The notes under the pieces are model-generated. The model was not told the origin of the DNA, made no database searches, and saw only the letters and a program-made list of their open reading frames with translations. 56,541 bases of DNA. Source: Ignavibacteria bacterium (GTDB lineage: Bacteria; Bacteroidota; Ignavibacteria; Tepidaquicellales; Tepidaquicellaceae). Location of the stretch: assembly GCA_016929695.1 (NCBI GenBank), contig JAFGII010000004.1, forward strand, positions 1 through 56,541, in the 5' to 3' direction. Position 1 is the first letter of the stretch. Each line of letters begins with the position of its first letter. Shown here piece after piece: positions 1 through 56,541 of the stretch. The position numbers and the translations under genes were made by a program.

Positions 1-321
1 CTCGGCGAGAACATTTCCGACCTCGGAGGAGTGACTCTTTCATTACACGCTTTGAAGAATGTCTGGAAGAAAAATTCTCCACAGGAAAAAATTGAAGGTT
101 TCACACCTATACAGAGATTCTTTCTTTCTTATGCACAAATATGGAGAGGAAGTATAACGGATAAGGAATTAATGAGAAGACTTAAAGAAGATTCACATTC
201 GCCGTCAATTGCAAGAGTAAACGGAACGGTTTATAATGTCCCCGAATTTTATGAGGCATTCGGAATTCAGCCGGGCGATAAATATTTCAGACCTGACGGG
301 ACAAGAGCGGTAATCTGGTAA
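1..321 (+). CDS. M13 family metallopeptidase (neprilysin/PepO-like), C-terminal fragment
   Basis: The frame is open from the first base of the window, so the N-terminus and the HExxH zinc motif lie outside it. The first residues read LGENISDLGG, which matches the M13 (neprilysin/endothelin-converting enzyme) signature GENIADxGG. In that family the Glu is the third zinc ligand. The remaining ~95 residues fit the family C-terminus: FFLSYAQIWRGS, then PSIARVNGTVYN, then the tail FGIQPGDKYFRPD and a final Trp. M13 enzymes are usually 650-700 residues and cleave peptides in the periplasm or outside the cell. Only the last 106 residues are here, so signal peptide and substrate cannot be judged. An internal ATG lies downstream of the zinc Glu and is not the start. 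Confidence 0.93.
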   Translation, partial: LGENISDLGGVTLSLHALKNVWKKNSPQEKIEGFTPIQRFFLSYAQIWRGSITDKELMRRLKEDSHSPSIARVNGTVYNVPEFYEAFGIQPGDKYFRPDGTRAVIW

Positions 322-337
322 AGAATTTTTCACATTT

Positions 338-370
338 GCTCATCCGATGAGCTTCGCACATTGGATGAGC
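338..370. terminator. Inverted repeat between convergent genes; copy A of a 30-bp palindromic element
   Basis: GCTCATCC (338-345) pairs with GGATGAGC (363-370). The hairpin lies in the 57-base gap between the convergent M13 and META genes, so it could end transcription from either side, although no strong U-tract follows. Bases 340-369 align without gaps to 2377-2406 with 24 of 30 identities, so this may be a small interspersed palindrome that also serves as a terminator. Confidence 0.5.
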
Positions 371-378
371 ATTACTAT

Positions 379-798
379 TTACAGGAATATTGCTTCGAAT
401 TTAGCCAGAACTTTTCCGCTTTTATACAAATATAAATATTTTTCCGCTATCTTATGGTCGTCAAACGAATTCAGCACATCGAAGAATTTTATCTCGTATT
501 TATCATCCGTACAAAACATTTTAGTTGAACCGAAATCAGAGATTTTCAGCGTTTTCCCGTCATAATCATAAGTCCCGAAAAACTTGTTACATCCTCCAAA
601 ACCATTGAATTTATTATCGTTTACACCAAAAATAACGTAAATATCCTGTTTTGTATCGGTGACAGGGCTTGAATTTAATTCTTTCAAGACCCATCTTGTA
701 TTTTTCAAATCTTCGTAAGCGACTCCGGTCTTTTTTGAAGAACTGCATCCTACGATTAATAATACTGCCGTAAAAATCAACAAAGTAATTTTTTTCAT
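379..798 (-). CDS. META/HslJ-domain lipoprotein
   Basis: This is a 139-residue protein with a hydrophobic N-terminus and a lipobox ending in VGC at Cys18, so it is predicted to be a lipoprotein. The mature part matches the META/HslJ domain. It opens with the NTRWVLKELN strand, continues with IYVIFGVNDNKFNGFGGCNKFFGTY (a family hallmark is the GxxGCNxFxGxY region, here around residues 65-77), and ends with a short strand region. The small compact domain is found in bacterial heat-shock-linked and lipid-anchored envelope proteins; its molecular role is unresolved. The start codon is 2 bases from the stop of rdgB (801) upstream on the same strand, so the two are probably co-transcribed. Confidence 0.85.
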   Translation of the reverse strand: MKKITLLIFTAVLLIVGCSSSKKTGVAYEDLKNTRWVLKELNSSPVTDTKQDIYVIFGVNDNKFNGFGGCNKFFGTYDYDGKTLKISDFGSTKMFCTDDKYEIKFFDVLNSFDDHKIAEKYLYLYKSGKVLAKFEAIFL

Positions 799-800
799 AT

Positions 801-1406
801 TTATATATTTAATTCACTATACTTTTTATCCAATAAAATCCTGAATTGTTCCAGTGCTTTTGCCCTGTGCGATAAAATATTTTTTTCTTCGAGAGTCATT
901 TCGGCATAAGTTTTATCAAATCCGTCAGGTATGAACAAAGGGTCATATCCAAACCCGCCGGTTCCCCTCTTATCATTAATTATTTTTCCTTTAACAATTC
1001 CTTCAAAGAAATATTGCTCACTGAAATTAACATAAAAACAGATTACCGTTTTAAAATGTGCATTCCGCTTTTCACCGGGGATACCTTCCATATTTTTTAT
1101 TAATTTTCTGCAGTTGTCATCGTATGTTGCTTCATCACCGGCATATCTTGAAGAATATACACCCGGTTCGCCGTTCAAAGCATCCACGAATAAACCCGTA
1201 TCATCTGCAATCGTCGGAATTCCTGTTGCATTAAATATTTCTTTTGCTTTCTTAAAAGCATTGCCCTCAAGTGTATCGCTGTCTTCAATTACATCAATCT
1301 CTTTTTCCAAATCATTCAGTGTCAGTAATTGCAAATCAAATTCTTTTAGTTTATGAGCAATTTCGGAAATTTTGTCTTTATTGTTTGTAGCAAGCAGTAA
1401 CTTCAA
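801..1406 (-). CDS. rdgB: Non-canonical purine NTP pyrophosphatase, RdgB/HAM1 family
   Basis: The 201-residue length is typical for the family. It shows the N-terminal motif LLATNNKDKISE, the substrate/metal region DDTGLFVDALNGEPGVYSSRYAG (around residue 68), GTGGFGYDPLFIPDG, and the C-terminal SHRAKALEQF helix. These are the standard ITPase/RdgB signatures. The enzyme hydrolyses dITP, XTP and related deaminated purine nucleotides to the monophosphate and pyrophosphate, keeping them out of DNA and RNA. It is followed directly by the META lipoprotein gene and preceded on the same strand by the NYN-LOTUS gene 46 bases away. Confidence 0.96.
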   Translation of the reverse strand: MKLLLATNNKDKISEIAHKLKEFDLQLLTLNDLEKEIDVIEDSDTLEGNAFKKAKEIFNATGIPTIADDTGLFVDALNGEPGVYSSRYAGDEATYDDNCRKLIKNMEGIPGEKRNAHFKTVICFYVNFSEQYFFEGIVKGKIINDKRGTGGFGYDPLFIPDGFDKTYAEMTLEEKNILSHRAKALEQFRILLDKKYSELNI

Positions 1407-1452
1407 ATCAAGTAATATTTATTTAATAAATTTTATACCGGAACCAATATGA

Positions 1453-2223
1453 TTATTTTGTTCTCACATAAACGTGTTTAATTTTACCTTTTCCGATTTC
1501 TCTTTCATCAATTTCAAATCTGCCGAAACTTTTTATTAGCGGGACAAGTTTATTGTAGCCGTAATTTCTCGGGTCAAAGTTTGGCTGTTTCTTTAAAAGA
1601 AAGTTGCCGAGGTCACCGAGGAAAGCCCATCCGTTTTCATCTGCAATGTCATCTATACTGTCCGCGATGAGGTCAACCAGCTCTTCGTCTTTTTTTAGCA
1701 TTGGTTTTAAGGATTTTGCTTTTTTTCTTCTTTTTACAGGTTTTTCGTCTACTTCCTGAATTAAGTTTTTATCTTCGACCTCTTTGGATAATATTTCCAA
1801 ATAAATAAACTTATCACAGGAAGAAATAAATGGTTTTGGAGTTTTTTTCTCACCGAATCCGAATACTTTCATTCCCGCCTCTCTTAATCTCGTTGCGAGT
1901 TTTGTAAAATCACTGTCGCTAGAGACGATACAGAATCCGTCAACTTTTCCCGAGTACAAAATATCCATAGCGTCAATAATTAATGCGGAATCGGTTGAAT
2001 TCTTTCCCGTTGTGTAACTGTACTGTTGAACCGGTGTGATTGCATTTTCAAGCAATACCGACTTCCAGCCCGATACTGTCGGTTTAGTCCAGTCTGCGTA
2101 TATCCGCTTAAATGTAGGAACCCCGTACTTGGCAATTTCTTCAAGCATCTCTTTTACATTTGCATAAGGAACATTATCAGCATCAATCAGAACTGCAAGC
2201 CGTAAATCATTCTTTATATCCAT
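1453..2223 (-). CDS. NYN domain protein with C-terminal OST-HTH/LOTUS domain
   Basis: The first ~140 residues form a NYN (PIN-like) nuclease domain. LAVLIDADN carries the first acidic residues and is followed by KRIYADWT, by TDSALIIDAMDILY (Asp-rich), and by IVSSDSDFTKLATRLREAGMKVFGFG. This order matches the LabA/MARF1 branch of NYN proteins. A basic linker (KRRKKAKSLKP, near residue 165) leads to a LOTUS/OST-HTH domain (about 185-255) containing GWAFLGDLGNFLLKKQPNFDPRNYGY. In this family the NYN domain is expected to cut RNA and the LOTUS domain to bind RNA. The target is unknown. All the acidic catalytic positions look intact. Confidence 0.88.
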   Translation of the reverse strand: MDIKNDLRLAVLIDADNVPYANVKEMLEEIAKYGVPTFKRIYADWTKPTVSGWKSVLLENAITPVQQYSYTTGKNSTDSALIIDAMDILYSGKVDGFCIVSSDSDFTKLATRLREAGMKVFGFGEKKTPKPFISSCDKFIYLEILSKEVEDKNLIQEVDEKPVKRRKKAKSLKPMLKKDEELVDLIADSIDDIADENGWAFLGDLGNFLLKKQPNFDPRNYGYNKLVPLIKSFGRFEIDEREIGKGKIKHVYVRTK

Positions 2224-2524
2224 AATAATTTATTTTTTGAATAATATAAATTATTACAATCAGATATTGAATGCCGATATTAATACATAACCCGGACAAG
2301 CCGGAATCAAACAATATGTATTTCACGCAAAGGCGCAAAGAGGCGAAGACCGCAAAGAATATTTTATTTAGCTGCGTCATCCGATGAACTTGCTTCATCG
2401 GATGAGGAAATATTTTTCAAATTGCTTATATTCCGTCAGGGATATAATTTTAAATTCCATCAGAAAAATTTCTTGCCATTTTACGCAGTGTTTGAAAACT
2501 AATAAAATAAATTCATCTATATTT
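2224..2524. other. Gene-free stretch with repeat-like sequence
   Basis: No credible gene lies here. Bases around 2322-2358 are a run of imperfect GCAAAG-type units (CACGCAAAGGCGCAAAG followed by GGCGAAGACCGCAAAG). In the minus frame this reads as the well-known spurious peptide FAVFASLRLCVK. A perfect palindrome follows at 2377-2405 (separate entry). The rest is AT-rich without a recognisable site. Confidence 0.6.
2377..2406. repeat. Small palindromic element, copy B (11-bp perfect stem)
   Basis: TCATCCGATGA (2377-2387) and TCATCGGATGA (2395-2405) are exact reverse complements around a 7-base loop. Bases 2377-2406 match 340-369 at 24 of 30 positions, including both stem arms. Two copies 2 kb apart in non-coding DNA suggest a REP-like interspersed element. 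It lies downstream of the secreted Asp-box gene (which ends at 2525 on the minus strand), so it could also act as its terminator. Confidence 0.55.
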
Positions 2525-4123
2525 CTATCTTGCCAATACCATTTTTTTTGTGTCGGTAAACTCATTCGTTTGAATCCTGTAAAAATATGTCCCTGACGGC
2601 AAATCACCCGCATTGAAATTCAGTTCATATTCACCCGCACTCTGATTTTCTTCGACGAGAGTTTTAATTTCTCGTCCTCTTATATCGAAAATTTTCAGAC
2701 TGACGAATCCGATCTCAGGGATTTTATATGATATTTTTGTTTCAGGATTAAAGGGATTCGGATAGTTCTGGCTCAGATAATAATCTTCAGGAATGATTTC
2801 ATTAATTTTCGTAACTCCGATTGTTAATGAATCAATAATTGCCGTCCAGATCGACGTATTGTTATAATCCATTCTCGTCCATATCGGTCTGACTTTATTA
2901 TTATATACGGATATACCGTTATAATCTCCTATAAATACGTTTCCGATTGGAGAAAATGCAGTCTGACTGATTTTAACATTACCGAAAGTCTGTCCTCCGT
3001 CAGTCGAACGTGCTAAATAAACATCCGTCAGGAATGTCGTATAGTTTCTCCTGTCATAAAAAACAACATAAATATATCCCGTTACCGGGTCGACACTCAT
3101 CCACGTCAAAAACTGATGTTTGCCCGGGGCATCATTATTTACCCGCTTGGGAGCAGACCAGTTCAATCCGCCGTTCGTTGATTTCACGAGCCATATGTCA
3201 GTATCGTCAGGACCATTCCTTTGGTCAGACCAGTTAATATAGATTGTTCCTCTGTAAGGTCCGTTACTGACATCACAGCAGGTAATCGGCAATCCGTTGC
3301 ACCTCATCAATCCGGGTACTGAATAAGTCCATCCCACGGGGTAAGAAGGGACAGCAGTTATTTCACTTGTCAGCCACGTTAAACCTGCATTTGTGGATTT
3401 ATTAAAACAAATTCCGCGCGGTCCTGCCCAGGAGACAAACACTTCTCCATTTGTGCCGACACAAGGTACTGCTCCTTCCACTGTATTACTTGAATCAATT
3501 GCATTTCCTCCCCAGCGGCTGATTCTTTTCGGTGTACTGAAAGATTGCCCGCCGTCCGTTGAACGGGTAAATAAAATCCTTGAACTGTCAAGAGGATTAT
3601 AACTCATATATACATCAAACTCCGTCCAGGTTATGTAAATATAATTTCCGTAAGGTCCGTGAGAAAGGTCAACGCACCCCCACGGTTTATCCTGCAGTTT
3701 GTCTCCATTCTTTCCATATGTAACTCCGTTCGACCAGTTCATTCCGCCGTTGGTTGATTTGCATACAAGATGAACATCAAAACGAGGCTGATGATTCCAT
3801 CCGTTTGCATTTTGTATGAAGTAAAAATGCCCCAGTGTATCTACTATGATTACAGGGTCACCTGAGGGAAACGCTGCTGTGGATTGCAAAAAACCTGATG
3901 TCCAGTTAAATCCTCCGTTAGTTGAATAATAATAACCGCTCCAGCTGCTTGATGTAATAGCATTTGCTCCAGCAACAATCTGGCCGGGATTTCGCGGATT
4001 TATCATAATAGAAGTCTCGTGCGGATAATAGAAACTGCTTATATGAACATTCTGATACTGTGAAAAAATATTTCCTGCTGTAATCAGAAAAACCAATAAA
4101 AATAAAATTCTGAAAGGATTCAT
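2525..4123 (-). CDS. Secreted Asp-box (BNR/sialidase-like) beta-propeller protein with type IX sorting domain
   Basis: This 532-residue protein begins with a signal peptide (about residues 1-21, ending NIFS/Q). The body holds repeated Asp-box motifs, including STNGGFNWTSG, STNGGMNWSNG, STDGGQSFST, STNGGLNWSAP and STDGGQTFG. These mark the blades of a sialidase-type six-bladed propeller. Catalytic sialidase residues (arginine triad, Tyr/Glu pair) cannot be assigned, so enzymatic activity is unproven. From about residue 448 it carries a Por/type IX C-terminal sorting domain starting SQNYPNPFNPETKISY and ending KKMVLAR. It is expected to cross the outer membrane through the type IX system and be released or surface-anchored. 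The protein at 10873-12492 has the same architecture. Confidence 0.86.
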   Translation of the reverse strand: MNPFRILFLLVFLITAGNIFSQYQNVHISSFYYPHETSIMINPRNPGQIVAGANAITSSSWSGYYYSTNGGFNWTSGFLQSTAAFPSGDPVIIVDTLGHFYFIQNANGWNHQPRFDVHLVCKSTNGGMNWSNGVTYGKNGDKLQDKPWGCVDLSHGPYGNYIYITWTEFDVYMSYNPLDSSRILFTRSTDGGQSFSTPKRISRWGGNAIDSSNTVEGAVPCVGTNGEVFVSWAGPRGICFNKSTNAGLTWLTSEITAVPSYPVGWTYSVPGLMRCNGLPITCCDVSNGPYRGTIYINWSDQRNGPDDTDIWLVKSTNGGLNWSAPKRVNNDAPGKHQFLTWMSVDPVTGYIYVVFYDRRNYTTFLTDVYLARSTDGGQTFGNVKISQTAFSPIGNVFIGDYNGISVYNNKVRPIWTRMDYNNTSIWTAIIDSLTIGVTKINEIIPEDYYLSQNYPNPFNPETKISYKIPEIGFVSLKIFDIRGREIKTLVEENQSAGEYELNFNAGDLPSGTYFYRIQTNEFTDTKKMVLAR

Positions 4124-4155
4124 TTTTTTAATATTTGATTAATAAATACTATGTT

Positions 4156-4308
4156 TCAGATTATTATAGTTTTTTGTACTTGAACTTTCTGTTTATCTCC
4201 AAGTAATCCGACCATAATAGCCATCGCTAAATCCTGTCCGAAATATTTAATTATCAGCAGACGATTCTCATTATCTGAATATACGTTCTTAAAGTGATGT
4301 TGTTTCAA
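4156..4308 (-). CDS. Possible small protein of ~50 residues (unproven)
   Basis: Between the ABC exporter genes and the Asp-box gene the minus strand has a protein-like open frame. It would start at a TTG at 4308, 11 bases after the exporter stop, and end with TGA at 4156. It contains the stretch NENRLLIIKYFGQDLAMAIM followed by VGLLGDKQKVQVQKTIII, which has normal amino acid composition rather than the look of random AT-rich sequence. There is no ATG before residue 29, and I recognise no family. It could be a real downstream operon member, the remnant of a longer gene, or chance. Confidence 0.25.
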   Translation of the reverse strand: MKQHHFKNVYSDNENRLLIIKYFGQDLAMAIMVGLLGDKQKVQVQKTIII

Positions 4309-4319
4309 CCGCTTATTTG

Positions 4320-6128
4320 TCAGGCGGTATCCCCTTCTATCAGTTCTTTTTTGTATTGTAACCGGTAAAGTTTGTAGTATAGACCGCCGTGCTCAAGGAG
4401 TTGCTGATGCGTCCCCATTTCTTTGATTTCGCCTTTGTGCAAAACAATTATTTTATCGCACTTCTGTATTGTAGAGAGTCTGTGCGCAATAATAATCGAA
4501 GTCCTGCCTGAAATCAAAGTTTTAATCGCTTCCTGAATAAGATGTTCTGTTTCAGTATCAACGCTTGAAGTGGCTTCATCAAGAATTAAAATTTTCGGAT
4601 TAAAAGCAAGTGCACGTGCAAAAGAAATCAACTGCTTTTGTCCTACCGAAAGAGTTGAGCCCCTTTCATTAACTTTATGAAAAATATTTGCCGGCAGTGA
4701 ATTAATAAAATCCGAAAGCCCGACATTTTCAAGAGCCTTATATACTTCTTCATCTGTAATGGAATTTTCACCAAGATTTATATTATAACGAATATCCCCC
4801 GAGAATAAAAATACATCCTGTAATACTACTGCTATTTTTTTTCTTAAATCCTGCTGTTTAAATTCAATAATATTTATTCCGTCAATTTTTATTTCACCTC
4901 TGTTAATATCATAAAACCTGTTCAGCAGATTAATAATTGTACTCTTACCTACTCCCGTCGCTCCAACAAATGCCACTTTCTCCCCTGCGTTAATTTTGAA
5001 AGAAACATTCTTCAGCACGTATTCATCACTGTTATATGCAAAACATACATTCTTAAATTCTATTTCTCCTTTCTCAATATCCTGTTTTACCGGATTTAAA
5101 GGGTCAGTAACCGGTGATTTCCTGTCAAGCAGTTCGAATATTCTTTCACTTGATGCCATTGCAGTCTGAAGAATATTATACTTTTCCGCAAGGTCCCTGA
5201 TAGGTCTGAAGAACATTTCAATATACTGTATGAAAGATATTAAAACACCGATAGAAATCACACTCCGGACAACCTGCCCCCCGCCGAACCATATTATCAA
5301 ACCGATTGAAGTTGCACTGATTAGTTCTACAACAGGGAAAAAAACAGCATGATAAAATACACTTTTCTTGTTCTGTTCCGTGTGAGCGCGGTTTATTCTC
5401 CCGAATTCATTTATTGTATCCCGCTCCTTTACAAATAACTGAACAACAGAAATACCGGTTATATGTTCCTGTATGAAAGAATTCATTTTAGCAACGAGAA
5501 TACGGATTTTTCTGTAAGATTCCCTTACTTTTTTTCTGAAAACTGATGTAGCGTATATTAACAGGGGAAGTACAGAAAGTGTTACCAGTGCTAACTGCGT
5601 ATCAATCGAAAACATGAAAAAAAGAATCCATATAATTGTAAATATATCCCCGAATGTTGCCACGATTCCCGATGAAAATACTTCAAATAAGACATCTATA
5701 TCATTAGTAACTCTGGTAACAATCCTTCCTATCGGAGTGTTGTCAAAATATTTTAGATTAAGATTTATAACGTGATTATATACTTTCCTCCGTAAATCAA
5801 AAATAATTTTCTGCCCTATCCAGCTGGTAAGATAACCCATCGAATATTGTATTAACCCCTGAAGAATGAGAGTTCCCAGCAATATTAAAACAATAATTTG
5901 TAAACCGGGAATATCACCAAAAGCAATTTTTTCGTCTATTGCTATGGGCGTTAATCGAGGTCTGACGGCGGCTAATGCAGAAATGCTTATTGTTAAAAAA
6001 GTGGCAAATATGATTTGATATTTATACGGCTTTGTATAGGAAAGTAATCTCTTTAATAATACCGAATCTATCTGTTTCCCGAGAACTTCTTCTCCCTGTA
6101 GTCTTTTATATTTTTTCTTCGCCGCCAC
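4320..6128 (-). CDS. ABC exporter half-transporter, catalytically competent partner of a heterodimer
   Basis: This 602-residue protein has an N-terminal six-helix type IV exporter membrane domain (about 35-330) and a C-terminal nucleotide-binding domain. Walker A is GATGVGKST (from residue 389), the signature motif is LSVGQ (493-497), and Walker B is ILILDEATSSVD with the catalytic Glu at 518. The H-loop is IIIAHRLST. The signature deviates from LSGGQ, while the Walker B is normal. The start is GTG at 6128, overlapping by one base the TAG of the partner gene, so the two are translationally coupled. In heterodimeric exporters such as TM287/288 or BmrCD, one site is competent and the other degenerate, and this subunit supplies the catalytic Glu. 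The substrate (drug, lipid or peptide) is not evident. Confidence 0.93.
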   Translation of the reverse strand: MAAKKKYKRLQGEEVLGKQIDSVLLKRLLSYTKPYKYQIIFATFLTISISALAAVRPRLTPIAIDEKIAFGDIPGLQIIVLILLGTLILQGLIQYSMGYLTSWIGQKIIFDLRRKVYNHVINLNLKYFDNTPIGRIVTRVTNDIDVLFEVFSSGIVATFGDIFTIIWILFFMFSIDTQLALVTLSVLPLLIYATSVFRKKVRESYRKIRILVAKMNSFIQEHITGISVVQLFVKERDTINEFGRINRAHTEQNKKSVFYHAVFFPVVELISATSIGLIIWFGGGQVVRSVISIGVLISFIQYIEMFFRPIRDLAEKYNILQTAMASSERIFELLDRKSPVTDPLNPVKQDIEKGEIEFKNVCFAYNSDEYVLKNVSFKINAGEKVAFVGATGVGKSTIINLLNRFYDINRGEIKIDGINIIEFKQQDLRKKIAVVLQDVFLFSGDIRYNINLGENSITDEEVYKALENVGLSDFINSLPANIFHKVNERGSTLSVGQKQLISFARALAFNPKILILDEATSSVDTETEHLIQEAIKTLISGRTSIIIAHRLSTIQKCDKIIVLHKGEIKEMGTHQQLLEHGGLYYKLYRLQYKKELIEGDTA

Positions 6129-7879
6129 TATTCTATTTCCTTAATTTCTTCTTCAAGCAGTTGACGCTGATAAATATCGTTATATGTACCTGTTTTTTCA
6201 ATAAGTTCTGTGTGTGTACCCTGCTCGGCTATTAACCCGTCGCTTAATACAATTATGTTATCCGCATTTTTAATTGTTGAAATTCTGTGTGATATAATTA
6301 TACTTGTCCTGTTTTTCATTACTGCCTTTAATTTCTTCAGAATCTCTTCTTCCGTATTTGTGTCAACTGCCGAGAGCGAGTCATCAAGTATTAATATTCC
6401 GGGATTCTTGTAAATTGCCCTTGCCAGAGCAGCCCTTTGTTTCTGCCCGCCTGAAAGTGTAATGCCTCGTTCACCGATGTGTGTGTAAAACTTGTCAGGA
6501 AATGTTTCTACATCCTTATAAAGTCCTGCAATTTTTGAAGCCTCCACGGCTCTGCTCTCATCAGTTACGGATTCGGAATAAGTAATGTTCTTTATTATAC
6601 TGTCAGAGAAAAGGAAAGATTCCTGCGGAACTATTCCGATTGCTTCCCTTAATTTCGGCAGCGGAATGTCTTTTATGTTAATTCCGTCTATCAGAACTTC
6701 TCCTTCGGTAACGTCATACAAGCGTGTAATGAGATTTATCAGTGAACTCTTGCCTGCACCGGTGTGACCGATTATCCCGAGTGTTGAACCGGCAGGAATT
6801 GTCAGATTTATATTCTCTAAAACAATTCTGTCTGTTCCCGGATATTTAAATTTAACGGCTTTGAATTCAATGCCCCCGGTTATTTTGAATTGACCTTTGA
6901 ATGAATCCGATTTTGCATCGGCGACTTCAGGAAGAGTGTTCATAATCTTCGTTAAACGGTTCATTGAAGGTGATGCCCGCTGAATTAAATTTATTACCCA
7001 CCCCAGAGCTATCATTGGAAAGGTTAATTGATTTAAGTATACTAAAAAAGATGCAATGTTCCCGATTGTGAATGTTCCGCCGATTACTCCTAAACCGCCG
7101 AAATATATTACGAGAATAACCGATAGTCCCGTGAACATGAACATCATCGGAAATGAATACGACTGAATCCTTGCAAGTGATAAATTTTTCTTCTGGTAAT
7201 CTTCGGAAATTCTGTTGAATTCCGATATTTCAAATTTTTCTCTTACGTAAGATTTTATGACCCTTATACCTGAAAAACTTTCCTGAGCCTTTGTTGTCAT
7301 TGCGGAAAATGATTCCTGTACAAGAAGTGACCTGTTGTATGTATATTTCATTACACGGTAGACCAGTAGTGTAATAAAAGGTAACGGAAGCAGTGATATC
7401 AGTGTAATAGAGGGACTTATACTTATTAAAATCGCTAATGTAATCGTGGTTCTGAAAAAGGTCTGAACCGAATACATTATCCCGGGACCAATAAAATTTC
7501 TTACATTGTTGATGTCATTGGTGGCACGAGCCATTATATCACCTGTGGAATTTTTATCAAAAAAACTCTTCGATAAAAATTGCAGTTTTGTCAAAAAATC
7601 GTTCCGTAAGTCATTTTCTATGTCCCGTGATGTCACAATTATTGTCTGTCTTATCATAAAAAGAAATATCCCGCTCAGTATTACCAGACCTATACTAAAC
7701 AGTGCGTACGTCAGTAATGAATATCTTAGAACACCTCCCGTAAGGTCATCTACTGCCCTCCCTATAACAAGCGGATACAGACTCTGAATTGAAATAGATA
7801 TGACAATAAAGACAAATCCTGCATAAAGTTTTTTCCTGTATTTCCTTAAATATTTAATTAATGGTCTGAGGTCTTTCAT
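6128..7879 (-). CDS. ABC exporter half-transporter with degenerate Walker B
   Basis: This 583-residue protein has the same architecture as its neighbour: six membrane helices, then an ATPase domain. Walker A is GHTGAGKSS (371-379), the signature is canonical LSGGQ (475-479), but Walker B reads ILILDDSLSAVD. Residue 500 is therefore Asp where the catalytic Glu belongs. Combined with the altered LSVGQ in the other subunit, this gives one consensus ATP site and one degenerate site in the dimer, exactly as in TM287/288-type heterodimeric exporters. It is the first gene of the pair (start 7879) and likely drives both. Function in export of drugs or lipids is inferred from family only. Confidence 0.94.
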   Translation of the reverse strand: MKDLRPLIKYLRKYRKKLYAGFVFIVISISIQSLYPLVIGRAVDDLTGGVLRYSLLTYALFSIGLVILSGIFLFMIRQTIIVTSRDIENDLRNDFLTKLQFLSKSFFDKNSTGDIMARATNDINNVRNFIGPGIMYSVQTFFRTTITLAILISISPSITLISLLPLPFITLLVYRVMKYTYNRSLLVQESFSAMTTKAQESFSGIRVIKSYVREKFEISEFNRISEDYQKKNLSLARIQSYSFPMMFMFTGLSVILVIYFGGLGVIGGTFTIGNIASFLVYLNQLTFPMIALGWVINLIQRASPSMNRLTKIMNTLPEVADAKSDSFKGQFKITGGIEFKAVKFKYPGTDRIVLENINLTIPAGSTLGIIGHTGAGKSSLINLITRLYDVTEGEVLIDGINIKDIPLPKLREAIGIVPQESFLFSDSIIKNITYSESVTDESRAVEASKIAGLYKDVETFPDKFYTHIGERGITLSGGQKQRAALARAIYKNPGILILDDSLSAVDTNTEEEILKKLKAVMKNRTSIIISHRISTIKNADNIIVLSDGLIAEQGTHTELIEKTGTYNDIYQRQLLEEEIKEIE

Positions 7880-7958
7880 CTAAAGTATTAACAAAATATT
7901 AATTTGATTTTATATATTATATTCAATAATATTTCCGGTTGTATAATTATAAACAGAT

Positions 7959-8008
7959 GTGAGTCGAAAAAAATTTACTTTATTAAGACTACAAAGTCTC
8001 TGACTCAC
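7959..8008. promoter_or_regulatory. Nested inverted repeat upstream of the TonB receptor gene pair
   Basis: GTGAGTC (7959-7965) pairs with GACTCAC (8002-8008) and encloses a second hairpin AGACT-ACAA-AGTCT (7986-7999). It lies in the divergent gap between the ABC exporter and the small protein/TonB receptor genes, about 70 bases before the start at 8078. It could be an operator, a 5' leader structure or a terminator. There is no long U-tract on either side. Confidence 0.4.
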
Positions 8009-8077
8009 TCTGCCCAAAAAATGTATTATTATATTCTAAATTGAAAAAGTTTGAAAATATATATATTTTAGTATAAT

Positions 8078-8599
8078 ATGAAGCGTATTGTTTCAATATT
8101 ACTTATGCTTTTACTTTTATACAATGCCTTCGGATTTCTGTTTCCTTATTTTCATTTAAAAAAGACTTTTAAGAAAGAGGCATTTGAAAGAATAGACAAT
8201 TTTCTTTCAGAAGAAGAACTGATAATACTCGGGTTCAGCAGCGAGGAGTTAAAAGATAAAGTTTATTTCGTTCACAGCCGTGAATTTATTTACAACAATG
8301 AGATGTATGATATATTTAAAACAGAGGAAAGAAACGATTCGATATTTTTCAAATGCATATGCGATAAAAACGAAACATTTCTTGAAAAATCTTTTTCTAT
8401 TTATTTTAGTACTGAATCAAAACCGAACGCAAAACATCCCTACATTTTCAATATATTACGGAATATTATTTTAACAGGACTATTACCTGATACTGAATTT
8501 AATTTATACAATAATATTATAGAATTTGCGTATAATTTTTACGCTTTCACGATTTCGATTTTCCTCGATAAGGATACACCACCGCCTCGATTAGTCTGA
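8078..8599 (+). CDS. Small membrane-anchored hypothetical protein next to a TonB receptor
   Basis: The protein has 173 residues, beginning with a signal anchor or signal peptide (MKRIVSILLMLLLLYNAFGF). The soluble part contains HSREFIYNNEMYDIFKTEE followed by a NDSIFFKCICDKNETFLEK stretch. This resembles a group of unnamed Bacteroidota envelope proteins with a hydrophobic N-terminus and a 'REF.YNN.MYD' core that I recall beside outer-membrane receptors; the resemblance is from memory. It ends in the Pro-rich tail DTPPPRLV. The next gene, a TonB-dependent receptor, starts 45 bases downstream, so the two probably form one transcript. A role as an accessory factor for uptake (metal or chelate) is only an inference from position. 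No enzymatic motif is visible. Confidence 0.75.
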   Translation: MKRIVSILLMLLLLYNAFGFLFPYFHLKKTFKKEAFERIDNFLSEEELIILGFSSEELKDKVYFVHSREFIYNNEMYDIFKTEERNDSIFFKCICDKNETFLEKSFSIYFSTESKPNAKHPYIFNILRNIILTGLLPDTEFNLYNNIIEFAYNFYAFTISIFLDKDTPPPRLV

Positions 8600-8644
8600 T
8601 AGAAATTCCTGAATTAAATAATTTAATTAAAACTAAATAATTAC

Positions 8645-10762
8645 ATGAAAACAAATATATTCATTTGTATTTTAGTTTTATTTCTTTCAGTTTTATGTAT
8701 ATCGGATGTTTACTCACAGGAAGAACCGATTGACTCCAATTATACAACTGAAGAAATAATTATAACAGGAACAAGGACATTGAAAAAAATTATTGATATC
8801 CCGTTTTCCGTAGAAAGGATTGCTCAAAGAGATATTACAAAAGTTACGGGTATCGGTATAAATTTTATGTTCCAGACAATTCCCGGAATATTTACACAAT
8901 CAAGATACGGGAATCACGACGTGAGAATTTCAATCCGCGGTTTCGGAAGCCGTTCAAACACCGGAATCAGAGGAGTCAGGATACTTCAGGATGATATTCC
9001 CGAATCCGAACCCGACGGTCAGACAAGAATTGAATGCATAGATTTCAATGCACTAGGGGCGATTGAAATCGTCAAAGGTAATGCATCTTCACTATATACA
9101 AATGCTCCCGGAGGCGTAGTGAACTTTAAATCTGACCTTTATTTTACCAAACCTTTTGTCTCACTGCATAACGAATTCGGTTCATACGGATTAAGGCAGA
9201 ACGGATTTAAGGTTGGAGTAATTAATGAAGATTTAAGATTCCTCCTTACATACAGTTACCGAAACTATGACGGATACAGAGAACACAGTCAGGAATATCA
9301 GAACATAACGAATTCAGTAATCGAAACATATTTGTCAAGAGGTACTAAACTATCGGTATTACTCAATTCCGCAATAGGTACAATTAAGCTTCCCGGTTCG
9401 TTGAACAAAGCAAATTATAATTCAGACCCGAACACGGCAAATCCCACCGACCTATCAAGAGATTCCAAAAGGATTTCAAGAAAAGGAAGGCTCGGAATTC
9501 GATTCAATACTTTATTCGGGAAATATAACGAAAATGAAATTGAGGTAACAGGATACGGTGCTTTAAAGGATTTCGACAGAACTGCGAGAACATATAGAAT
9601 TTTTGCCCGTTACGGAATCGGCGGAGGATTCAGATATATAAATCGTATGGATATTGCTAATTTCAGCAATGAATTTTCAGTCGGCAGTGACGTATATTAT
9701 CAAACAGGTCCAATTACAGAATACCAGAATATTAACGGAACAAAAGGCGACCAGTTACTTGCACAAACAGACGAAACTATATCCAATGTCGGTTTTTATT
9801 TTCAGGACCAGTTTTCTATCATCCAGAATAAATTAGATGTACTTGTTACAGGAAGGTACGACAATGTCTTGTTCGACCAGAAAGATATGCTTTTAGGTGT
9901 GAAAAGTGCAAACAGGGGTTTTGATAAATTTACTCCCAAAATCGCACTGAACTACAAATTCACGCAGGGTATTGCTGCCTTTACATCATATGGTTTAGGA
10001 TTTGACACGCCCGCAGGAAATGAACTGGATAATTATCCGTTCTCATCCGATAACGGTGACGGATTGCTGAATCCGGATTTAAATCCGCAGACTTCTAACA
10101 ATTTTGAAGTCGGTATTAAAGCGAATGTTCCAACCGGGCAGAGAAACTTTTTAAAAAGCACTTATGTGGAATTAACATTCTATAACCTTTCCATAAATAA
10201 CGAAATCATACCCTTCGTTGTTGATAATACTGTATTTTACCGTAATGCTGCAAAAACAAACAGAACCGGAGCGGAATTTGGATTAAAAACCGAAATTGTT
10301 AAAGGGCTGACTCTCAGGTCTGCATACACTTATAATGATTTCAAATACAAAGATTATGTTGCAAGAATAATAGACGCAAATGGAATTATTACTGATACAA
10401 AATATGAAGATAATATTGTCCCTTCTGTTCCAAAGCATAACATTTCGGTTGACCTTATGTATGAATACAATTTCAGTCAACACGTAAGAGCATTTATCAA
10501 AGGTAACTACCATTATATTGACAAAATGTATGTAAACGATGCAAATACTGAAAACGCCGAAGCATATTATCTTCTGAATTCAATGCTGGGGATTGATATA
10601 TCATATAAAGGTATAAGTCTACTAGCGCACGCAGGAATTAACAATATTCTTGATAAGAAGTATGTGGCATTTATAAATATTAATGATGCAAACAACAGAT
10701 ATTATGAAGCAGGTCCGGAAAGCAATTTCTTCGGTACATTTAACATAGGATACACTTTTTAA
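8645..10762 (+). CDS. TonB-dependent outer-membrane receptor (FecA/siderophore-type)
   Basis: This 705-residue protein has a signal peptide (about 1-24) and then a TonB-box-like segment EEIIITGTR. The plug domain follows (about 50-165), with IRGFGSRSNTGIRGVRILQDDIPESEPDG, IEIVKGNASSLYTNAPGGVVNF. The remaining ~530 residues have the alternating pattern of a 22-strand barrel and end in the aromatic FNIGYTF, as barrel proteins do. The plug wording (RGFG, ILQD.IP..EPDG) is closest to FecA-like iron(III)-chelate receptors. It would take up a chelate or small molecule using the TonB-ExbBD energy source, none of which is encoded nearby. It follows the small anchored protein at 8078 and is closed by a hairpin at 10773-10808. 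Confidence 0.92.
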   Translation: MKTNIFICILVLFLSVLCISDVYSQEEPIDSNYTTEEIIITGTRTLKKIIDIPFSVERIAQRDITKVTGIGINFMFQTIPGIFTQSRYGNHDVRISIRGFGSRSNTGIRGVRILQDDIPESEPDGQTRIECIDFNALGAIEIVKGNASSLYTNAPGGVVNFKSDLYFTKPFVSLHNEFGSYGLRQNGFKVGVINEDLRFLLTYSYRNYDGYREHSQEYQNITNSVIETYLSRGTKLSVLLNSAIGTIKLPGSLNKANYNSDPNTANPTDLSRDSKRISRKGRLGIRFNTLFGKYNENEIEVTGYGALKDFDRTARTYRIFARYGIGGGFRYINRMDIANFSNEFSVGSDVYYQTGPITEYQNINGTKGDQLLAQTDETISNVGFYFQDQFSIIQNKLDVLVTGRYDNVLFDQKDMLLGVKSANRGFDKFTPKIALNYKFTQGIAAFTSYGLGFDTPAGNELDNYPFSSDNGDGLLNPDLNPQTSNNFEVGIKANVPTGQRNFLKSTYVELTFYNLSINNEIIPFVVDNTVFYRNAAKTNRTGAEFGLKTEIVKGLTLRSAYTYNDFKYKDYVARIIDANGIITDTKYEDNIVPSVPKHNISVDLMYEYNFSQHVRAFIKGNYHYIDKMYVNDANTENAEAYYLLNSMLGIDISYKGISLLAHAGINNILDKKYVAFININDANNRYYEAGPESNFFGTFNIGYTF

Positions 10763-10772
10763 AAGCATTTAT

Positions 10773-10808
10773 ACTTGTTCCCTTCCGCATCTGCTGAGGG
10801 GAACAAGT
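10773..10808 (+). terminator. Hairpin after the TonB receptor gene
   Basis: ACTTGTTCCC (10773-10782) and GGGAACAAGT (10799-10808) are perfect reverse complements with a 16-base loop, 11 bases after the receptor stop codon. Only short U-rich sequence follows (TTATATT), so it may be a weak terminator or an mRNA-end stabiliser. Confidence 0.55.
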
Positions 10809-10825
10809 TATATTAAAGATTAAAC

Positions 10826-10837
10826 TGAACCAGTTCA
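10826..10837. promoter_or_regulatory. Short palindrome upstream of the second Asp-box gene
   Basis: TGAAC-CA-GTTCA is a 12-base dyad 35 bases before the ATG at 10873. It has operator-like size and position, but a palindrome this short may be chance. Confidence 0.2.
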
Positions 10838-10872
10838 ATAAGTTATTTGTTATTAAATATTAAATAAAACAT

Positions 10873-12492
10873 ATGAAAAAGATATTAATTGTCATACTTC
10901 TCCTGACTGCGATACTATCGTCATCGGCTCAAAATACAAATTCAGGTTATATATTTGCTCCGAATTTCAGAATATTGCCTTCCAATGTAACAGCACAGTA
11001 CGAGACGGATATAACCCGTCATGCGACTAATCCCTTATTAATGTTTGCAAGTGCAAGTACTATTAATACATTAACAAGTTTCAGAAGTGAAGGTGTTTAT
11101 GTATCAACAAACGGAGGTATGAACTGGTTTGGTTCCGATACAATTTTTGCCGTACCGTTATTCAATCACGGTGGCGATCCCGGACCGATAATTGACTTCA
11201 ACAACAGATTTATTTTCGTTCATCACGGAATACTGATAAACGGAATATTTGCACATTACTCGACCAATATGGGAGCAAACTGGACAAATGCTTATACGAT
11301 TGCAACAGGTGATATGGATAAAGGAAATGATATAGTGTATGATGTATCATCTTCAAGTCCTTATTTCGGGAGAATTTATGTATCATTTGTTTTTCTTACT
11401 CCGCCTTTTTATGTAAGATATTCATATACATCAAACAGCGGTGAGAGCTGGTCCCCAGGTACAATCATCAATAATCCACCCCAAAGATGTCAAGGAGCAG
11501 AAATAAGAACTGATTTAAGCGGAAATGTATTTGTATCATGGGGTTCTGTTATAAATATATCACCGTTTACCGAGGATTATATCGGATTTGCACGTTCATC
11601 CAACGGAGGGTCAAGCTGGACAGTAAACGAAAACGCTGCTGATATAAACGGAATTGCGGGGAGACTGCAGCAGAAAGGGAATGTTGCTGTTAACGGACTG
11701 CCGAGAATGGATGTAGATATGACGAACGGTCCAAGGTCGGGATGGATATATATAATTACAACTGAAAGGAATCTTGCTCCTGCCGGTAGTGACCCAGATG
11801 TCATTTTAAGAAAATCCACCAACGGGGGTGTTTCGTTCCAACCACCTGTTAGAGTAAATCAGGATGCCGTCAACAACGGGAAGACACAGTTTTATCCCTG
11901 CATAAGAATTGATGAAGGCGGGGGTGTCAATATTATCTATTATGATGACAGGAATACAGCAATAGATTCAACGGAAGTATTTTTATCCCGTTCAACTGAC
12001 GGAGGAGTTACATTCACAGATTATGTAATAAGCGACCACAGATTCGCGCCTAAATCAATTGCAGGTGCCGGTGCCGGATTTATGGGTGACAAGATAGGTC
12101 TGACCTCGGGAAATAACAAACTCAATGCGGTCTGGATGAGTGATATTACGGGTATATTTCAGGCATGGGGGTGCATAATAGATTTGAATGAAATCGGAAT
12201 TAAAAAATTAAGCAATGAAATACCCATAAATATAGAATTAAAGCAGAATTATCCGAATCCGTTTAATCCTGAAACAAATATAGAATTCTCACTCCCTAAC
12301 AGTGATTTAGTGAACCTATCTATATATGATATTAACGGTAAATTAATTTCAACTATACTTAATCAGAAAGTCGAATCAGGATATTATAATTATAAATTCA
12401 TCGCACCACCTAACCTTTCAAGCGGAATTTATTTCGTCACATTAAAAACATTATCCGAAAGATTGACCAGAAGCATCGTGTTGATGAAGTGA
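10873..12492 (+). CDS. Secreted Asp-box (BNR) propeller protein with type IX sorting domain
   Basis: This 539-residue protein has a clear signal peptide (MKKILIVILLLTAILSSSAQ). At least six Asp-box-like motifs follow: STNGGMNWFG, STNMGANWTN, TSNSGESWSPG, SSNGGSSWTV, STNGGVSFQP, STDGGVTFTD. They predict a propeller of the sialidase fold. The tail (from about residue 455) is a Por/type IX sorting domain with LKQNYPNPFNPETN and ending SIVLMK. It shares its whole layout with the protein at 2525-4123, so the two look like paralogues. Whether it is a glycosidase or a binding propeller cannot be told; no catalytic set is assignable. It stands alone between the TonB receptor and the convergent truB. 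Confidence 0.86.
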   Translation: MKKILIVILLLTAILSSSAQNTNSGYIFAPNFRILPSNVTAQYETDITRHATNPLLMFASASTINTLTSFRSEGVYVSTNGGMNWFGSDTIFAVPLFNHGGDPGPIIDFNNRFIFVHHGILINGIFAHYSTNMGANWTNAYTIATGDMDKGNDIVYDVSSSSPYFGRIYVSFVFLTPPFYVRYSYTSNSGESWSPGTIINNPPQRCQGAEIRTDLSGNVFVSWGSVINISPFTEDYIGFARSSNGGSSWTVNENAADINGIAGRLQQKGNVAVNGLPRMDVDMTNGPRSGWIYIITTERNLAPAGSDPDVILRKSTNGGVSFQPPVRVNQDAVNNGKTQFYPCIRIDEGGGVNIIYYDDRNTAIDSTEVFLSRSTDGGVTFTDYVISDHRFAPKSIAGAGAGFMGDKIGLTSGNNKLNAVWMSDITGIFQAWGCIIDLNEIGIKKLSNEIPINIELKQNYPNPFNPETNIEFSLPNSDLVNLSIYDINGKLISTILNQKVESGYYNYKFIAPPNLSSGIYFVTLKTLSERLTRSIVLMK

Positions 12493-12549
12493 TGAAGATT
12501 TTTTCTTTTAACATTTGACCCCTATGGAATCGTTTTTTTCATATTGATT

Positions 12550-13188
12550 TCAGACTATTCTGTAATTTATCCCCTGTATATTACTATCCATATTATTAAC
12601 CGTGAAATTACCTATTCTTATACGTCTTAGCATTTTCAAGTATCCGCCACATCCGAGTTTTTTCCCGAAATCGTTAGCAAGAGTTCTGATGTATGTTCCT
12701 TTACTGCACACTACTCTGAAAAAAACTTCAGTTTCGTTAATTCTCCGAATCTCGAATTCCTTTATGAAAATCTTTCTTGGTTTTACATCAATTATTTTTC
12801 CTTCTCTTGCAAATTTATACATTGGTTTACCCCTATGCTTCAATGCGGAATATATTGGCGGTGTTTGTTCGATCTCACCTCTGAATTCTGATGTAAGCGA
12901 ATATAATAATTCATCATTTATATAACCCGTATCTTTTAAATTTTCTTCGCCCGATTCAGTGTCGTAAGTCTTTGTAACTGCCCCTATTCTGATTATACCT
13001 TCATATTCTTTCTCCATACCCATAAAATCATTTATTCTTTTCGTCATCGAATCCGTACAAATAATTAATAAACCCGTAGCCTTAGGATCCAGAGTTCCTG
13101 CATGTCCGACTTTAATAACTTTGAAATATTTTTTGATGATATAAACCACATCAGCACTAGTCAGATTCAGAGGCTTATCCGCAAGAAT
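12550..13188 (-). CDS. truB: tRNA pseudouridine-55 synthase TruB (start codon non-canonical)
   Basis: TruB converts U55 in the T-loop of tRNAs to pseudouridine. The motif VGHAGTLDPKATGLL carries the catalytic Asp (GTLDP), and KGTYIRTLANDFGKKLG is the later family motif. The first standard start codon (GTG, 13149) falls inside the protein. The same frame upstream encodes ILADKPLNLTSADV, the conserved N-terminal KPxGxTS segment, so translation must begin earlier. Back to the in-frame TAA at 13236-13234 there is no ATG, GTG or TTG. The best candidates are ATT (13188, used here) or ATA (13191). It is the last gene of rimP-nusA-infB-rbfA-truB, with the rbfA stop at 13208. A sequencing error is the alternative explanation. 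Confidence 0.93.
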   Translation of the reverse strand: MLADKPLNLTSADVVYIIKKYFKVIKVGHAGTLDPKATGLLIICTDSMTKRINDFMGMEKEYEGIIRIGAVTKTYDTESGEENLKDTGYINDELLYSLTSEFRGEIEQTPPIYSALKHRGKPMYKFAREGKIIDVKPRKIFIKEFEIRRINETEVFFRVVCSKGTYIRTLANDFGKKLGCGGYLKMLRRIRIGNFTVNNMDSNIQGINYRIV

Positions 13189-13207
13189 TATTTTATTTGA
13201 GTAATTA

Positions 13208-13564
13208 TTAAGGATTTGTATTTTCGTTTTTCTTTAAATCGTTCAAAATCTTAAAGACTCTCTCCGCAGTATCCAGAGTATCGTCGTAATAAAAATGAAT
13301 ATCCGGTATATATTTTACACTTAATTGTTTTCCTAGCATAAACCTGATATGTTTTTTCCTGAAATTCAATCTATCAATACATTTATCATTTGATTCTTTA
13401 TTCCCGAGTAAAGTCACATATATTTTTGCATTTTTTAAATCAGGAGAGAGTACAACTTTGGATATTGTAACAAGACCGATATTAATCTCTGAAAGGTCTT
13501 TTGACATCGCTGTATTCATTTTATGTTTAATATCTTCTGCTACTTTTTCAACTCTGTATGCCAT
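13208..13564 (-). CDS. rbfA: Ribosome-binding factor A
   Basis: This 118-residue protein matches the usual RbfA size and pattern: MAYRVEKVAEDIKHKM at the start, VTISKVVLSPDLKNAKIYVTLLG with the central strand pair, and HIRFMLGKQLSVKYIPDIHFYYDDTLD near the end. RbfA is a KH-like cold-shock factor that binds the immature 30S subunit and helps 16S rRNA 5'-end processing and helix 45/44 placement. It lies 23 bases after infB and shortly before truB, the standard operon order in bacteria. Confidence 0.96.
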   Translation of the reverse strand: MAYRVEKVAEDIKHKMNTAMSKDLSEINIGLVTISKVVLSPDLKNAKIYVTLLGNKESNDKCIDRLNFRKKHIRFMLGKQLSVKYIPDIHFYYDDTLDTAERVFKILNDLKKNENTNP

Positions 13565-13587
13565 ATCCTTTAATTAAAATTCGATTA

Positions 13588-16500
13588 TTAATTTGTCCCG
13601 AATACTAATTTTTTCTTAGTTTCAATTAATTTAAAACTTTCAATAATATCACCGACCTTGATATCATTGAAGTTTTCCAGTCCTATTCCGCACTCATATC
13701 CTGCTTCAACTTCTCTCACATCGTCTTTTAATCTTTTTAAAGAACTTATTGCTCCATCATATATTATAAGACCTTCCCTAAGAAGTCTGACTTTATTATT
13801 CCTTGATATTTTTCCGTCCTGAACGTAACATCCCGCAACATTGCCTATTTTTGGAACTTTAAATATTTCTCTTATTTCTACAGTCGCAGTAACTTCCTCT
13901 GAAATTTCGGGTTCAAGCATACCTTCAAGCGCCTGCTTAATTTCCTCGATTATTTTAAATATTACATTATATATTCTGATATCAATCTTATTTTTTTCGG
14001 CAAGTTTTCTTGCGTTCAGGTTCGGTCTGACGTTGAATCCGATTACAATAGCATTAGATGCTTCAGCAAGTAAAATATCAGATTCGCTTATTTGTCCGAC
14101 AGCTTTATGAATTACATTCAGTTTAGTTTCGCTTGTTGTCAGTTTCATTAAAGAATCAGAAATTGCTTCTGCGGAACCATCTGTATCTGCTTTGATAATA
14201 ATGTTAAGGTCAACCTGCTTGCCTTCTTTAATCTGTCTGGAAATATCATCAAGTGTGGCGAATTTTATTTGTCTGAAATCTTGTTCGCGCTTCAACTGCT
14301 GTCTCTTCAAGGCAATATCTCTTGCCATACTTTCATTCTCTAAAACAGCAAAAACATCGCCTGCCTGCGGTAAGCCGTCAAATCCGAGTATCTGCACGGG
14401 TGTTGAGGGACCTGCAATTTCGATTTTTCTGTCCCTTTCATCAAACATAGCACGGACTCTTCCTGAATACAATCCTGCAAGAAATACATCACCGACTCTT
14501 AACATGCCTTTTTGCACGAGTAAAGTTGCCATAGCACCTCTGCCTTTATCTAATTTCGATTCAAGTATAACACCTTTTGCTCTTCTGTCAGGATTAGCTT
14601 TAAGATCAAGGACTTCCGCTTCAAGCAGAATTTTATCAAGCAACGTATCAATATTTTTCCCAAATTTTGCAGAAATTTCCACAGATTGATATTTGCCGCC
14701 CCAGTCTTCTACAAGAATATTTTTTTCCGACAACTGCTGCCGGATTCTGTCCGAATTTGCATCGGGCTTATCAATTTTATTTATCGCAACAATAATCGGC
14801 ACATTTGCCGCTAGAGCATGGTTGATTGCTTCAACTGTTTGCGGCATCACGCTGTCATCAGCGGCAACAACAAGAACAACTATATCTGCTGCCTGACCGC
14901 CTCGTGCACGCATTGCAGTAAATGCTTCGTGCCCCGGCGTATCAAGAAACGTAATTTCTTTGCTGCCGTCAAGATTTACTTTATATGCACCTATATGCTG
15001 AGTAATTCCACCTGCTTCACCTGCGACTACATTTTCTTTCCTTATATGGTCAAGCAGGGATGTTTTACCATGGTCAACGTGCCCCATAACAGTAACAACA
15101 GGAGGTCTAAATTTAAGTGTCTCCGGTTGGTCAAAATCATTTTCAATTATTTCTTCCTGATATTCTTTTTGGAATTCAATTTTAAATTTAAATTCATCAG
15201 CAATAATTTGAATTAAATCCCGGTCCAATCTCTGATTAATTGTAACCATCATACCCATCTGTAAAAATTTTGATACAATCTCGCTGGCATTAATATTCAT
15301 TAAATTTGCAAGTTCCATCGTTGTTAAGAATTCCGTTACATTCAGGATATTCTTTCGCGCTTCGTTTACTTCTGCAATTATTTTTTCCTGCTCAAGTCTT
15401 TCTTTTTTCTTTTTCCTTCTCAATATTGACCTTGCAGAAATACCGGCATCCTCTTCCATCTTCTGATATGTTTCCCTAATTGCATCTTCAATTTCTTCTT
15501 TAGAATATTCTCTGTTTTTGCTCTTTGCTAATTTACTTTTCCTTTTCTTTTCGTAATCTGTTTCAGTTTTTTTCTTGTCTTTCTTGTCAACTATCCTTTT
15601 GTCTTTCTTATCCTTAACCTTACCTTCGCCATGGAATGTTACTTTAACTTTCGTATGTCCTTCAGAACCGCTTTCTGTATCTTTATCTGTTTTTTTACCC
15701 TTGTTTACGTCACTAATACTTATCTTAACATTTTTAGATTTATGTTTTTTAAATTTCCCGGTTTCACCTCGCTTTTCGGTACGCTTTCGTTCTGATTCCT
15801 GAGCTTTATCATATGTTTTATCTGACTTAGCAGAAGATTTTTCATCATATCTATCAGGATATTTTTTTAGATGCTGACCGCTTTTTTTACCGGAAATTTG
15901 TTTTTCATCTTTGTGTTTTTCCTTCTGATCGGATTTAAATTTTTCTTTTTTTGTATCACTCTGTTGTTTATCAAAATATTTTGCTTTTCCGGTTCTTAAG
16001 GAAGTATCTTTTTTAAACCGGGATTCCGTTTTCTTTAAATCTTCAGTTCCCTGCTTTTTCTCTTTCCATTGTTTTTGGTCGCTTTTTACCTTACTCGATA
16101 TTTGTTTCTCAGTTTCAGATTTTTTGTGTTTTAAGGAATGAACTTTCTTTTCCTCTGTTTTTTCCCTCTCGCGAAGTTTTCGAGCTTCCTGTTCCTTTGC
16201 TTCTTTCTCTCTCTCACGCTGCTGTTTCTGTTTCTCGTAAAGTTTTTCGAGTTTCTCTTTCTTCGATTTTTCTTCCTGTTCTTTCTGCTCTCTCTTTAAT
16301 ACTTTTTCCCGTTCTAAAAATGCCAGCAATTCCTGCTTGCGCTTTTCCTCTTCCTGCCTGCGTAAATTTTCCTCTATATTTTTTCTTAATCTTTCCTCCT
16401 CTTCTCTCTTTATTTTTTCCTCTTCTTCTTTCTTTTTCTGAACTTCGGCTTCCGATATTTCTACTTTATTCTTCGTTGCAAATTCAACTACTTTCTTCAG

Positions 16501-16701
16501 GTGTTTTCCGCGACCTTCTATGTCTTTTTTAAAATGAGTAATTACTTTTGCGACTATCTCAGGCTCAAGATTAGTATTCACCGTTACTTTCTCCAGTCCC
16601 AGCGTATTTAAATATGCGATAACATCATCTTTGGGTCTGTTTATTTCCCTGATGAGTTTAAAAACTTTCTGTCTCGTAGGTATCTTTTCGTTTCCTGCCA
16701 T
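13588..16701 (-). CDS. infB: Translation initiation factor IF-2
   Basis: This is a long IF-2 of 1037 residues. The N-terminal ~450 residues are highly charged Lys/Glu-rich low-complexity and coiled-coil-like sequence (many KEREK/EEEE runs) after an IF2-N segment (residues 1-55). A second IF2-N domain (ILNVTEFLTTMELANLMN) follows. The G domain starts near residue 540 with GHVDHGKTSLLDHIR, DTPGHEAF and NKIDKPD, in order. Domains II-IV complete the protein, including VNLNIIIKADTDGSAEAI-like sequence and the C-terminal fMet-tRNA-binding barrel. IF-2 brings initiator tRNA to the 30S subunit and promotes 50S joining using GTP. It sits 9 bases after nusA. Confidence 0.98.
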   Translation of the reverse strand: MAGNEKIPTRQKVFKLIREINRPKDDVIAYLNTLGLEKVTVNTNLEPEIVAKVITHFKKDIEGRGKHLKKVVEFATKNKVEISEAEVQKKKEEEEKIKREEEERLRKNIEENLRRQEEEKRKQELLAFLEREKVLKREQKEQEEKSKKEKLEKLYEKQKQQREREKEAKEQEARKLREREKTEEKKVHSLKHKKSETEKQISSKVKSDQKQWKEKKQGTEDLKKTESRFKKDTSLRTGKAKYFDKQQSDTKKEKFKSDQKEKHKDEKQISGKKSGQHLKKYPDRYDEKSSAKSDKTYDKAQESERKRTEKRGETGKFKKHKSKNVKISISDVNKGKKTDKDTESGSEGHTKVKVTFHGEGKVKDKKDKRIVDKKDKKKTETDYEKKRKSKLAKSKNREYSKEEIEDAIRETYQKMEEDAGISARSILRRKKKKERLEQEKIIAEVNEARKNILNVTEFLTTMELANLMNINASEIVSKFLQMGMMVTINQRLDRDLIQIIADEFKFKIEFQKEYQEEIIENDFDQPETLKFRPPVVTVMGHVDHGKTSLLDHIRKENVVAGEAGGITQHIGAYKVNLDGSKEITFLDTPGHEAFTAMRARGGQAADIVVLVVAADDSVMPQTVEAINHALAANVPIIVAINKIDKPDANSDRIRQQLSEKNILVEDWGGKYQSVEISAKFGKNIDTLLDKILLEAEVLDLKANPDRRAKGVILESKLDKGRGAMATLLVQKGMLRVGDVFLAGLYSGRVRAMFDERDRKIEIAGPSTPVQILGFDGLPQAGDVFAVLENESMARDIALKRQQLKREQDFRQIKFATLDDISRQIKEGKQVDLNIIIKADTDGSAEAISDSLMKLTTSETKLNVIHKAVGQISESDILLAEASNAIVIGFNVRPNLNARKLAEKNKIDIRIYNVIFKIIEEIKQALEGMLEPEISEEVTATVEIREIFKVPKIGNVAGCYVQDGKISRNNKVRLLREGLIIYDGAISSLKRLKDDVREVEAGYECGIGLENFNDIKVGDIIESFKLIETKKKLVFGTN

Positions 16702-16710
16702 TTGTAAAAT

Positions 16711-17799
16711 TTATTGTTTGTTTTTTAATTCCGAAGAAATTTCTTCATACTGCTTGGGGTCGATTTCTTTATCGTCTCTCAACACATCTATCTGATAGCC
16801 TGTCAATCGTGAAGCAAGTTTTATGTTTTGTCCGTTTTTCCCTATAATTAAACTTATCTGGTCTTCTTCTGCTTTTAATTTCGCCGTCTTGTTAGCAGTG
16901 TCCACATATATGTCCTGTATTTTTGCAGGTGCAAGTGAACGAGCGATATATAATGCTATATCATCAGTAAAATTAATTACATCAATATTTTCATTGCTTA
17001 ATTCCCTTACGATGGCGTGAATTCTCATTCCTTTCATTCCGACACACGCACCAACAGCATCTATTCTATCATCATTTGAATATACAGCAATTTTCGCTCT
17101 TTCGCCCGGGTCCCGTGCAATTGATTTAATTTCAATTATGTTATCATAAATTTCCGGAATTTCAACTTCGAATAATTTATACAAGAACTGGTCTTCAGCC
17201 CGGGATACAACTATTGACGGCGGACCGGACGATTTCTTTTCGACACTCTTAATTATTGCTCTTACTGTATCGCCTTTTCTGTATTTTTCTTTTAATATTT
17301 GTTCGGACTTTGGATAAATTACTTCATTACCGTTATGCACAAGAAGTATAGAGTTTGATTTAACCTGATATACTTCTCCGAGAATAATCTCACCTACTAA
17401 GTCTTTATATTTGTTAAAAGTAACTTCTTTGTCAATTTCTCTGATTTTCTGATATAAATTTTGTTTTAAATTTAATACCTGCCTTCTGCCGAAATCTTCG
17501 ATTGGTAATTCTTCAACAAATTCTTCTCCTATTTCAAGTTCTTCACCCGATTTTTCTTTTGCAGTTTCAACATCAATTTCTGTATTAGGGTCATTTACTT
17601 CGGCGACTACATTTTTATATAAGAATATCTCAATATTTCCTTTCTCCATATTCACTATTATCTCGAAATTCGCTTCTGTCCCGTATTTTTTTTCCATCAT
17701 TTTAGTAAATGAATCCTTGATTACACTTTCAAGGATGTCCTTGTCAATATTTTTTGTTTTGGCTAACTGCGCAAATGCTTCAAATATTTCAGACCTCAT
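16711..17799 (-). CDS. nusA: Transcription termination/antitermination factor NusA
   Basis: This 362-residue protein has the NusA order. The N-terminal RNA-polymerase-binding domain comes first (MRSEIFEAFAQLAKTKNID, to about 130). An S1 domain follows (VGEIILGEVYQVKSNSILLVHNGNEVIYP, about 135-200), then KH1 (GACVGMKGMRIHAIVREL) and KH2 (ISLIIGKNGQNIKLASRLTG). It ends soon after KH2, with no acidic C-terminal AR1/AR2 repeats as in E. coli (495 residues), which is normal for many bacteria. NusA modulates pausing, termination and antitermination. The start is 4 bases after rimP, and infB follows after 9 bases. Confidence 0.97.
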   Translation of the reverse strand: MRSEIFEAFAQLAKTKNIDKDILESVIKDSFTKMMEKKYGTEANFEIIVNMEKGNIEIFLYKNVVAEVNDPNTEIDVETAKEKSGEELEIGEEFVEELPIEDFGRRQVLNLKQNLYQKIREIDKEVTFNKYKDLVGEIILGEVYQVKSNSILLVHNGNEVIYPKSEQILKEKYRKGDTVRAIIKSVEKKSSGPPSIVVSRAEDQFLYKLFEVEIPEIYDNIIEIKSIARDPGERAKIAVYSNDDRIDAVGACVGMKGMRIHAIVRELSNENIDVINFTDDIALYIARSLAPAKIQDIYVDTANKTAKLKAEEDQISLIIGKNGQNIKLASRLTGYQIDVLRDDKEIDPKQYEEISSELKNKQ

Positions 17800-17803
17800 A
17801 TAT

Positions 17804-18268
17804 TTAAAATTTTAATTTTATTTTTGACTCTTTTATATTTTTAAAATCTATAACCATTATTTCGCTGCCGGAAGAATTCTTCTTTTTACCTTTTGTTTTT
17901 ACCAGTATAAGTTTTTCCTCTTCCATAACATTGTCAAGTGTTCCTGATATTCTTGTACAGTCATTTAATATTATCTCAATTTCTCTGCCCGTATGCTTTG
18001 GTAACTGTTCTATATATTTAAAAGACCTGTCGATTCCGGGTGATGATACCGTAATTTTTGAAAAATTTTCATTTAGTCCTTTTTCTTCTATCTTTTCCCA
18101 AATTAACCTATTTAAATTCGTTAGATCATTAAGACCTAATTTATTCCTGCTATCAACGAAAATTTCAGCAATCTTATTCTTCTTCTCACCTCTTATTTCA
18201 ATGCCAATAAGAAGATATTCGCTATTCTTAAATACTATATTAACAATATTTTTAATTGCTGTAATCAT
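17804..18268 (-). CDS. rimP: Ribosome maturation factor RimP
   Basis: The protein has 154 residues with the RimP pattern: an N-terminal half carrying FVDSRNKLGLNDLTNLNRLIWEKIE and the boundary motif ITVSSPGIDRSFKYIEQLPKHTGREIEI, then a C-terminal SH3-like barrel with GTLDNVMEEEKLILV and DFKNIKESKIKL. RimP helps assemble the 30S subunit. It is the first gene of the rimP-nusA-infB-rbfA-truB operon. A strong hairpin plus U-tract lies just 9-36 bases ahead of its start codon (18277-18304), suggesting that its transcription is attenuated or that the upstream DNA makes a separate RNA. Confidence 0.92.
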   Translation of the reverse strand: MITAIKNIVNIVFKNSEYLLIGIEIRGEKKNKIAEIFVDSRNKLGLNDLTNLNRLIWEKIEEKGLNENFSKITVSSPGIDRSFKYIEQLPKHTGREIEIILNDCTRISGTLDNVMEEEKLILVKTKGKKKNSSGSEIMVIDFKNIKESKIKLKF

Positions 18269-18276
18269 ATTTCTAT

Positions 18277-18304
18277 AAAAAAAAAGTGGGTATTTTCACC
18301 CACT
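18277..18304 (-). terminator. Intrinsic terminator/attenuator directly upstream of rimP
   Basis: On the minus strand AGTGGGT (18304-18298) pairs perfectly with ACCCACT (18291-18285) around a 6-base loop and is followed by eight U residues (18284-18277). The rimP ATG is at 18268, so a transcript from upstream would end just before the operon. It fits an attenuator, or the terminator of a small RNA made from the 18300-18600 region. Confidence 0.7.
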
Positions 18305-18373
18305 ATCGAATGATAATTCACCAAATCATATAAAAGTATAATAAATACAAAAAATAATCAAGTTAATTATAAG

Positions 18374-18490
18374 TCAAAACCACAAAGAAAAAACACTAGT
18401 CCCGAACGATGTTACAGGAAAATCTTGCAGAAGATTCGTCCGGACTTTTACTTTGATACAGTACAGGAACCCCAGCCTATTGAAATTCAT
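18374..18490 (-). other. Structured, GC-richer leader segment with a 38-codon open frame
   Basis: This part of the 382-base gap before rimP is richer in GC than its surroundings. On the minus strand AATCTT-CTGC-AAGATT is a perfect small hairpin (18436-18421). It is flanked by GTCC..CGAA and TTCGGGAC, which can pair with a 3-base bulge. An open frame runs from ATG at 18490 to TGA at 18376-18374, and its last five residues are FSLWF. I recognise no RNA family. It could be a regulatory leader, a small RNA, or a degenerate repeat. Confidence 0.35.
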
Positions 18491-18532
18491 CAGGAGTTTT
18501 AAAATAAATAAATATTCACTCGAAATATATAT

Positions 18533-18596
18533 TAGTAATCCTGATATATTTTACACTCCGAAATACTTAATAATAATAGTAATCCTGATATATTTT
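18533..18596. repeat. Two 20-bp direct repeats, 44-base spacing
   Basis: TAGTAATCCTGATATATTTT occurs at 18533-18552 and again, identically, at 18577-18596. The pair lies between the divergent rimP operon and the 3-methyladenine glycosylase gene (start 18651), roughly four helical turns apart. That placement fits a tandem binding site for a regulator of either side. The remaining bases of the 18269-18650 gap are AT-rich without other features. Confidence 0.5.
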
Positions 18597-18650
18597 TTTA
18601 CATATTATACTCGTTAGCTTTTTTCTATTTTTGTATATAAATTATTCAAT

Positions 18651-19274
18651 TTGATAAATTATAAACCGCTCAAACAAAATTTTTATAAAAGGGACACCTT
18701 AACGGTTGCAAAAGAATTACTCGGGAAAATTATCGTGAAATTCGAAAAGGAAAAAATCTTAACAGGGATTATTGTTGAGACTGAAGCATATACCGGAAAT
18801 AATGACCCTGCCAGCCATTCATACCCGGGCATTACTGAAAGAAACCGGGTGATGTTTGAGGAAGGCGGAAAAATTTATGTTTATTTTGTATACGGAAATC
18901 ATTTCTGCTTTAATATAGTTACTGAAAGCAAGGGTTTCGGTTCGGCGGTTTTAATAAGAGCGATAGAACCGGTTGAAGGAATTGATATAATGAAAAAGCG
19001 AAGACCTAAGGCAAAAGTTATCTATGAGCTTACAAACGGTCCGGGAAAATTTTGCTCTGCTTTCGGTATAAACAGGAAATATAACGGTTATGATCTGACA
19101 TCCGGCAGCATAATATTAACAAACGGAAAAACAGATGCGGATATAATTATATCACCCAGAATTGGAATTGAGAAAGGAAATAATCTCCTTTACCGTTTTT
19201 TTATAAGAGATAACAAATTCGTTTCAAGACATAAAAATAATAAATACACAACATTACTCAGGAAAGGCATATAA
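18651..19274 (+). CDS. 3-methyladenine DNA glycosylase (AAG/MPG family)
   Basis: The 207-residue protein belongs to the AAG/MPG alkyladenine glycosylase family (bacterial members are about 200 residues). It has GIIVETEAYTGNNDPASHSYPG, where Glu45 corresponds to the water-activating Glu of human AAG and Tyr47 and His56 to residues that hold the flipped base. FVYGNHFCFNIV and ELTNGPGKFCSAFGINRKYNG are further signatures. It removes 3-methyladenine, hypoxanthine and ethenoadenine from DNA. Translation begins with TTG at 18651; no upstream ATG is in frame. The stop overlaps by one base the ATG of the beta-CASP gene (TAATG), so the two are coupled. Confidence 0.93.
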   Translation: MINYKPLKQNFYKRDTLTVAKELLGKIIVKFEKEKILTGIIVETEAYTGNNDPASHSYPGITERNRVMFEEGGKIYVYFVYGNHFCFNIVTESKGFGSAVLIRAIEPVEGIDIMKKRRPKAKVIYELTNGPGKFCSAFGINRKYNGYDLTSGSIILTNGKTDADIIISPRIGIEKGNNLLYRFFIRDNKFVSRHKNNKYTTLLRKGI

Positions 19275-20692
19275 TGAAAATCAAATTTTGCGGAGCCGCA
19301 AGAGGAGTTACCGGTTCACAACATCTTATCAGTTTAAACGGAAATAAATTACTTCTTGATTGCGGAATTTTTCATGGTAAACGTGAAGAATCTTTTAAAA
19401 TGAACCGGAAGTTTATTTATCAGCCTTCCGATGTTGATTCAGTCGTGTTATCACATTCACACATTGACCACGCAGGCAATCTGCCGACGCTGATGGTGAA
19501 AGGATTTACCGGAAGTATATATTGTACAAGTGCCACAAGAGATTTATGCTCCATAATGCTGCAAGACAGTGCTTATATTCAGGAAAAAGATGTCGAATAC
19601 GTAAATAAGAAACGCGCAAAAAAAGGCGAACCACTCTTTAATCCCCTTTACACAATTCCCCAAGCGGTTGAAGTTATGAAACAATTTAAGTCTTTCCCGT
19701 ACCGAAAAACTTTTTCACCCGATAATTTTAATAACAACGTCAAGGTAACATTCTATGATGCAGGTCATATTCTCGGCTCGGCTCAGGTTGTAATCGAAAT
19801 TAAAGATAACGGGAAATACAGAAAAATTGGTTTTACCGGCGACCTGGGCAGATATAATCTGCCGATATTAAAAGATCCGGAATTTATTGGTGACGTGGAT
19901 TACCTGCTGATTGAGTCCACTTACGGTGGAAAATTTCACAGCAATGCAAATTTAATCGGTGATGAATTAACAAGGGTTATCAAAGATGCTTTGAAAACCA
20001 ACGCAAAAATAATTGTTCCTTCTTTCAGCATCGGCAGAACTCAGGAATTTGTATACGAATTATCAAAATTGACAAGCAAAGGCATTATACCTGAATTTCC
20101 TGTATTTGTTGACAGTCCCTTAACAGTAAATGCGACCGAAATTTTCAAAATGCATCCGGAATGTTTCGATATTGAGACAACGAGATTACTTGCATCAGGA
20201 ATTAATGTATTCGGACTTAATAATGTTTTATATATCAAGGATGTTGAGGAATCAAAGAAATTAAATTCCATTCCGGGTCCGTGCATGATAATATCTGCAT
20301 CAGGTATGTGTGAAGCGGGAAGAATTCTCCATCATCTTGCAAATAATATCGAGAATCCGAATAATATGATTATTATAATAGGTTATATGGCAGCCAATAC
20401 ACTTGGCAGAAGATTAATAGAAACAAAAGACGAACCGGGCACAATAGTAAGGATTTTCGGAGAGGAACACAAAGTAAATGCAAAAGTCGAAGTTCTGGAT
20501 TCTTTCTCGGCACACGCCGACCATAATGATCTTATTAAATACATAAAACTTTTTGACAGGGAAAAACTGAAAAAAATATTTCTTGTACACGGTGAATTTG
20601 AAAAGCAAAAGATTCTCTATGATGATTTGAACAGCAATGGATATAAGAATGTCTTAATTCCCGACAGAGGAGAAGAGTATAATTTAAATTAA
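19274..20692 (+). CDS. Metallo-beta-lactamase/beta-CASP RNA nuclease (CPSF73/Ysh1-like)
   Basis: This 472-residue protein carries the MBL zinc motif HSHIDH (His61, His63, Asp65, His66). Further zinc-site regions are DAGHILGSAQ and TGDLGR, and the beta-CASP domain contains VPSFSIGRTQE, ISASGMCEAGRILHHL and FSAHADHNDL. This is the set seen in bacterial and archaeal CPSF73-type nucleases (COG1236), shorter than RNase J and without its C-terminal domain. The expected activity is endo- or 5' exonuclease action on RNA. It lies in a TAATG overlap behind the glycosylase gene and 5 bases ahead of glgA; a functional link to either is not obvious. Confidence 0.93.
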   Translation: MKIKFCGAARGVTGSQHLISLNGNKLLLDCGIFHGKREESFKMNRKFIYQPSDVDSVVLSHSHIDHAGNLPTLMVKGFTGSIYCTSATRDLCSIMLQDSAYIQEKDVEYVNKKRAKKGEPLFNPLYTIPQAVEVMKQFKSFPYRKTFSPDNFNNNVKVTFYDAGHILGSAQVVIEIKDNGKYRKIGFTGDLGRYNLPILKDPEFIGDVDYLLIESTYGGKFHSNANLIGDELTRVIKDALKTNAKIIVPSFSIGRTQEFVYELSKLTSKGIIPEFPVFVDSPLTVNATEIFKMHPECFDIETTRLLASGINVFGLNNVLYIKDVEESKKLNSIPGPCMIISASGMCEAGRILHHLANNIENPNNMIIIIGYMAANTLGRRLIETKDEPGTIVRIFGEEHKVNAKVEVLDSFSAHADHNDLIKYIKLFDREKLKKIFLVHGEFEKQKILYDDLNSNGYKNVLIPDRGEEYNLN

Positions 20693-20697
20693 TTAGT

Positions 20698-22134
20698 ATG
20701 AAAATCTGCTTCTTAACAAGTGAATGCGTCCCGTTTGTAAAAACAGGCGGACTCGCTGATGTAAGCGGTGTTCTTCCTATATCGCTATCCAGATTAGGGT
20801 GCGAGATGAATGTCTTTCTTCCGCTCTATAATGTTATAGATATTGACAGGTTCGATTTGAAAAAATTATCTGCATTTAACCATGCATTTGTAAGCATCGC
20901 AGATAAAATGAAGAATTATTCTGTTCATCATTTGTTAAAAAACGGAATTAATTATTACTTCATCGCTTCCAAAGAATATTTCCACAGAGAATCAATTTAT
21001 ACAAACGACGCTGATGAAGATGAAAGATATATTTTCTTTCAACACTGCGTATTAAACATCCTCCAAAGAATGCAGTATAAATGCGATATTATTCACATCA
21101 ATGATTGGCAGAGTGCTCTCATCCCCGAACTCATTAAGACTTATTATGCATGGGATAATCTGTTCAATAAAGTGAAAGTTCTTTTTACGATACATAATAT
21201 TGCATATCAGGGAAAATTTTCCAAAGAATCTGTCATTAAAGCAAACTTACCAAATGAAAAATTTTTCGGCGGAGGTACCTATGAACTATACGGTGATTTT
21301 AATTTTATGAAAATAGGTATTGTCGCTTCACATTTAATCAATACCGTAAGTCCTACTTACGCCAAAGAAATCCTAACGCAGGAAATGGGAACCGGTCTTG
21401 ACGGTGTTCTACGGACAAGGGCAAATGACATAACTGGAATTCTCAACGGAATTGATAACACTGTATGGAATCCTCAAACAGATAAGAACATTCCGAAGAA
21501 TTATAACTTTTCTTCTCTCAAGGATAAAGAAATAAATAAATCAGAACTTCAAAAATTCGCCGGTTTACCGCAGGATAAAAATATTCCCCTTCTGGGTATT
21601 GTTTCAAGACTTGCTTGGCAGAAAGGATTCGAACTTTTTGAACCTTTTATTAATAACCTGATGACAAGGAACGTACAGATGATTGTCCTCGGTGAAGGAG
21701 AAACGAAATACGTGGAATTCTTCAAAAATGTAAGTCAGAAATATCCCGAAAAATTATATTTTCTGAACGGCTATAATAACAAACTTGCACATCAAATAAC
21801 CGCAGGTGCAGATATTTTCCTGATGCCCTCCAGATATGAACCCTGCGGACTGAATCAAATGTATTCTCTGAATTACGGAACTATCCCTATCGTCAGGAAA
21901 ACCGGCGGACTGGCGGATACTGTAGCAGATATTACCGAACTCCCTAATCAAGGAAACGGATTTGTCTTTGATGCTTTTGAGGCGAAACAATTTTATAATA
22001 AAATTATATTCGCCCTTTCAGCTTACAATAACAAGAATTTATGGTTAAAGATGCAGCAAAGGGGTATGGAATCGGATTTCTCCTGGGATAAATCGGCTGA
22101 GGAGTATCTGAAACTTTATAAAAGGATGATTTAA
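20698..22134 (+). CDS. glgA: Glycogen synthase (ADP-glucose:starch glucosyltransferase)
   Basis: The length of 478 residues is typical of bacterial GlgA (GT5 family). The N-terminal ADP-glucose site is FVKTGGLADVSGVLP with Lys15. HINDWQSALIPELIKTYY and LFTIHNIAYQGKF follow, and the C-terminal Rossmann domain has VSRLAWQKGFELF, MPSRYEPCGLNQMYSLNYGTIPIVRKTGGLADTV with the Glu of the retaining-transferase motif. It extends alpha-1,4-glucan chains from ADP-glucose. No glgC or glgB is in the window, so the pathway must be completed elsewhere. Confidence 0.96.
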   Translation: MKICFLTSECVPFVKTGGLADVSGVLPISLSRLGCEMNVFLPLYNVIDIDRFDLKKLSAFNHAFVSIADKMKNYSVHHLLKNGINYYFIASKEYFHRESIYTNDADEDERYIFFQHCVLNILQRMQYKCDIIHINDWQSALIPELIKTYYAWDNLFNKVKVLFTIHNIAYQGKFSKESVIKANLPNEKFFGGGTYELYGDFNFMKIGIVASHLINTVSPTYAKEILTQEMGTGLDGVLRTRANDITGILNGIDNTVWNPQTDKNIPKNYNFSSLKDKEINKSELQKFAGLPQDKNIPLLGIVSRLAWQKGFELFEPFINNLMTRNVQMIVLGEGETKYVEFFKNVSQKYPEKLYFLNGYNNKLAHQITAGADIFLMPSRYEPCGLNQMYSLNYGTIPIVRKTGGLADTVADITELPNQGNGFVFDAFEAKQFYNKIIFALSAYNNKNLWLKMQQRGMESDFSWDKSAEEYLKLYKRMI

Positions 22135-22200
22135 TGATACCACAATCCTTCTGATAAAAAAAATAAAAAATTTTTACCACACAAATAAATATCATAACAT

Positions 22201-23151
22201 ATGAAAAAAATAATCATCTCAGCCCTTCTGACCCTAATAATCAGTTGCGGATATACAGACGATAGAGTATATATAGGAATGACAAATTCTTCCAACACTG
22301 TGCTTCTGGAAGATAACAACTACTCTTACAACGAAAGCCTCTGGGAAAAAAATGAATTTGGCTCAACATACGAAAGTTATCTTGAGTACATAAATAATTT
22401 TCTTGAGAGTAATATTGAGGTTAAGGACTTGAATGGTAATATACTATTCGATAAATACCACAATGAATTTTCGAAATTAACGGATATCCGGATAGGAGAA
22501 AAGTTTTTCGTTTCAAATGAATACGGTGTTTTTGAGTCAAAAGTTCAGGGATATATATTCCATCCTGATGATTCTTACACAAGTTCAAATGTGTTTTATG
22601 TCCTTCTAGAAGTAAAAAACAATAATCCATTTGAAGAAGGCTTCCCTGTAATAATATCAAAGAATGCCTCAATGTCCGTTTTAAAACCGGAGGAAAATTC
22701 ATCTTCCGAAATGTATGAGACAGGAATGGAAATCATAAAAAGAAACACATTAGGAAAAGAATTTACATCCTATAATTACGAAGATGACAGAGAGACCCGA
22801 GAGAAATTCAAAGAATTTATTGCCGATGATTACAAATTATTCAAAGGAAAATTCACACAAAACACTGCCGATGAATATATCATAAACTTTTCATCGAGAT
22901 TTTCATTTATGTATTACATAAACGCTACTTATATAATAACTGAAGAAGGTGAAATTATCGCAAAAATTACCGAACCTCAAGAGAAGGATTTTAGTTATTA
23001 TATCGTCAAGTATGTTGCAGACATTGACAATGACGGGATTGATGAAATACTGACTGAGATAGGATATTACGAAGGAACAGGTTTATATATATATAAATTT
23101 GACGGTAAAGAACATAAAAAAATCGCTGAAGGATTTATCGCAGGAGTATAA
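22201..23151 (+). CDS. Hypothetical lipoprotein with a C-terminal FG-GAP-like calcium loop
   Basis: This 316-residue protein has a short signal sequence and lipobox (LIISC, Cys16), so it should be lipid-anchored. The middle (about 90-165) contains a beta-rich stretch with RIGEKFFVSNEYGVFESKVQGY, where I recognise no named domain. Near the end, YVADIDNDGIDEILTEIGYYEG is an EF-hand-like DxDxDG repeat of the FG-GAP/VCBS kind, followed by LYIYKFDGKEHKKIAEG. Proteins of this style often report or bind at the envelope, but the function is unknown. It precedes the methyltransferase gene by 6 bases, which suggests co-transcription. Confidence 0.8.
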   Translation: MKKIIISALLTLIISCGYTDDRVYIGMTNSSNTVLLEDNNYSYNESLWEKNEFGSTYESYLEYINNFLESNIEVKDLNGNILFDKYHNEFSKLTDIRIGEKFFVSNEYGVFESKVQGYIFHPDDSYTSSNVFYVLLEVKNNNPFEEGFPVIISKNASMSVLKPEENSSSEMYETGMEIIKRNTLGKEFTSYNYEDDRETREKFKEFIADDYKLFKGKFTQNTADEYIINFSSRFSFMYYINATYIITEEGEIIAKITEPQEKDFSYYIVKYVADIDNDGIDEILTEIGYYEGTGLYIYKFDGKEHKKIAEGFIAGV

Positions 23152-23157
23152 CATATA

Positions 23158-23895
23158 ATGAACGATATATTTTTTGAAATACACAAAAATCTGCCGAAAG
23201 AAGCCCCCGGCAGCAGAGAGACAACAAGAAGTGTTTATAATTTAATCCGCACACTTCCGAAGAGACCGCTTATTCTTGATATAGGATGCGGTCCGGGTAT
23301 GCAGACGATTGAACTTGCAAAAATTTCAAACGGCAGTATTTATGCGGTAGATAGTCATCAGCCGTTTCTGGACTCACTCAAGAAAAAAGCGAATCAACAT
23401 ACTCTCAACAATATTTATACGTTAAATCAGTCGATGCATAAACTCACTTTCAAAAATAAAAAATTCGATTTAATCTGGTCGGAAGGAGCAATATACATTA
23501 TAGGATTTGACAAAGGATTAAAATACTGGAAAAAATTTCTTAAGAGAAAAGGTGTACTTGCAGTCAGCGAAGTTTCCTGGATTAAAAAAAATCCTCCTGT
23601 AAAATTGAAAAAATTTTGGGCGGAAAATTATCCTTCCATAAGAAATATTGAACAAAATCTAGAAATAATATCCAAATCCGGTTATAAACTTATGTTAACA
23701 TATGTTTTCCCCGAGAAAGACTGGTGGAATTCTTATTACATTCCTTTGGTTAAAAGAATAGAAAAACTTAAAATCAAATACAGCAAGGATATAAATGCAA
23801 AAAAATATCTAAAAACGGAATTAAAGGAAATTGAATTATTCAGGAAATATTCTAAATACTATAACTATGTTTTTTATGTAATGCAAAAGCGTTAA
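23158..23895 (+). CDS. SAM-dependent class I methyltransferase, small-molecule type
   Basis: The protein has 245 residues. Motif I LILDIGCGPGMQTIELA (around residue 39) is the SAM-binding loop, IYAVDSHQPFLDSL is the second strand with the acidic ribose contact, and KFDLIWSEGAIYIIGFDKGL is motif IV/post-I. The N-terminal APGSRETT stretch and later WWNSYYIPL are typical of a Bacteroidota methyltransferase group of about 245 residues known mainly from structures. The substrate is unknown. It ends the run that starts at 22201. Confidence 0.85.
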   Translation: MNDIFFEIHKNLPKEAPGSRETTRSVYNLIRTLPKRPLILDIGCGPGMQTIELAKISNGSIYAVDSHQPFLDSLKKKANQHTLNNIYTLNQSMHKLTFKNKKFDLIWSEGAIYIIGFDKGLKYWKKFLKRKGVLAVSEVSWIKKNPPVKLKKFWAENYPSIRNIEQNLEIISKSGYKLMLTYVFPEKDWWNSYYIPLVKRIEKLKIKYSKDINAKKYLKTELKEIELFRKYSKYYNYVFYVMQKR

Positions 23896-23985
23896 TACTG
23901 CATTAAACTACAAAAACAAATTAAACCATTTATAACAGAAAAATGTCTAAATTAAAATACAGAATTATATATTAAAATCTACTTT

Positions 23986-26478
23986 ATGCAAATAAAACGG
24001 AAAATGAATTTAAAGACAATGCTGATATATATTGTACTTTTTTTTCTGGTATTTTTTTTATACACGAATTTATATTCCCAACCAAGGACAATTAAAGGAA
24101 TTATAAGCGGCAAGGTCATTGATAAATCTGCAGACCTTCCTCTTGAATCAGCTACTATACAAGTAATCAACATAATAGGAGATGAATTTGTTAACGGCGG
24201 AGCATCCGATTCAAGAGGCGAATTCAGAATTACAAATATACCTGCCGGTACTTATAATATTAAAATAAGTTACATAGGATATAATACATCTATTTTAAAA
24301 GGTATTATAGTAAACAGAAGTAATACAAATGTAAACATTGGAAATATAGTAATGGAATTAAGCTCGGAAGTAACTGAAGAAATAGAAGTTACAACCGAAG
24401 CACCTGTAATGAAAATGGAATTTGAGAAAAAAGTATATGAATTAAAGCAAAGCATAGTATCCGAAAGCGGTTCGGCAATAGATGTTCTAAAGAATGTCCC
24501 TTCTGTTACCGTTGATAACGACGGAAACATAAGCATAAGAGGAAGCGAATCAATAAAAATATTTATTGACGGTAAACCTTCCGGACTTTTTGGCAGTGAC
24601 AATACAACTATTCTTGAGCAAATACCGTCAAACAGCATCGAGAAAATAGAAATCATAAACAACCCCTCCGCCAAATATGAAGCAGAGGGAATGGCGGGAA
24701 TTCTGAATATTATTTTGAAAAAAAATGTTGATTTAATCGGGTATAACGGCAGCATCAGTGTAAATGCAGGAACAGAAGACAAATACAATACTACATTAGG
24801 AATCAGTTTGAGAAAAGATAATTTCGGTATATCCGCAAACTACAGTTTTCGTTCATTCAGAATGCCAGGAACCGGAGACGGACTGAGAACGAATTTTTTC
24901 AGTGATTCATTAAGGACGCTTTATCAGTTCGAGGAACATAACAGAAAGATGCAGTCGCATTTTGCTTCACTTGGATTTGATTACGACATTAATGACAGAA
25001 ATAATTTAAACTTAGGATTAAACATTAACTTCAGAAACAGAAAGCGCAGCGAATATACAGATTATGATTATTTTAACGTAAATAATATTTTAGTCCAAAA
25101 CCTAGATAACAGAAGTTCGGAAAATGACGACGGATTTAACATAGAAGGTACTCTTTCGCATCAACTTAAGTTCAATGAGAAAAACAGATTACTTACAACT
25201 TCACTTAACTACTCTCTGAATAACAGTGACGAAATAATTGACCGTTCAAAACAAAAATATAATACAAGCGGCAATCCTTCGGAGAATCCCTTATTATCGA
25301 AAGATTTATTCGACGAAAAATATAAATTTGCCACATTTCAGAGTGATTATACTCATCCTCTAAATGGAAACAGTAAATTTGAGACAGGCATAAAATTCAA
25401 TTATCAAAACATAAACATTACAAGTGATTATCAAAATTTTGATTATAATTCCCTGAGCTGGATTTCAGACATATTAAAAAATGATGATTATAAATATAAT
25501 CAATATATAGGTGCCGCTTATGGTTCCTATGCCATAAAAATCAAAGATTTCGGGATACAAGCAGGATTAAGGATGGAATACACGAACACGGATTTTACTT
25601 TGAGTAATACGAGTGATTATTATAAAAATGATTATATTGACTTTTTTCCTTCTCTGAATCTAACTCAGAAAATAGGTAATTCAAATGAACTGGGATTGAA
25701 TTACAGCAGGAGAATAAACAGACCGAGAGCAAGATTTTTAAATCCGTTCGTTGATTATTCCGATCCGCTTAATTTAAGGTCAGGAAATCCCGAACTTCAA
25801 CCCGAATATATAAATGCATTTGAACTCAATTATATAAAATATTTTTCCTCAACTTCCATTACGTCATCTGTATTTTTCAGGAATGCAACCGATGTAATTA
25901 ACCGGTTCAGAAGAATTGATTCAAGCGGTATTTCAATCACCACATTTGAAAACATAGCAAGGGCAAATTCATATGGTGTAGAATTAATTTTACAGAGTGC
26001 ATTTACAAAATGGTGGAATAATATGGCAAGTTTCAGTTATTTCAGCACTGATTTGAAGGGCAACGACGGAATACAGGAAATTACAAACAGCAGCAGTTCC
26101 TGGACAGGAAAAATAATGTCAAATATTGCGCTCCCAGATATAGTTAACATACAGCTTGCATACAATTATTTCGGAAAGAGAGTAATGCTGCAGGGTTCAA
26201 TTGAACCGCTTCACTCTCTGGACATAGCATTCAGAAAAGATTTCTTCAACAAACGTTTAAGCATATCATTAAATATCCGGGATGTTCTAAAGACAATGAA
26301 ATTTGAAATTGAAACGAACGGAACGGGATTCACTTCATCCTTTAATCACAACAGAAATTCGAGAATCGTTTTCCTTACATTAACCTACAAATTTGGTACG
26401 GAAATGAAAGAAAAGAAAAAGTTTAAAAAACCTGATGAAGAAAACAATAATAATATGGAAAACGATATAGATTTTTGA
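23986..26478 (+). CDS. TonB-dependent receptor-like outer-membrane barrel with carboxypeptidase-regulatory-like domain
   Basis: This 830-residue protein begins with a hydrophobic signal (MLIYIVLFFLVFFLYTNLYS). A CarboxypepD_reg-like beta-sandwich follows (about 38-115: IISGKVIDKSADLPLESATI, PAGTYNIKISYIGY). A TonB plug with IKIFIDGKPSGLFGSDN and IEIINNPSAKYEAEGMAGILNIIL comes next, then a long C-terminal barrel (outer membrane beta-barrel family 3) with many aromatic strand ends and a charged tail EEKKKFKKPDEENNNNMENDIDF. The family imports or binds large ligands in Bacteroidota. No SusD partner is adjacent, so a polysaccharide-type pair is not supported. Confidence 0.9.
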   Translation: MQIKRKMNLKTMLIYIVLFFLVFFLYTNLYSQPRTIKGIISGKVIDKSADLPLESATIQVINIIGDEFVNGGASDSRGEFRITNIPAGTYNIKISYIGYNTSILKGIIVNRSNTNVNIGNIVMELSSEVTEEIEVTTEAPVMKMEFEKKVYELKQSIVSESGSAIDVLKNVPSVTVDNDGNISIRGSESIKIFIDGKPSGLFGSDNTTILEQIPSNSIEKIEIINNPSAKYEAEGMAGILNIILKKNVDLIGYNGSISVNAGTEDKYNTTLGISLRKDNFGISANYSFRSFRMPGTGDGLRTNFFSDSLRTLYQFEEHNRKMQSHFASLGFDYDINDRNNLNLGLNINFRNRKRSEYTDYDYFNVNNILVQNLDNRSSENDDGFNIEGTLSHQLKFNEKNRLLTTSLNYSLNNSDEIIDRSKQKYNTSGNPSENPLLSKDLFDEKYKFATFQSDYTHPLNGNSKFETGIKFNYQNINITSDYQNFDYNSLSWISDILKNDDYKYNQYIGAAYGSYAIKIKDFGIQAGLRMEYTNTDFTLSNTSDYYKNDYIDFFPSLNLTQKIGNSNELGLNYSRRINRPRARFLNPFVDYSDPLNLRSGNPELQPEYINAFELNYIKYFSSTSITSSVFFRNATDVINRFRRIDSSGISITTFENIARANSYGVELILQSAFTKWWNNMASFSYFSTDLKGNDGIQEITNSSSSWTGKIMSNIALPDIVNIQLAYNYFGKRVMLQGSIEPLHSLDIAFRKDFFNKRLSISLNIRDVLKTMKFEIETNGTGFTSSFNHNRNSRIVFLTLTYKFGTEMKEKKKFKKPDEENNNNMENDIDF

Positions 26479-26519
26479 TTTCATTTAGTTATATTACATT
26501 TGTAAAAATTAATGAATGA

Positions 26520-28019
26520 ATGAAAATACCCCGGATAAAACTCCATAATAAAATTTTGTTAGGATTGGTATTAGGAGTTTTGTTCGGGATTATTTTTTCC
26601 GTAAATCCGAACAAACTTGAAATATTATACGGAGGAAAATCCGAACAAATTGAAAACTGGTCTGAACTTCATTTTTATACTTATGATTCACTATTGAAAT
26701 CATTCTCGGCATCAAAACAACTTGCAATAATAAAATTTTCGAAATCTGCTATACCCGTATATAAGGAGAAAAAACTAACAGTAAAAATAACATTTCCGGA
26801 TAACAATATATCAGTTCTTGAAAATTTATCGGAAATCAGGAAAGTAAAGACAATTGGTATGATATTTAAACCTGTTGGAGATATTTTTATCAGGTTATTA
26901 AATATGATTGCTGTTCCGCTTGTTCTTGCTTCCTTAATTGTCGGTGCCGCTTCATTATCTGATTTAAAACACATCGCAAAAATCGGGGGGAAAACAATCG
27001 GGTTTTACGCTTTAACGGCGGCTATAGCAATTTCTGCCGGTCTTGTTTCTGCCAATCTCATCGAACCAGGAGAATTTATGCCTTCTGATACAAAAGAAAG
27101 ACTGCTTTCAACATTTCAAGAAGAAGCAAGAACATCCATAGATAAAAATATCTCTCTCGATATAATAGACTTTCTTGTGAACATCGTTCCGAAAAATCCT
27201 TTTGCGGCAATTGTAAACGGAGATTTTCTTTCAATCGTTTTCTTTTCAATCCTTCTGGGTGTTTTCCTGACACAAATATCACCAGCAAAATCCAAACCAT
27301 TTATAAATTTTTTTGAGGGTTTAAGTGAAACTCTAATATTGCTTGTTGAAAAAATAATGCATATTGCACCCTACGCAGTTTTTGCACTAATTGCAGCAAC
27401 GGTTGCAGAGTTTGGTTTTAATATTCTTCAGTCCTTAATTTTATATACTGTTACGGTTATTATAGGTTTGTTATTTATTACTTTTATTGAATATCCGTTT
27501 TTACTTATTATATTTACAAAAATCAGTGTAAAAGATTTCTTTAAAGCACAAAAGCAAGTTTTAGCAGTTGCATTTTCCACAAGTTCATCTGCTGCAACTC
27601 TTCCCGTTACAATGGATATCTGCAAAAGAAAACTTGGTGTACCAAACAAAATTGCCAGTTTCGTTTTACCACTTGGCACCACAATTAATATGGACGGAAC
27701 GGCACTTTATCAGGCAGTCGCAGCATTGTTTATCGCTCAGGTTTATGGCTATGATTTAAATCTAGTCCAGCAACTGACAATTGTACTAACTGCCGCTCTT
27801 GCCGCGATAGGAACATCACCGGTTCCGGGTATCGGTCTTATAATGCTGATTATTGTATTAAGGTCTGTTGGTATCCCAGAGGAAGGAATTGCATTAATTA
27901 TAGGCGTGGACAGACTTCTCGATATGTGCAGAACCGTACCAAATGTAATTGCCGATTCACTCGCCTGTGTTGTTATTGCAAACAGCGAAGGTGAACTCGG
28001 AGAAATTAAACCCGGGTAA
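26520..28019 (+). CDS. Dicarboxylate/amino acid:cation symporter (DAACS family) with a large extracytoplasmic insertion
   Basis: This 499-residue protein has the GltP/DctA core. The serine-rich motif AFSTSSSAATLPVTMD and NMDGTALYQAVAALFIAQ contain the substrate and Na+ or H+ binding residues of the family. VPVPGIG-like GTSPVPGIGLIMLI and DRLLDMCRTVPNVIADSLACVVI follow near the end. After the first membrane helix (residues 9-27) come about 80 extra polar residues (WSELHFYTYDSLLKSF, KKLTVKITFPDNNIS) before the conserved IFKPVGDIFIRLLNMIAVPLVLASLIVGAA. This loop is much longer than in E. coli GltP. It takes up glutamate, aspartate or C4-dicarboxylates. Confidence 0.93.
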   Translation: MKIPRIKLHNKILLGLVLGVLFGIIFSVNPNKLEILYGGKSEQIENWSELHFYTYDSLLKSFSASKQLAIIKFSKSAIPVYKEKKLTVKITFPDNNISVLENLSEIRKVKTIGMIFKPVGDIFIRLLNMIAVPLVLASLIVGAASLSDLKHIAKIGGKTIGFYALTAAIAISAGLVSANLIEPGEFMPSDTKERLLSTFQEEARTSIDKNISLDIIDFLVNIVPKNPFAAIVNGDFLSIVFFSILLGVFLTQISPAKSKPFINFFEGLSETLILLVEKIMHIAPYAVFALIAATVAEFGFNILQSLILYTVTVIIGLLFITFIEYPFLLIIFTKISVKDFFKAQKQVLAVAFSTSSSAATLPVTMDICKRKLGVPNKIASFVLPLGTTINMDGTALYQAVAALFIAQVYGYDLNLVQQLTIVLTAALAAIGTSPVPGIGLIMLIIVLRSVGIPEEGIALIIGVDRLLDMCRTVPNVIADSLACVVIANSEGELGEIKPG

Positions 28020-28047
28020 TCCGATATACTATAACTTGTTTATTATA

Positions 28048-28362
28048 CTACTTATTTTCACCTAAATTACGAAGAATATCCCAAGAATAAATACCGGTAT
28101 CGTGACCGTCTTTCCATGTAATATTTACAGCATAATTCCCTACCGGAATTATTTTATTTATATCGTAAAAACCTGCTGCTTTGAAAGGTGATTTTATCGG
28201 AATATAATTTTCTTTTGAAGCTGATTCAGTTTTACAGCTGGCACAGGGACATTCATCCCTTAGTTTCTCATAGGTTATTTCATCTTCCCTTCCGTCGTTC
28301 CATCTAACAAGCAATGTTTTTTCCAATTTTTTAATTCTGACAGGATTATATTTGTATGTCAT
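28048..28362 (-). CDS. DUF971 (GBBH-like N-terminal) domain protein
   Basis: This 104-residue single-domain protein has LLVRWNDGREDEITYEKLRDECPCASC with a Cys pair, then a short spacer and GFYDINKIIPVGNYAVNITWKDGHDTGIYSWDILRNLGE. This is the standard DUF971 pattern, a small zinc-binding-like fold also found at the N-terminus of gamma-butyrobetaine hydroxylases. In bacteria it is sometimes linked to iron-sulfur protein assembly, but its function is not settled. It overlaps the end of the MFS gene by 4 bases (ATGA) and is the downstream member of that pair. Confidence 0.9.
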   Translation of the reverse strand: MTYKYNPVRIKKLEKTLLVRWNDGREDEITYEKLRDECPCASCKTESASKENYIPIKSPFKAAGFYDINKIIPVGNYAVNITWKDGHDTGIYSWDILRNLGENK

Positions 28363-29531
28363 TTTGTAATTTTTCTTATTGTAATTAAATTTAATAATAA
28401 AATTAAACCTGAGAATAAAAATACATATTTTATATTAATTTGAAAAGTTATTAAAGTACATATTAAAGGACCCAGCATATTCCCCATCAGAGTAAAACTT
28501 GAAGCAATTCCCATCACTCCGCCTGTTCTATTATCCGGAACCTGATTATTTATCAGTGCATACAGTGCCGGGACAATTCCGCCGATACAAAAGCCCTGTA
28601 ATATTCTAAGCGGAAACAACTGGTAAGTACCTGTAATAAAAGTATGCAAAATAACGGCAAGAGAAGCAAATATCAAAAGGTAAATAATACTTTCATAATT
28701 TCCCCTTTTATCGTTGAGTTTTCCCCAAAAAGGTGAGGCAAGAGCAGATGAAATACCGAGAATACCGAATGTTGCTCCTGTTATAGTTGAGAGATAAGGC
28801 GAACCTGCTTCAAAGGTCTCCACAAACAGTGCAAATACAGGTTGTGTTACAGAAACGGAAATCTGAACCAGAAGAATTGCAATTAGAGATATCTTTATAG
28901 CCGAATTTGAAAAAGAAAATTTTATATTGCTGTAAAGAGAATTCTTACTATTATTGTTTTTTACCGCCGGTTCCTTTACATAAATAATAATAAGTATTCC
29001 GCTGATAGTGCACAATGCGGCAACAATAAAAAATACTTTATTGTATTCAATAAAATCTGCAAGTATACCCCCGATAAAAGGTCCTATAATAACTCCGACT
29101 GAAGTAGCTGTTTGCAAAATTCCGATAGCGTAACCCGATTTTTCTTTCGGAGTTCCTGCAGAGACAAGTGCGAGAGCTGCGGCGATGAAACCGCTGATAA
29201 CGCCCTGAACGAGACGGAAAAAAAACACCTGAAATGCACTAACGGATAATCCGACAAGAACCTGTGAAATTGCAAGTCCGAAAATTGCCCTGATGACCAT
29301 TGGTCTTTTCCCAAGTTTATCACTCAACATTCCCCAAAGCGGCGTTGCAATGAATGCAGTAATAAACGGTGCCGCAAAAACAAGACCACTCCAAGTTTCA
29401 AGGTCGGATTGATTTGTCACTCCAAGGTCTCTTAAATAAAACGGAAGGAAAGGGACTACCATACTCATTCCAACCATCGCTATTAACTGACCGAGCCAAA
29501 CAAAATATAAATTCCTTTTCCAGATATCCAA
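28359..29531 (-). CDS. Major facilitator superfamily drug/efflux transporter
   Basis: The protein has 390 residues with twelve predicted membrane helices. It carries the inter-helix 2-3 motif LWGMLSDKLGKRPMVI and its repeat in the C-half, ASPFWGKLNDKRGNYE. SGFIAAALALVSAGTPKEKSGYAIGILQTATSVGVIIGPFIGG matches motif C of drug:H+ antiporters. This places it in the DHA1 branch (MdtG/TetA-like), probably exporting toxic compounds. The DUF971 gene overlaps its stop by 4 bases. It stands divergently from the secreted FG-GAP gene at 29864. Confidence 0.88.
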   Translation of the reverse strand: MDIWKRNLYFVWLGQLIAMVGMSMVVPFLPFYLRDLGVTNQSDLETWSGLVFAAPFITAFIATPLWGMLSDKLGKRPMVIRAIFGLAISQVLVGLSVSAFQVFFFRLVQGVISGFIAAALALVSAGTPKEKSGYAIGILQTATSVGVIIGPFIGGILADFIEYNKVFFIVAALCTISGILIIIYVKEPAVKNNNSKNSLYSNIKFSFSNSAIKISLIAILLVQISVSVTQPVFALFVETFEAGSPYLSTITGATFGILGISSALASPFWGKLNDKRGNYESIIYLLIFASLAVILHTFITGTYQLFPLRILQGFCIGGIVPALYALINNQVPDNRTGGVMGIASSFTLMGNMLGPLICTLITFQINIKYVFLFSGLILLLNLITIRKITK

Positions 29532-29863
29532 TCGTAATGTATTTTGAATAAAATAAATTTATCAGTTTTCATATTAAATGAAATTATTTTAACATTGCAA
29601 AGATTGAAAAAAAATATGGTTGAAATTTTTAGTCGTTAAGTGATTGAATGATTGATGATTGAATGATTTGTTATTAAACTATAGAAGTATTAGACGGGAA
29701 TATCAATTTTAACATCAATTTGGAAACAGTTTATTAGATTAAAAAATATTATTCATGATTTTCATAGTCTTTTAACTTATTGTTTTCGACTTTTTACGTA
29801 TAATCTTTCACTTATTAATTGAAAATAAATCAAATTTGGATTAATTTAAGAAAAAAGAATTTA
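29532..29863. other. Divergent intergenic region with a short tandem repeat
   Basis: This region separates the divergent MFS and FG-GAP genes and holds no gene. TGATTGAATGATT occurs twice, at 29642-29654 and 29657-29669, a 15-base period that reads as a short tandem duplication. The rest is AT-rich and presumably contains promoters for both sides, but no consensus was clear enough to call. Confidence 0.5.
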
Positions 29864-31543
29864 ATGAAAAAATTTTTACTGCTGTTTTTAATACTTTTCT
29901 CTTCCATTGCATCAGCGCAATTAAATTTCAATACAACCCCTTTCTGGACATCTACTGATGTATCCAATTACTCAACCGGCGGTGCCTGGGTTGATATTAA
30001 TAATGACGGTTTCATTGACCTTGTTGTGTCAAACGGGAATGATATGGCAAGACAAAGAGTTGTTGTTTATCTGAACAACAACGGGGTTCTTCCATTAACT
30101 CCGACATGGCAATCCTCAGATATTGATTATCACGGACATTTATCGGCGGGAGATATAAACAATGATGGATTCACTGACGTTGCTGTATCGGTTTATATTG
30201 GTGCGTCGGGTTTTAATCAAAAGGGACGAGTAAAAATATATATGAATAACAACGGAACTCTGTCATCGAATCCTTCCTGGATTTCCGCAGATTCACTATA
30301 TACTTTCAGTTGCGCACTCGGCGATGCCGACGGTGACGGAGACCTTGACCTTGCGGTTGCCTGCGGCGAGGCTTACAACAACAGGCCTGACCAGATGCGG
30401 ATTTACTATAACACAAATGGTGTATTGTCAACTCTTCCCGGGTGGAGAAGTAACAATATTGCATGCGGGATGGATATAACATTTGCGGATATTAATAAAG
30501 ACGGAAGACTTGACCTTGTTTTTGTTTGCGAGAGATATCCGAATTATGTTTATCTGAATTATGGTGATTCAATAGCAAAAAATCCATCCTGGTCTTCGAC
30601 AGACGGCAGTCTGTATGCAAATTCACTTTTCGTTAATGACATAAACAATGACGGTTACTTAGACCTTGCAGTTTCTGACAACAACCAACTTGGCGGCTCA
30701 GGAAGGTTTAAAATTTATATGAATAATTCAGGCACATTAGCATCAACACCATCATGGACATCAAGAAATGCAGGATATATGTCCGGAATAAATATAGCAA
30801 ATTTGACTAATGACGAATATCCAGAATTACTTTGTGGAGGATGGTGGATGAAATGCTGGATTTACCAGAACAATAACGGTTCGTATCCCGCTGACTCGCA
30901 GTGGGCTTCAAATACAAGCAGCGTCGTAGAAGCAATTTTTTGCGGGGATTTCGATAACGACGGTGTGTTTCAGAAAATCGACCAGTTTACGAGTAACGGA
31001 ACAAAAACCCTGTATTATGTTTCTAAAAAACCAATTCATAAATTAATTGAAGTCAAGTACGGAAGTAACATAGTCCCTCTCTCAGATTATTGCTATGACC
31101 TTGAAAACGGTTGGCTGTCACTAAAGAACCCACCTACAAACGGAGTCATAATAGCAATAAAATACAATGTTTCTTACGACCTTGATATTACCGTTACAAA
31201 CTGGGACAATACTAAAGGGAATTACATATTTAAAAATGACATTCCTTTAAATGTTAAAAAATCATTAAGTGAAATTCCTTCGGAATATTATCTTAAACAA
31301 AATTATCCGAATCCTTTCAACTCAATGACAAATGTAAAATGGCAAATGGCAAATGCCGGACATGCGAAAATTGAGGTATTTAATACAGAAGGTAAGAAAG
31401 TAAAAACACTTGTTAATGAATATCTGAGTTCGGGTATATATGAAATTCGATTCGATGCGATAAATTTGCCGAGTGGAGTGTATTTATACAAACTTACCAC
31501 CGGAAATTTTTCGGATATGAAGAAAATGATTTATCTTAAATGA
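29864..31543 (+). CDS. Secreted FG-GAP/VCBS repeat protein with type IX sorting domain
   Basis: The ATG at 29864 gives a clean signal peptide (MKKFLLLFLILFSSIASAQ). An in-frame TTG at 29819 would add 15 residues and is less likely. The body contains repeated DxDxDG calcium-type loops: DINNDGFIDLVVS, DINNDGFTDVAVS, DADGDGDLDLAVA, DINKDGRLDLVFV, DINNDGYLDLAVS, DFDNDGV. These are spaced about 50-60 residues apart as in FG-GAP/VCBS propellers. A C-terminal Por/type IX sorting domain (about 474-559, YLKQNYPNPFNSMTNVKW to KKMIYLK) follows. The protein is expected at the cell surface or outside the cell; ligand unknown. Confidence 0.85.
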   Translation: MKKFLLLFLILFSSIASAQLNFNTTPFWTSTDVSNYSTGGAWVDINNDGFIDLVVSNGNDMARQRVVVYLNNNGVLPLTPTWQSSDIDYHGHLSAGDINNDGFTDVAVSVYIGASGFNQKGRVKIYMNNNGTLSSNPSWISADSLYTFSCALGDADGDGDLDLAVACGEAYNNRPDQMRIYYNTNGVLSTLPGWRSNNIACGMDITFADINKDGRLDLVFVCERYPNYVYLNYGDSIAKNPSWSSTDGSLYANSLFVNDINNDGYLDLAVSDNNQLGGSGRFKIYMNNSGTLASTPSWTSRNAGYMSGINIANLTNDEYPELLCGGWWMKCWIYQNNNGSYPADSQWASNTSSVVEAIFCGDFDNDGVFQKIDQFTSNGTKTLYYVSKKPIHKLIEVKYGSNIVPLSDYCYDLENGWLSLKNPPTNGVIIAIKYNVSYDLDITVTNWDNTKGNYIFKNDIPLNVKKSLSEIPSEYYLKQNYPNPFNSMTNVKWQMANAGHAKIEVFNTEGKKVKTLVNEYLSSGIYEIRFDAINLPSGVYLYKLTTGNFSDMKKMIYLK

Positions 31544-31600
31544 CAAGTTCATGATGATATATTTTGAATTCCCGTTTGCAAAGTAATAACAGATACATAT

Positions 31601-32224
31601 TTATGGAAGAAATTTGCAATCTGACTGCATTGCAACTTTTAATTTCTCTAAATAGAAACTAAATGGAATATGTATTGCCCCAAAAATCTTAAATACGGAT
31701 GTCATCATTTGTATATCAAACAATAAATAATTATTTTTTATGAGAACTTGATATAAATTATATACAGCAACTTTTGAAGCATTTGGATATTTATGAAACA
31801 TTGATTCGCCAAAAAATGCACCTTTGTAAGCAATGCCGTAAAGTCCTCCGGCTAGCTCACCGTTTTTATAAGCCTCAACACTGTGCGCATATCCGAGTTT
31901 ATGCAATTCTGTATATAAGCTTATTATTTCTCTCGATATCCAGGTATGCTCCCTTTCAGCACAATTTAGAATTACACTGTTAAAATCATTATCAAATTTA
32001 GTTTCATAGATATTTTTTTTTATAACCTGAAATAATGACCTTGGAATATGCAGGCCTCCGAAGTTATCTTCAAGATTAATTACCGCTCTTGGATTAGTAA
32101 AGTACCATGATATCCTGCCGTACAAATTATCTGCCATGGGAAATATTCCTTTTGAATAAGCATTAAGGATAACATCCGTAGTTACTTTTTTACCGGTATT
32201 ATAATCTACTTCAAAATACATCAC
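31601..32224 (-). CDS. aat: Leucyl/phenylalanyl-tRNA-protein transferase
   Basis: This 207-residue protein matches Aat (E. coli 234 residues). GIFPMADNLYGRISWYFTNPRAVI is the typical N-terminal part, and GELAGGLYGIAYKGAFFGESMFHKYPNASKVAVYNLYQVL is the core motif. LLFDIQMMTSVFKIFGAIHIPFSFYLEKL corresponds to the usual LIDCQ..T.HL.S.GA.. segment. Aat adds Leu or Phe to the N-terminus of proteins with Arg or Lys first, marking them for ClpAP. It lies 3 bases after meaB and is probably cotranscribed with the mutase module without being part of it. Confidence 0.9.
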   Translation of the reverse strand: MMYFEVDYNTGKKVTTDVILNAYSKGIFPMADNLYGRISWYFTNPRAVINLEDNFGGLHIPRSLFQVIKKNIYETKFDNDFNSVILNCAEREHTWISREIISLYTELHKLGYAHSVEAYKNGELAGGLYGIAYKGAFFGESMFHKYPNASKVAVYNLYQVLIKNNYLLFDIQMMTSVFKIFGAIHIPFSFYLEKLKVAMQSDCKFLP

Positions 32225-32227
32225 CTT

Positions 32228-33352
32228 CTATTTTGAAAAATACAATTTTAATAACTCCTCCGCCGCGGTTGTCGGTAAAATTTCCCCTGTCAAAACTTTC
32301 TTTTCGTAATTAATAATTTCTTTCTGTATAACTTTGTTATTATAAAAACTGTCCTTAATATATTCATTAATTATATTGAATGTCCATTCGAGCATCTGCT
32401 GTTTTCTTCTTTCATCAAATATTCCGCCGTTTACAGTTGAAGTTTTAAAATCTTCGATTATATTCCATAACTCCGGAATTCCCTCTCCTGTCAATGCAGA
32501 ACAAACATTAACTTTTGTTTTCCATCCTTTTGTTGCAGGCGCGATGTATTTTGATGCCATAGAAAATTCAGACTTTGAGGTAAGTGCTTTCTTTTTATTG
32601 TCCCCGTCCGCTTTGTTGATATAGATTGCATCCGCTAGTTCAATGACTCCTTTTTTAATACCCTGAAGTTCATCACCTGCCCCCGCTATCATCAGGAGCA
32701 AAAAGAAATCCACCATTGAACGGACTGTAGTTTCACTCTGCCCCACACCCACAGTTTCAATCAGAATAACATCATATCCTGCGGCTTCGCAGACCAGCAT
32801 AGTTTCACGTGATTTTCTCGTTACACCGCCAAGAGTTCCGCTTGACGGAGACGGTCTTATGAAACAATTTTCCTGGCGCGCTAAATTTTCCATACGCGTT
32901 TTATCACCAAGTATGCTTCCCTTCGTTATTGTACTGCTCGGGTCAATAGCGAGCACCGCAACCTTATGACCTTTTTCGATCAGGAACATTCCGAGAGATT
33001 CTATTAATGTGCTTTTTCCCGCTCCCGGAAATCCGGTAATTCCAATTCTCAATGACTTACCTGAATATGGCAGAAGCCGTTTAAGAACTTCCCTTGCTTT
33101 TTCATAATGTGTGTGTGAATTGCTTTCTATTAATGTAATTGTCCTTGCCAGAACAGTTCTGTCGCCGTCAAGCACACCTTGCACATAATCGTCAATCGAA
33201 ATATGTTTTTTTGTTTTCTTCATTGCTTCCTGCCTGTCCGGTTCGGATAAGCTCACACCTTTCAAAACCTTGGTAGCAAATGCTCCGCCTGCTTTATCGG
33301 GTACCCAATCGGGTTTGTAACTTTCTCTTTCGTTTTTCTTTCCCTTAGGCAT
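32228..33352 (-). CDS. meaB: Methylmalonyl-CoA mutase-associated GTPase MeaB
   Basis: The 374-residue protein is a MeaB/ArgK-family G3E GTPase. The P-loop is GITGFPGAGKSTLIESLG, followed by VAVLAIDPSSTITKGSILGDKTRM and RPSPSSGTLGGVTRKSRE, the Walker B-like VILIETVGVGQSE, and the NKAD base motif (INKADGDNKK). MeaB loads and protects the adenosylcobalamin of methylmalonyl-CoA mutase and removes damaged cofactor, using GTP. Its ATG overlaps the mutB stop by one base (TGATG). Together with mutB and mutA it forms a complete mutase module. Confidence 0.95.
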   Translation of the reverse strand: MPKGKKNERESYKPDWVPDKAGGAFATKVLKGVSLSEPDRQEAMKKTKKHISIDDYVQGVLDGDRTVLARTITLIESNSHTHYEKAREVLKRLLPYSGKSLRIGITGFPGAGKSTLIESLGMFLIEKGHKVAVLAIDPSSTITKGSILGDKTRMENLARQENCFIRPSPSSGTLGGVTRKSRETMLVCEAAGYDVILIETVGVGQSETTVRSMVDFFLLLMIAGAGDELQGIKKGVIELADAIYINKADGDNKKKALTSKSEFSMASKYIAPATKGWKTKVNVCSALTGEGIPELWNIIEDFKTSTVNGGIFDERRKQQMLEWTFNIINEYIKDSFYNNKVIQKEIINYEKKVLTGEILPTTAAEELLKLYFSK

Positions 33353-35532
33353 CAGGCAAACCGCTTATTTATTTCTTCCATTATTTTTATTGCGGCTTCG
33401 GGAATTTTAGTTCCGGGTCCGAAAATGGCAGCCGCACCGTTCTCATAAAGAAAGTCGTAATCCTGAGGAGGAATAACGCCACCGCAAATTACAATTATAT
33501 CTTCCCTGCCGAGTTTTTTTAATTCCTGAACCAGTGCCGGCAGAAGTGTTTTATGTCCTGCCGCAAGGGAACTCATACCGATGCAGTGGACATCATTCTC
33601 AACAGCCTGCCGCGCGGTTTCTTCGGGTGTCTGAAAGAGCGGACCGACATCAACATCAAAGCCCATATCCGCATAGGCGGTTGCAACTACTTTAGCACCG
33701 CGGTCGTGTCCGTCCTGACCCATTTTTGCTACCATAATTCTCGGACGACGCCCTTCTTTTGCGGCGAAGTCGTCCGTCATTTTACGAGCAACGGCAACTT
33801 TTTCATCGTCGCCTTTCCCGTATTCCGTGGAGTAAACTCCTGATATTGTTCTTGTCACTGCCTGATACCTTCCCCAGATTCTTTCAAGCGAATGAGAAAT
33901 TTCTCCGAGTGTTGCTCTTGCTCTTGATGCTTTGACTGCGAGTTCAAGTAAATTGCCCTCACCGGTCTCCGCAGATTTTGTAAGTGCATCAAGCACATTT
34001 TGAACTTCGGATTCGTTTCTGTTTGCTTTTAATTCGTTTAATCTTTTTATTTGTGAATTTCTAACTGCCGTATTGTCGACTTCAAGTATTTCAATCGGGT
34101 CTTCTTTTGATAAGCAGTACTTATTTACACCGATTATTGATTCGTTTCCCGAGTCAATTCTCGCCTGCCTTCTTGCCGCGGCTTCTTCAATTCTCATTTT
34201 TGGAATTCCGGCTTCGATTGCCTTTGTCATTCCGCCGTAAGATTCAACTTCGAGTATATGTTCCCATCCTTTATTCATTAATGCATTTGTCAACGCCTCA
34301 ACATAATACGAGCCACCCCACGGATCAATTACTTTCGTAATGTATGTTTCATCCTGAAGATATAACTGAGTGTTCCTGGCAATCCGCGCGGAGAAATCAG
34401 TAGGCAGGGCAATCGCTTCATCAAGTGAATTTGTATGTAATGACTGTGTATGCCCGAGCACTGCAGACATTGCCTCGATACAGGTTCTTACGACATTATT
34501 GAACGGGTCCTGCTCAGTCAGACTCCAGCCTGATGTCTGCGAGTGGGTACGCAATGCCATTGATTTAGGATTCTTCGGATTGAACATTTTGATTAACTTC
34601 GCCCAAATAACGCGCGCTGCACGGAGTTTAGAGATTTCCATAAAGTAATTCATTCCCTCAGCCCAGAAGAACGACAATCTCGGAGCGAATTCATCAATGT
34701 CCATTCCCGATTTTATTCCGGTTCTCACATACTCAAGTCCGTCCGCAAGTGTGTAAGCCATTTCGAGGTCTGCGGTTGCTCCTGCTTCCTGCATATGATA
34801 TCCGGAAATGCTGATGCTATTGAACTTTGGCATATTTTCAGCTGTAAATTTGAATATGTCGGCGATAATTTTTATTGAGGGTTCAGGGGGATAAATATAA
34901 GTATTTCTAACCATATATTCTTTCAGGATATCATTCTGGATAGTACCGGTTAAATGTCCCCATTTGACCCCCTGTTCTTCAGCTGCCACGATATAAAACG
35001 CCAAAACAGGCAAAACAGCCCCATTCATAGTCATAGAAACGGACATTTTGTCAAGGGGAATACCAGAAAAAAGCACTTTCATATCCTCGACGGAATCAAT
35101 AGCGACACCTGCTTTACCTACATCGCCGATAACCCGCGGATGGTCGGAATCATAGCCTCTGTGAGTAGCGAGGTCGAATGCGACCGAGAGTCCCATCTGA
35201 CCTGCCGCAAGATTTCTTCTATAGAAGGCATTACTTTCCTCAGCAGTAGAGAACCCGGCATACTGGCGGACAGTCCAAGGTCGCATAACATACATAGTGC
35301 TATACGGACCGCGCAGATACGGAGGAATACCTGAGGTATAATTCAAATGTTCAAAATCTTTTATATCTTCGGAATCGTACAAAGGTTTAACATCTATTTT
35401 TTCAAGAGTTTGCCAAATAAAATCCTCAGGAGATTTACCTGTCTCTTTAATAAATTTATTTTTCCATTCTTCGTATGATACTTTTTTCGTATCAAGGTTT
35501 AAATCAATTTTTGAAAAATCGGGTTTTTTCAT
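33352..35532 (-). CDS. mutB: Methylmalonyl-CoA mutase, large (catalytic) subunit
   Basis: This 726-residue subunit has an N-terminal TIM-barrel ([61 protein letters not shown]) and a C-terminal cobalamin domain. The cobalamin motif [15 protein letters not shown] supplies the lower-ligand His (DxHxxG), with FQTPEE and [14 protein letters not shown] after it. It interconverts (R)-methylmalonyl-CoA and succinyl-CoA, linking propionate metabolism to the TCA cycle. All key motifs look intact. The following gene meaB overlaps its stop, and mutA lies upstream with 25 bases between. Confidence 0.97.
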
Positions 35533-35557
35533 ATTATGCTCCGTTCGCTACAGCGAA

Positions 35558-37666
35558 TTAAATTAATCTTTTTAATATTCTGTTAAGAGTGTCATAAACA
35601 TCGGCGCCCATATAAATAAATTCTTCAATACCTGATGATTTAAAAGTTTCAATCTGTTCTTTCGGATATCCTGCGAGAATAATTAACATACCGGGTGACT
35701 GTTTTTTCACTTCGGCAGAAATTTGCGGAACAAGTTCGGGATATGTTTCATCCGTCGAACAAACCGCGATTGCTTTAGCACCAGATTTAACGGCATCCGA
35801 AACTGCCTCTTTTGCACTTTCATATCCCTTTTCATAAATCACATTAAGACCCGCTACTTCAAGAAATCCTCTCGAAAAATCTGCACGTGCTTTATGCTGT
35901 TTAACAGGACCCATTGCCGCAAGAAAAACCGACGGTGTTTTTCCTGTTTTATCTTTTATATCGTCCGTCACATCTCTCAAAATTTCAAAAATTTCGGATG
36001 ACCTGACGGTTTTTAACGGTTTAATTTTACGTTTTTCAGACGTTTTGAATATATTTTTCGAGATATCTTCGCGGCTACCTCCTGCCATGGCGCATTCTTC
36101 AGAAGCGTCCATAATATTCTTATCTGCAAATACTTTATCTAATTTCACTTCATCAACATTTTTTCTTTCCTTTTTGTATTCATTAAATAATTTCAAGTAT
36201 ATATTAACAAAATCCTGTTCTCTTTCAATAGTTTTCGTTTCCTTAAGATTTGCATACATATTCACACCGACAATCACGGATTTTCTCTTAGCATAATCCT
36301 TAATTCTCTGCAGGTGCACTTTTTCAGTTTCTGTCTGCGGTATATCCTTCAACAACGCTTTAAGCATACCGCCATTTTTTTGTATTTCCGTGAATAACTT
36401 CCAAACAGCCACCACAATCTCAGAAGTCAGGGATTCTATGAAATAAGAACCCCCGGCGGGGTCAATCAATCTATGAAGATGTGATTCCTCCTGAAGAATA
36501 ATTTGCGTGTTTCGGGCGATTCTCATCGAAAATTCATCGGGAAGCCTGAATGTTTCATCAAAAGGATTAGTCTGTATAGCATCTGCGCCGCCAAGAATAG
36601 CAGAGAATGCTTCAGTTGTTGTTCTCAGCATATTTACATAAGGGTCACGGGCAGTCTGGTTATATTTTGAAGTTACAGTAAGTATATCAATTTTCTGAGA
36701 TTTTTCGTTACCGCCGTATTGTTCCGCAATTTTCTGCCACAATATTTTTGCAGCACGAAGTTTTGAAATCTCCATAAAGTAAAAAGAGCCAATACCGAAC
36801 GAAAATCTGATTTTAGATAATACGGAATTTACATTCAATCCTCTATCGAGAAGATTATTGATATAATCAATTGCGGTAGAGAAAGCATAAGCGAGTTCCT
36901 GAACCACAGAAGCACCTGCATTATGATAAGGCAGAGCGCTGATTCCGATAGTTCTCAGATTCACATTATTATCTTCTATCCATTTTGTTGCTTCCGCAAG
37001 ATGATTAAATGATTCTTCTATTGATACAGGCATATTACCATACTGAACAAAACAGCCGTAAGGGTCTGCTAATATACCTCCCGATATTTTTTTCAAGTCT
37101 ATTTTGTTCTTTTTCAGATATGCAACGAAAAGCGCCAGTAAAGGAATATTATTGAAACCTGCATTAATAAAAACAGGGAATTTTGTTAAGTCAATATTTT
37201 TTAATGCTTTGTCAAAATCACGGTAAGAAATTACAGAAAGTCCGTCCCCAAAATCCGAATGTGCATAATGTTCCTTTACGGGTAAATTCAAAAGGGTTAC
37301 GCGGTCAGGATTGATTACTATACAGTTTTGTCCTTTTTCAATTGCTTCAGTAAGTACTTCATTAAATTCCTCCGGAACAGTAAAAGGGATTTCCTGATGA
37401 ATTCCCCAAATATCTTTTAAATATCCATACGAGTTTGTTCCTCTGACATAATTTGGAAGCCCGGGCTTTGAATCTGTAAACGGAATGTTTTCAATATCTT
37501 CTTTATTGTAAATTGGTTTAAGGTCAATACCATCATAAGTTTTTGTTATTAATTTTTTATCGAAGGGCTGACCTTTTAAATCTTTTTCAACGACTTTTTT
37601 CCATTCGTCATAAGATACTTCAGGAAAGCATTGTTTCAGATTAAGTTTTTCCGATAGTTTATCCAT
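35558..37666 (-). CDS. mutA: Methylmalonyl-CoA mutase, small (non-catalytic) subunit
   Basis: This 702-residue protein aligns over its length with the mutase fold: [60 protein letters not shown]. In the cobalamin-domain region, the DxHxxG motif is absent: the equivalent FLAAMGPVKQHKARADFSRGFLEVAGL lacks it. This is the normal state of the MutA subunit in heterodimeric mutases, where only MutB binds B12. It is the first gene of mutA-mutB-meaB-aat. Its 702 residues are longer than the 619-638 typical of MutA, so it keeps most of the second domain. Confidence 0.93.
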   Translation of the reverse strand: MDKLSEKLNLKQCFPEVSYDEWKKVVEKDLKGQPFDKKLITKTYDGIDLKPIYNKEDIENIPFTDSKPGLPNYVRGTNSYGYLKDIWGIHQEIPFTVPEEFNEVLTEAIEKGQNCIVINPDRVTLLNLPVKEHYAHSDFGDGLSVISYRDFDKALKNIDLTKFPVFINAGFNNIPLLALFVAYLKKNKIDLKKISGGILADPYGCFVQYGNMPVSIEESFNHLAEATKWIEDNNVNLRTIGISALPYHNAGASVVQELAYAFSTAIDYINNLLDRGLNVNSVLSKIRFSFGIGSFYFMEISKLRAAKILWQKIAEQYGGNEKSQKIDILTVTSKYNQTARDPYVNMLRTTTEAFSAILGGADAIQTNPFDETFRLPDEFSMRIARNTQIILQEESHLHRLIDPAGGSYFIESLTSEIVVAVWKLFTEIQKNGGMLKALLKDIPQTETEKVHLQRIKDYAKRKSVIVGVNMYANLKETKTIEREQDFVNIYLKLFNEYKKERKNVDEVKLDKVFADKNIMDASEECAMAGGSREDISKNIFKTSEKRKIKPLKTVRSSEIFEILRDVTDDIKDKTGKTPSVFLAAMGPVKQHKARADFSRGFLEVAGLNVIYEKGYESAKEAVSDAVKSGAKAIAVCSTDETYPELVPQISAEVKKQSPGMLIILAGYPKEQIETFKSSGIEEFIYMGADVYDTLNRILKRLI

Positions 37667-37800
37667 AGTAAAATAGTTTATTAATCTTTAAATATCCTAA
37701 TTTAAAAGGAAAGATTAAATTCAAAATTCAGGTCATACAGGTTATTAAGTTTGTGAAAAAAATAACCGCAACGACGTTACGGACGCAACGGGTTACCAAG

Positions 37801-37905
37801 CCGGGGTGACTGTGTGGAAATAGATTGTCAAGCAGTAAAAACGAAAAAAACCTTCCCAAGCCAGAGCTTGGACGGAGTAATTTCGAGTTTTCACACAGTC
37901 TCCGG
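37801..37905. other. Structured intergenic element with nested hairpins
   Basis: GACTGTGTGGAAA (37808-37820) pairs with TTTTCACACAGTC (37888-37900) with one G-U wobble, and CCGG at 37801-37804 can extend the stem to CCGG at 37902-37905. Inside is a perfect hairpin CCAAGC-CAGA-GCTTGG (37856-37871). The 105-base element is GC-richer than the surrounding gap (37667-38083), which has no gene; the remainder is AT-rich apart from TTACGGACGCAACGGG near 37777. It is not followed by a U-tract. Confidence 0.5.
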
Positions 37906-38083
37906 AGCGAATTAACCGGGAAAAAAATTAACTGGCAAAGGTGTCCCGACCCGGAAAACAGATGTGCGATTGCAATTATAATTCACTGTTATTATTACGG
38001 GAGATTTATTATATTTTATACACAATAAAAGGCAGCGGAAGTTAACTAAATAAATTATTTTTAAAACTAAAAAAACAAATACC

Positions 38084-38293
38084 ATGTCTATTGTAAAAGT
38101 AATTGAAGTAATTGCTTCATCGGAAAAAGGCATTGACGATGCAATCAGAAATGCCGTAAAAGAGATATCCAAAACAATTCATAACATTGACTCTGTTTAT
38201 GTAAAGGATATCAAAGTTCATGTAAAAGACAGCAAAGTAACATCATTCGGATGCATTTGTCAGGTTTCATTCAGGGTTGATGAAGTACACTAA
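38084..38293 (+). CDS. Dodecin family protein
   Basis: This 69-residue protein matches the dodecin fold of one helix packed on a three-stranded sheet: VKVIEVIASSEKGIDDAIRNAVKEISKTIHNI, then two strands ending VSFRVDEVH. Classical dodecins form dodecamers that store FMN, riboflavin or lumichrome between a Trp and a Gln. Here the aligned positions are Ser (NIDSVYVK) and Gly (SFGCICQVSF), so flavin stacking in the classical way is unlikely. This is a subfamily variant that is also known from other bacteria. The gene stands alone, with a terminator pair after it. Confidence 0.9.
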   Translation: MSIVKVIEVIASSEKGIDDAIRNAVKEISKTIHNIDSVYVKDIKVHVKDSKVTSFGCICQVSFRVDEVH

Positions 38294-38338
38294 AGTGCAC
38301 CTTTATCCGAAATAAAATAACATTAACATTGTTTCAAC

Positions 38339-38385
38339 TGCAGATGTAATCTGCAATAAAAAAGGCAGACTTAAGGTCTGCCTTT
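38339..38385. terminator. Double hairpin between convergent dodecin and subtilase genes
   Basis: TGCAGAT-GTA-ATCTGCA (38339-38355) is a small perfect hairpin, then AAAGGCAGAC (38361-38370) pairs with GTCTGCCTTT (38376-38385). The second stem is flanked by A-rich sequence on the left and TTTTATTA on the right, so it can act as an intrinsic terminator in both directions. Confidence 0.85.
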
Positions 38386-38413
38386 TATTATTTATTAATT
38401 ATATTACTAAAAA

Positions 38414-41266
38414 TTACTTGACGAGAAGCATTTTCCTAGTAGAAATCAAACCTGAAGATTCAATTCTATAGAAGTACAAACCGCTCGAAAGGTTTTGTGC
38501 ATTGAAAGTTACTTCATAGTAACCTGCATCAAGTTGTTCATTTACCAACACTGATACTTCTTTACCGAGTACGTCAAAGACCTTTATTTTAACCAAATCC
38601 TGTTTTGGTATTGCAAATTTAATCGTTGTATTTGGATTGAACGGATTCGGATAGTTTTGGGATAATTCATATTTAGCCGGTATTTCGGTAGAAATATTTT
38701 TTATTCCTATAGTAGAAGTATATTTCGTTTTTGCATATTGAGTGTTTGTTTTCAGACCTGCAAGAGTGCCGGAATAGACAACTGCAAAACCGACATATTC
38801 AACCTGATTAGGAGCAAGATTAAACGGACCCCCGGATACAACGACACCAGCTCTTCCGGGACCATAGGAGGGAGAGGAGATACCCGTACTTAAAGCAGTA
38901 TATTTTTCAGCCGTCGTCCAGCCGTTAAGGACTTCGGAGGTTACATTGACTGCCCTGAAATTCAGATTATGATTGGTCATCATTGCAAGACCGAGGTAAT
39001 CAGTCGGTGTAGTATTGTTGTGAACAATACCGAGTTTATTTACAGTATCAAGAGTCGCCATATTATCTGTCGATATTCCGTTAGGGCTATAATAAATGTA
39101 GATACCTGCATATAGATTATTCAATGCACTACTTGTTGTATTCTTAATTCCGTACCTCAACAAAATATAATTCTGGTCGTTTGCAGAAGTAAATGCATAA
39201 CTAAAGGCATTTACTTCAACTCCAATTTTATTTGCACCTGCACCATCATCGTTGAATTTGCCTGTTCCGTCCTGATTTGAAACAGTGCCGGGAGTAATAA
39301 TACTGTAAGAATTTAATGCCACAAAATCAGTATCAGAAACGTTAGCCGGGGAAGCACCTCTTCTGCACACATCTGATACCTTAGTATCACTCAAACCTAC
39401 AAGAAGTCCACCTTCGAAAATGTTATTATTGGTACCCGAGCCGATGAATAATCCGTTTCCGTAAGCCTGTGTTTTCTTACCGACCGCACCATCATTAGTT
39501 AATGATAATTTCAGATTATTAATATTATGAGTGGCAAATCCGCTTCTGAATCTGATTGTTAAAGTATTTGCAGTGTTAATTGTATAAGCGGAACTTGAAT
39601 AATCAATTTTAAAGACTACATCTTTATCAAACGGGCAGGTGGATTTCGCTTTAACTCTGAATGTATTTGCGTAAGTTGTACTGAATGACTGATAAAACGC
39701 GAGATTTCCGATGAAAACGGAGTCCTGAACTATTTCAATATCCGTGTCTGCAGTTGTTAATCTGATAGAAATATTATTACCTGCAAGCCAGATATTCCTC
39801 ATAGTAACGGCAATCGGAATAACTTCACCTATATCATATACTTTATCATTATTGCCGTAAACAGAATCCGTATGCATTGAAGAGAGCAGAGACAGAATAG
39901 GTTTATCCGCCACGCACTTAAATGCGTTAATTCTTCCTGTTCCGAGCATACCGACATAAGAAGGGTTAAGGTGATAAATACTGTCAACGCCCAGCAACAA
40001 TCTTTCAACGACCTGAGCCGGAGTCCAAGCAGGATGAGATGCTCTAATAAGAGCAATTGTACCTGAAGTAACGGGGGCTGACATAGATGTACCACTATAC
40101 TGAATATATGAATTATTCCATACTGTACTCAAAATGTTATCACCCGGGGCAGCGCAGTCAACAGATGAATGGTAATTAGAAAATGAAGCCTTCAAGTCAC
40201 TTGAATTTGTAGCGGCAGAGGAAACAACATTATCGTAAGATGCAGGGTATCTTGGAATATTAAGATTTTCATTCCCTGCGGAACCGACTACTACTGTACC
40301 GTTTGCCCAAGCAGTATTCACCACCGTCTGACTATAGGAACTGTAGTATGAACTACCGAAACTGCAGTTAATAACTTTTGCACCGTTTTGATAACAATAA
40401 GTAATACCCTGGTCGGTGTAATATAGACTGCCGCCGGCATCAGGAGTATGTTTTGAAATGAGTAATTTAGATTTAAATCCTATACCTGCACCATGAACAT
40501 TATTATCGGTAACCTGTGAAGCACACCCTGAAACATGCGAGCCGTGGTCATTATCCTGATAATATATATTCGGGTCATTATCGTTATAATAGAAATCCCA
40601 TCCGCGCCAGTCATCAATATAACCGTTTGCATCATCGTCAATACCGTTAGTAGGATTTTCAAGCCAGTTATATTTAATGTTAGCGGCGAGGTCAGGATGA
40701 TCTAAATCACTTCCGGAATCCACAATTCCAATAACAATGTTTGTATCTCCGCGAGTTACATCCCACGCCTGAAATGAGGCAATTTTGTTTATGTGCCACT
40801 GACCTGCTATCAAGGGATCATTAGGAACATAATCGGGAGTATAGACGAAAGAAGGTTCCGCCCAATCTAATAAATTACCGTTAGCACTCAATACATCCGA
40901 TGCAAGTTCAAACGGGTCGATATCAGAACTATATTTTACCATAAAAATCTTCGCAAGTTCTTCATCTCCAATAAACCGTTTTGATGCTGACGCACTTATC
41001 GGGTGTAATTGCTTCACATCATGCACGTCGTATCTTTGAAGTATATTATCAAGTGAATATACACCAAATAAATTGTTATCAAGTATGTTAACCTGCTCTT
41101 TGAATTTTATCACCAGATGTCCTTTCAGATACATCTTTTCATGACCCCTTTTAATAATCTCACCGTTGATTAATTCATAATCTCCGCTATCTTTGAAACC
41201 AAAAAGCGAAAATGAAATTAATAAAACCGTAAGAAGAAGAAAACCAAATTTGAATTGTAATTTCAT
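38414..41266 (-). CDS. Secreted subtilisin-like serine protease (S8) with type IX sorting domain
   Basis: The 950-residue precursor has a signal peptide (about 1-22) and a propeptide to about residue 150. The catalytic domain (about 155-430) has Asp183 in IVDSGSDLDHPD, His241 in DNDHGSHVSG, oxyanion Asn332 in SAGNEN and Ser394 in SGTSMSAP, so the triad is complete. A long beta-rich region with many Thr and Ser residues follows (about 460-860). The Por/type IX sorting domain at the end runs from LSQNYPNPFNPNTTIKFAI to TRKMLLVK. It is an exported protease, probably for extracellular protein breakdown, converging with the dodecin gene at a shared terminator. Confidence 0.95.
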   Translation of the reverse strand: MKLQFKFGFLLLTVLLISFSLFGFKDSGDYELINGEIIKRGHEKMYLKGHLVIKFKEQVNILDNNLFGVYSLDNILQRYDVHDVKQLHPISASASKRFIGDEELAKIFMVKYSSDIDPFELASDVLSANGNLLDWAEPSFVYTPDYVPNDPLIAGQWHINKIASFQAWDVTRGDTNIVIGIVDSGSDLDHPDLAANIKYNWLENPTNGIDDDANGYIDDWRGWDFYYNDNDPNIYYQDNDHGSHVSGCASQVTDNNVHGAGIGFKSKLLISKHTPDAGGSLYYTDQGITYCYQNGAKVINCSFGSSYYSSYSQTVVNTAWANGTVVVGSAGNENLNIPRYPASYDNVVSSAATNSSDLKASFSNYHSSVDCAAPGDNILSTVWNNSYIQYSGTSMSAPVTSGTIALIRASHPAWTPAQVVERLLLGVDSIYHLNPSYVGMLGTGRINAFKCVADKPILSLLSSMHTDSVYGNNDKVYDIGEVIPIAVTMRNIWLAGNNISIRLTTADTDIEIVQDSVFIGNLAFYQSFSTTYANTFRVKAKSTCPFDKDVVFKIDYSSSAYTINTANTLTIRFRSGFATHNINNLKLSLTNDGAVGKKTQAYGNGLFIGSGTNNNIFEGGLLVGLSDTKVSDVCRRGASPANVSDTDFVALNSYSIITPGTVSNQDGTGKFNDDGAGANKIGVEVNAFSYAFTSANDQNYILLRYGIKNTTSSALNNLYAGIYIYYSPNGISTDNMATLDTVNKLGIVHNNTTPTDYLGLAMMTNHNLNFRAVNVTSEVLNGWTTAEKYTALSTGISSPSYGPGRAGVVVSGGPFNLAPNQVEYVGFAVVYSGTLAGLKTNTQYAKTKYTSTIGIKNISTEIPAKYELSQNYPNPFNPNTTIKFAIPKQDLVKIKVFDVLGKEVSVLVNEQLDAGYYEVTFNAQNLSSGLYFYRIESSGLISTRKMLLVK

Positions 41267-41461
41267 AGTTTTAAGATTAATTAAGTATTTTATAAAATTA
41301 ATTATTTCAAACTGCTAAAACAACTAAAAAAGAGAGAGAAATCAAAGTATAGTCATTGTAACTTACAAAGTTTCCTCGAAAGTGTATAAAGAATATTCGA
41401 TATAAATATGTAAAGATATTAAGAGAATTAAATATTAAAATCCGATAATCTTAAAATCTGT

Positions 41462-43318
41462 TTATTCCTCAGTCGGGTTATTTTCATCATCGAACCCGAA
41501 TTTCAGTTTATTTTTTTTAAATATAGTCTTTCTCGGTTCCTTTAGCGGTTCAGGGACAGGTTTTGTAATCACGGGGTTATCCCGGGATTTGTCTAAATCT
41601 TCAAATATACTTTCCCCTGAAGCATCATCAAAGAACATCTTTTTTGTAGGTTTTTTATCCAGAGTTAAATTATATTCTTCTTTTGACCGGGAACCGATAC
41701 CGGAATATTCTTCATAGAAATCATTAATGAAATCAAATCCGTTCCGGAAATTTGTTAATTCCTTAACGTGCCGAGACAAATCATCCAGCCATGAACTTTC
41801 TGCTGAAGCATTATCCCCGAGATCTTCCGTAATGGGAATATTAATCCTTTTTGTTCCGATAATTCTGAATTCACTTTCATCCGTTAATAATTCATTTTGT
41901 AAAACGTCAGGAACGGATTTATTATCTGCATCTGCTTGTCTTCTGAGTTCATCACCTTCAATCCCCAGGGATAATTTATCAACTCTGTCGTGCATCATTC
42001 TTTTTTCTTTAAACTCGTTATACTTTCCCTTTTCAAAAATAATTCCAGATAAATTACTGTTTATTTCATATAACTCACGACGGTTAATATATTCACATTT
42101 ATAATTATTCAAAAAATGAAGACCTCTGTAAAAAATATCCGAAATATCCTTTTCATCAAGATACTCAATAATAAAATCACATATCTTTTCAGAATTAATT
42201 TCGGGTATTACGAGGAAGTTTCTTATATCATTTAGATCGAACATAATAAAACTGGCGAGTTTATTTTTTTCTATCGAGCCGCATATATTGGCAATGCCGA
42301 AAATTTCCGCAGGGTTAGATATAATCATTTTCATAAGGAATTCCGAAGAAATATTCAACCTGCGGACAATATTATTAAATATTTTCAGTTCCGTGAACAC
42401 ACTTTTACCAGTTATTCCCGTACCGATTAAAAGATTAAGTTTTCGGTTAATGAATCTTTCAAATTCGGGTTCCCTAACGGAAAGAGTCAGCCAGTCGGAC
42501 GGCGAGAGCAAAACATTTACTTTATTTTCGCTGATAATATTTAATTCCTCGCTGTTTAAATAAACCGGGTTAGCAAGAATCAGATTAGGAGTAAGCAAAT
42601 CATTATCCCCAAGGGCTTTAATAAATGATTTACCGAATAAATTTCTTAATATATCCGTATTATTTCCTGACTGCATACTTTCAATAACAGCACGTTTATT
42701 TCCTTTCTGAATTGCTTTTCTTACGGAAGCAAGGGAATAATTATTTAAATCGTTTTCATCTTTTAATCCGATACAATGAAATCTTTTAACGCCGAGGCAA
42801 TAATCGCTTATATAATTATCGTAAACCGTAAAAACCAAATCCGGTTTGACGCTAATACTGTTCACGGCATTGGAAGTAAGCAGTTCAGCCGTAATTAATT
42901 TGGAAGATTCATTTATGAATGTCTCCCCGTTCAGGAGCGATTTAATAAAAGAGAGTGAAAATAAATTTATTAAATCCGGATTTACTTTTGATGAAGATAA
43001 ATGCTTTTCAATAAGTCTGAGAGAAATATTTGTTTCTAAATCTTCATAAGTTGACTGACTTAAGAACGGACCTGATAAATGAAAAGTAGAGTTTTTAAAA
43101 GAGTTGAAAAACGATGGAATAATAATCTTATTGACAGCATCATATATATAAACATCCGGAAATTTCTTGTATATTTCTTTATCGGAGTTCAGTTCATTAT
43201 TATAGTCAATATCAAAAATCTTGTTCCCCTTAATTATGACATTATAATATCCCGACCTACTGAAATTATCTAATGTCAGACATAAACCGTTTTTAATAAC
43301 ACTGAATTTATTTTCCAT
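41462..43318 (-). CDS. Amidohydrolase-fold pseudoenzyme with long disordered tail
   Basis: The protein has 618 residues. Residues ~1-430 follow the layout of the ATZ/TRZ/SsnA-type amidohydrolases. KIIIPSFFNSFKNS (65-77) stands where the first strand normally ends in PGFINTHTH. LANPVYLNSEELNIISE (248-264) stands for the usual AHxxxL..EE. LLIGTGITG (297-304) replaces GTD, and NPAEIFGIANICGSIEKNKLASFIMFDL is the typical end region. The metal-binding His pair, the later His (AH to AN) and the catalytic Asp (GTD to GTG) are all missing, so hydrolysis is not expected. The last ~190 residues are charged and low in hydrophobic content. It sits between the subtilase and ispD; its role is unknown. Confidence 0.75.
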   Translation of the reverse strand: MENKFSVIKNGLCLTLDNFSRSGYYNVIIKGNKIFDIDYNNELNSDKEIYKKFPDVYIYDAVNKIIIPSFFNSFKNSTFHLSGPFLSQSTYEDLETNISLRLIEKHLSSSKVNPDLINLFSLSFIKSLLNGETFINESSKLITAELLTSNAVNSISVKPDLVFTVYDNYISDYCLGVKRFHCIGLKDENDLNNYSLASVRKAIQKGNKRAVIESMQSGNNTDILRNLFGKSFIKALGDNDLLTPNLILANPVYLNSEELNIISENKVNVLLSPSDWLTLSVREPEFERFINRKLNLLIGTGITGKSVFTELKIFNNIVRRLNISSEFLMKMIISNPAEIFGIANICGSIEKNKLASFIMFDLNDIRNFLVIPEINSEKICDFIIEYLDEKDISDIFYRGLHFLNNYKCEYINRRELYEINSNLSGIIFEKGKYNEFKEKRMMHDRVDKLSLGIEGDELRRQADADNKSVPDVLQNELLTDESEFRIIGTKRINIPITEDLGDNASAESSWLDDLSRHVKELTNFRNGFDFINDFYEEYSGIGSRSKEEYNLTLDKKPTKKMFFDDASGESIFEDLDKSRDNPVITKPVPEPLKEPRKTIFKKNKLKFGFDDENNPTEE

Positions 43319-43475
43319 ATTACAGTTCTACTATTATAAATTTTTTGTCCGCAAAAAAAATTAATTTCAAACAGCATGCATCAGGCAAATATTTCCCTGA
43401 GATAAAAATCCGAATATCCATTTAACAAAATACACACTGTGCTTTTGTACCGAAATTTCCGGAGGCTTCATATCA

Positions 43476-44147
43476 TTATAACAAATCATTTATATCGGAT
43501 TTCGAAGTTATTTTAATGTTTTCTTTTTCGCCTTTGACTATTTTCACTTTGTATCCTGCGAATTCAACGACGGAAGAATCATCTGTTCCTCTAAATGCTT
43601 TTCTGAATGCATTATTATAAGATTTTTTCAAGATGTCAAGTCTGAAAATCTGAGGAGTTTGAGCGAGAAAAATATTCTCTCTCGGAATTGTTTCAGTGAT
43701 AAAGAGATTTTTCCCAGATATTTTAACGGTGTCGCAAGCACTTACGCACGGAACGGCACAGTTGTATTGAACCGCTTCTTTCATACATTTCCTGATTAAA
43801 GAAGTTGTAACATAAGGTCTGACAGCGTCGTGAACCATAACATATTCATTATTATTATACTCCATCAAATTTAGTGCATTGAAGACAGAATGCTGACGAG
43901 TTTCTCCGCCTTCCGTAAGAAAGATTTCTTTTTTATTGAAATTATTTCTTATTATCAATTTCTCAATGCGCCTGAACTGTTCCTGACGAGCGGATATATA
44001 TATTGAAGTTATTTCTTTGATGTTAATAAATTTTGAGATTGTGAATGCAATAATTTCATTACCGCCGATTTTGAAATATTGTTTAGGTAAGCGAGAACCG
44101 AACCTCATCCCTGTTCCTGACGACGGAATAATTAAGTGAAATCGCAT
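43476..44147 (-). CDS. ispD: 2-C-methyl-D-erythritol 4-phosphate cytidylyltransferase
   Basis: The 223-residue protein matches IspD. It has the nucleotide-binding loop IIPSSGTGMRFGSRLPKQYF (the usual AAGxGxRMG is PSSGTGMRFG here), the MVHDAVRPYVTTSLI motif, and the C-terminal TDDSSVVEFAGYKVKIVKGEKENIKITSKSD. It joins CTP to MEP in the non-mevalonate isoprenoid pathway. It starts 12 bases after the queA stop and lies ahead of the amidohydrolase-fold gene, with which it shares strand. Confidence 0.96.
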   Translation of the reverse strand: MRFHLIIPSSGTGMRFGSRLPKQYFKIGGNEIIAFTISKFINIKEITSIYISARQEQFRRIEKLIIRNNFNKKEIFLTEGGETRQHSVFNALNLMEYNNNEYVMVHDAVRPYVTTSLIRKCMKEAVQYNCAVPCVSACDTVKISGKNLFITETIPRENIFLAQTPQIFRLDILKKSYNNAFRKAFRGTDDSSVVEFAGYKVKIVKGEKENIKITSKSDINDLL

Positions 44148-44159
44148 TTAGTTTCTTTT

Positions 44160-45194
44160 TTAAATTATCATCATAGCATCGCCGTAAGCAAAGAATTTAT
44201 ATTTCTCTTTCATTGCTTTTTTGTACGCCTTCATTATCAAATCTCTTTCTGCAAGCGAACATACAAGCATAAGATGTGTACTTTGCGGCGGATGAAAATT
44301 TGTTATTAATTTATTAACTATATTGACAGACTGAGGAGGATGAATAAATTTATCAGTCCATCCTTTATTCGTTCTCACCTGTTTCCCGGTTATCGTGCTG
44401 GATTCCACTGCTCTCACAACTGACGTCCCTACTGCAATTATATTCTTGTGTTTTGATAATCCTTCATTGATTATGTTCGCATTCTCTTTGGTAATTTCAT
44501 AATATTCAGAATCCATACGGTGTTTCGATAAATCCTCCACTTCTACTATCCTGAATGTACCGAGTCCTATATGAAGAGTGACATAAGCAATTTTCACACC
44601 TTTGTTTTCAATTTTTTTTAATAATTCCTTTGTAAAATGAATTCCCGCCGCCGGTGCCGCAACGGAGCCTATATTTTTTGAGAATATGGACTGATAATAT
44701 TCTTTGTCTTTATCATCAGATTCACGTTTTATGTAAGGCGGTAGTGGAGTCTTACCGAGCTTCTCAATAATTTTTTTGAAATCTTCTTTTATATTAAATC
44801 TGACTATTCTACCCCTCGAAGTCGTATTATCTATTATCTCGCAAAACAGATTTTTATTGAAAAATATCCTGTTACCGATTCTTACTTTCCTCGCGGGGTC
44901 AACAACCACATCCCAAATATTCTCCTCTTTTGACAATTGTCTTAATAAAAAAACTTCTATTTTTGCTTTCGTTTTCTCCTTTGTCCCGAATAATCTCGAA
45001 GGAAAAACTTTTGAATCATTAAGTACCAAAACATCACCGCTGTTGAGATAATTTATAACGTTCTTGAATTTTTTTGTCTCCAGAGTCTGTTTTTCATTAT
45101 CAACAATCATAAGTTTACAGCCGTCACGGGGAATTTTCGGAACTTTTGCGATAATATTTTTTGGATATTGGTATTTGAACTGTGATAATTTCAT
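44160..45194 (-). CDS. queA: S-adenosylmethionine:tRNA ribosyltransferase-isomerase
   Basis: With a start at ATG 45194 the protein is 344 residues (MKLSQFKYQYPKNIIA), as in other QueA proteins that begin MKLSDFDYxLP. A TTG at 45230 would add 12 residues not seen in the family. Signatures are HIGLGTFRIVEVEDLSKHRMDSEYYEI, AAPAAGIHFTKELL, and the end region ITNFHPPQSTHLMLV, FFAYGDAMMI. QueA transfers the ribosyl part of SAM to 7-aminomethyl-7-deazaguanine in tRNA to make epoxyqueuosine. ispD follows 12 bases on. Confidence 0.95.
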   Translation of the reverse strand: MKLSQFKYQYPKNIIAKVPKIPRDGCKLMIVDNEKQTLETKKFKNVINYLNSGDVLVLNDSKVFPSRLFGTKEKTKAKIEVFLLRQLSKEENIWDVVVDPARKVRIGNRIFFNKNLFCEIIDNTTSRGRIVRFNIKEDFKKIIEKLGKTPLPPYIKRESDDKDKEYYQSIFSKNIGSVAAPAAGIHFTKELLKKIENKGVKIAYVTLHIGLGTFRIVEVEDLSKHRMDSEYYEITKENANIINEGLSKHKNIIAVGTSVVRAVESSTITGKQVRTNKGWTDKFIHPPQSVNIVNKLITNFHPPQSTHLMLVCSLAERDLIMKAYKKAMKEKYKFFAYGDAMMII

Positions 45195-45299
45195 ATCAGA
45201 CCAGTTACTGAAAATGGAAGATTTTTTCAAATGGATTTAATTAAATTTTAAAAAGAATTATTAAAAAAGACAATTTAATTTATTAATCTCCGTTAAACA

Positions 45300-45398
45300 A
45301 TGAAAAAATACAGTATTATTCATTACTTAATTTCATTTTTCACTTCTGTTATAATGTCAGTAACATTGTTTTATCAATATTTTAAAAGAAATGATTAA
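45300..45398 (+). CDS. Possible 32-residue single-helix membrane protein
   Basis: In the gap between queA (minus) and cmk (plus) an ATG at 45300 opens a frame of 32 codons ending TAA at 45398. The peptide is MKKYSIIHYLISFFTSVIMS continuing VTLFYQYFKRND. It has a basic start, one hydrophobic helix of about 20 residues and a charged end, as small membrane proteins have. No family is recognised. It is too short to exclude chance in AT-rich DNA. The rest of the gap (45195-45299 and 45399-45528) holds nothing recognisable. Confidence 0.35.
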   Translation: MKKYSIIHYLISFFTSVIMSVTLFYQYFKRND

Positions 45399-45528
45399 TT
45401 AATGAGAGACAGGATTTTAAACTTTTATTTTTATCTTGAATATAGAAATTAAAATACAAATATTTATGGTTTTATAAAATACAGTTCTTTGAATGTTAAA
45501 TTCGAATATTTGAGAACAATATAACGGT

Positions 45529-46206
45529 ATGGGCAAATTAATAATAGCAATTGATGGACCTTCAGGAACCGGTAAAAGTACAACAGCAAGATTACTTGCG
45601 GAGAAACTAAATCTGCCTTATGTAGACAGCGGAATATTTTACAGAGCAATAACATACTTACTGTTCAAGAACAAAATAAAGCCGGATGAAATCAAACGTA
45701 TAGAGCAAATTGCAAAAAAGATTAATTTAGAATTTAAAGACGAGGATGTATATTTAAACGGCATAAACGTTACGAAAGAAATCAGAACTCTCGATGTAAC
45801 AAACAGAGTAAGCAGTGTAAGTAAGATTAAAGAAATAAGAAAGATAATAGTTGAAAAATTAAGAAATTATGCGGGCAGCAGAGGAGTTGTAATGGACGGC
45901 CGGGATATCGGAACAGTGGTTTTTCCTGAAGCAAACTACAAATTTTATTTTTTCTGCGACCTAAACACCAGAGCCGCCAGAAGGCAGCAAGATTTTTTAG
46001 ACTTAGGGCATAAAATCCCTCTTAAAAAAATCCTACTTGAACTGAAAAAAAGGGATGAATTGGATAAAAACAGAAAAGATTCGCCTTTAAAAATTTCCGA
46101 TGATGCAATTGAACTTGACACGACCAATTTAATAATTGAAGAGCAGGTCGATTTTATATACAAAAGAATTGTTTCGGCAAATAATATGCTGAACAACGAA
46201 CTATAG
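45529..46206 (+). CDS. cmk: Cytidylate kinase
   Basis: The 225-residue protein has the P-loop IAIDGPSGTGKSTTARLLAEKL and the NMP-binding parts YVDSGIFYRAITYL. VVMDGRDIGTVVFPEANYKFYF contains the Arg-Asp pair that binds CMP/dCMP, and the LID region has RAARRQQD. It phosphorylates CMP and dCMP for RNA, DNA and CDP-lipid precursors. cmk upstream of rpsA is a widespread gene order, and here rpsA follows after 72 bases, which contain a complex leader structure. Confidence 0.97.
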   Translation: MGKLIIAIDGPSGTGKSTTARLLAEKLNLPYVDSGIFYRAITYLLFKNKIKPDEIKRIEQIAKKINLEFKDEDVYLNGINVTKEIRTLDVTNRVSSVSKIKEIRKIIVEKLRNYAGSRGVVMDGRDIGTVVFPEANYKFYFFCDLNTRAARRQQDFLDLGHKIPLKKILLELKKRDELDKNRKDSPLKISDDAIELDTTNLIIEEQVDFIYKRIVSANNMLNNEL

Positions 46207-46229
46207 AAGAAATTTTTCATAAATTTAAA

Positions 46230-46271
46230 CCTTTCGAAGATTATCCGATCGAAAGGAGATAAATCGGATAA
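46230..46271 (+). promoter_or_regulatory. rpsA leader with two mutually exclusive hairpins around a Shine-Dalgarno sequence
   Basis: The leader contains AAAGGAG at 46252-46258, an evident ribosome binding site in a window where most genes lack one. CCTTTCGA (46230-46237) can pair perfectly with TCGAAAGG (46249-46256), hiding its 5' part. Alternatively TTATCCGAT (46241-46249) pairs perfectly with ATCGGATAA (46263-46271), leaving AAAGGAG in a 13-base loop. The two stems share bases 46241-46249 and so exclude each other. The start codon follows at 46279, about 20 bases from the site. This fits a translational switch, possibly autoregulation by S1. Confidence 0.6.
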
Positions 46272-46278
46272 ATAAATA

Positions 46279-48399
46279 ATGACAGAAGAATTAGAATTAA
46301 ACAACAGTACCAAGGAAGAAAAGACTCCTCCCGAGGAAGTAAAAACTTCAGCGAAAGCAATAAGTGAGGATTACGATGAAGATGAATTTCAGCGTATGCT
46401 GAAGTTATACGAAAAGACTTTCAGCCTGATAAAGGAGAATGAACTGGTAAAAGGGAAAATAGTAGCGATTCACGGCGAAGATGTTCTTATTGACATCGGT
46501 TCAAAATCCGACGGAAGAGTCTCAATAAATGATTTCTCTTCACCGGAAGAATTGGTTGTAGGAAAAGAAATCGAAGTATTTCTGGAAAAAATTGAAGATA
46601 AAGAAGGTCAACTTGTTCTTTCGAAAAAGAAAGCCGATTCGATTAAGATGTGGGAAAAAATAGTCGAAGCGAATAAGAACGGTACCATTATACAGGGCAG
46701 ATGCCTGAGACGTATAAAGGGCGGATTTGTAGTAGATATCAACGGGTTAACAGCATTTCTGCCGGGCTCACAAATTGATACGAAACCAATCCGGGATTAT
46801 GACGAATACGTAGGTAAACTTATGGATTTCAAGGTTATAAAAATTAACAATGCAATAGAAAATATCATTGTATCGCACAAAGTACTGATTGAGGAGTCAA
46901 TGGCAGGACAAAGAGAAGAGTTACTTAAGACGATTAAAAAAGGTATGGTTTTAAAAGCAACAGTGAAAGCCATTACGGATTTCGGTGTTTTTGTAGACCT
47001 TGGCGGGCTTGACGGATTAATTCACATTACCGACCTTTCATGGGGCAGGATAAACCATCCGAGCGACGTAGTAAAACTTGACCAGGTTATTGACGTCTTT
47101 GTTATTGAATTTGATGAAGACAAGCAAAGAGTATATCTCGGATTAAAACAGTTACAGACTCATCCCTGGGAAAACATTCAGGAGAAATACAAAGTCGGTG
47201 ATAACGTATCGGGCAAAGTTGTTTCCCTTACAGAATACGGAGCATTTATCGAAATTGAGAAAGGTATCGAAGGGCTCATTCACATAAGTGAAATGTCCTG
47301 GACACAGCATATTACAAGTCCGAATCAAATGGTTACTATGGGACAACTTGTAGAAGCACAGATACTCAATATTGACTACGAAAACAGAAAACTTTCACTG
47401 GGAATGAAACAATTAACTCCGAATCCCTGGCAGAGTTTACTCGATAAATTTCCTATCGGTACAAAACAAAAAGGAAAAGTATGCAATATTACAAACTTCG
47501 GAATATTCGTGGAACTGGAAGAGGGTGTTGACGGACTCGTTCATATTTCCGACCTTTCCTGGACGAAGAAGATTCTCAACGTAAATGAGTTCGTGAAAAT
47601 AGGTGATAAAATTGAGGTAGTCATACTCGGTATTGATGTAGCCAATCAGAGAATTTCTCTCGGTCACAAACAATTATTTGAGAATCCCTGGGATAAACTG
47701 GAGGAAAAATATAAACTTGGATATGAAACGGACTGCAAAGTTATTAAACCGATTGATAAAGGTATTATCATTGAATTACCAGATTTAGTTGATGCTTTTA
47801 TTCCTGCTTCGCAATTCTCTATTTCAGCCATAAGAAACCTTTCTGAATTCTTCAAGCCGGGAGATATGGTAAAAGCAGAAATAATTGAATTTGACAAGAC
47901 GAATAAAAAAATTGTATTATCCGTTATAGAATATCTTAAAGATAAAGAACAAAAAGAAGTTGATGAATACATTACAAAATATAGACTTCCCAAGAAATTT
48001 ACAATAAAAGATATTGCGGAAAAAACGAGGAGTTATGAAGCCGAACAGATTGATTTCAGAATAGAAGATATAATAGGCGATGAAATGTCAACGGTTAATA
48101 CTCCTCCCGTTCAACCCCCAACAATTCAGTTCCCTCCTTCACAACCGGAAGTTACCGAACAGAAGGAAACTGCTCCGGAACAGAAGGTAACTGCTCCGGA
48201 ACAAAAGGAAATAACTCCGGAACTGAAGGAAATAGCCGAGCAGAAGGAAGTTACACCCGAACAGAAAGAAGAAACACCCGAGCAGAAGGATGTGATACCT
48301 GAACAGAACGATATCACACCCGAGCAGAAGGAAGTTACACCCGAACAGAAAGAAGAAACACCCGAGCAGAAGGAAATTAATCCTGACCAGAGCGTATAA
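46279..48399 (+). CDS. rpsA: 30S ribosomal protein S1 with a repetitive acidic tail
   Basis: The 706-residue protein has six S1 OB-fold repeats. Examples are LVKGKIVAIHGEDVLIDIG (domain 1), GMVLKATVKAITDFGVFVDLG (domain 3), VSGKVVSLTEYGAFIEIEKG (domain 4) and KGKVCNITNFGIFVELEEG (domain 5). S1 binds mRNA on the 30S subunit and helps start translation. After about residue 630 a tail of tandem PEQKE-type units replaces the usual end. Two copies of a 28-residue unit are encoded by an exact 55-base repeat. The leader carries a switch-like structure. cmk lies upstream; a terminator at 48432-48461 follows. Confidence 0.96.
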   Translation: MTEELELNNSTKEEKTPPEEVKTSAKAISEDYDEDEFQRMLKLYEKTFSLIKENELVKGKIVAIHGEDVLIDIGSKSDGRVSINDFSSPEELVVGKEIEVFLEKIEDKEGQLVLSKKKADSIKMWEKIVEANKNGTIIQGRCLRRIKGGFVVDINGLTAFLPGSQIDTKPIRDYDEYVGKLMDFKVIKINNAIENIIVSHKVLIEESMAGQREELLKTIKKGMVLKATVKAITDFGVFVDLGGLDGLIHITDLSWGRINHPSDVVKLDQVIDVFVIEFDEDKQRVYLGLKQLQTHPWENIQEKYKVGDNVSGKVVSLTEYGAFIEIEKGIEGLIHISEMSWTQHITSPNQMVTMGQLVEAQILNIDYENRKLSLGMKQLTPNPWQSLLDKFPIGTKQKGKVCNITNFGIFVELEEGVDGLVHISDLSWTKKILNVNEFVKIGDKIEVVILGIDVANQRISLGHKQLFENPWDKLEEKYKLGYETDCKVIKPIDKGIIIELPDLVDAFIPASQFSISAIRNLSEFFKPGDMVKAEIIEFDKTNKKIVLSVIEYLKDKEQKEVDEYITKYRLPKKFTIKDIAEKTRSYEAEQIDFRIEDIIGDEMSTVNTPPVQPPTIQFPPSQPEVTEQKETAPEQKVTAPEQKEITPELKEIAEQKEVTPEQKEETPEQKDVIPEQNDITPEQKEVTPEQKEETPEQKEINPDQSV
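48236..48374 (+). repeat. In-frame tandem repeat in the rpsA tail
   Basis: Bases 48236-48290 and 48320-48374 are identical over 55 bases, with a period of 84 bases (28 codons). Smaller degenerate PEQKE units (CCGGAACAGAAG-like) extend back to about 48170. The repeats keep frame, so they lengthen the acidic tail by whole units. Confidence 0.9.
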
Positions 48400-48431
48400 C
48401 ATAAAAAAATATAAAAAACAAATTATATGTT

Positions 48432-48461
48432 AACCCGGATGACAAACTCAACATCCGGGTT
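48432..48461 (+). terminator. Intrinsic terminator after rpsA
   Basis: AACCCGGATG (48432-48441) pairs with CATCCGGGTT (48452-48461), a perfect 10-base GC-rich stem with a 10-base loop, followed by TTTCTATT. It lies 33 bases after the rpsA stop. Confidence 0.88.
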
Positions 48462-48521
48462 TTCTATTAAATGAACTGTTTTATTCTCATATAATACTTA
48501 ATTTTGAATATAAATATTAAA

Positions 48522-49184
48522 ATGGCTATATACGGAAAAGACACGATAATTAAAATATATTTTGTATCCCTGTTGTTATTAGTGGCATCCCTGTTTATAA
48601 ATCATACTGCTGTAAAAATCATATTTTTAGTATTATGTCTTTTTTTAATACTTTTCACTTCATTTTTCTTCAGAGACCCTGCAAGAAAAATACCGAATGG
48701 TATTACAAACGAAGATGTTCTCTCACCGGCAGACGGAAAAATTGTTGAAATTAAAAAAATCAAGAATAAATACCCTGAACTGTTTTCCTGCAAAGAATTA
48801 TCACTGATAAGTATATTCATGTCTCCCCTGAATGTCCACGTTAACAGATTCCCTTTATCCGGAAAAATAAATTATTATAATTATATTAAAGGAAAATATG
48901 TTGTTGCTTTTAACGAAAAATCATCCGATGAAAATGAAAGAACTGAAATAGGTATCATCAGCGGTACAAACCAGATAGTTTTTATTCAGATTGCCGGTTA
49001 TGTTGCAAGGAGAATCGTCTGTAATATTAAAACCGAAGATTATGCCGTGGCAGGAGAAAGATTCGGTATGATAAAATTCGGTTCAAGAGTAGATATAATT
49101 TTTAAACCGGATACAAAAATACTGGTAAATTTACATGACAAAGTAAAAGCAGGTGTTTCTATTCTTGCAAAATTAACACGATAA
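48522..49184 (+). CDS. psd: Phosphatidylserine decarboxylase, short form
   Basis: Started at ATG 48522, the protein is 220 residues; an in-frame TTG at 48504 is less likely. Two N-terminal membrane helices lead to the decarboxylase part: EDVLSPADGKIVEI, FMSPLNVHVNRFPLSGKI and the GMIKFGSRVDIIF segment. There the Gly-Ser bond is the self-cleavage site that creates the pyruvoyl cofactor. It makes phosphatidylethanolamine from phosphatidylserine. The stop overlaps the pssA start by one base (TAATG), so the two successive steps of PE synthesis are translationally coupled. Confidence 0.94.
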   Translation: MAIYGKDTIIKIYFVSLLLLVASLFINHTAVKIIFLVLCLFLILFTSFFFRDPARKIPNGITNEDVLSPADGKIVEIKKIKNKYPELFSCKELSLISIFMSPLNVHVNRFPLSGKINYYNYIKGKYVVAFNEKSSDENERTEIGIISGTNQIVFIQIAGYVARRIVCNIKTEDYAVAGERFGMIKFGSRVDIIFKPDTKILVNLHDKVKAGVSILAKLTR

Positions 49185-49927
49185 TGTTAAGTGCAAAAAA
49201 ATTCATTCCCAGTTTATTTACTATACTGAACGCATTCTGCGGTTTTCTGTCCATTATTGAAAGTTCAAACTCAAATTTTAACAGTGCCTCATTATTTATC
49301 ATCTATGCCTCAATTTTTGATATGTTAGACGGTATAGTTGCAAGAATTTTAAAAACATCAAGTGATTTCGGAGTTGAACTGGATTCGCTTTCCGATTCAA
49401 TATCATTCGGCGCTGCTCCTTCATTTCTACTTTACAGCATTTATTTTAATGAGCTGAATTCTTTAGGACTATTCCTTGCTTCACTTACTATGATATTTGC
49501 AGTAATAAGACTGGCAAGGTTCAACGTCGAACTTGTCGGGTATGAAAAAGACAAATTCTACGGTTTACCTACACCTGTAGCAGCAATTACAATTTGCACA
49601 TACATTATATTGTATCACAATAAACTTTTTGATATACGCACAAGCGGAATAATAATTACTATAATTTCTGTTATTCTGCCTCTGCTTATGGTTTCAAAGT
49701 TACAATATCCTGTTCTGCCTAAATTGAGTGTACAGTCACTTAAAAAAAACAAGATAGTCTTTTCCATCATTGTTATATTTATAATCATATCCGTACTGAC
49801 AAACGGATACGCTGTTTTTCCAATATGTGTTTTTTACATTTTATCCGGAATTTTTTTCGACCTCTACAGAATCGTTTTTAAACCCCGTAAACCCATTCAT
49901 AAAAGAGTATCCCAAAGAAACCCCTGA
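49184..49927 (+). CDS. pssA: CDP-diacylglycerol-serine O-phosphatidyltransferase
   Basis: This 247-residue multi-helix membrane protein carries the CDP-alcohol transferase motif DMLDGIVARILKTSSDFGVELDSLSDSISFG (pattern DGxxAR..G...D...D). FYGLPTPVAAITI is the region typical of bacterial PssA type II. It joins CDP-diacylglycerol and serine to give phosphatidylserine, the substrate of the preceding Psd. The C-terminus is basic (KPRKPIHKRVSQR). A 267-base gap follows without a recognisable gene. Confidence 0.95.
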   Translation: MLSAKKFIPSLFTILNAFCGFLSIIESSNSNFNSASLFIIYASIFDMLDGIVARILKTSSDFGVELDSLSDSISFGAAPSFLLYSIYFNELNSLGLFLASLTMIFAVIRLARFNVELVGYEKDKFYGLPTPVAAITICTYIILYHNKLFDIRTSGIIITIISVILPLLMVSKLQYPVLPKLSVQSLKKNKIVFSIIVIFIIISVLTNGYAVFPICVFYILSGIFFDLYRIVFKPRKPIHKRVSQRNP

Positions 49928-50194
49928 CGGAGCAGAAACAGCAACAAGTAGAAAGAGACAAGGGAAGTTTCATACTTACGGAACACAGACAACACTAATT
50001 AGAATGTTTTACACTGATTTATAGAAAAGGGTTATAACGCAGGAGACTCGCGGATACGGGATAAACTATTGGAACCAGGGGAAAGCAAAGGTGAGAATTA
50101 AAACATTAAAAAAACAAAATTTATTTGACTTTTTTGATTGAAAAATTATTTGTAAATTTAAATAATTGTTTATTAAACACAAAATTATCATTTT

Positions 50195-50755
50195 TTGAAG
50201 AAAGATATTTTTTATCTGCCGAATCTCATTTCTTATATCAGACTGATATTATTAATACCGGTAGTATATTTATTTATATCAGATTTTGAAAATAACAGGA
50301 TAATAATTGCTATATTATTAATTATTATGACTTTGACTGATATAGCAGACGGATATGCAGCGAGGAAATTAAATAAAATAACGGAATTAGGCAAGATAAT
50401 AGACCCTGTTGCAGATAAAATATGCATCGGGGTAATTGCAATATTAGTCCTTATAAAAGGTTTGATACCTTTATGGTTTGTAATAGTTGTAATTTCAAGG
50501 GATTTACTGATATTAATATTCGGACTTTTACTAGCCGGGAAATACAAAATCACATTAATGTCAAACTACGCAGGGAAAATAACGGCTTTATTAATCGGGA
50601 TAATTTTATTATTATCAATGATTAATGATGAACTTTTAACTCAAATAAACAGTTATTTAAAATATGCAGCTATATTATTAATAGTTTATACTCTAATTGT
50701 ATATTTTAAAAGATTTTTGAAAACAATAGGAGACAAGCAAAATGAAAACAGATGA
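50195..50755 (+). CDS. CDP-alcohol phosphatidyltransferase (PgsA-like)
   Basis: This 186-residue membrane protein begins with TTG at 50195 (MKKDIFYLPNLISYIRL). The family motif is DIADGYAARKLNKITELGKIIDPVADK, with all Asp residues of the DG..AR..G...D...D pattern. Size and the LPNLISYIRLILLIPVVYL start fit phosphatidylglycerophosphate synthase, which feeds phosphatidylglycerol synthesis. The substrate alcohol is not determined by the sequence. The stop overlaps the next gene (HU/IHF, 50742) by 14 bases. Confidence 0.87.
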   Translation: MKKDIFYLPNLISYIRLILLIPVVYLFISDFENNRIIIAILLIIMTLTDIADGYAARKLNKITELGKIIDPVADKICIGVIAILVLIKGLIPLWFVIVVISRDLLILIFGLLLAGKYKITLMSNYAGKITALLIGIILLLSMINDELLTQINSYLKYAAILLIVYTLIVYFKRFLKTIGDKQNENR

Positions 50756-51080
50756 ATTACAAAAACCCGAAAGAATACCGACACTTACAAGGAAAGATGT
50801 CGAACGGAAAATTGAAGAAAAATTAGCGGGAAAGAAGCCCACAAAAAAGTTAATTGTTGATTCTTTATTTGAATCACTCAGAGAATTAATAATGGAAGCA
50901 AGCCCGGTAATCAGGATTGAAATCCGAGATTTCGGGGTTTTTGAAGTTAAGAAGACAAGGCCGAAACCAAAAGCAAGAAATTTAAAAACGGGCGAATTTG
51001 TTTTTGTACCGGGCAGGCGAAAAATGCATTTCAAACCGGGAAAAATTCTCAAGAATTTCCTCAAGGAAGTCCCCGAATAA
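50742..51080 (+). CDS. HU/IHF family DNA-binding protein
   Basis: The protein has 112 residues. A ~30-residue charged N-terminal part precedes the HU core (LIVDSLFESLRELIMEASPVIRIEIRDFGVFEVKK, then a basic arm TRPKPKARNLKTGEFVFVPGRRKMHFKPGKILK). The arm carries the RNPKTGE-like motif (RNLKTGE) and the VPxRR..FKPGK end of the family. It bends DNA in the chromosome. It begins inside the end of the pgsA-like gene, so it is coupled to it. It is slightly longer at the N-terminus than HU (about 90 residues), giving it an IHF-like or Bacteroidota HU-like form. Confidence 0.93.
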   Translation: MKTDELQKPERIPTLTRKDVERKIEEKLAGKKPTKKLIVDSLFESLRELIMEASPVIRIEIRDFGVFEVKKTRPKPKARNLKTGEFVFVPGRRKMHFKPGKILKNFLKEVPE

Positions 51081-51093
51081 AATTTATCAGCAG

Positions 51094-51552
51094 TTGAACG
51101 ACAAAAGCAAGAGAGACAGGTATCTTGCTGTTGATTTCGGATTAAAAAGGATAGGTATTGCTATTACCGATGACCTGAAATTAATGGCATTTCCGAGGAA
51201 ATATATTGAAAACACAGAAGGGGTTTTTGAGGAAATAATAAAAACAGTTATTGACGAGGATGTTTCGCGCATTATTATCGGGCATCCTCTGAATTTTAAA
51301 TCAGAGGCAACGCATTCAACGGTTTCCGTAATAGAATTCGGAAAAAAATTAGAAGAGATATGCACGAAAAAAAAACTCAGAGTGGAAATAATATTTTTTG
51401 ACGAAAGGTTCACGAGTACACTGGCGCAGCATTATATTAATAAATCGGGGTTATCGAAGAAGAAAAAAAGAGACAAGGGCATTGTGGATTCGGAATCTGC
51501 CAGGATAATACTCGAAGATTATCTGAAAAAGCAAAATTTTCATAATCAGTAA
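51094..51552 (+). CDS. ruvX: Putative pre-16S rRNA nuclease / Holliday-junction resolvase RuvX (YqgF)
   Basis: The frame is open from 50998, but a TTG at 51094 gives the standard N-terminus MNDKSKRDRYLAVDFGLKRIGIAITDD. The YqgF motif DFGLKRIG, the segment IIIGHPLNFKSEATHS (VGLP-type region) and FDERFTSTLA with its catalytic Glu are present, about 152 residues in all. RuvX/YqgF processes the 5' end of 16S rRNA. The start follows the HU gene stop by 13 bases, and the AlbA_2 gene begins 1 base after its stop. Confidence 0.9.
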   Translation: MNDKSKRDRYLAVDFGLKRIGIAITDDLKLMAFPRKYIENTEGVFEEIIKTVIDEDVSRIIIGHPLNFKSEATHSTVSVIEFGKKLEEICTKKKLRVEIIFFDERFTSTLAQHYINKSGLSKKKKRDKGIVDSESARIILEDYLKKQNFHNQ

Positions 51553-51553
51553 A

Positions 51554-52195
51554 TTGTATTTAGTAGAGTTATACAAAATAATCGAAGACGGAGAGAATTC
51601 GAACGTCGAATTCAAGCGCAAATTTTCTGAACCCGAAAAAATAGCAAAAGAGATGATTGCTTTTGCTAATTCGAAGGGAGGTATCATATTATTCGGAGTA
51701 GATGATAACAGAGATATCATAGGCGTTGAAAGTGAAAAGGGCGAACTTGAACTCATTGACACTGCGGCAAAATTTTACTGCGAGCCGGAAGTGGGATATC
51801 ATTATGAAATAATGGAGATTAAGAACAAAGACATAGTCATTGTTACCGTACCCGAAAGTAAATTTAAACCGCATAAGTTAATATCGGAAAAAATTTCCGA
51901 AGATTTACGGGTTTATATCCGTTCAAAGGACAAAAGTGTAATCGCTTCTAAAGAAACAGTCAATTTACTAAAACATACAAATCCGGAATCAAAACCGCTC
52001 ATGATTTCTTACGGCAAACCCGAAAAGCAAATACTCGAATATCTGAAAGAAAATGAACGCATAACGGTTAATGAGTTCAAGAAACTCGCAAACATATCCA
52101 GACGCAGAGCCAGCCGCACGATTGTTAATTTGGTACGAGCGGGGGTTATAATTCATAACAGGCAGGATGATTTCGAGTTTTACACACTGGCGTAA
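51554..52195 (+). CDS. AlbA_2 (Schlafen-type) domain transcriptional regulator
   Basis: The 213-residue protein begins with TTG at 51554. An AlbA_2 domain fills residues ~8-115: NSNVEFKRKFSEPEKIAKEMIAFANSKGGIILFGVDDNRDIIG is the strong signature. The C-terminal ~65 residues look like a winged-helix DNA-binding domain (PEKQILEYLKENERITVNEFKKLANISRRRASRTIVNLVRAGVII). Such proteins are annotated as putative regulators or ATP-binding proteins, with the target unknown. It is the last gene of the tightly packed pgsA-HU-ruvX run. Confidence 0.88.
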   Translation: MYLVELYKIIEDGENSNVEFKRKFSEPEKIAKEMIAFANSKGGIILFGVDDNRDIIGVESEKGELELIDTAAKFYCEPEVGYHYEIMEIKNKDIVIVTVPESKFKPHKLISEKISEDLRVYIRSKDKSVIASKETVNLLKHTNPESKPLMISYGKPEKQILEYLKENERITVNEFKKLANISRRRASRTIVNLVRAGVIIHNRQDDFEFYTLA

Positions 52196-52356
52196 CATAT
52201 TCAATGTCCAATGTTCAATGTTAAATGTTAAATGAAAAAAGACAATACGCATTTGATTTTAACCGCTACGGACGCAAAGCATATTCAATGTTGAATGTTC
52301 AATGTTAAATGTTAAAAGACATTATGCATTTAATTTTAAACCTTAACGGAGCAAAG
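52196..52356. repeat. Tandem duplication of an ~80-bp non-coding unit
   Basis: Unit 1 (52196-52279) and unit 2 (52280-52356) both begin CATATTCAATGT and run through AATGTTCAATGTTAAATGTT, ACATTATGCATTT-like and TTAACGGA/CTACGGACGCAAAG sequences with scattered changes and a 7-base length difference. Within each unit, CAATGTTxAATGT is itself reiterated. It directly follows the AlbA_2 stop. The first stretches resemble the ATTCAATGTTCAATGT sequences seen as intergenic filler in related genomes (recalled, not checked). Confidence 0.75.
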
Positions 52357-52522
52357 GAATATTTTATAAAAGCAATTTTTCACGAACTCAGGATTATACA
52401 CATTTCCAACCTCAGGATTTGGAAGGTTTTAATTAAAAGGATATATAATTCTTACGCAATTGTTTTTTCATTAAATTCCCGATATATTAGTTTCGTCATT
52501 TATAATATAAGCAAAAATAATT
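52357..52522. other. Gene-free segment before the small envelope protein
   Basis: The stretch is AT-rich. CTCAGGATT occurs twice (52387-52395 and 52411-52419), and TTCCAA (52404-52409) can pair with TTGGAA (52419-52424). A frame that crosses it to 52569 has no family support and is not called. Confidence 0.4.
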
Positions 52523-53029
52523 ATGAAGACGACAATTATTTCCTTACTTATTTTACTTCTATCAGTTAATGTATTTTCGCAATCAACAGATAGAGGACAA
52601 AAAACAAAGAGTGAAACATCGGGGAATTCAAAGTATGATTTCAACATTACCGTGACACAGGGGTACAGTTATAGTTTAGACAAAACAAATTTCAGATACA
52701 TCAATCTCGATTTAGGCTATAAATTTTCAGATAACAATGAACTGGGAATTTGTTTAGGAGATAATGATTTGATATGGCTTGGAGGTTATTACAGAATTTA
52801 TTTTGCGGATAATATAAATATAGGTCTCAAAATTGCAAAGGATTTTGACCACTCGGATTATTATGTTACAAACGAAATCACAGCCGGAAAGGATTTAAGA
52901 ATTACCGATAATTTTTACTTCAGGTTACAGGTATTTTTCAGCACGAGGTCCGAATATCCACTCGGTATCAAGAACGAAAACCATTCAAATAAGACAGGAA
53001 TATTATTCGGAATAAATTATTTATTATAA
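52523..53029 (+). CDS. Small outer-membrane-type beta-barrel protein (unknown)
   Basis: This 168-residue protein has a signal peptide (MKTTIISLLILLLSVNVFSQ). The rest shows alternating hydrophobic and polar residues with many aromatic ones (YDFNITVTQGYSYSLDKTNF, YINLDLGYKFSDNNELGI, ENHSNKTGILFGINYLL). This is the look of an 8-strand outer-membrane barrel, and the last residues LFGINYLL fit a barrel end. No named family is recognised. It is a single gene, with no operon partner on its strand. Confidence 0.7.
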   Translation: MKTTIISLLILLLSVNVFSQSTDRGQKTKSETSGNSKYDFNITVTQGYSYSLDKTNFRYINLDLGYKFSDNNELGICLGDNDLIWLGGYYRIYFADNINIGLKIAKDFDHSDYYVTNEITAGKDLRITDNFYFRLQVFFSTRSEYPLGIKNENHSNKTGILFGINYLL

Positions 53030-53167
53030 AATTATTGGATCTCAAGAACAATTCTCACACGATAGCCGTCTTCGATATGAAGAAATAAAACTTTACGTTT
53101 ACAAAATAATTTTCTGTAGAAAAAAATATATCAGAGCCTATTTCCTGATGTGATTAAGTATAATTGA

Positions 53168-53506
53168 TTAAATTTCTATTATCTTCTTATTAATTGATTT
53201 GTTATAAATATTCAAAATCGTTTCTTCAATCAGCGGTGCATATTTAATAATTGTTTCGGGTTTATTATCTCTGATTTTTAGAAATATGAAAAACATATTC
53301 AGTTTATCCAGATTTTGCTGATATTTCATTTTTGAATCCAGAGTAATAAACACATTAAATTCGTTATCATCAGCAATTTTCAATAACTTACCATTATTAA
53401 ATGCTATCCAGTTCATACCTCTGACAGTTTTTACAATAAATTTATTTTCTAAATTAATAAAGTCCTTAAATGAAACAGGGAGGCATTCATCTATTAATAT
53501 TTTCAT
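53168..53506 (-). CDS. DUF5615 PIN-like toxin
   Basis: The 112-residue protein begins MKILIDECLPVSF with the first acidic residues of a PIN-like nuclease. The DxxxITLDSKM segment (around residues 50-60) holds the second acidic site. These and its size match DUF5615 (Mut7-C-related) proteins. They are usually found with a DUF433 partner as a toxin-antitoxin pair, and that partner lies directly upstream, overlapping by 4 bases (ATGA). The toxin is expected to cut RNA. Genomic location among housekeeping genes is unremarkable. Confidence 0.85.
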   Translation of the reverse strand: MKILIDECLPVSFKDFINLENKFIVKTVRGMNWIAFNNGKLLKIADDNEFNVFITLDSKMKYQQNLDKLNMFFIFLKIRDNKPETIIKYAPLIEETILNIYNKSINKKIIEI

Positions 53507-53730
53507 TTATCTGCAACGAATAAAGGGTAGTTGTTTTCAAGATACTTAAGGGAAATTTCCAGGAGTTGAATTACATATTTATTTTCTACACTTGGATAGT
53601 TCCCAAGAAAATCAGTTATTGATTTTCCTGCTTCCAGGTATTCAAATAATATTTTTATCGGTACCCGGGAATTTCTAAAAACCGGTTCACCCCCGAGTAT
53701 TTCTTTATCTATTATATACGGATAATTCAT
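53503..53730 (-). CDS. DUF433 antitoxin
   Basis: The 75-residue protein has the DUF433 pattern: PYIIDKEILGGEPVFRNSRVPIKILFEYLEAGKSITDFLGNYPSVENKYVIQLLEISLKYL. The GGEPVF..SRVPI signature is exact. DUF433 proteins contain a small helix-turn-helix-like fold and pair with DUF5615 toxins, whose gene overlaps its end by 4 bases. The antitoxin probably neutralises the toxin and represses the pair. The 93 bases between it and the FTCD gene hold no obvious gene. Confidence 0.9.
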   Translation of the reverse strand: MNYPYIIDKEILGGEPVFRNSRVPIKILFEYLEAGKSITDFLGNYPSVENKYVIQLLEISLKYLENNYPLFVADK

Positions 53731-53823
53731 TATGACTTTTTGTAAAATATAAAGTCATTTTGAATAAATTACAATATAATTTTAAAATAATTTATTGAAA
53801 TAAACCGGATGAAATACGAATCA

Positions 53824-55440
53824 TCATCTGCTGCCCAGTATCTTCACTACTTTTTTGAAATTTTTTCCAGTTCTATCCATAATTTCTTCGCCTTCTTTAA
53901 TAACATTATTTTTATATTTTTCATCTTTTATCTGAGGGAGGTTAATCAGTACATTTCTGTGAGCACCCCAGATACCTGTTTCAAGAATTTTGGCGCCGAC
54001 TTCGAGGTCGCTTTTCGATGAAATATTTCCGACTTTTGCCATTTCGAGTAACCACTGCCAGCATTCATCTCCGAGTCTCATAACTTTGAGCGGAACATCA
54101 ATTGCTTTTTTCAGACCTTCCTGCATTTTTTCGTTTCGCAATTTTTTCTCTTCATCGGTAGTTTTCGGCATTTTCACAGCGAGCATATAATCATTGAAAG
54201 CATTAGTATCGGCATCAATCATAGAAATCAGTTCCTTCATTTTTTCGTGAAGCGGCGGAATAAACTTTCTCATTTTCGAATCGAGATGTTCAAATTTTTT
54301 CGAGCCGTAACTCATCCATCCCATCATCGCACCGAGTCCTGCACCGAGGGAAGCCGCGAGAGCAGAGACGCTGCCGCCTCCCGGTGCTGATGTTCTTGCA
54401 CCGACAAGTTCGATAAAATCCCTCACTGTCATTCCCGCAAGCGGTTCATTAGCATCTTCCTGAATCATATATTCGATAATTCTTTTTTCCGGAATGAATT
54501 TCGAAATTGAACTCAGACCGAGTCTTTCGACGACGAGCCGTATTTTCCGTGCTTCATCAATAATAAACAAATTTTCTTTTTTAATATAATAATCCGCAGC
54601 GAGCAGCATTGCTTCGAGCGGAATCAGACCGACGAGTTCACTGCCGCAAACGGCAAGGTTTAATTCCTTCGCATCCTTAACGCATTCTTCAAAAGCGAGA
54701 TGCGGAGGAGTAATTTTGTAATTATCCAGATTGATAGAGACCTGTGCCATATTATATTCATCCACATACCAGCCGATTGCTTTTATTGCCTTCAGGCGTC
54801 CGGGTTCATCCGGTCCCCTGCCTTGCTCACGTATATTTAATGCAATGCGGTGTGCCTGTTCTTTCGTACCGAGAATATTTACGTTATAAGCAATGAGGAA
54901 AAATCTGACGCCCGTAACCATCGCACCGAATTTAGGATTAAACTCCTGCGGACCGAAATCGGGTTTCCATTCCGGTTTATAAATTTTATCTTTAATGCCT
55001 TCATATTCGCCTGCGCGTATTTGTCTCAACGCTTTTCTTTCGGGATTATCGGATGCTTCCTCGTACAAATACACAGGGAGATTAAGTTCTTTTCCGACTT
55101 TTTCGCCGAATTTTTTTGAAACTTCCACGCATTCCTCAATAGTAACATTGGCAACGGGTACGAACGGGCAAACATCCACGGCGCCCATTCTCGGATGCTC
55201 TCCGGAATGAGTCGTCATATCAATCAATTCAAACGCTTTTTTTGTAAACTCAAACGCTCCTTCGATAACAGATTCCGTATCGCCTACAAACGTAAACACG
55301 GTTCTGTTAGTGGACTTACCAGGGTCAACATCCAGCAAAGTAACTCCTTTAACTTTTCTTACTGCTTCAGCACAGGCATTAATAATATCCTGATTTCTTC
55401 CTTCCGAAATATTCGGCACGCATTCAACTATTTTTTTCAT
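53824..55440 (-). CDS. ftcD: Bifunctional glutamate formiminotransferase / formiminotetrahydrofolate cyclodeaminase
   Basis: This 538-residue fusion matches FTCD. The N-terminal formiminotransferase (about 1-180: MKKIVECVPNISEGRN, THSGEHPRMGAVDVCPF, NLPVYLYEEAS) is followed by its second subdomain (GPDEPGRLKAIKAIGWYVDEY, to about 300). The C-terminal cyclodeaminase (about 340-538) has RDFIELVGARTSAPGGGSVSA, DADTNAFNDYMLAVKMP and later helices. It transfers the formimino group from formiminoglutamate to tetrahydrofolate and deaminates it, the last part of histidine breakdown to glutamate. No hutHUI genes are adjacent in the window. Confidence 0.95.
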   Translation of the reverse strand: MKKIVECVPNISEGRNQDIINACAEAVRKVKGVTLLDVDPGKSTNRTVFTFVGDTESVIEGAFEFTKKAFELIDMTTHSGEHPRMGAVDVCPFVPVANVTIEECVEVSKKFGEKVGKELNLPVYLYEEASDNPERKALRQIRAGEYEGIKDKIYKPEWKPDFGPQEFNPKFGAMVTGVRFFLIAYNVNILGTKEQAHRIALNIREQGRGPDEPGRLKAIKAIGWYVDEYNMAQVSINLDNYKITPPHLAFEECVKDAKELNLAVCGSELVGLIPLEAMLLAADYYIKKENLFIIDEARKIRLVVERLGLSSISKFIPEKRIIEYMIQEDANEPLAGMTVRDFIELVGARTSAPGGGSVSALAASLGAGLGAMMGWMSYGSKKFEHLDSKMRKFIPPLHEKMKELISMIDADTNAFNDYMLAVKMPKTTDEEKKLRNEKMQEGLKKAIDVPLKVMRLGDECWQWLLEMAKVGNISSKSDLEVGAKILETGIWGAHRNVLINLPQIKDEKYKNNVIKEGEEIMDRTGKNFKKVVKILGSR

Positions 55441-55512
55441 ATCAGATTAAAATTTATAAAATAATATAAAATACAAAAATACGTTATTATTACGAAATTT
55501 TTGAGGGAAAAT

Positions 55513-56367
55513 TCAGGACACTGTTTGATAAAGAATTTCCAGAAATTCGCCTACGCCGTCTTCTTCATTTGTCCCGTTAGTAATAAAATGCGCCATGTGT
55601 TTAAGTTCCGGAACCGCATTCTGAAGTGCGACATTAAAGCCGCCGTATTCGAATAAGTCCCTGTCATTATACCAGTCCCCTATTACGGCTATTTCTTCTT
55701 TACGTACATTCAGATGTTTTGCCAGTTTCATCAGACCGGTTTTTTTAGTTGTACCTGATTTTCTTATTTCCAGATGATAGACGCCGTATCTTGAACTTGA
55801 CCTGTAATACCTTGCGGTAAGAAAAAGTCTGTACGGGAAGTTCATTCTTTTCTGAATATGCTTGATTACTTTCTTTTCATTGCCGAGCATAATTATTTCC
55901 AGAACCTGGTCTTTGTAATTATCATAAGAGTCAACGAGTTTGTAATTCGAGCCGAGTCTGTACATAAAATCTTTCAACACTGAATTATCTTCTGTATATA
56001 AGATATCGTCGTTATAACATAAAGCAACTCTTACGTAATGTTTAGAAGCAAGTTCGAGTGCTTTCTCGACTTTCTTCTCAGGAATAATAGCTTTTGAAAG
56101 GACAGTACCGTTTAACCCTCTGATTAAAGCACCATTAATGGTCATAAAAGGTATTTTTATATCCAGTTCTTTTGCATATCCTGCTACAGAAGAATGAATT
56201 CTTTGTGTGGCAAAAGTAAACAGAATACCCTTCTCTTGCAATTTTTTCACATAGAGTTTAGTCTGCTGCCCGATTTTGTTATTCTGATTCGTAAGTGTCC
56301 CGTCAACGTCGCAGACAACGAGTTTTATAGTTCTTAATTTTCTGTCTATATTTTTCTTCGATAACAT
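55513..56367 (-). CDS. HAD superfamily hydrolase, Cof-type phosphatase
   Basis: Motif I is LVVCDVDGTLTN, motif III/IV is VAVIGDWYNDRDLFEYGG, and the Cof-type alpha/beta cap (RGLNGTVLSKAIIPEKKV, YNDILYTEDNSV) lies between. With ATG at 56367 the protein is 284 residues (MLSKKNIDRKLRTIK); the frame extends to 56469, but the extra 34 residues are not typical. Such enzymes are magnesium-dependent phosphatases of sugar phosphates or nucleotides; the substrate is not identified. Beyond it, 56368-56541 has no gene. Confidence 0.9.
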   Translation of the reverse strand: MLSKKNIDRKLRTIKLVVCDVDGTLTNQNNKIGQQTKLYVKKLQEKGILFTFATQRIHSSVAGYAKELDIKIPFMTINGALIRGLNGTVLSKAIIPEKKVEKALELASKHYVRVALCYNDDILYTEDNSVLKDFMYRLGSNYKLVDSYDNYKDQVLEIIMLGNEKKVIKHIQKRMNFPYRLFLTARYYRSSSRYGVYHLEIRKSGTTKKTGLMKLAKHLNVRKEEIAVIGDWYNDRDLFEYGGFNVALQNAVPELKHMAHFITNGTNEEDGVGEFLEILYQTVS

Positions 56368-56541
56368 TTTTTTCTGTTTGCCCCCCCTCTGTACAAATAT
56401 AATTTTTAGGTATCTTAAATAAAATATAATAATTATTGAGGTCCAATGTGCGGAGCCATCTCTGTCCAAAAACGGAAAACGAAATGTAGATAAAAAAAGA
56501 GGGCTATTGATTAAATTTGTAAAAAAATATTAATCAAATAA

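Follow-up and report, generated by a model that had tools for sequence, protein, structure and literature searches.

In this Ignavibacteria genome, the gene for ribosomal protein bS1 (rpsA) is preceded by two perfect complementarities and by the SD-like sequence AAAGGAG, which raises the question of whether, and by what fold, the leader governs the synthesis of S1, the protein with which the ribosome opens structured mRNAs. Within the window (the whole stretch of 56 541 nucleotides analyzed here), the exact repeats are CCTTTCGA (46230-46237) with TCGAAAGG (46249-46256) and TTATCCGAT (46241-46249) with ATCGGATAA (46263-46271). The sequence-only reading of this locus had placed both repeats, AAAGGAG (46252-46258) and the ATG (46279), and all of these positions are exact; it had also proposed that only one of the two helices can form at a time. 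We found instead that the two helices together are an H-type pseudoknot of two 8-bp stems, between which base 46249 may optionally be shared, because helix 2 takes its 5΄ arm from the loop of helix 1 and its 3΄ arm from the sequence downstream of helix 1. The RNA structure of the leader is well supported, and on balance we favor the view that it is a translational operator of rpsA, with S1 itself the likely signal. The features are as follows.

45529..46206, + strand: cmk (cytidylate kinase; PF02224, E 4.8e-67; TIGR00017 above cut-off)
46207..46229, + strand: A/U-rich single-stranded stretch, seen in the sequence, ending in UUUAAA right before the pseudoknot
46230..46237, + strand: stem 1, 5΄ arm CCUUUCGA (stem 1 covaries across 11 distinct leaders)
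46238..46240, + strand: loop 1, 3 nt, which would span the deep groove of stem 2
46241..46248, + strand: stem 2, 5΄ arm UUAUCCGA, within the loop of stem 1 and containing an anti-SD-like UCC (loop-shuffle p = 0.0004)
46249..46256, + strand: stem 1, 3΄ arm UCGAAAGG; 46249 is the sole base also contained in a 9-bp stem 2
46252..46258, + strand: AAAGGAG, the SD of the sequence-only reading, mainly in stem 1 and 20 nt from the ATG
46257..46263, + strand: loop 3, AGAUAAA, 7 nt, A-rich, which would span the shallow groove of stem 1
46264..46271, + strand: stem 2, 3΄ arm UCGGAUAA, ending 7 nt upstream of the ATG
46266..46268, + strand: proximal SD-like GGA at -13, in stem 2, conserved in family rpsA leaders
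46279..48399, + strand: rpsA, ribosomal protein bS1, 706 aa, six S1 domains (TIGR00717 and NF004953 above cut-off)
48432..48461, + strand: candidate terminator, a AACCCGGAUG/CAUCCGGGUU hairpin with a U-rich stretch after it, ahead of the gene at 48522

Profile matches for both genes place cmk directly upstream of rpsA, and the hairpin at 48432-48461, judged by its sequence, likely closes the cmk-rpsA unit as a terminator. The N-terminus of RpsA (MTEELE) is common to three relatives (G001, G002 and G010).

Because plain minimum free energy (MFE) folding cannot count both helices, folding of the leader, a check that had been suggested along with the switch, gave a divided answer: the MFE fold is ordinary (z -0.34), whereas the summed stacking energy of the pseudoknot (-26.6 kcal/mol) was equaled by none of 150 dinucleotide shuffles. 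Among 171 gene-upstream regions (272 kb of the same genome), rpsA ranked first for such a pseudoknot. The single hairpins in the window reach -9.2 kcal/mol (hairpin 1) and -8.6 kcal/mol (hairpin 2), and the pseudoknot outscores either of them even when charged a penalty near 10 kcal. Once the pair at 46249 is dropped, the two 8-bp stems abut and loop 2 is absent. We compared the rpsA leaders of 27 genomes from the same family as the window genome, the named relatives being metagenome-assembled genomes throughout (Ignavibacteria/Ignavibacteriae). In 16 of these 27 leaders (11 at <= -24 kcal stacking), we found a compact pseudoknot whose 3΄ arm lies 5-20 nt upstream of the start codon, compared with 12 of 329 other upstream regions from this genome and four relatives, none of which went beyond -20.6. 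The fold is restricted to rpsA within the regions examined.

Twelve leaders, representing five genera (g1, g3, g5, g6 and g12), showed the same topology with altered sequences, and their loop lengths are compatible with an H-type fold (L1, 1-6 nt; L2, 0-6 nt; L3, 5-11 nt). The 3΄ arm of stem 2 ends 6-16 nt upstream of the ATG in all 12, and in the 11 leaders other than that of the window the helices lie 1-6 nt apart and have no base in common. In relatives, stem 1 appears as CCCAAUAGA/UCUAUUGGG, CUUCUGC/GCAGAAG or CUCCUUCU/AGAAGGAG, and stem 2 as UUAUCC/GGAUAA, UCCGGUU/AACCGGA, CUUCCGG/CCGGAAG, CCGGUCA/UGGCCGG or CCGGUAAG, which pairs with UUUACCGG or, using a G-U, with UUUAUCGG. With stem 1 held fixed, stem 2 exceeded loop shuffles in 12/12 leaders (p 0.0004-0.037, for groups picked post hoc), and with one leader per genus and the non-significant genera counted, the Fisher combined p was 4e-7 over 11 genera. 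In most of the other genera tested, the pseudoknot was not significant by loop shuffles.

Covariation in relatives had been named beforehand as a way to check the proposed switch, and the pairs do covary. Among 11 distinct leaders from 5 genera, the covariation score was 0.615, compared with 0.217 for shuffled leaders and <= 0.207 for slid registers; the slid-register control partly enters constant spacers, so that the shuffles carry more weight. For this analysis, we aligned the arms structurally and kept the spacers constant (G006 stem 1 minus one bulged A); plain MAFFT alignment misplaced stem 1 in the leaders and was discarded. In the 11 structure-aligned leaders, 89.2% of cells were paired (69.2 when shuffled) and 38 cells were double-changed (13.6 when shuffled). 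Stem 1 provided the bulk of the covariation, with 100% of cells paired and changes on both sides in 6/7 pairs, and stem 2 showed double changes in 3/9 columns only, around an invariant CC/GG core that is what SD pairing would demand.

Regarding the element under control, the sequence-only reading had pointed to AAAGGAG as a rare SD site. The rarity is borne out: AAGGAG at -22..-4 was found in 2 of 159 ORFs of this genome, compared with 0.5 expected, and SD motifs show no clear enrichment here and are rare in the sampled family relatives; other Bacteroidota are likewise SD-poor (PMC9976891). AAAGGAG itself does not hold up as the target. In the window it arises from the CCUUU/AAAGG stem, and because its distance from the ATG is 20 nt and it is missing at the matching place in both genus mates (G001 and G002), the conserved regulated element is the proximal GGA near -13. 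GGA starting at -19..-9 was observed in 25/27 family rpsA leaders, most commonly at -13, against a background of 25 of 159 genes in this genome and 21 of 146 in relatives (about 15%). The 3΄ arm of stem 2 lies over this GG(A) at a normal distance from the start codon; thus helix 2, which had been thought to expose the SD and shorten its distance to the ATG, overlies the proximal GGA, which it would mask. A search of the assembly itself found no 16S rRNA gene, and the 16S tail GGATTACCTCCTTTCT was taken from relatives G012 and G023; AAAGGAGAUAA has one mismatch to this tail and is not conserved in the genus.

A conserved, covarying and SD-related leader in front of rpsA, where SD sequences are rare, makes it likely that this is a control element for S1 synthesis. 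To this extent the switch proposed earlier is upheld, while its mutual exclusivity and its AAAGGAG target are not. We propose that stem 1 would fold first and that its loop UUAUCCGA would next pair with UCGGAUAA ahead of the start codon, so that stem 2 would cover the GGA at -13, the probable SD element of rpsA. The closed pseudoknot would block 30S docking, and the melted one would allow rpsA translation. S1 on the 30S subunit could melt the pseudoknot; free S1 in excess of 30S uptake would attach to the A/U-rich stretch, the pseudoknot or both, and the site would then stay closed or occupied. We infer control of translation by the fold, the role of S1 as ligand and the direction of the feedback. 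S1 of E. coli is a translational repressor of its own mRNA and a high-affinity binder of pseudoknots (PMC10931766); such autorepression is described for gammaproteobacteria, S1 also binds A/U-rich RNA (PMC10931766), and S1 on the 30S subunit melts the rpsO pseudoknot (PMC3858243). The A/U-rich stretch at 46207-46229 is accordingly named here as a candidate S1 contact, and (C/U)UAAAC(C) is present in nearly all family rpsA leaders. The pseudoknot probably lets the cell adjust the amount of S1. It is a more tentative idea that the leader is a new device of S1 autoregulation, in which rpsA, within a lineage of mostly SD-less mRNAs, retains an SD under the lock of a pseudoknot, and this pseudoknot serves S1 both as ligand and as melting substrate; being both, the leader could read the balance between free and 30S-bound S1.

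The alternative that survives best is that the pseudoknot sets the rpsA level without S1 feedback, as a constitutive or temperature/Mg-sensitive brake, a standby structure or an mRNA-stability element. Such roles would be consistent with the strong conservation of the structure beside loop sequences that are hardly conserved, and no computed result points to a ligand. However, r-protein genes are commonly autoregulated, gammaproteobacterial rpsA is among them and S1 binds pseudoknots (PMC10931766); we therefore regard this explanation as possible but not probable. A rescue loop like that of rpsU is less plausible still. In that case, ribosomes lacking S1 or bS21 would still translate rpsA through its SD, and the pseudoknot would merely tune the level. 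It accords with the GGA/SD in 25/27 leaders of SD-poor genomes and with the SD use that bS21-less ribosomes of F. johnsoniae regain (PMC9976891). The extended SD of rpsU in Flavobacteriales is likewise a case of an r-protein gene retaining an SD in an SD-poor lineage; the available portion of that account describes control by bS21-free ribosomes and a long SD, and no pseudoknot. By contrast, the SD of rpsA is mainly short, and ribosomes without S1 should open the pseudoknot poorly, so that we consider this explanation unlikely.

The mutually exclusive switch of the sequence-only reading, in which AAAGGAG is buried by hairpin 1 and displayed in the loop of hairpin 2, is improbable, even though the lone hairpins are similar in energy (-9.2 and -8.6 kcal/mol) and share base 46249. 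This overlap is not conserved, given that the other 11 leaders with the pseudoknot have a 1-6 nt gap, in G001 and G002 hairpin 2 has little stability by itself (-3.7 versus -13.5 and -11.6), AAAGGAG is absent at that place from these genus mates, and at -26.6 kcal/mol the pseudoknot beats each hairpin even with the penalty of ~10 kcal. With one shared base in the window and none in 11 relatives, both helices form in the conserved topology. Other genera may nevertheless reach the same end by an either/or anti-SD stem. In G009, G013, G015, G016 and G017, the 5΄ arm of stem 1 can pair with the SD (p 0.01-0.07), and this alternative SD helix ends 12-13 nt from the ATG every time; the pairing would be a real either/or switch and a weaker second form of the control. 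The corresponding pairing with the SD region in the window was not significant (p 0.36). In G003 and G023, the second helix has just 4 bp, on the SD (CUGG with CCAG of CCAGGAG, and CCUC with GAGG, respectively), and was not significant by itself in loop shuffles.

A small-molecule riboswitch with an H-type fold, similar to preQ1-I or SAM-II, is very improbable. The fold logic is shared, in that helix 2 of an H-type pseudoknot takes up the SD (PMC11625349), and preQ1 class I riboswitches, type III especially, likewise build this helix from the SD and a loop anti-SD. These have a metabolite ligand and conserved pocket bases, whereas the rpsA leader has neither conserved loop bases for a pocket nor a family-model match, and its gene is ribosomal; we therefore did not assign it to the preQ1 or SAM-II classes. 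Rfam gave no match at the gathering threshold in the window and no relevant match at E <= 1 in ten loci, where unrelated sub-threshold matches lay elsewhere only. Chance complementarity in an AT-rich intergenic region, which would suit the unremarkable plain fold, is the least credible explanation in view of the shuffles, the genome rank, the loop-shuffle tests, and the pseudoknot specificity and covariation in relatives.

As a conserved covarying structured RNA located 5΄ of an r-protein gene, the element has the structural properties of an r-leader, and comparison with known systems suggests an r-protein leader with an SD-hiding pseudoknot and without an Rfam counterpart, as far as a literature search largely limited to papers outside subscription can tell. 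The E. coli rpsA leader, as a representative of gammaproteobacteria, resembles it in gene, cmk-rpsA neighborhood, structured A/U-rich leader and presumed control at the translation start. However, the gammaproteobacterial leader has a specific initiation-region fold without a canonical SD, in contrast to the H-type pseudoknot over an SD-like GGA observed here (PMC10931766), and there autorepression is lost when a strong SD is inserted (PMC10931766). We provisionally placed the present leader outside the gammaproteobacterial class because of its pseudoknot over GGA and because no Rfam leader model matched. The rpsO (uS15) operators of E. coli and mycobacteria are likewise r-protein mRNAs with a regulatory pseudoknot near the start, although they concern another gene and another ligand and no common sequence was noted; unlike the rpsA leader, the E. 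coli rpsO pseudoknot includes coding sequence and traps the 30S subunit. The Chlorobi S6:S18 r-leader (Eckert and Weinberg 2020) is likewise lineage-restricted within the FCB group and concerns different genes. S1 is not represented among the 20 r-leaders of PMC7247131, a paper that names neither rpsA nor bS1, and PMC2864571 does not refer to an S1 leader either.

In the sources found, S1 autoregulation is described for gammaproteobacteria only. If the proposed mechanism is true, the rpsA pseudoknot of Ignavibacteria would be a second architecture of S1 leader and a compact test of S1 sensing its own level, and it would suggest that lineages poor in SDs retain such elements where a switch is required.

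Several further observations were made at these loci. Following the S1 domains, the C-terminal end of RpsA (window 48120-48399) is a low-complexity PEQKEVTPEQKEE repeat tail, and the length of the rpsA open frame differs among complete relatives (589-750 aa). In most of these genomes, the apparent start codon of rpsU (bS21; L123, G000:C40 ~130-189; L119-L122) is TTG (LIKV); ahead of the gene stands AGAAAGAGGTAA or AAAGGGGTAA, an SD-like sequence that differs by a single base from a perfect complement to the 16S tail. Many f1 leaders (e.g. L011, L014, L017 and L023) carry a GC hairpin (e.g. GCCCG..CGGG) and AUUUAUAAACUAAA before the pseudoknot or stem, and this GC hairpin is absent from the genus of the window. 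The rpsA leaders of family f2 (L036-L044) differ, with a CUCC..GGGG hairpin, UUUAUUAAUUAAA and CGGAG 14-19 nt before the ATG, and their CUCC could instead pair with the SD. Finally, in the rpsA leader of G022 (L016), a 10-codon frame begins with an ATG 8 nt downstream of AGAAGGAG in the 3΄ arm of stem 1; this frame overlaps the rpsA start and is possibly a coupled upstream ORF.
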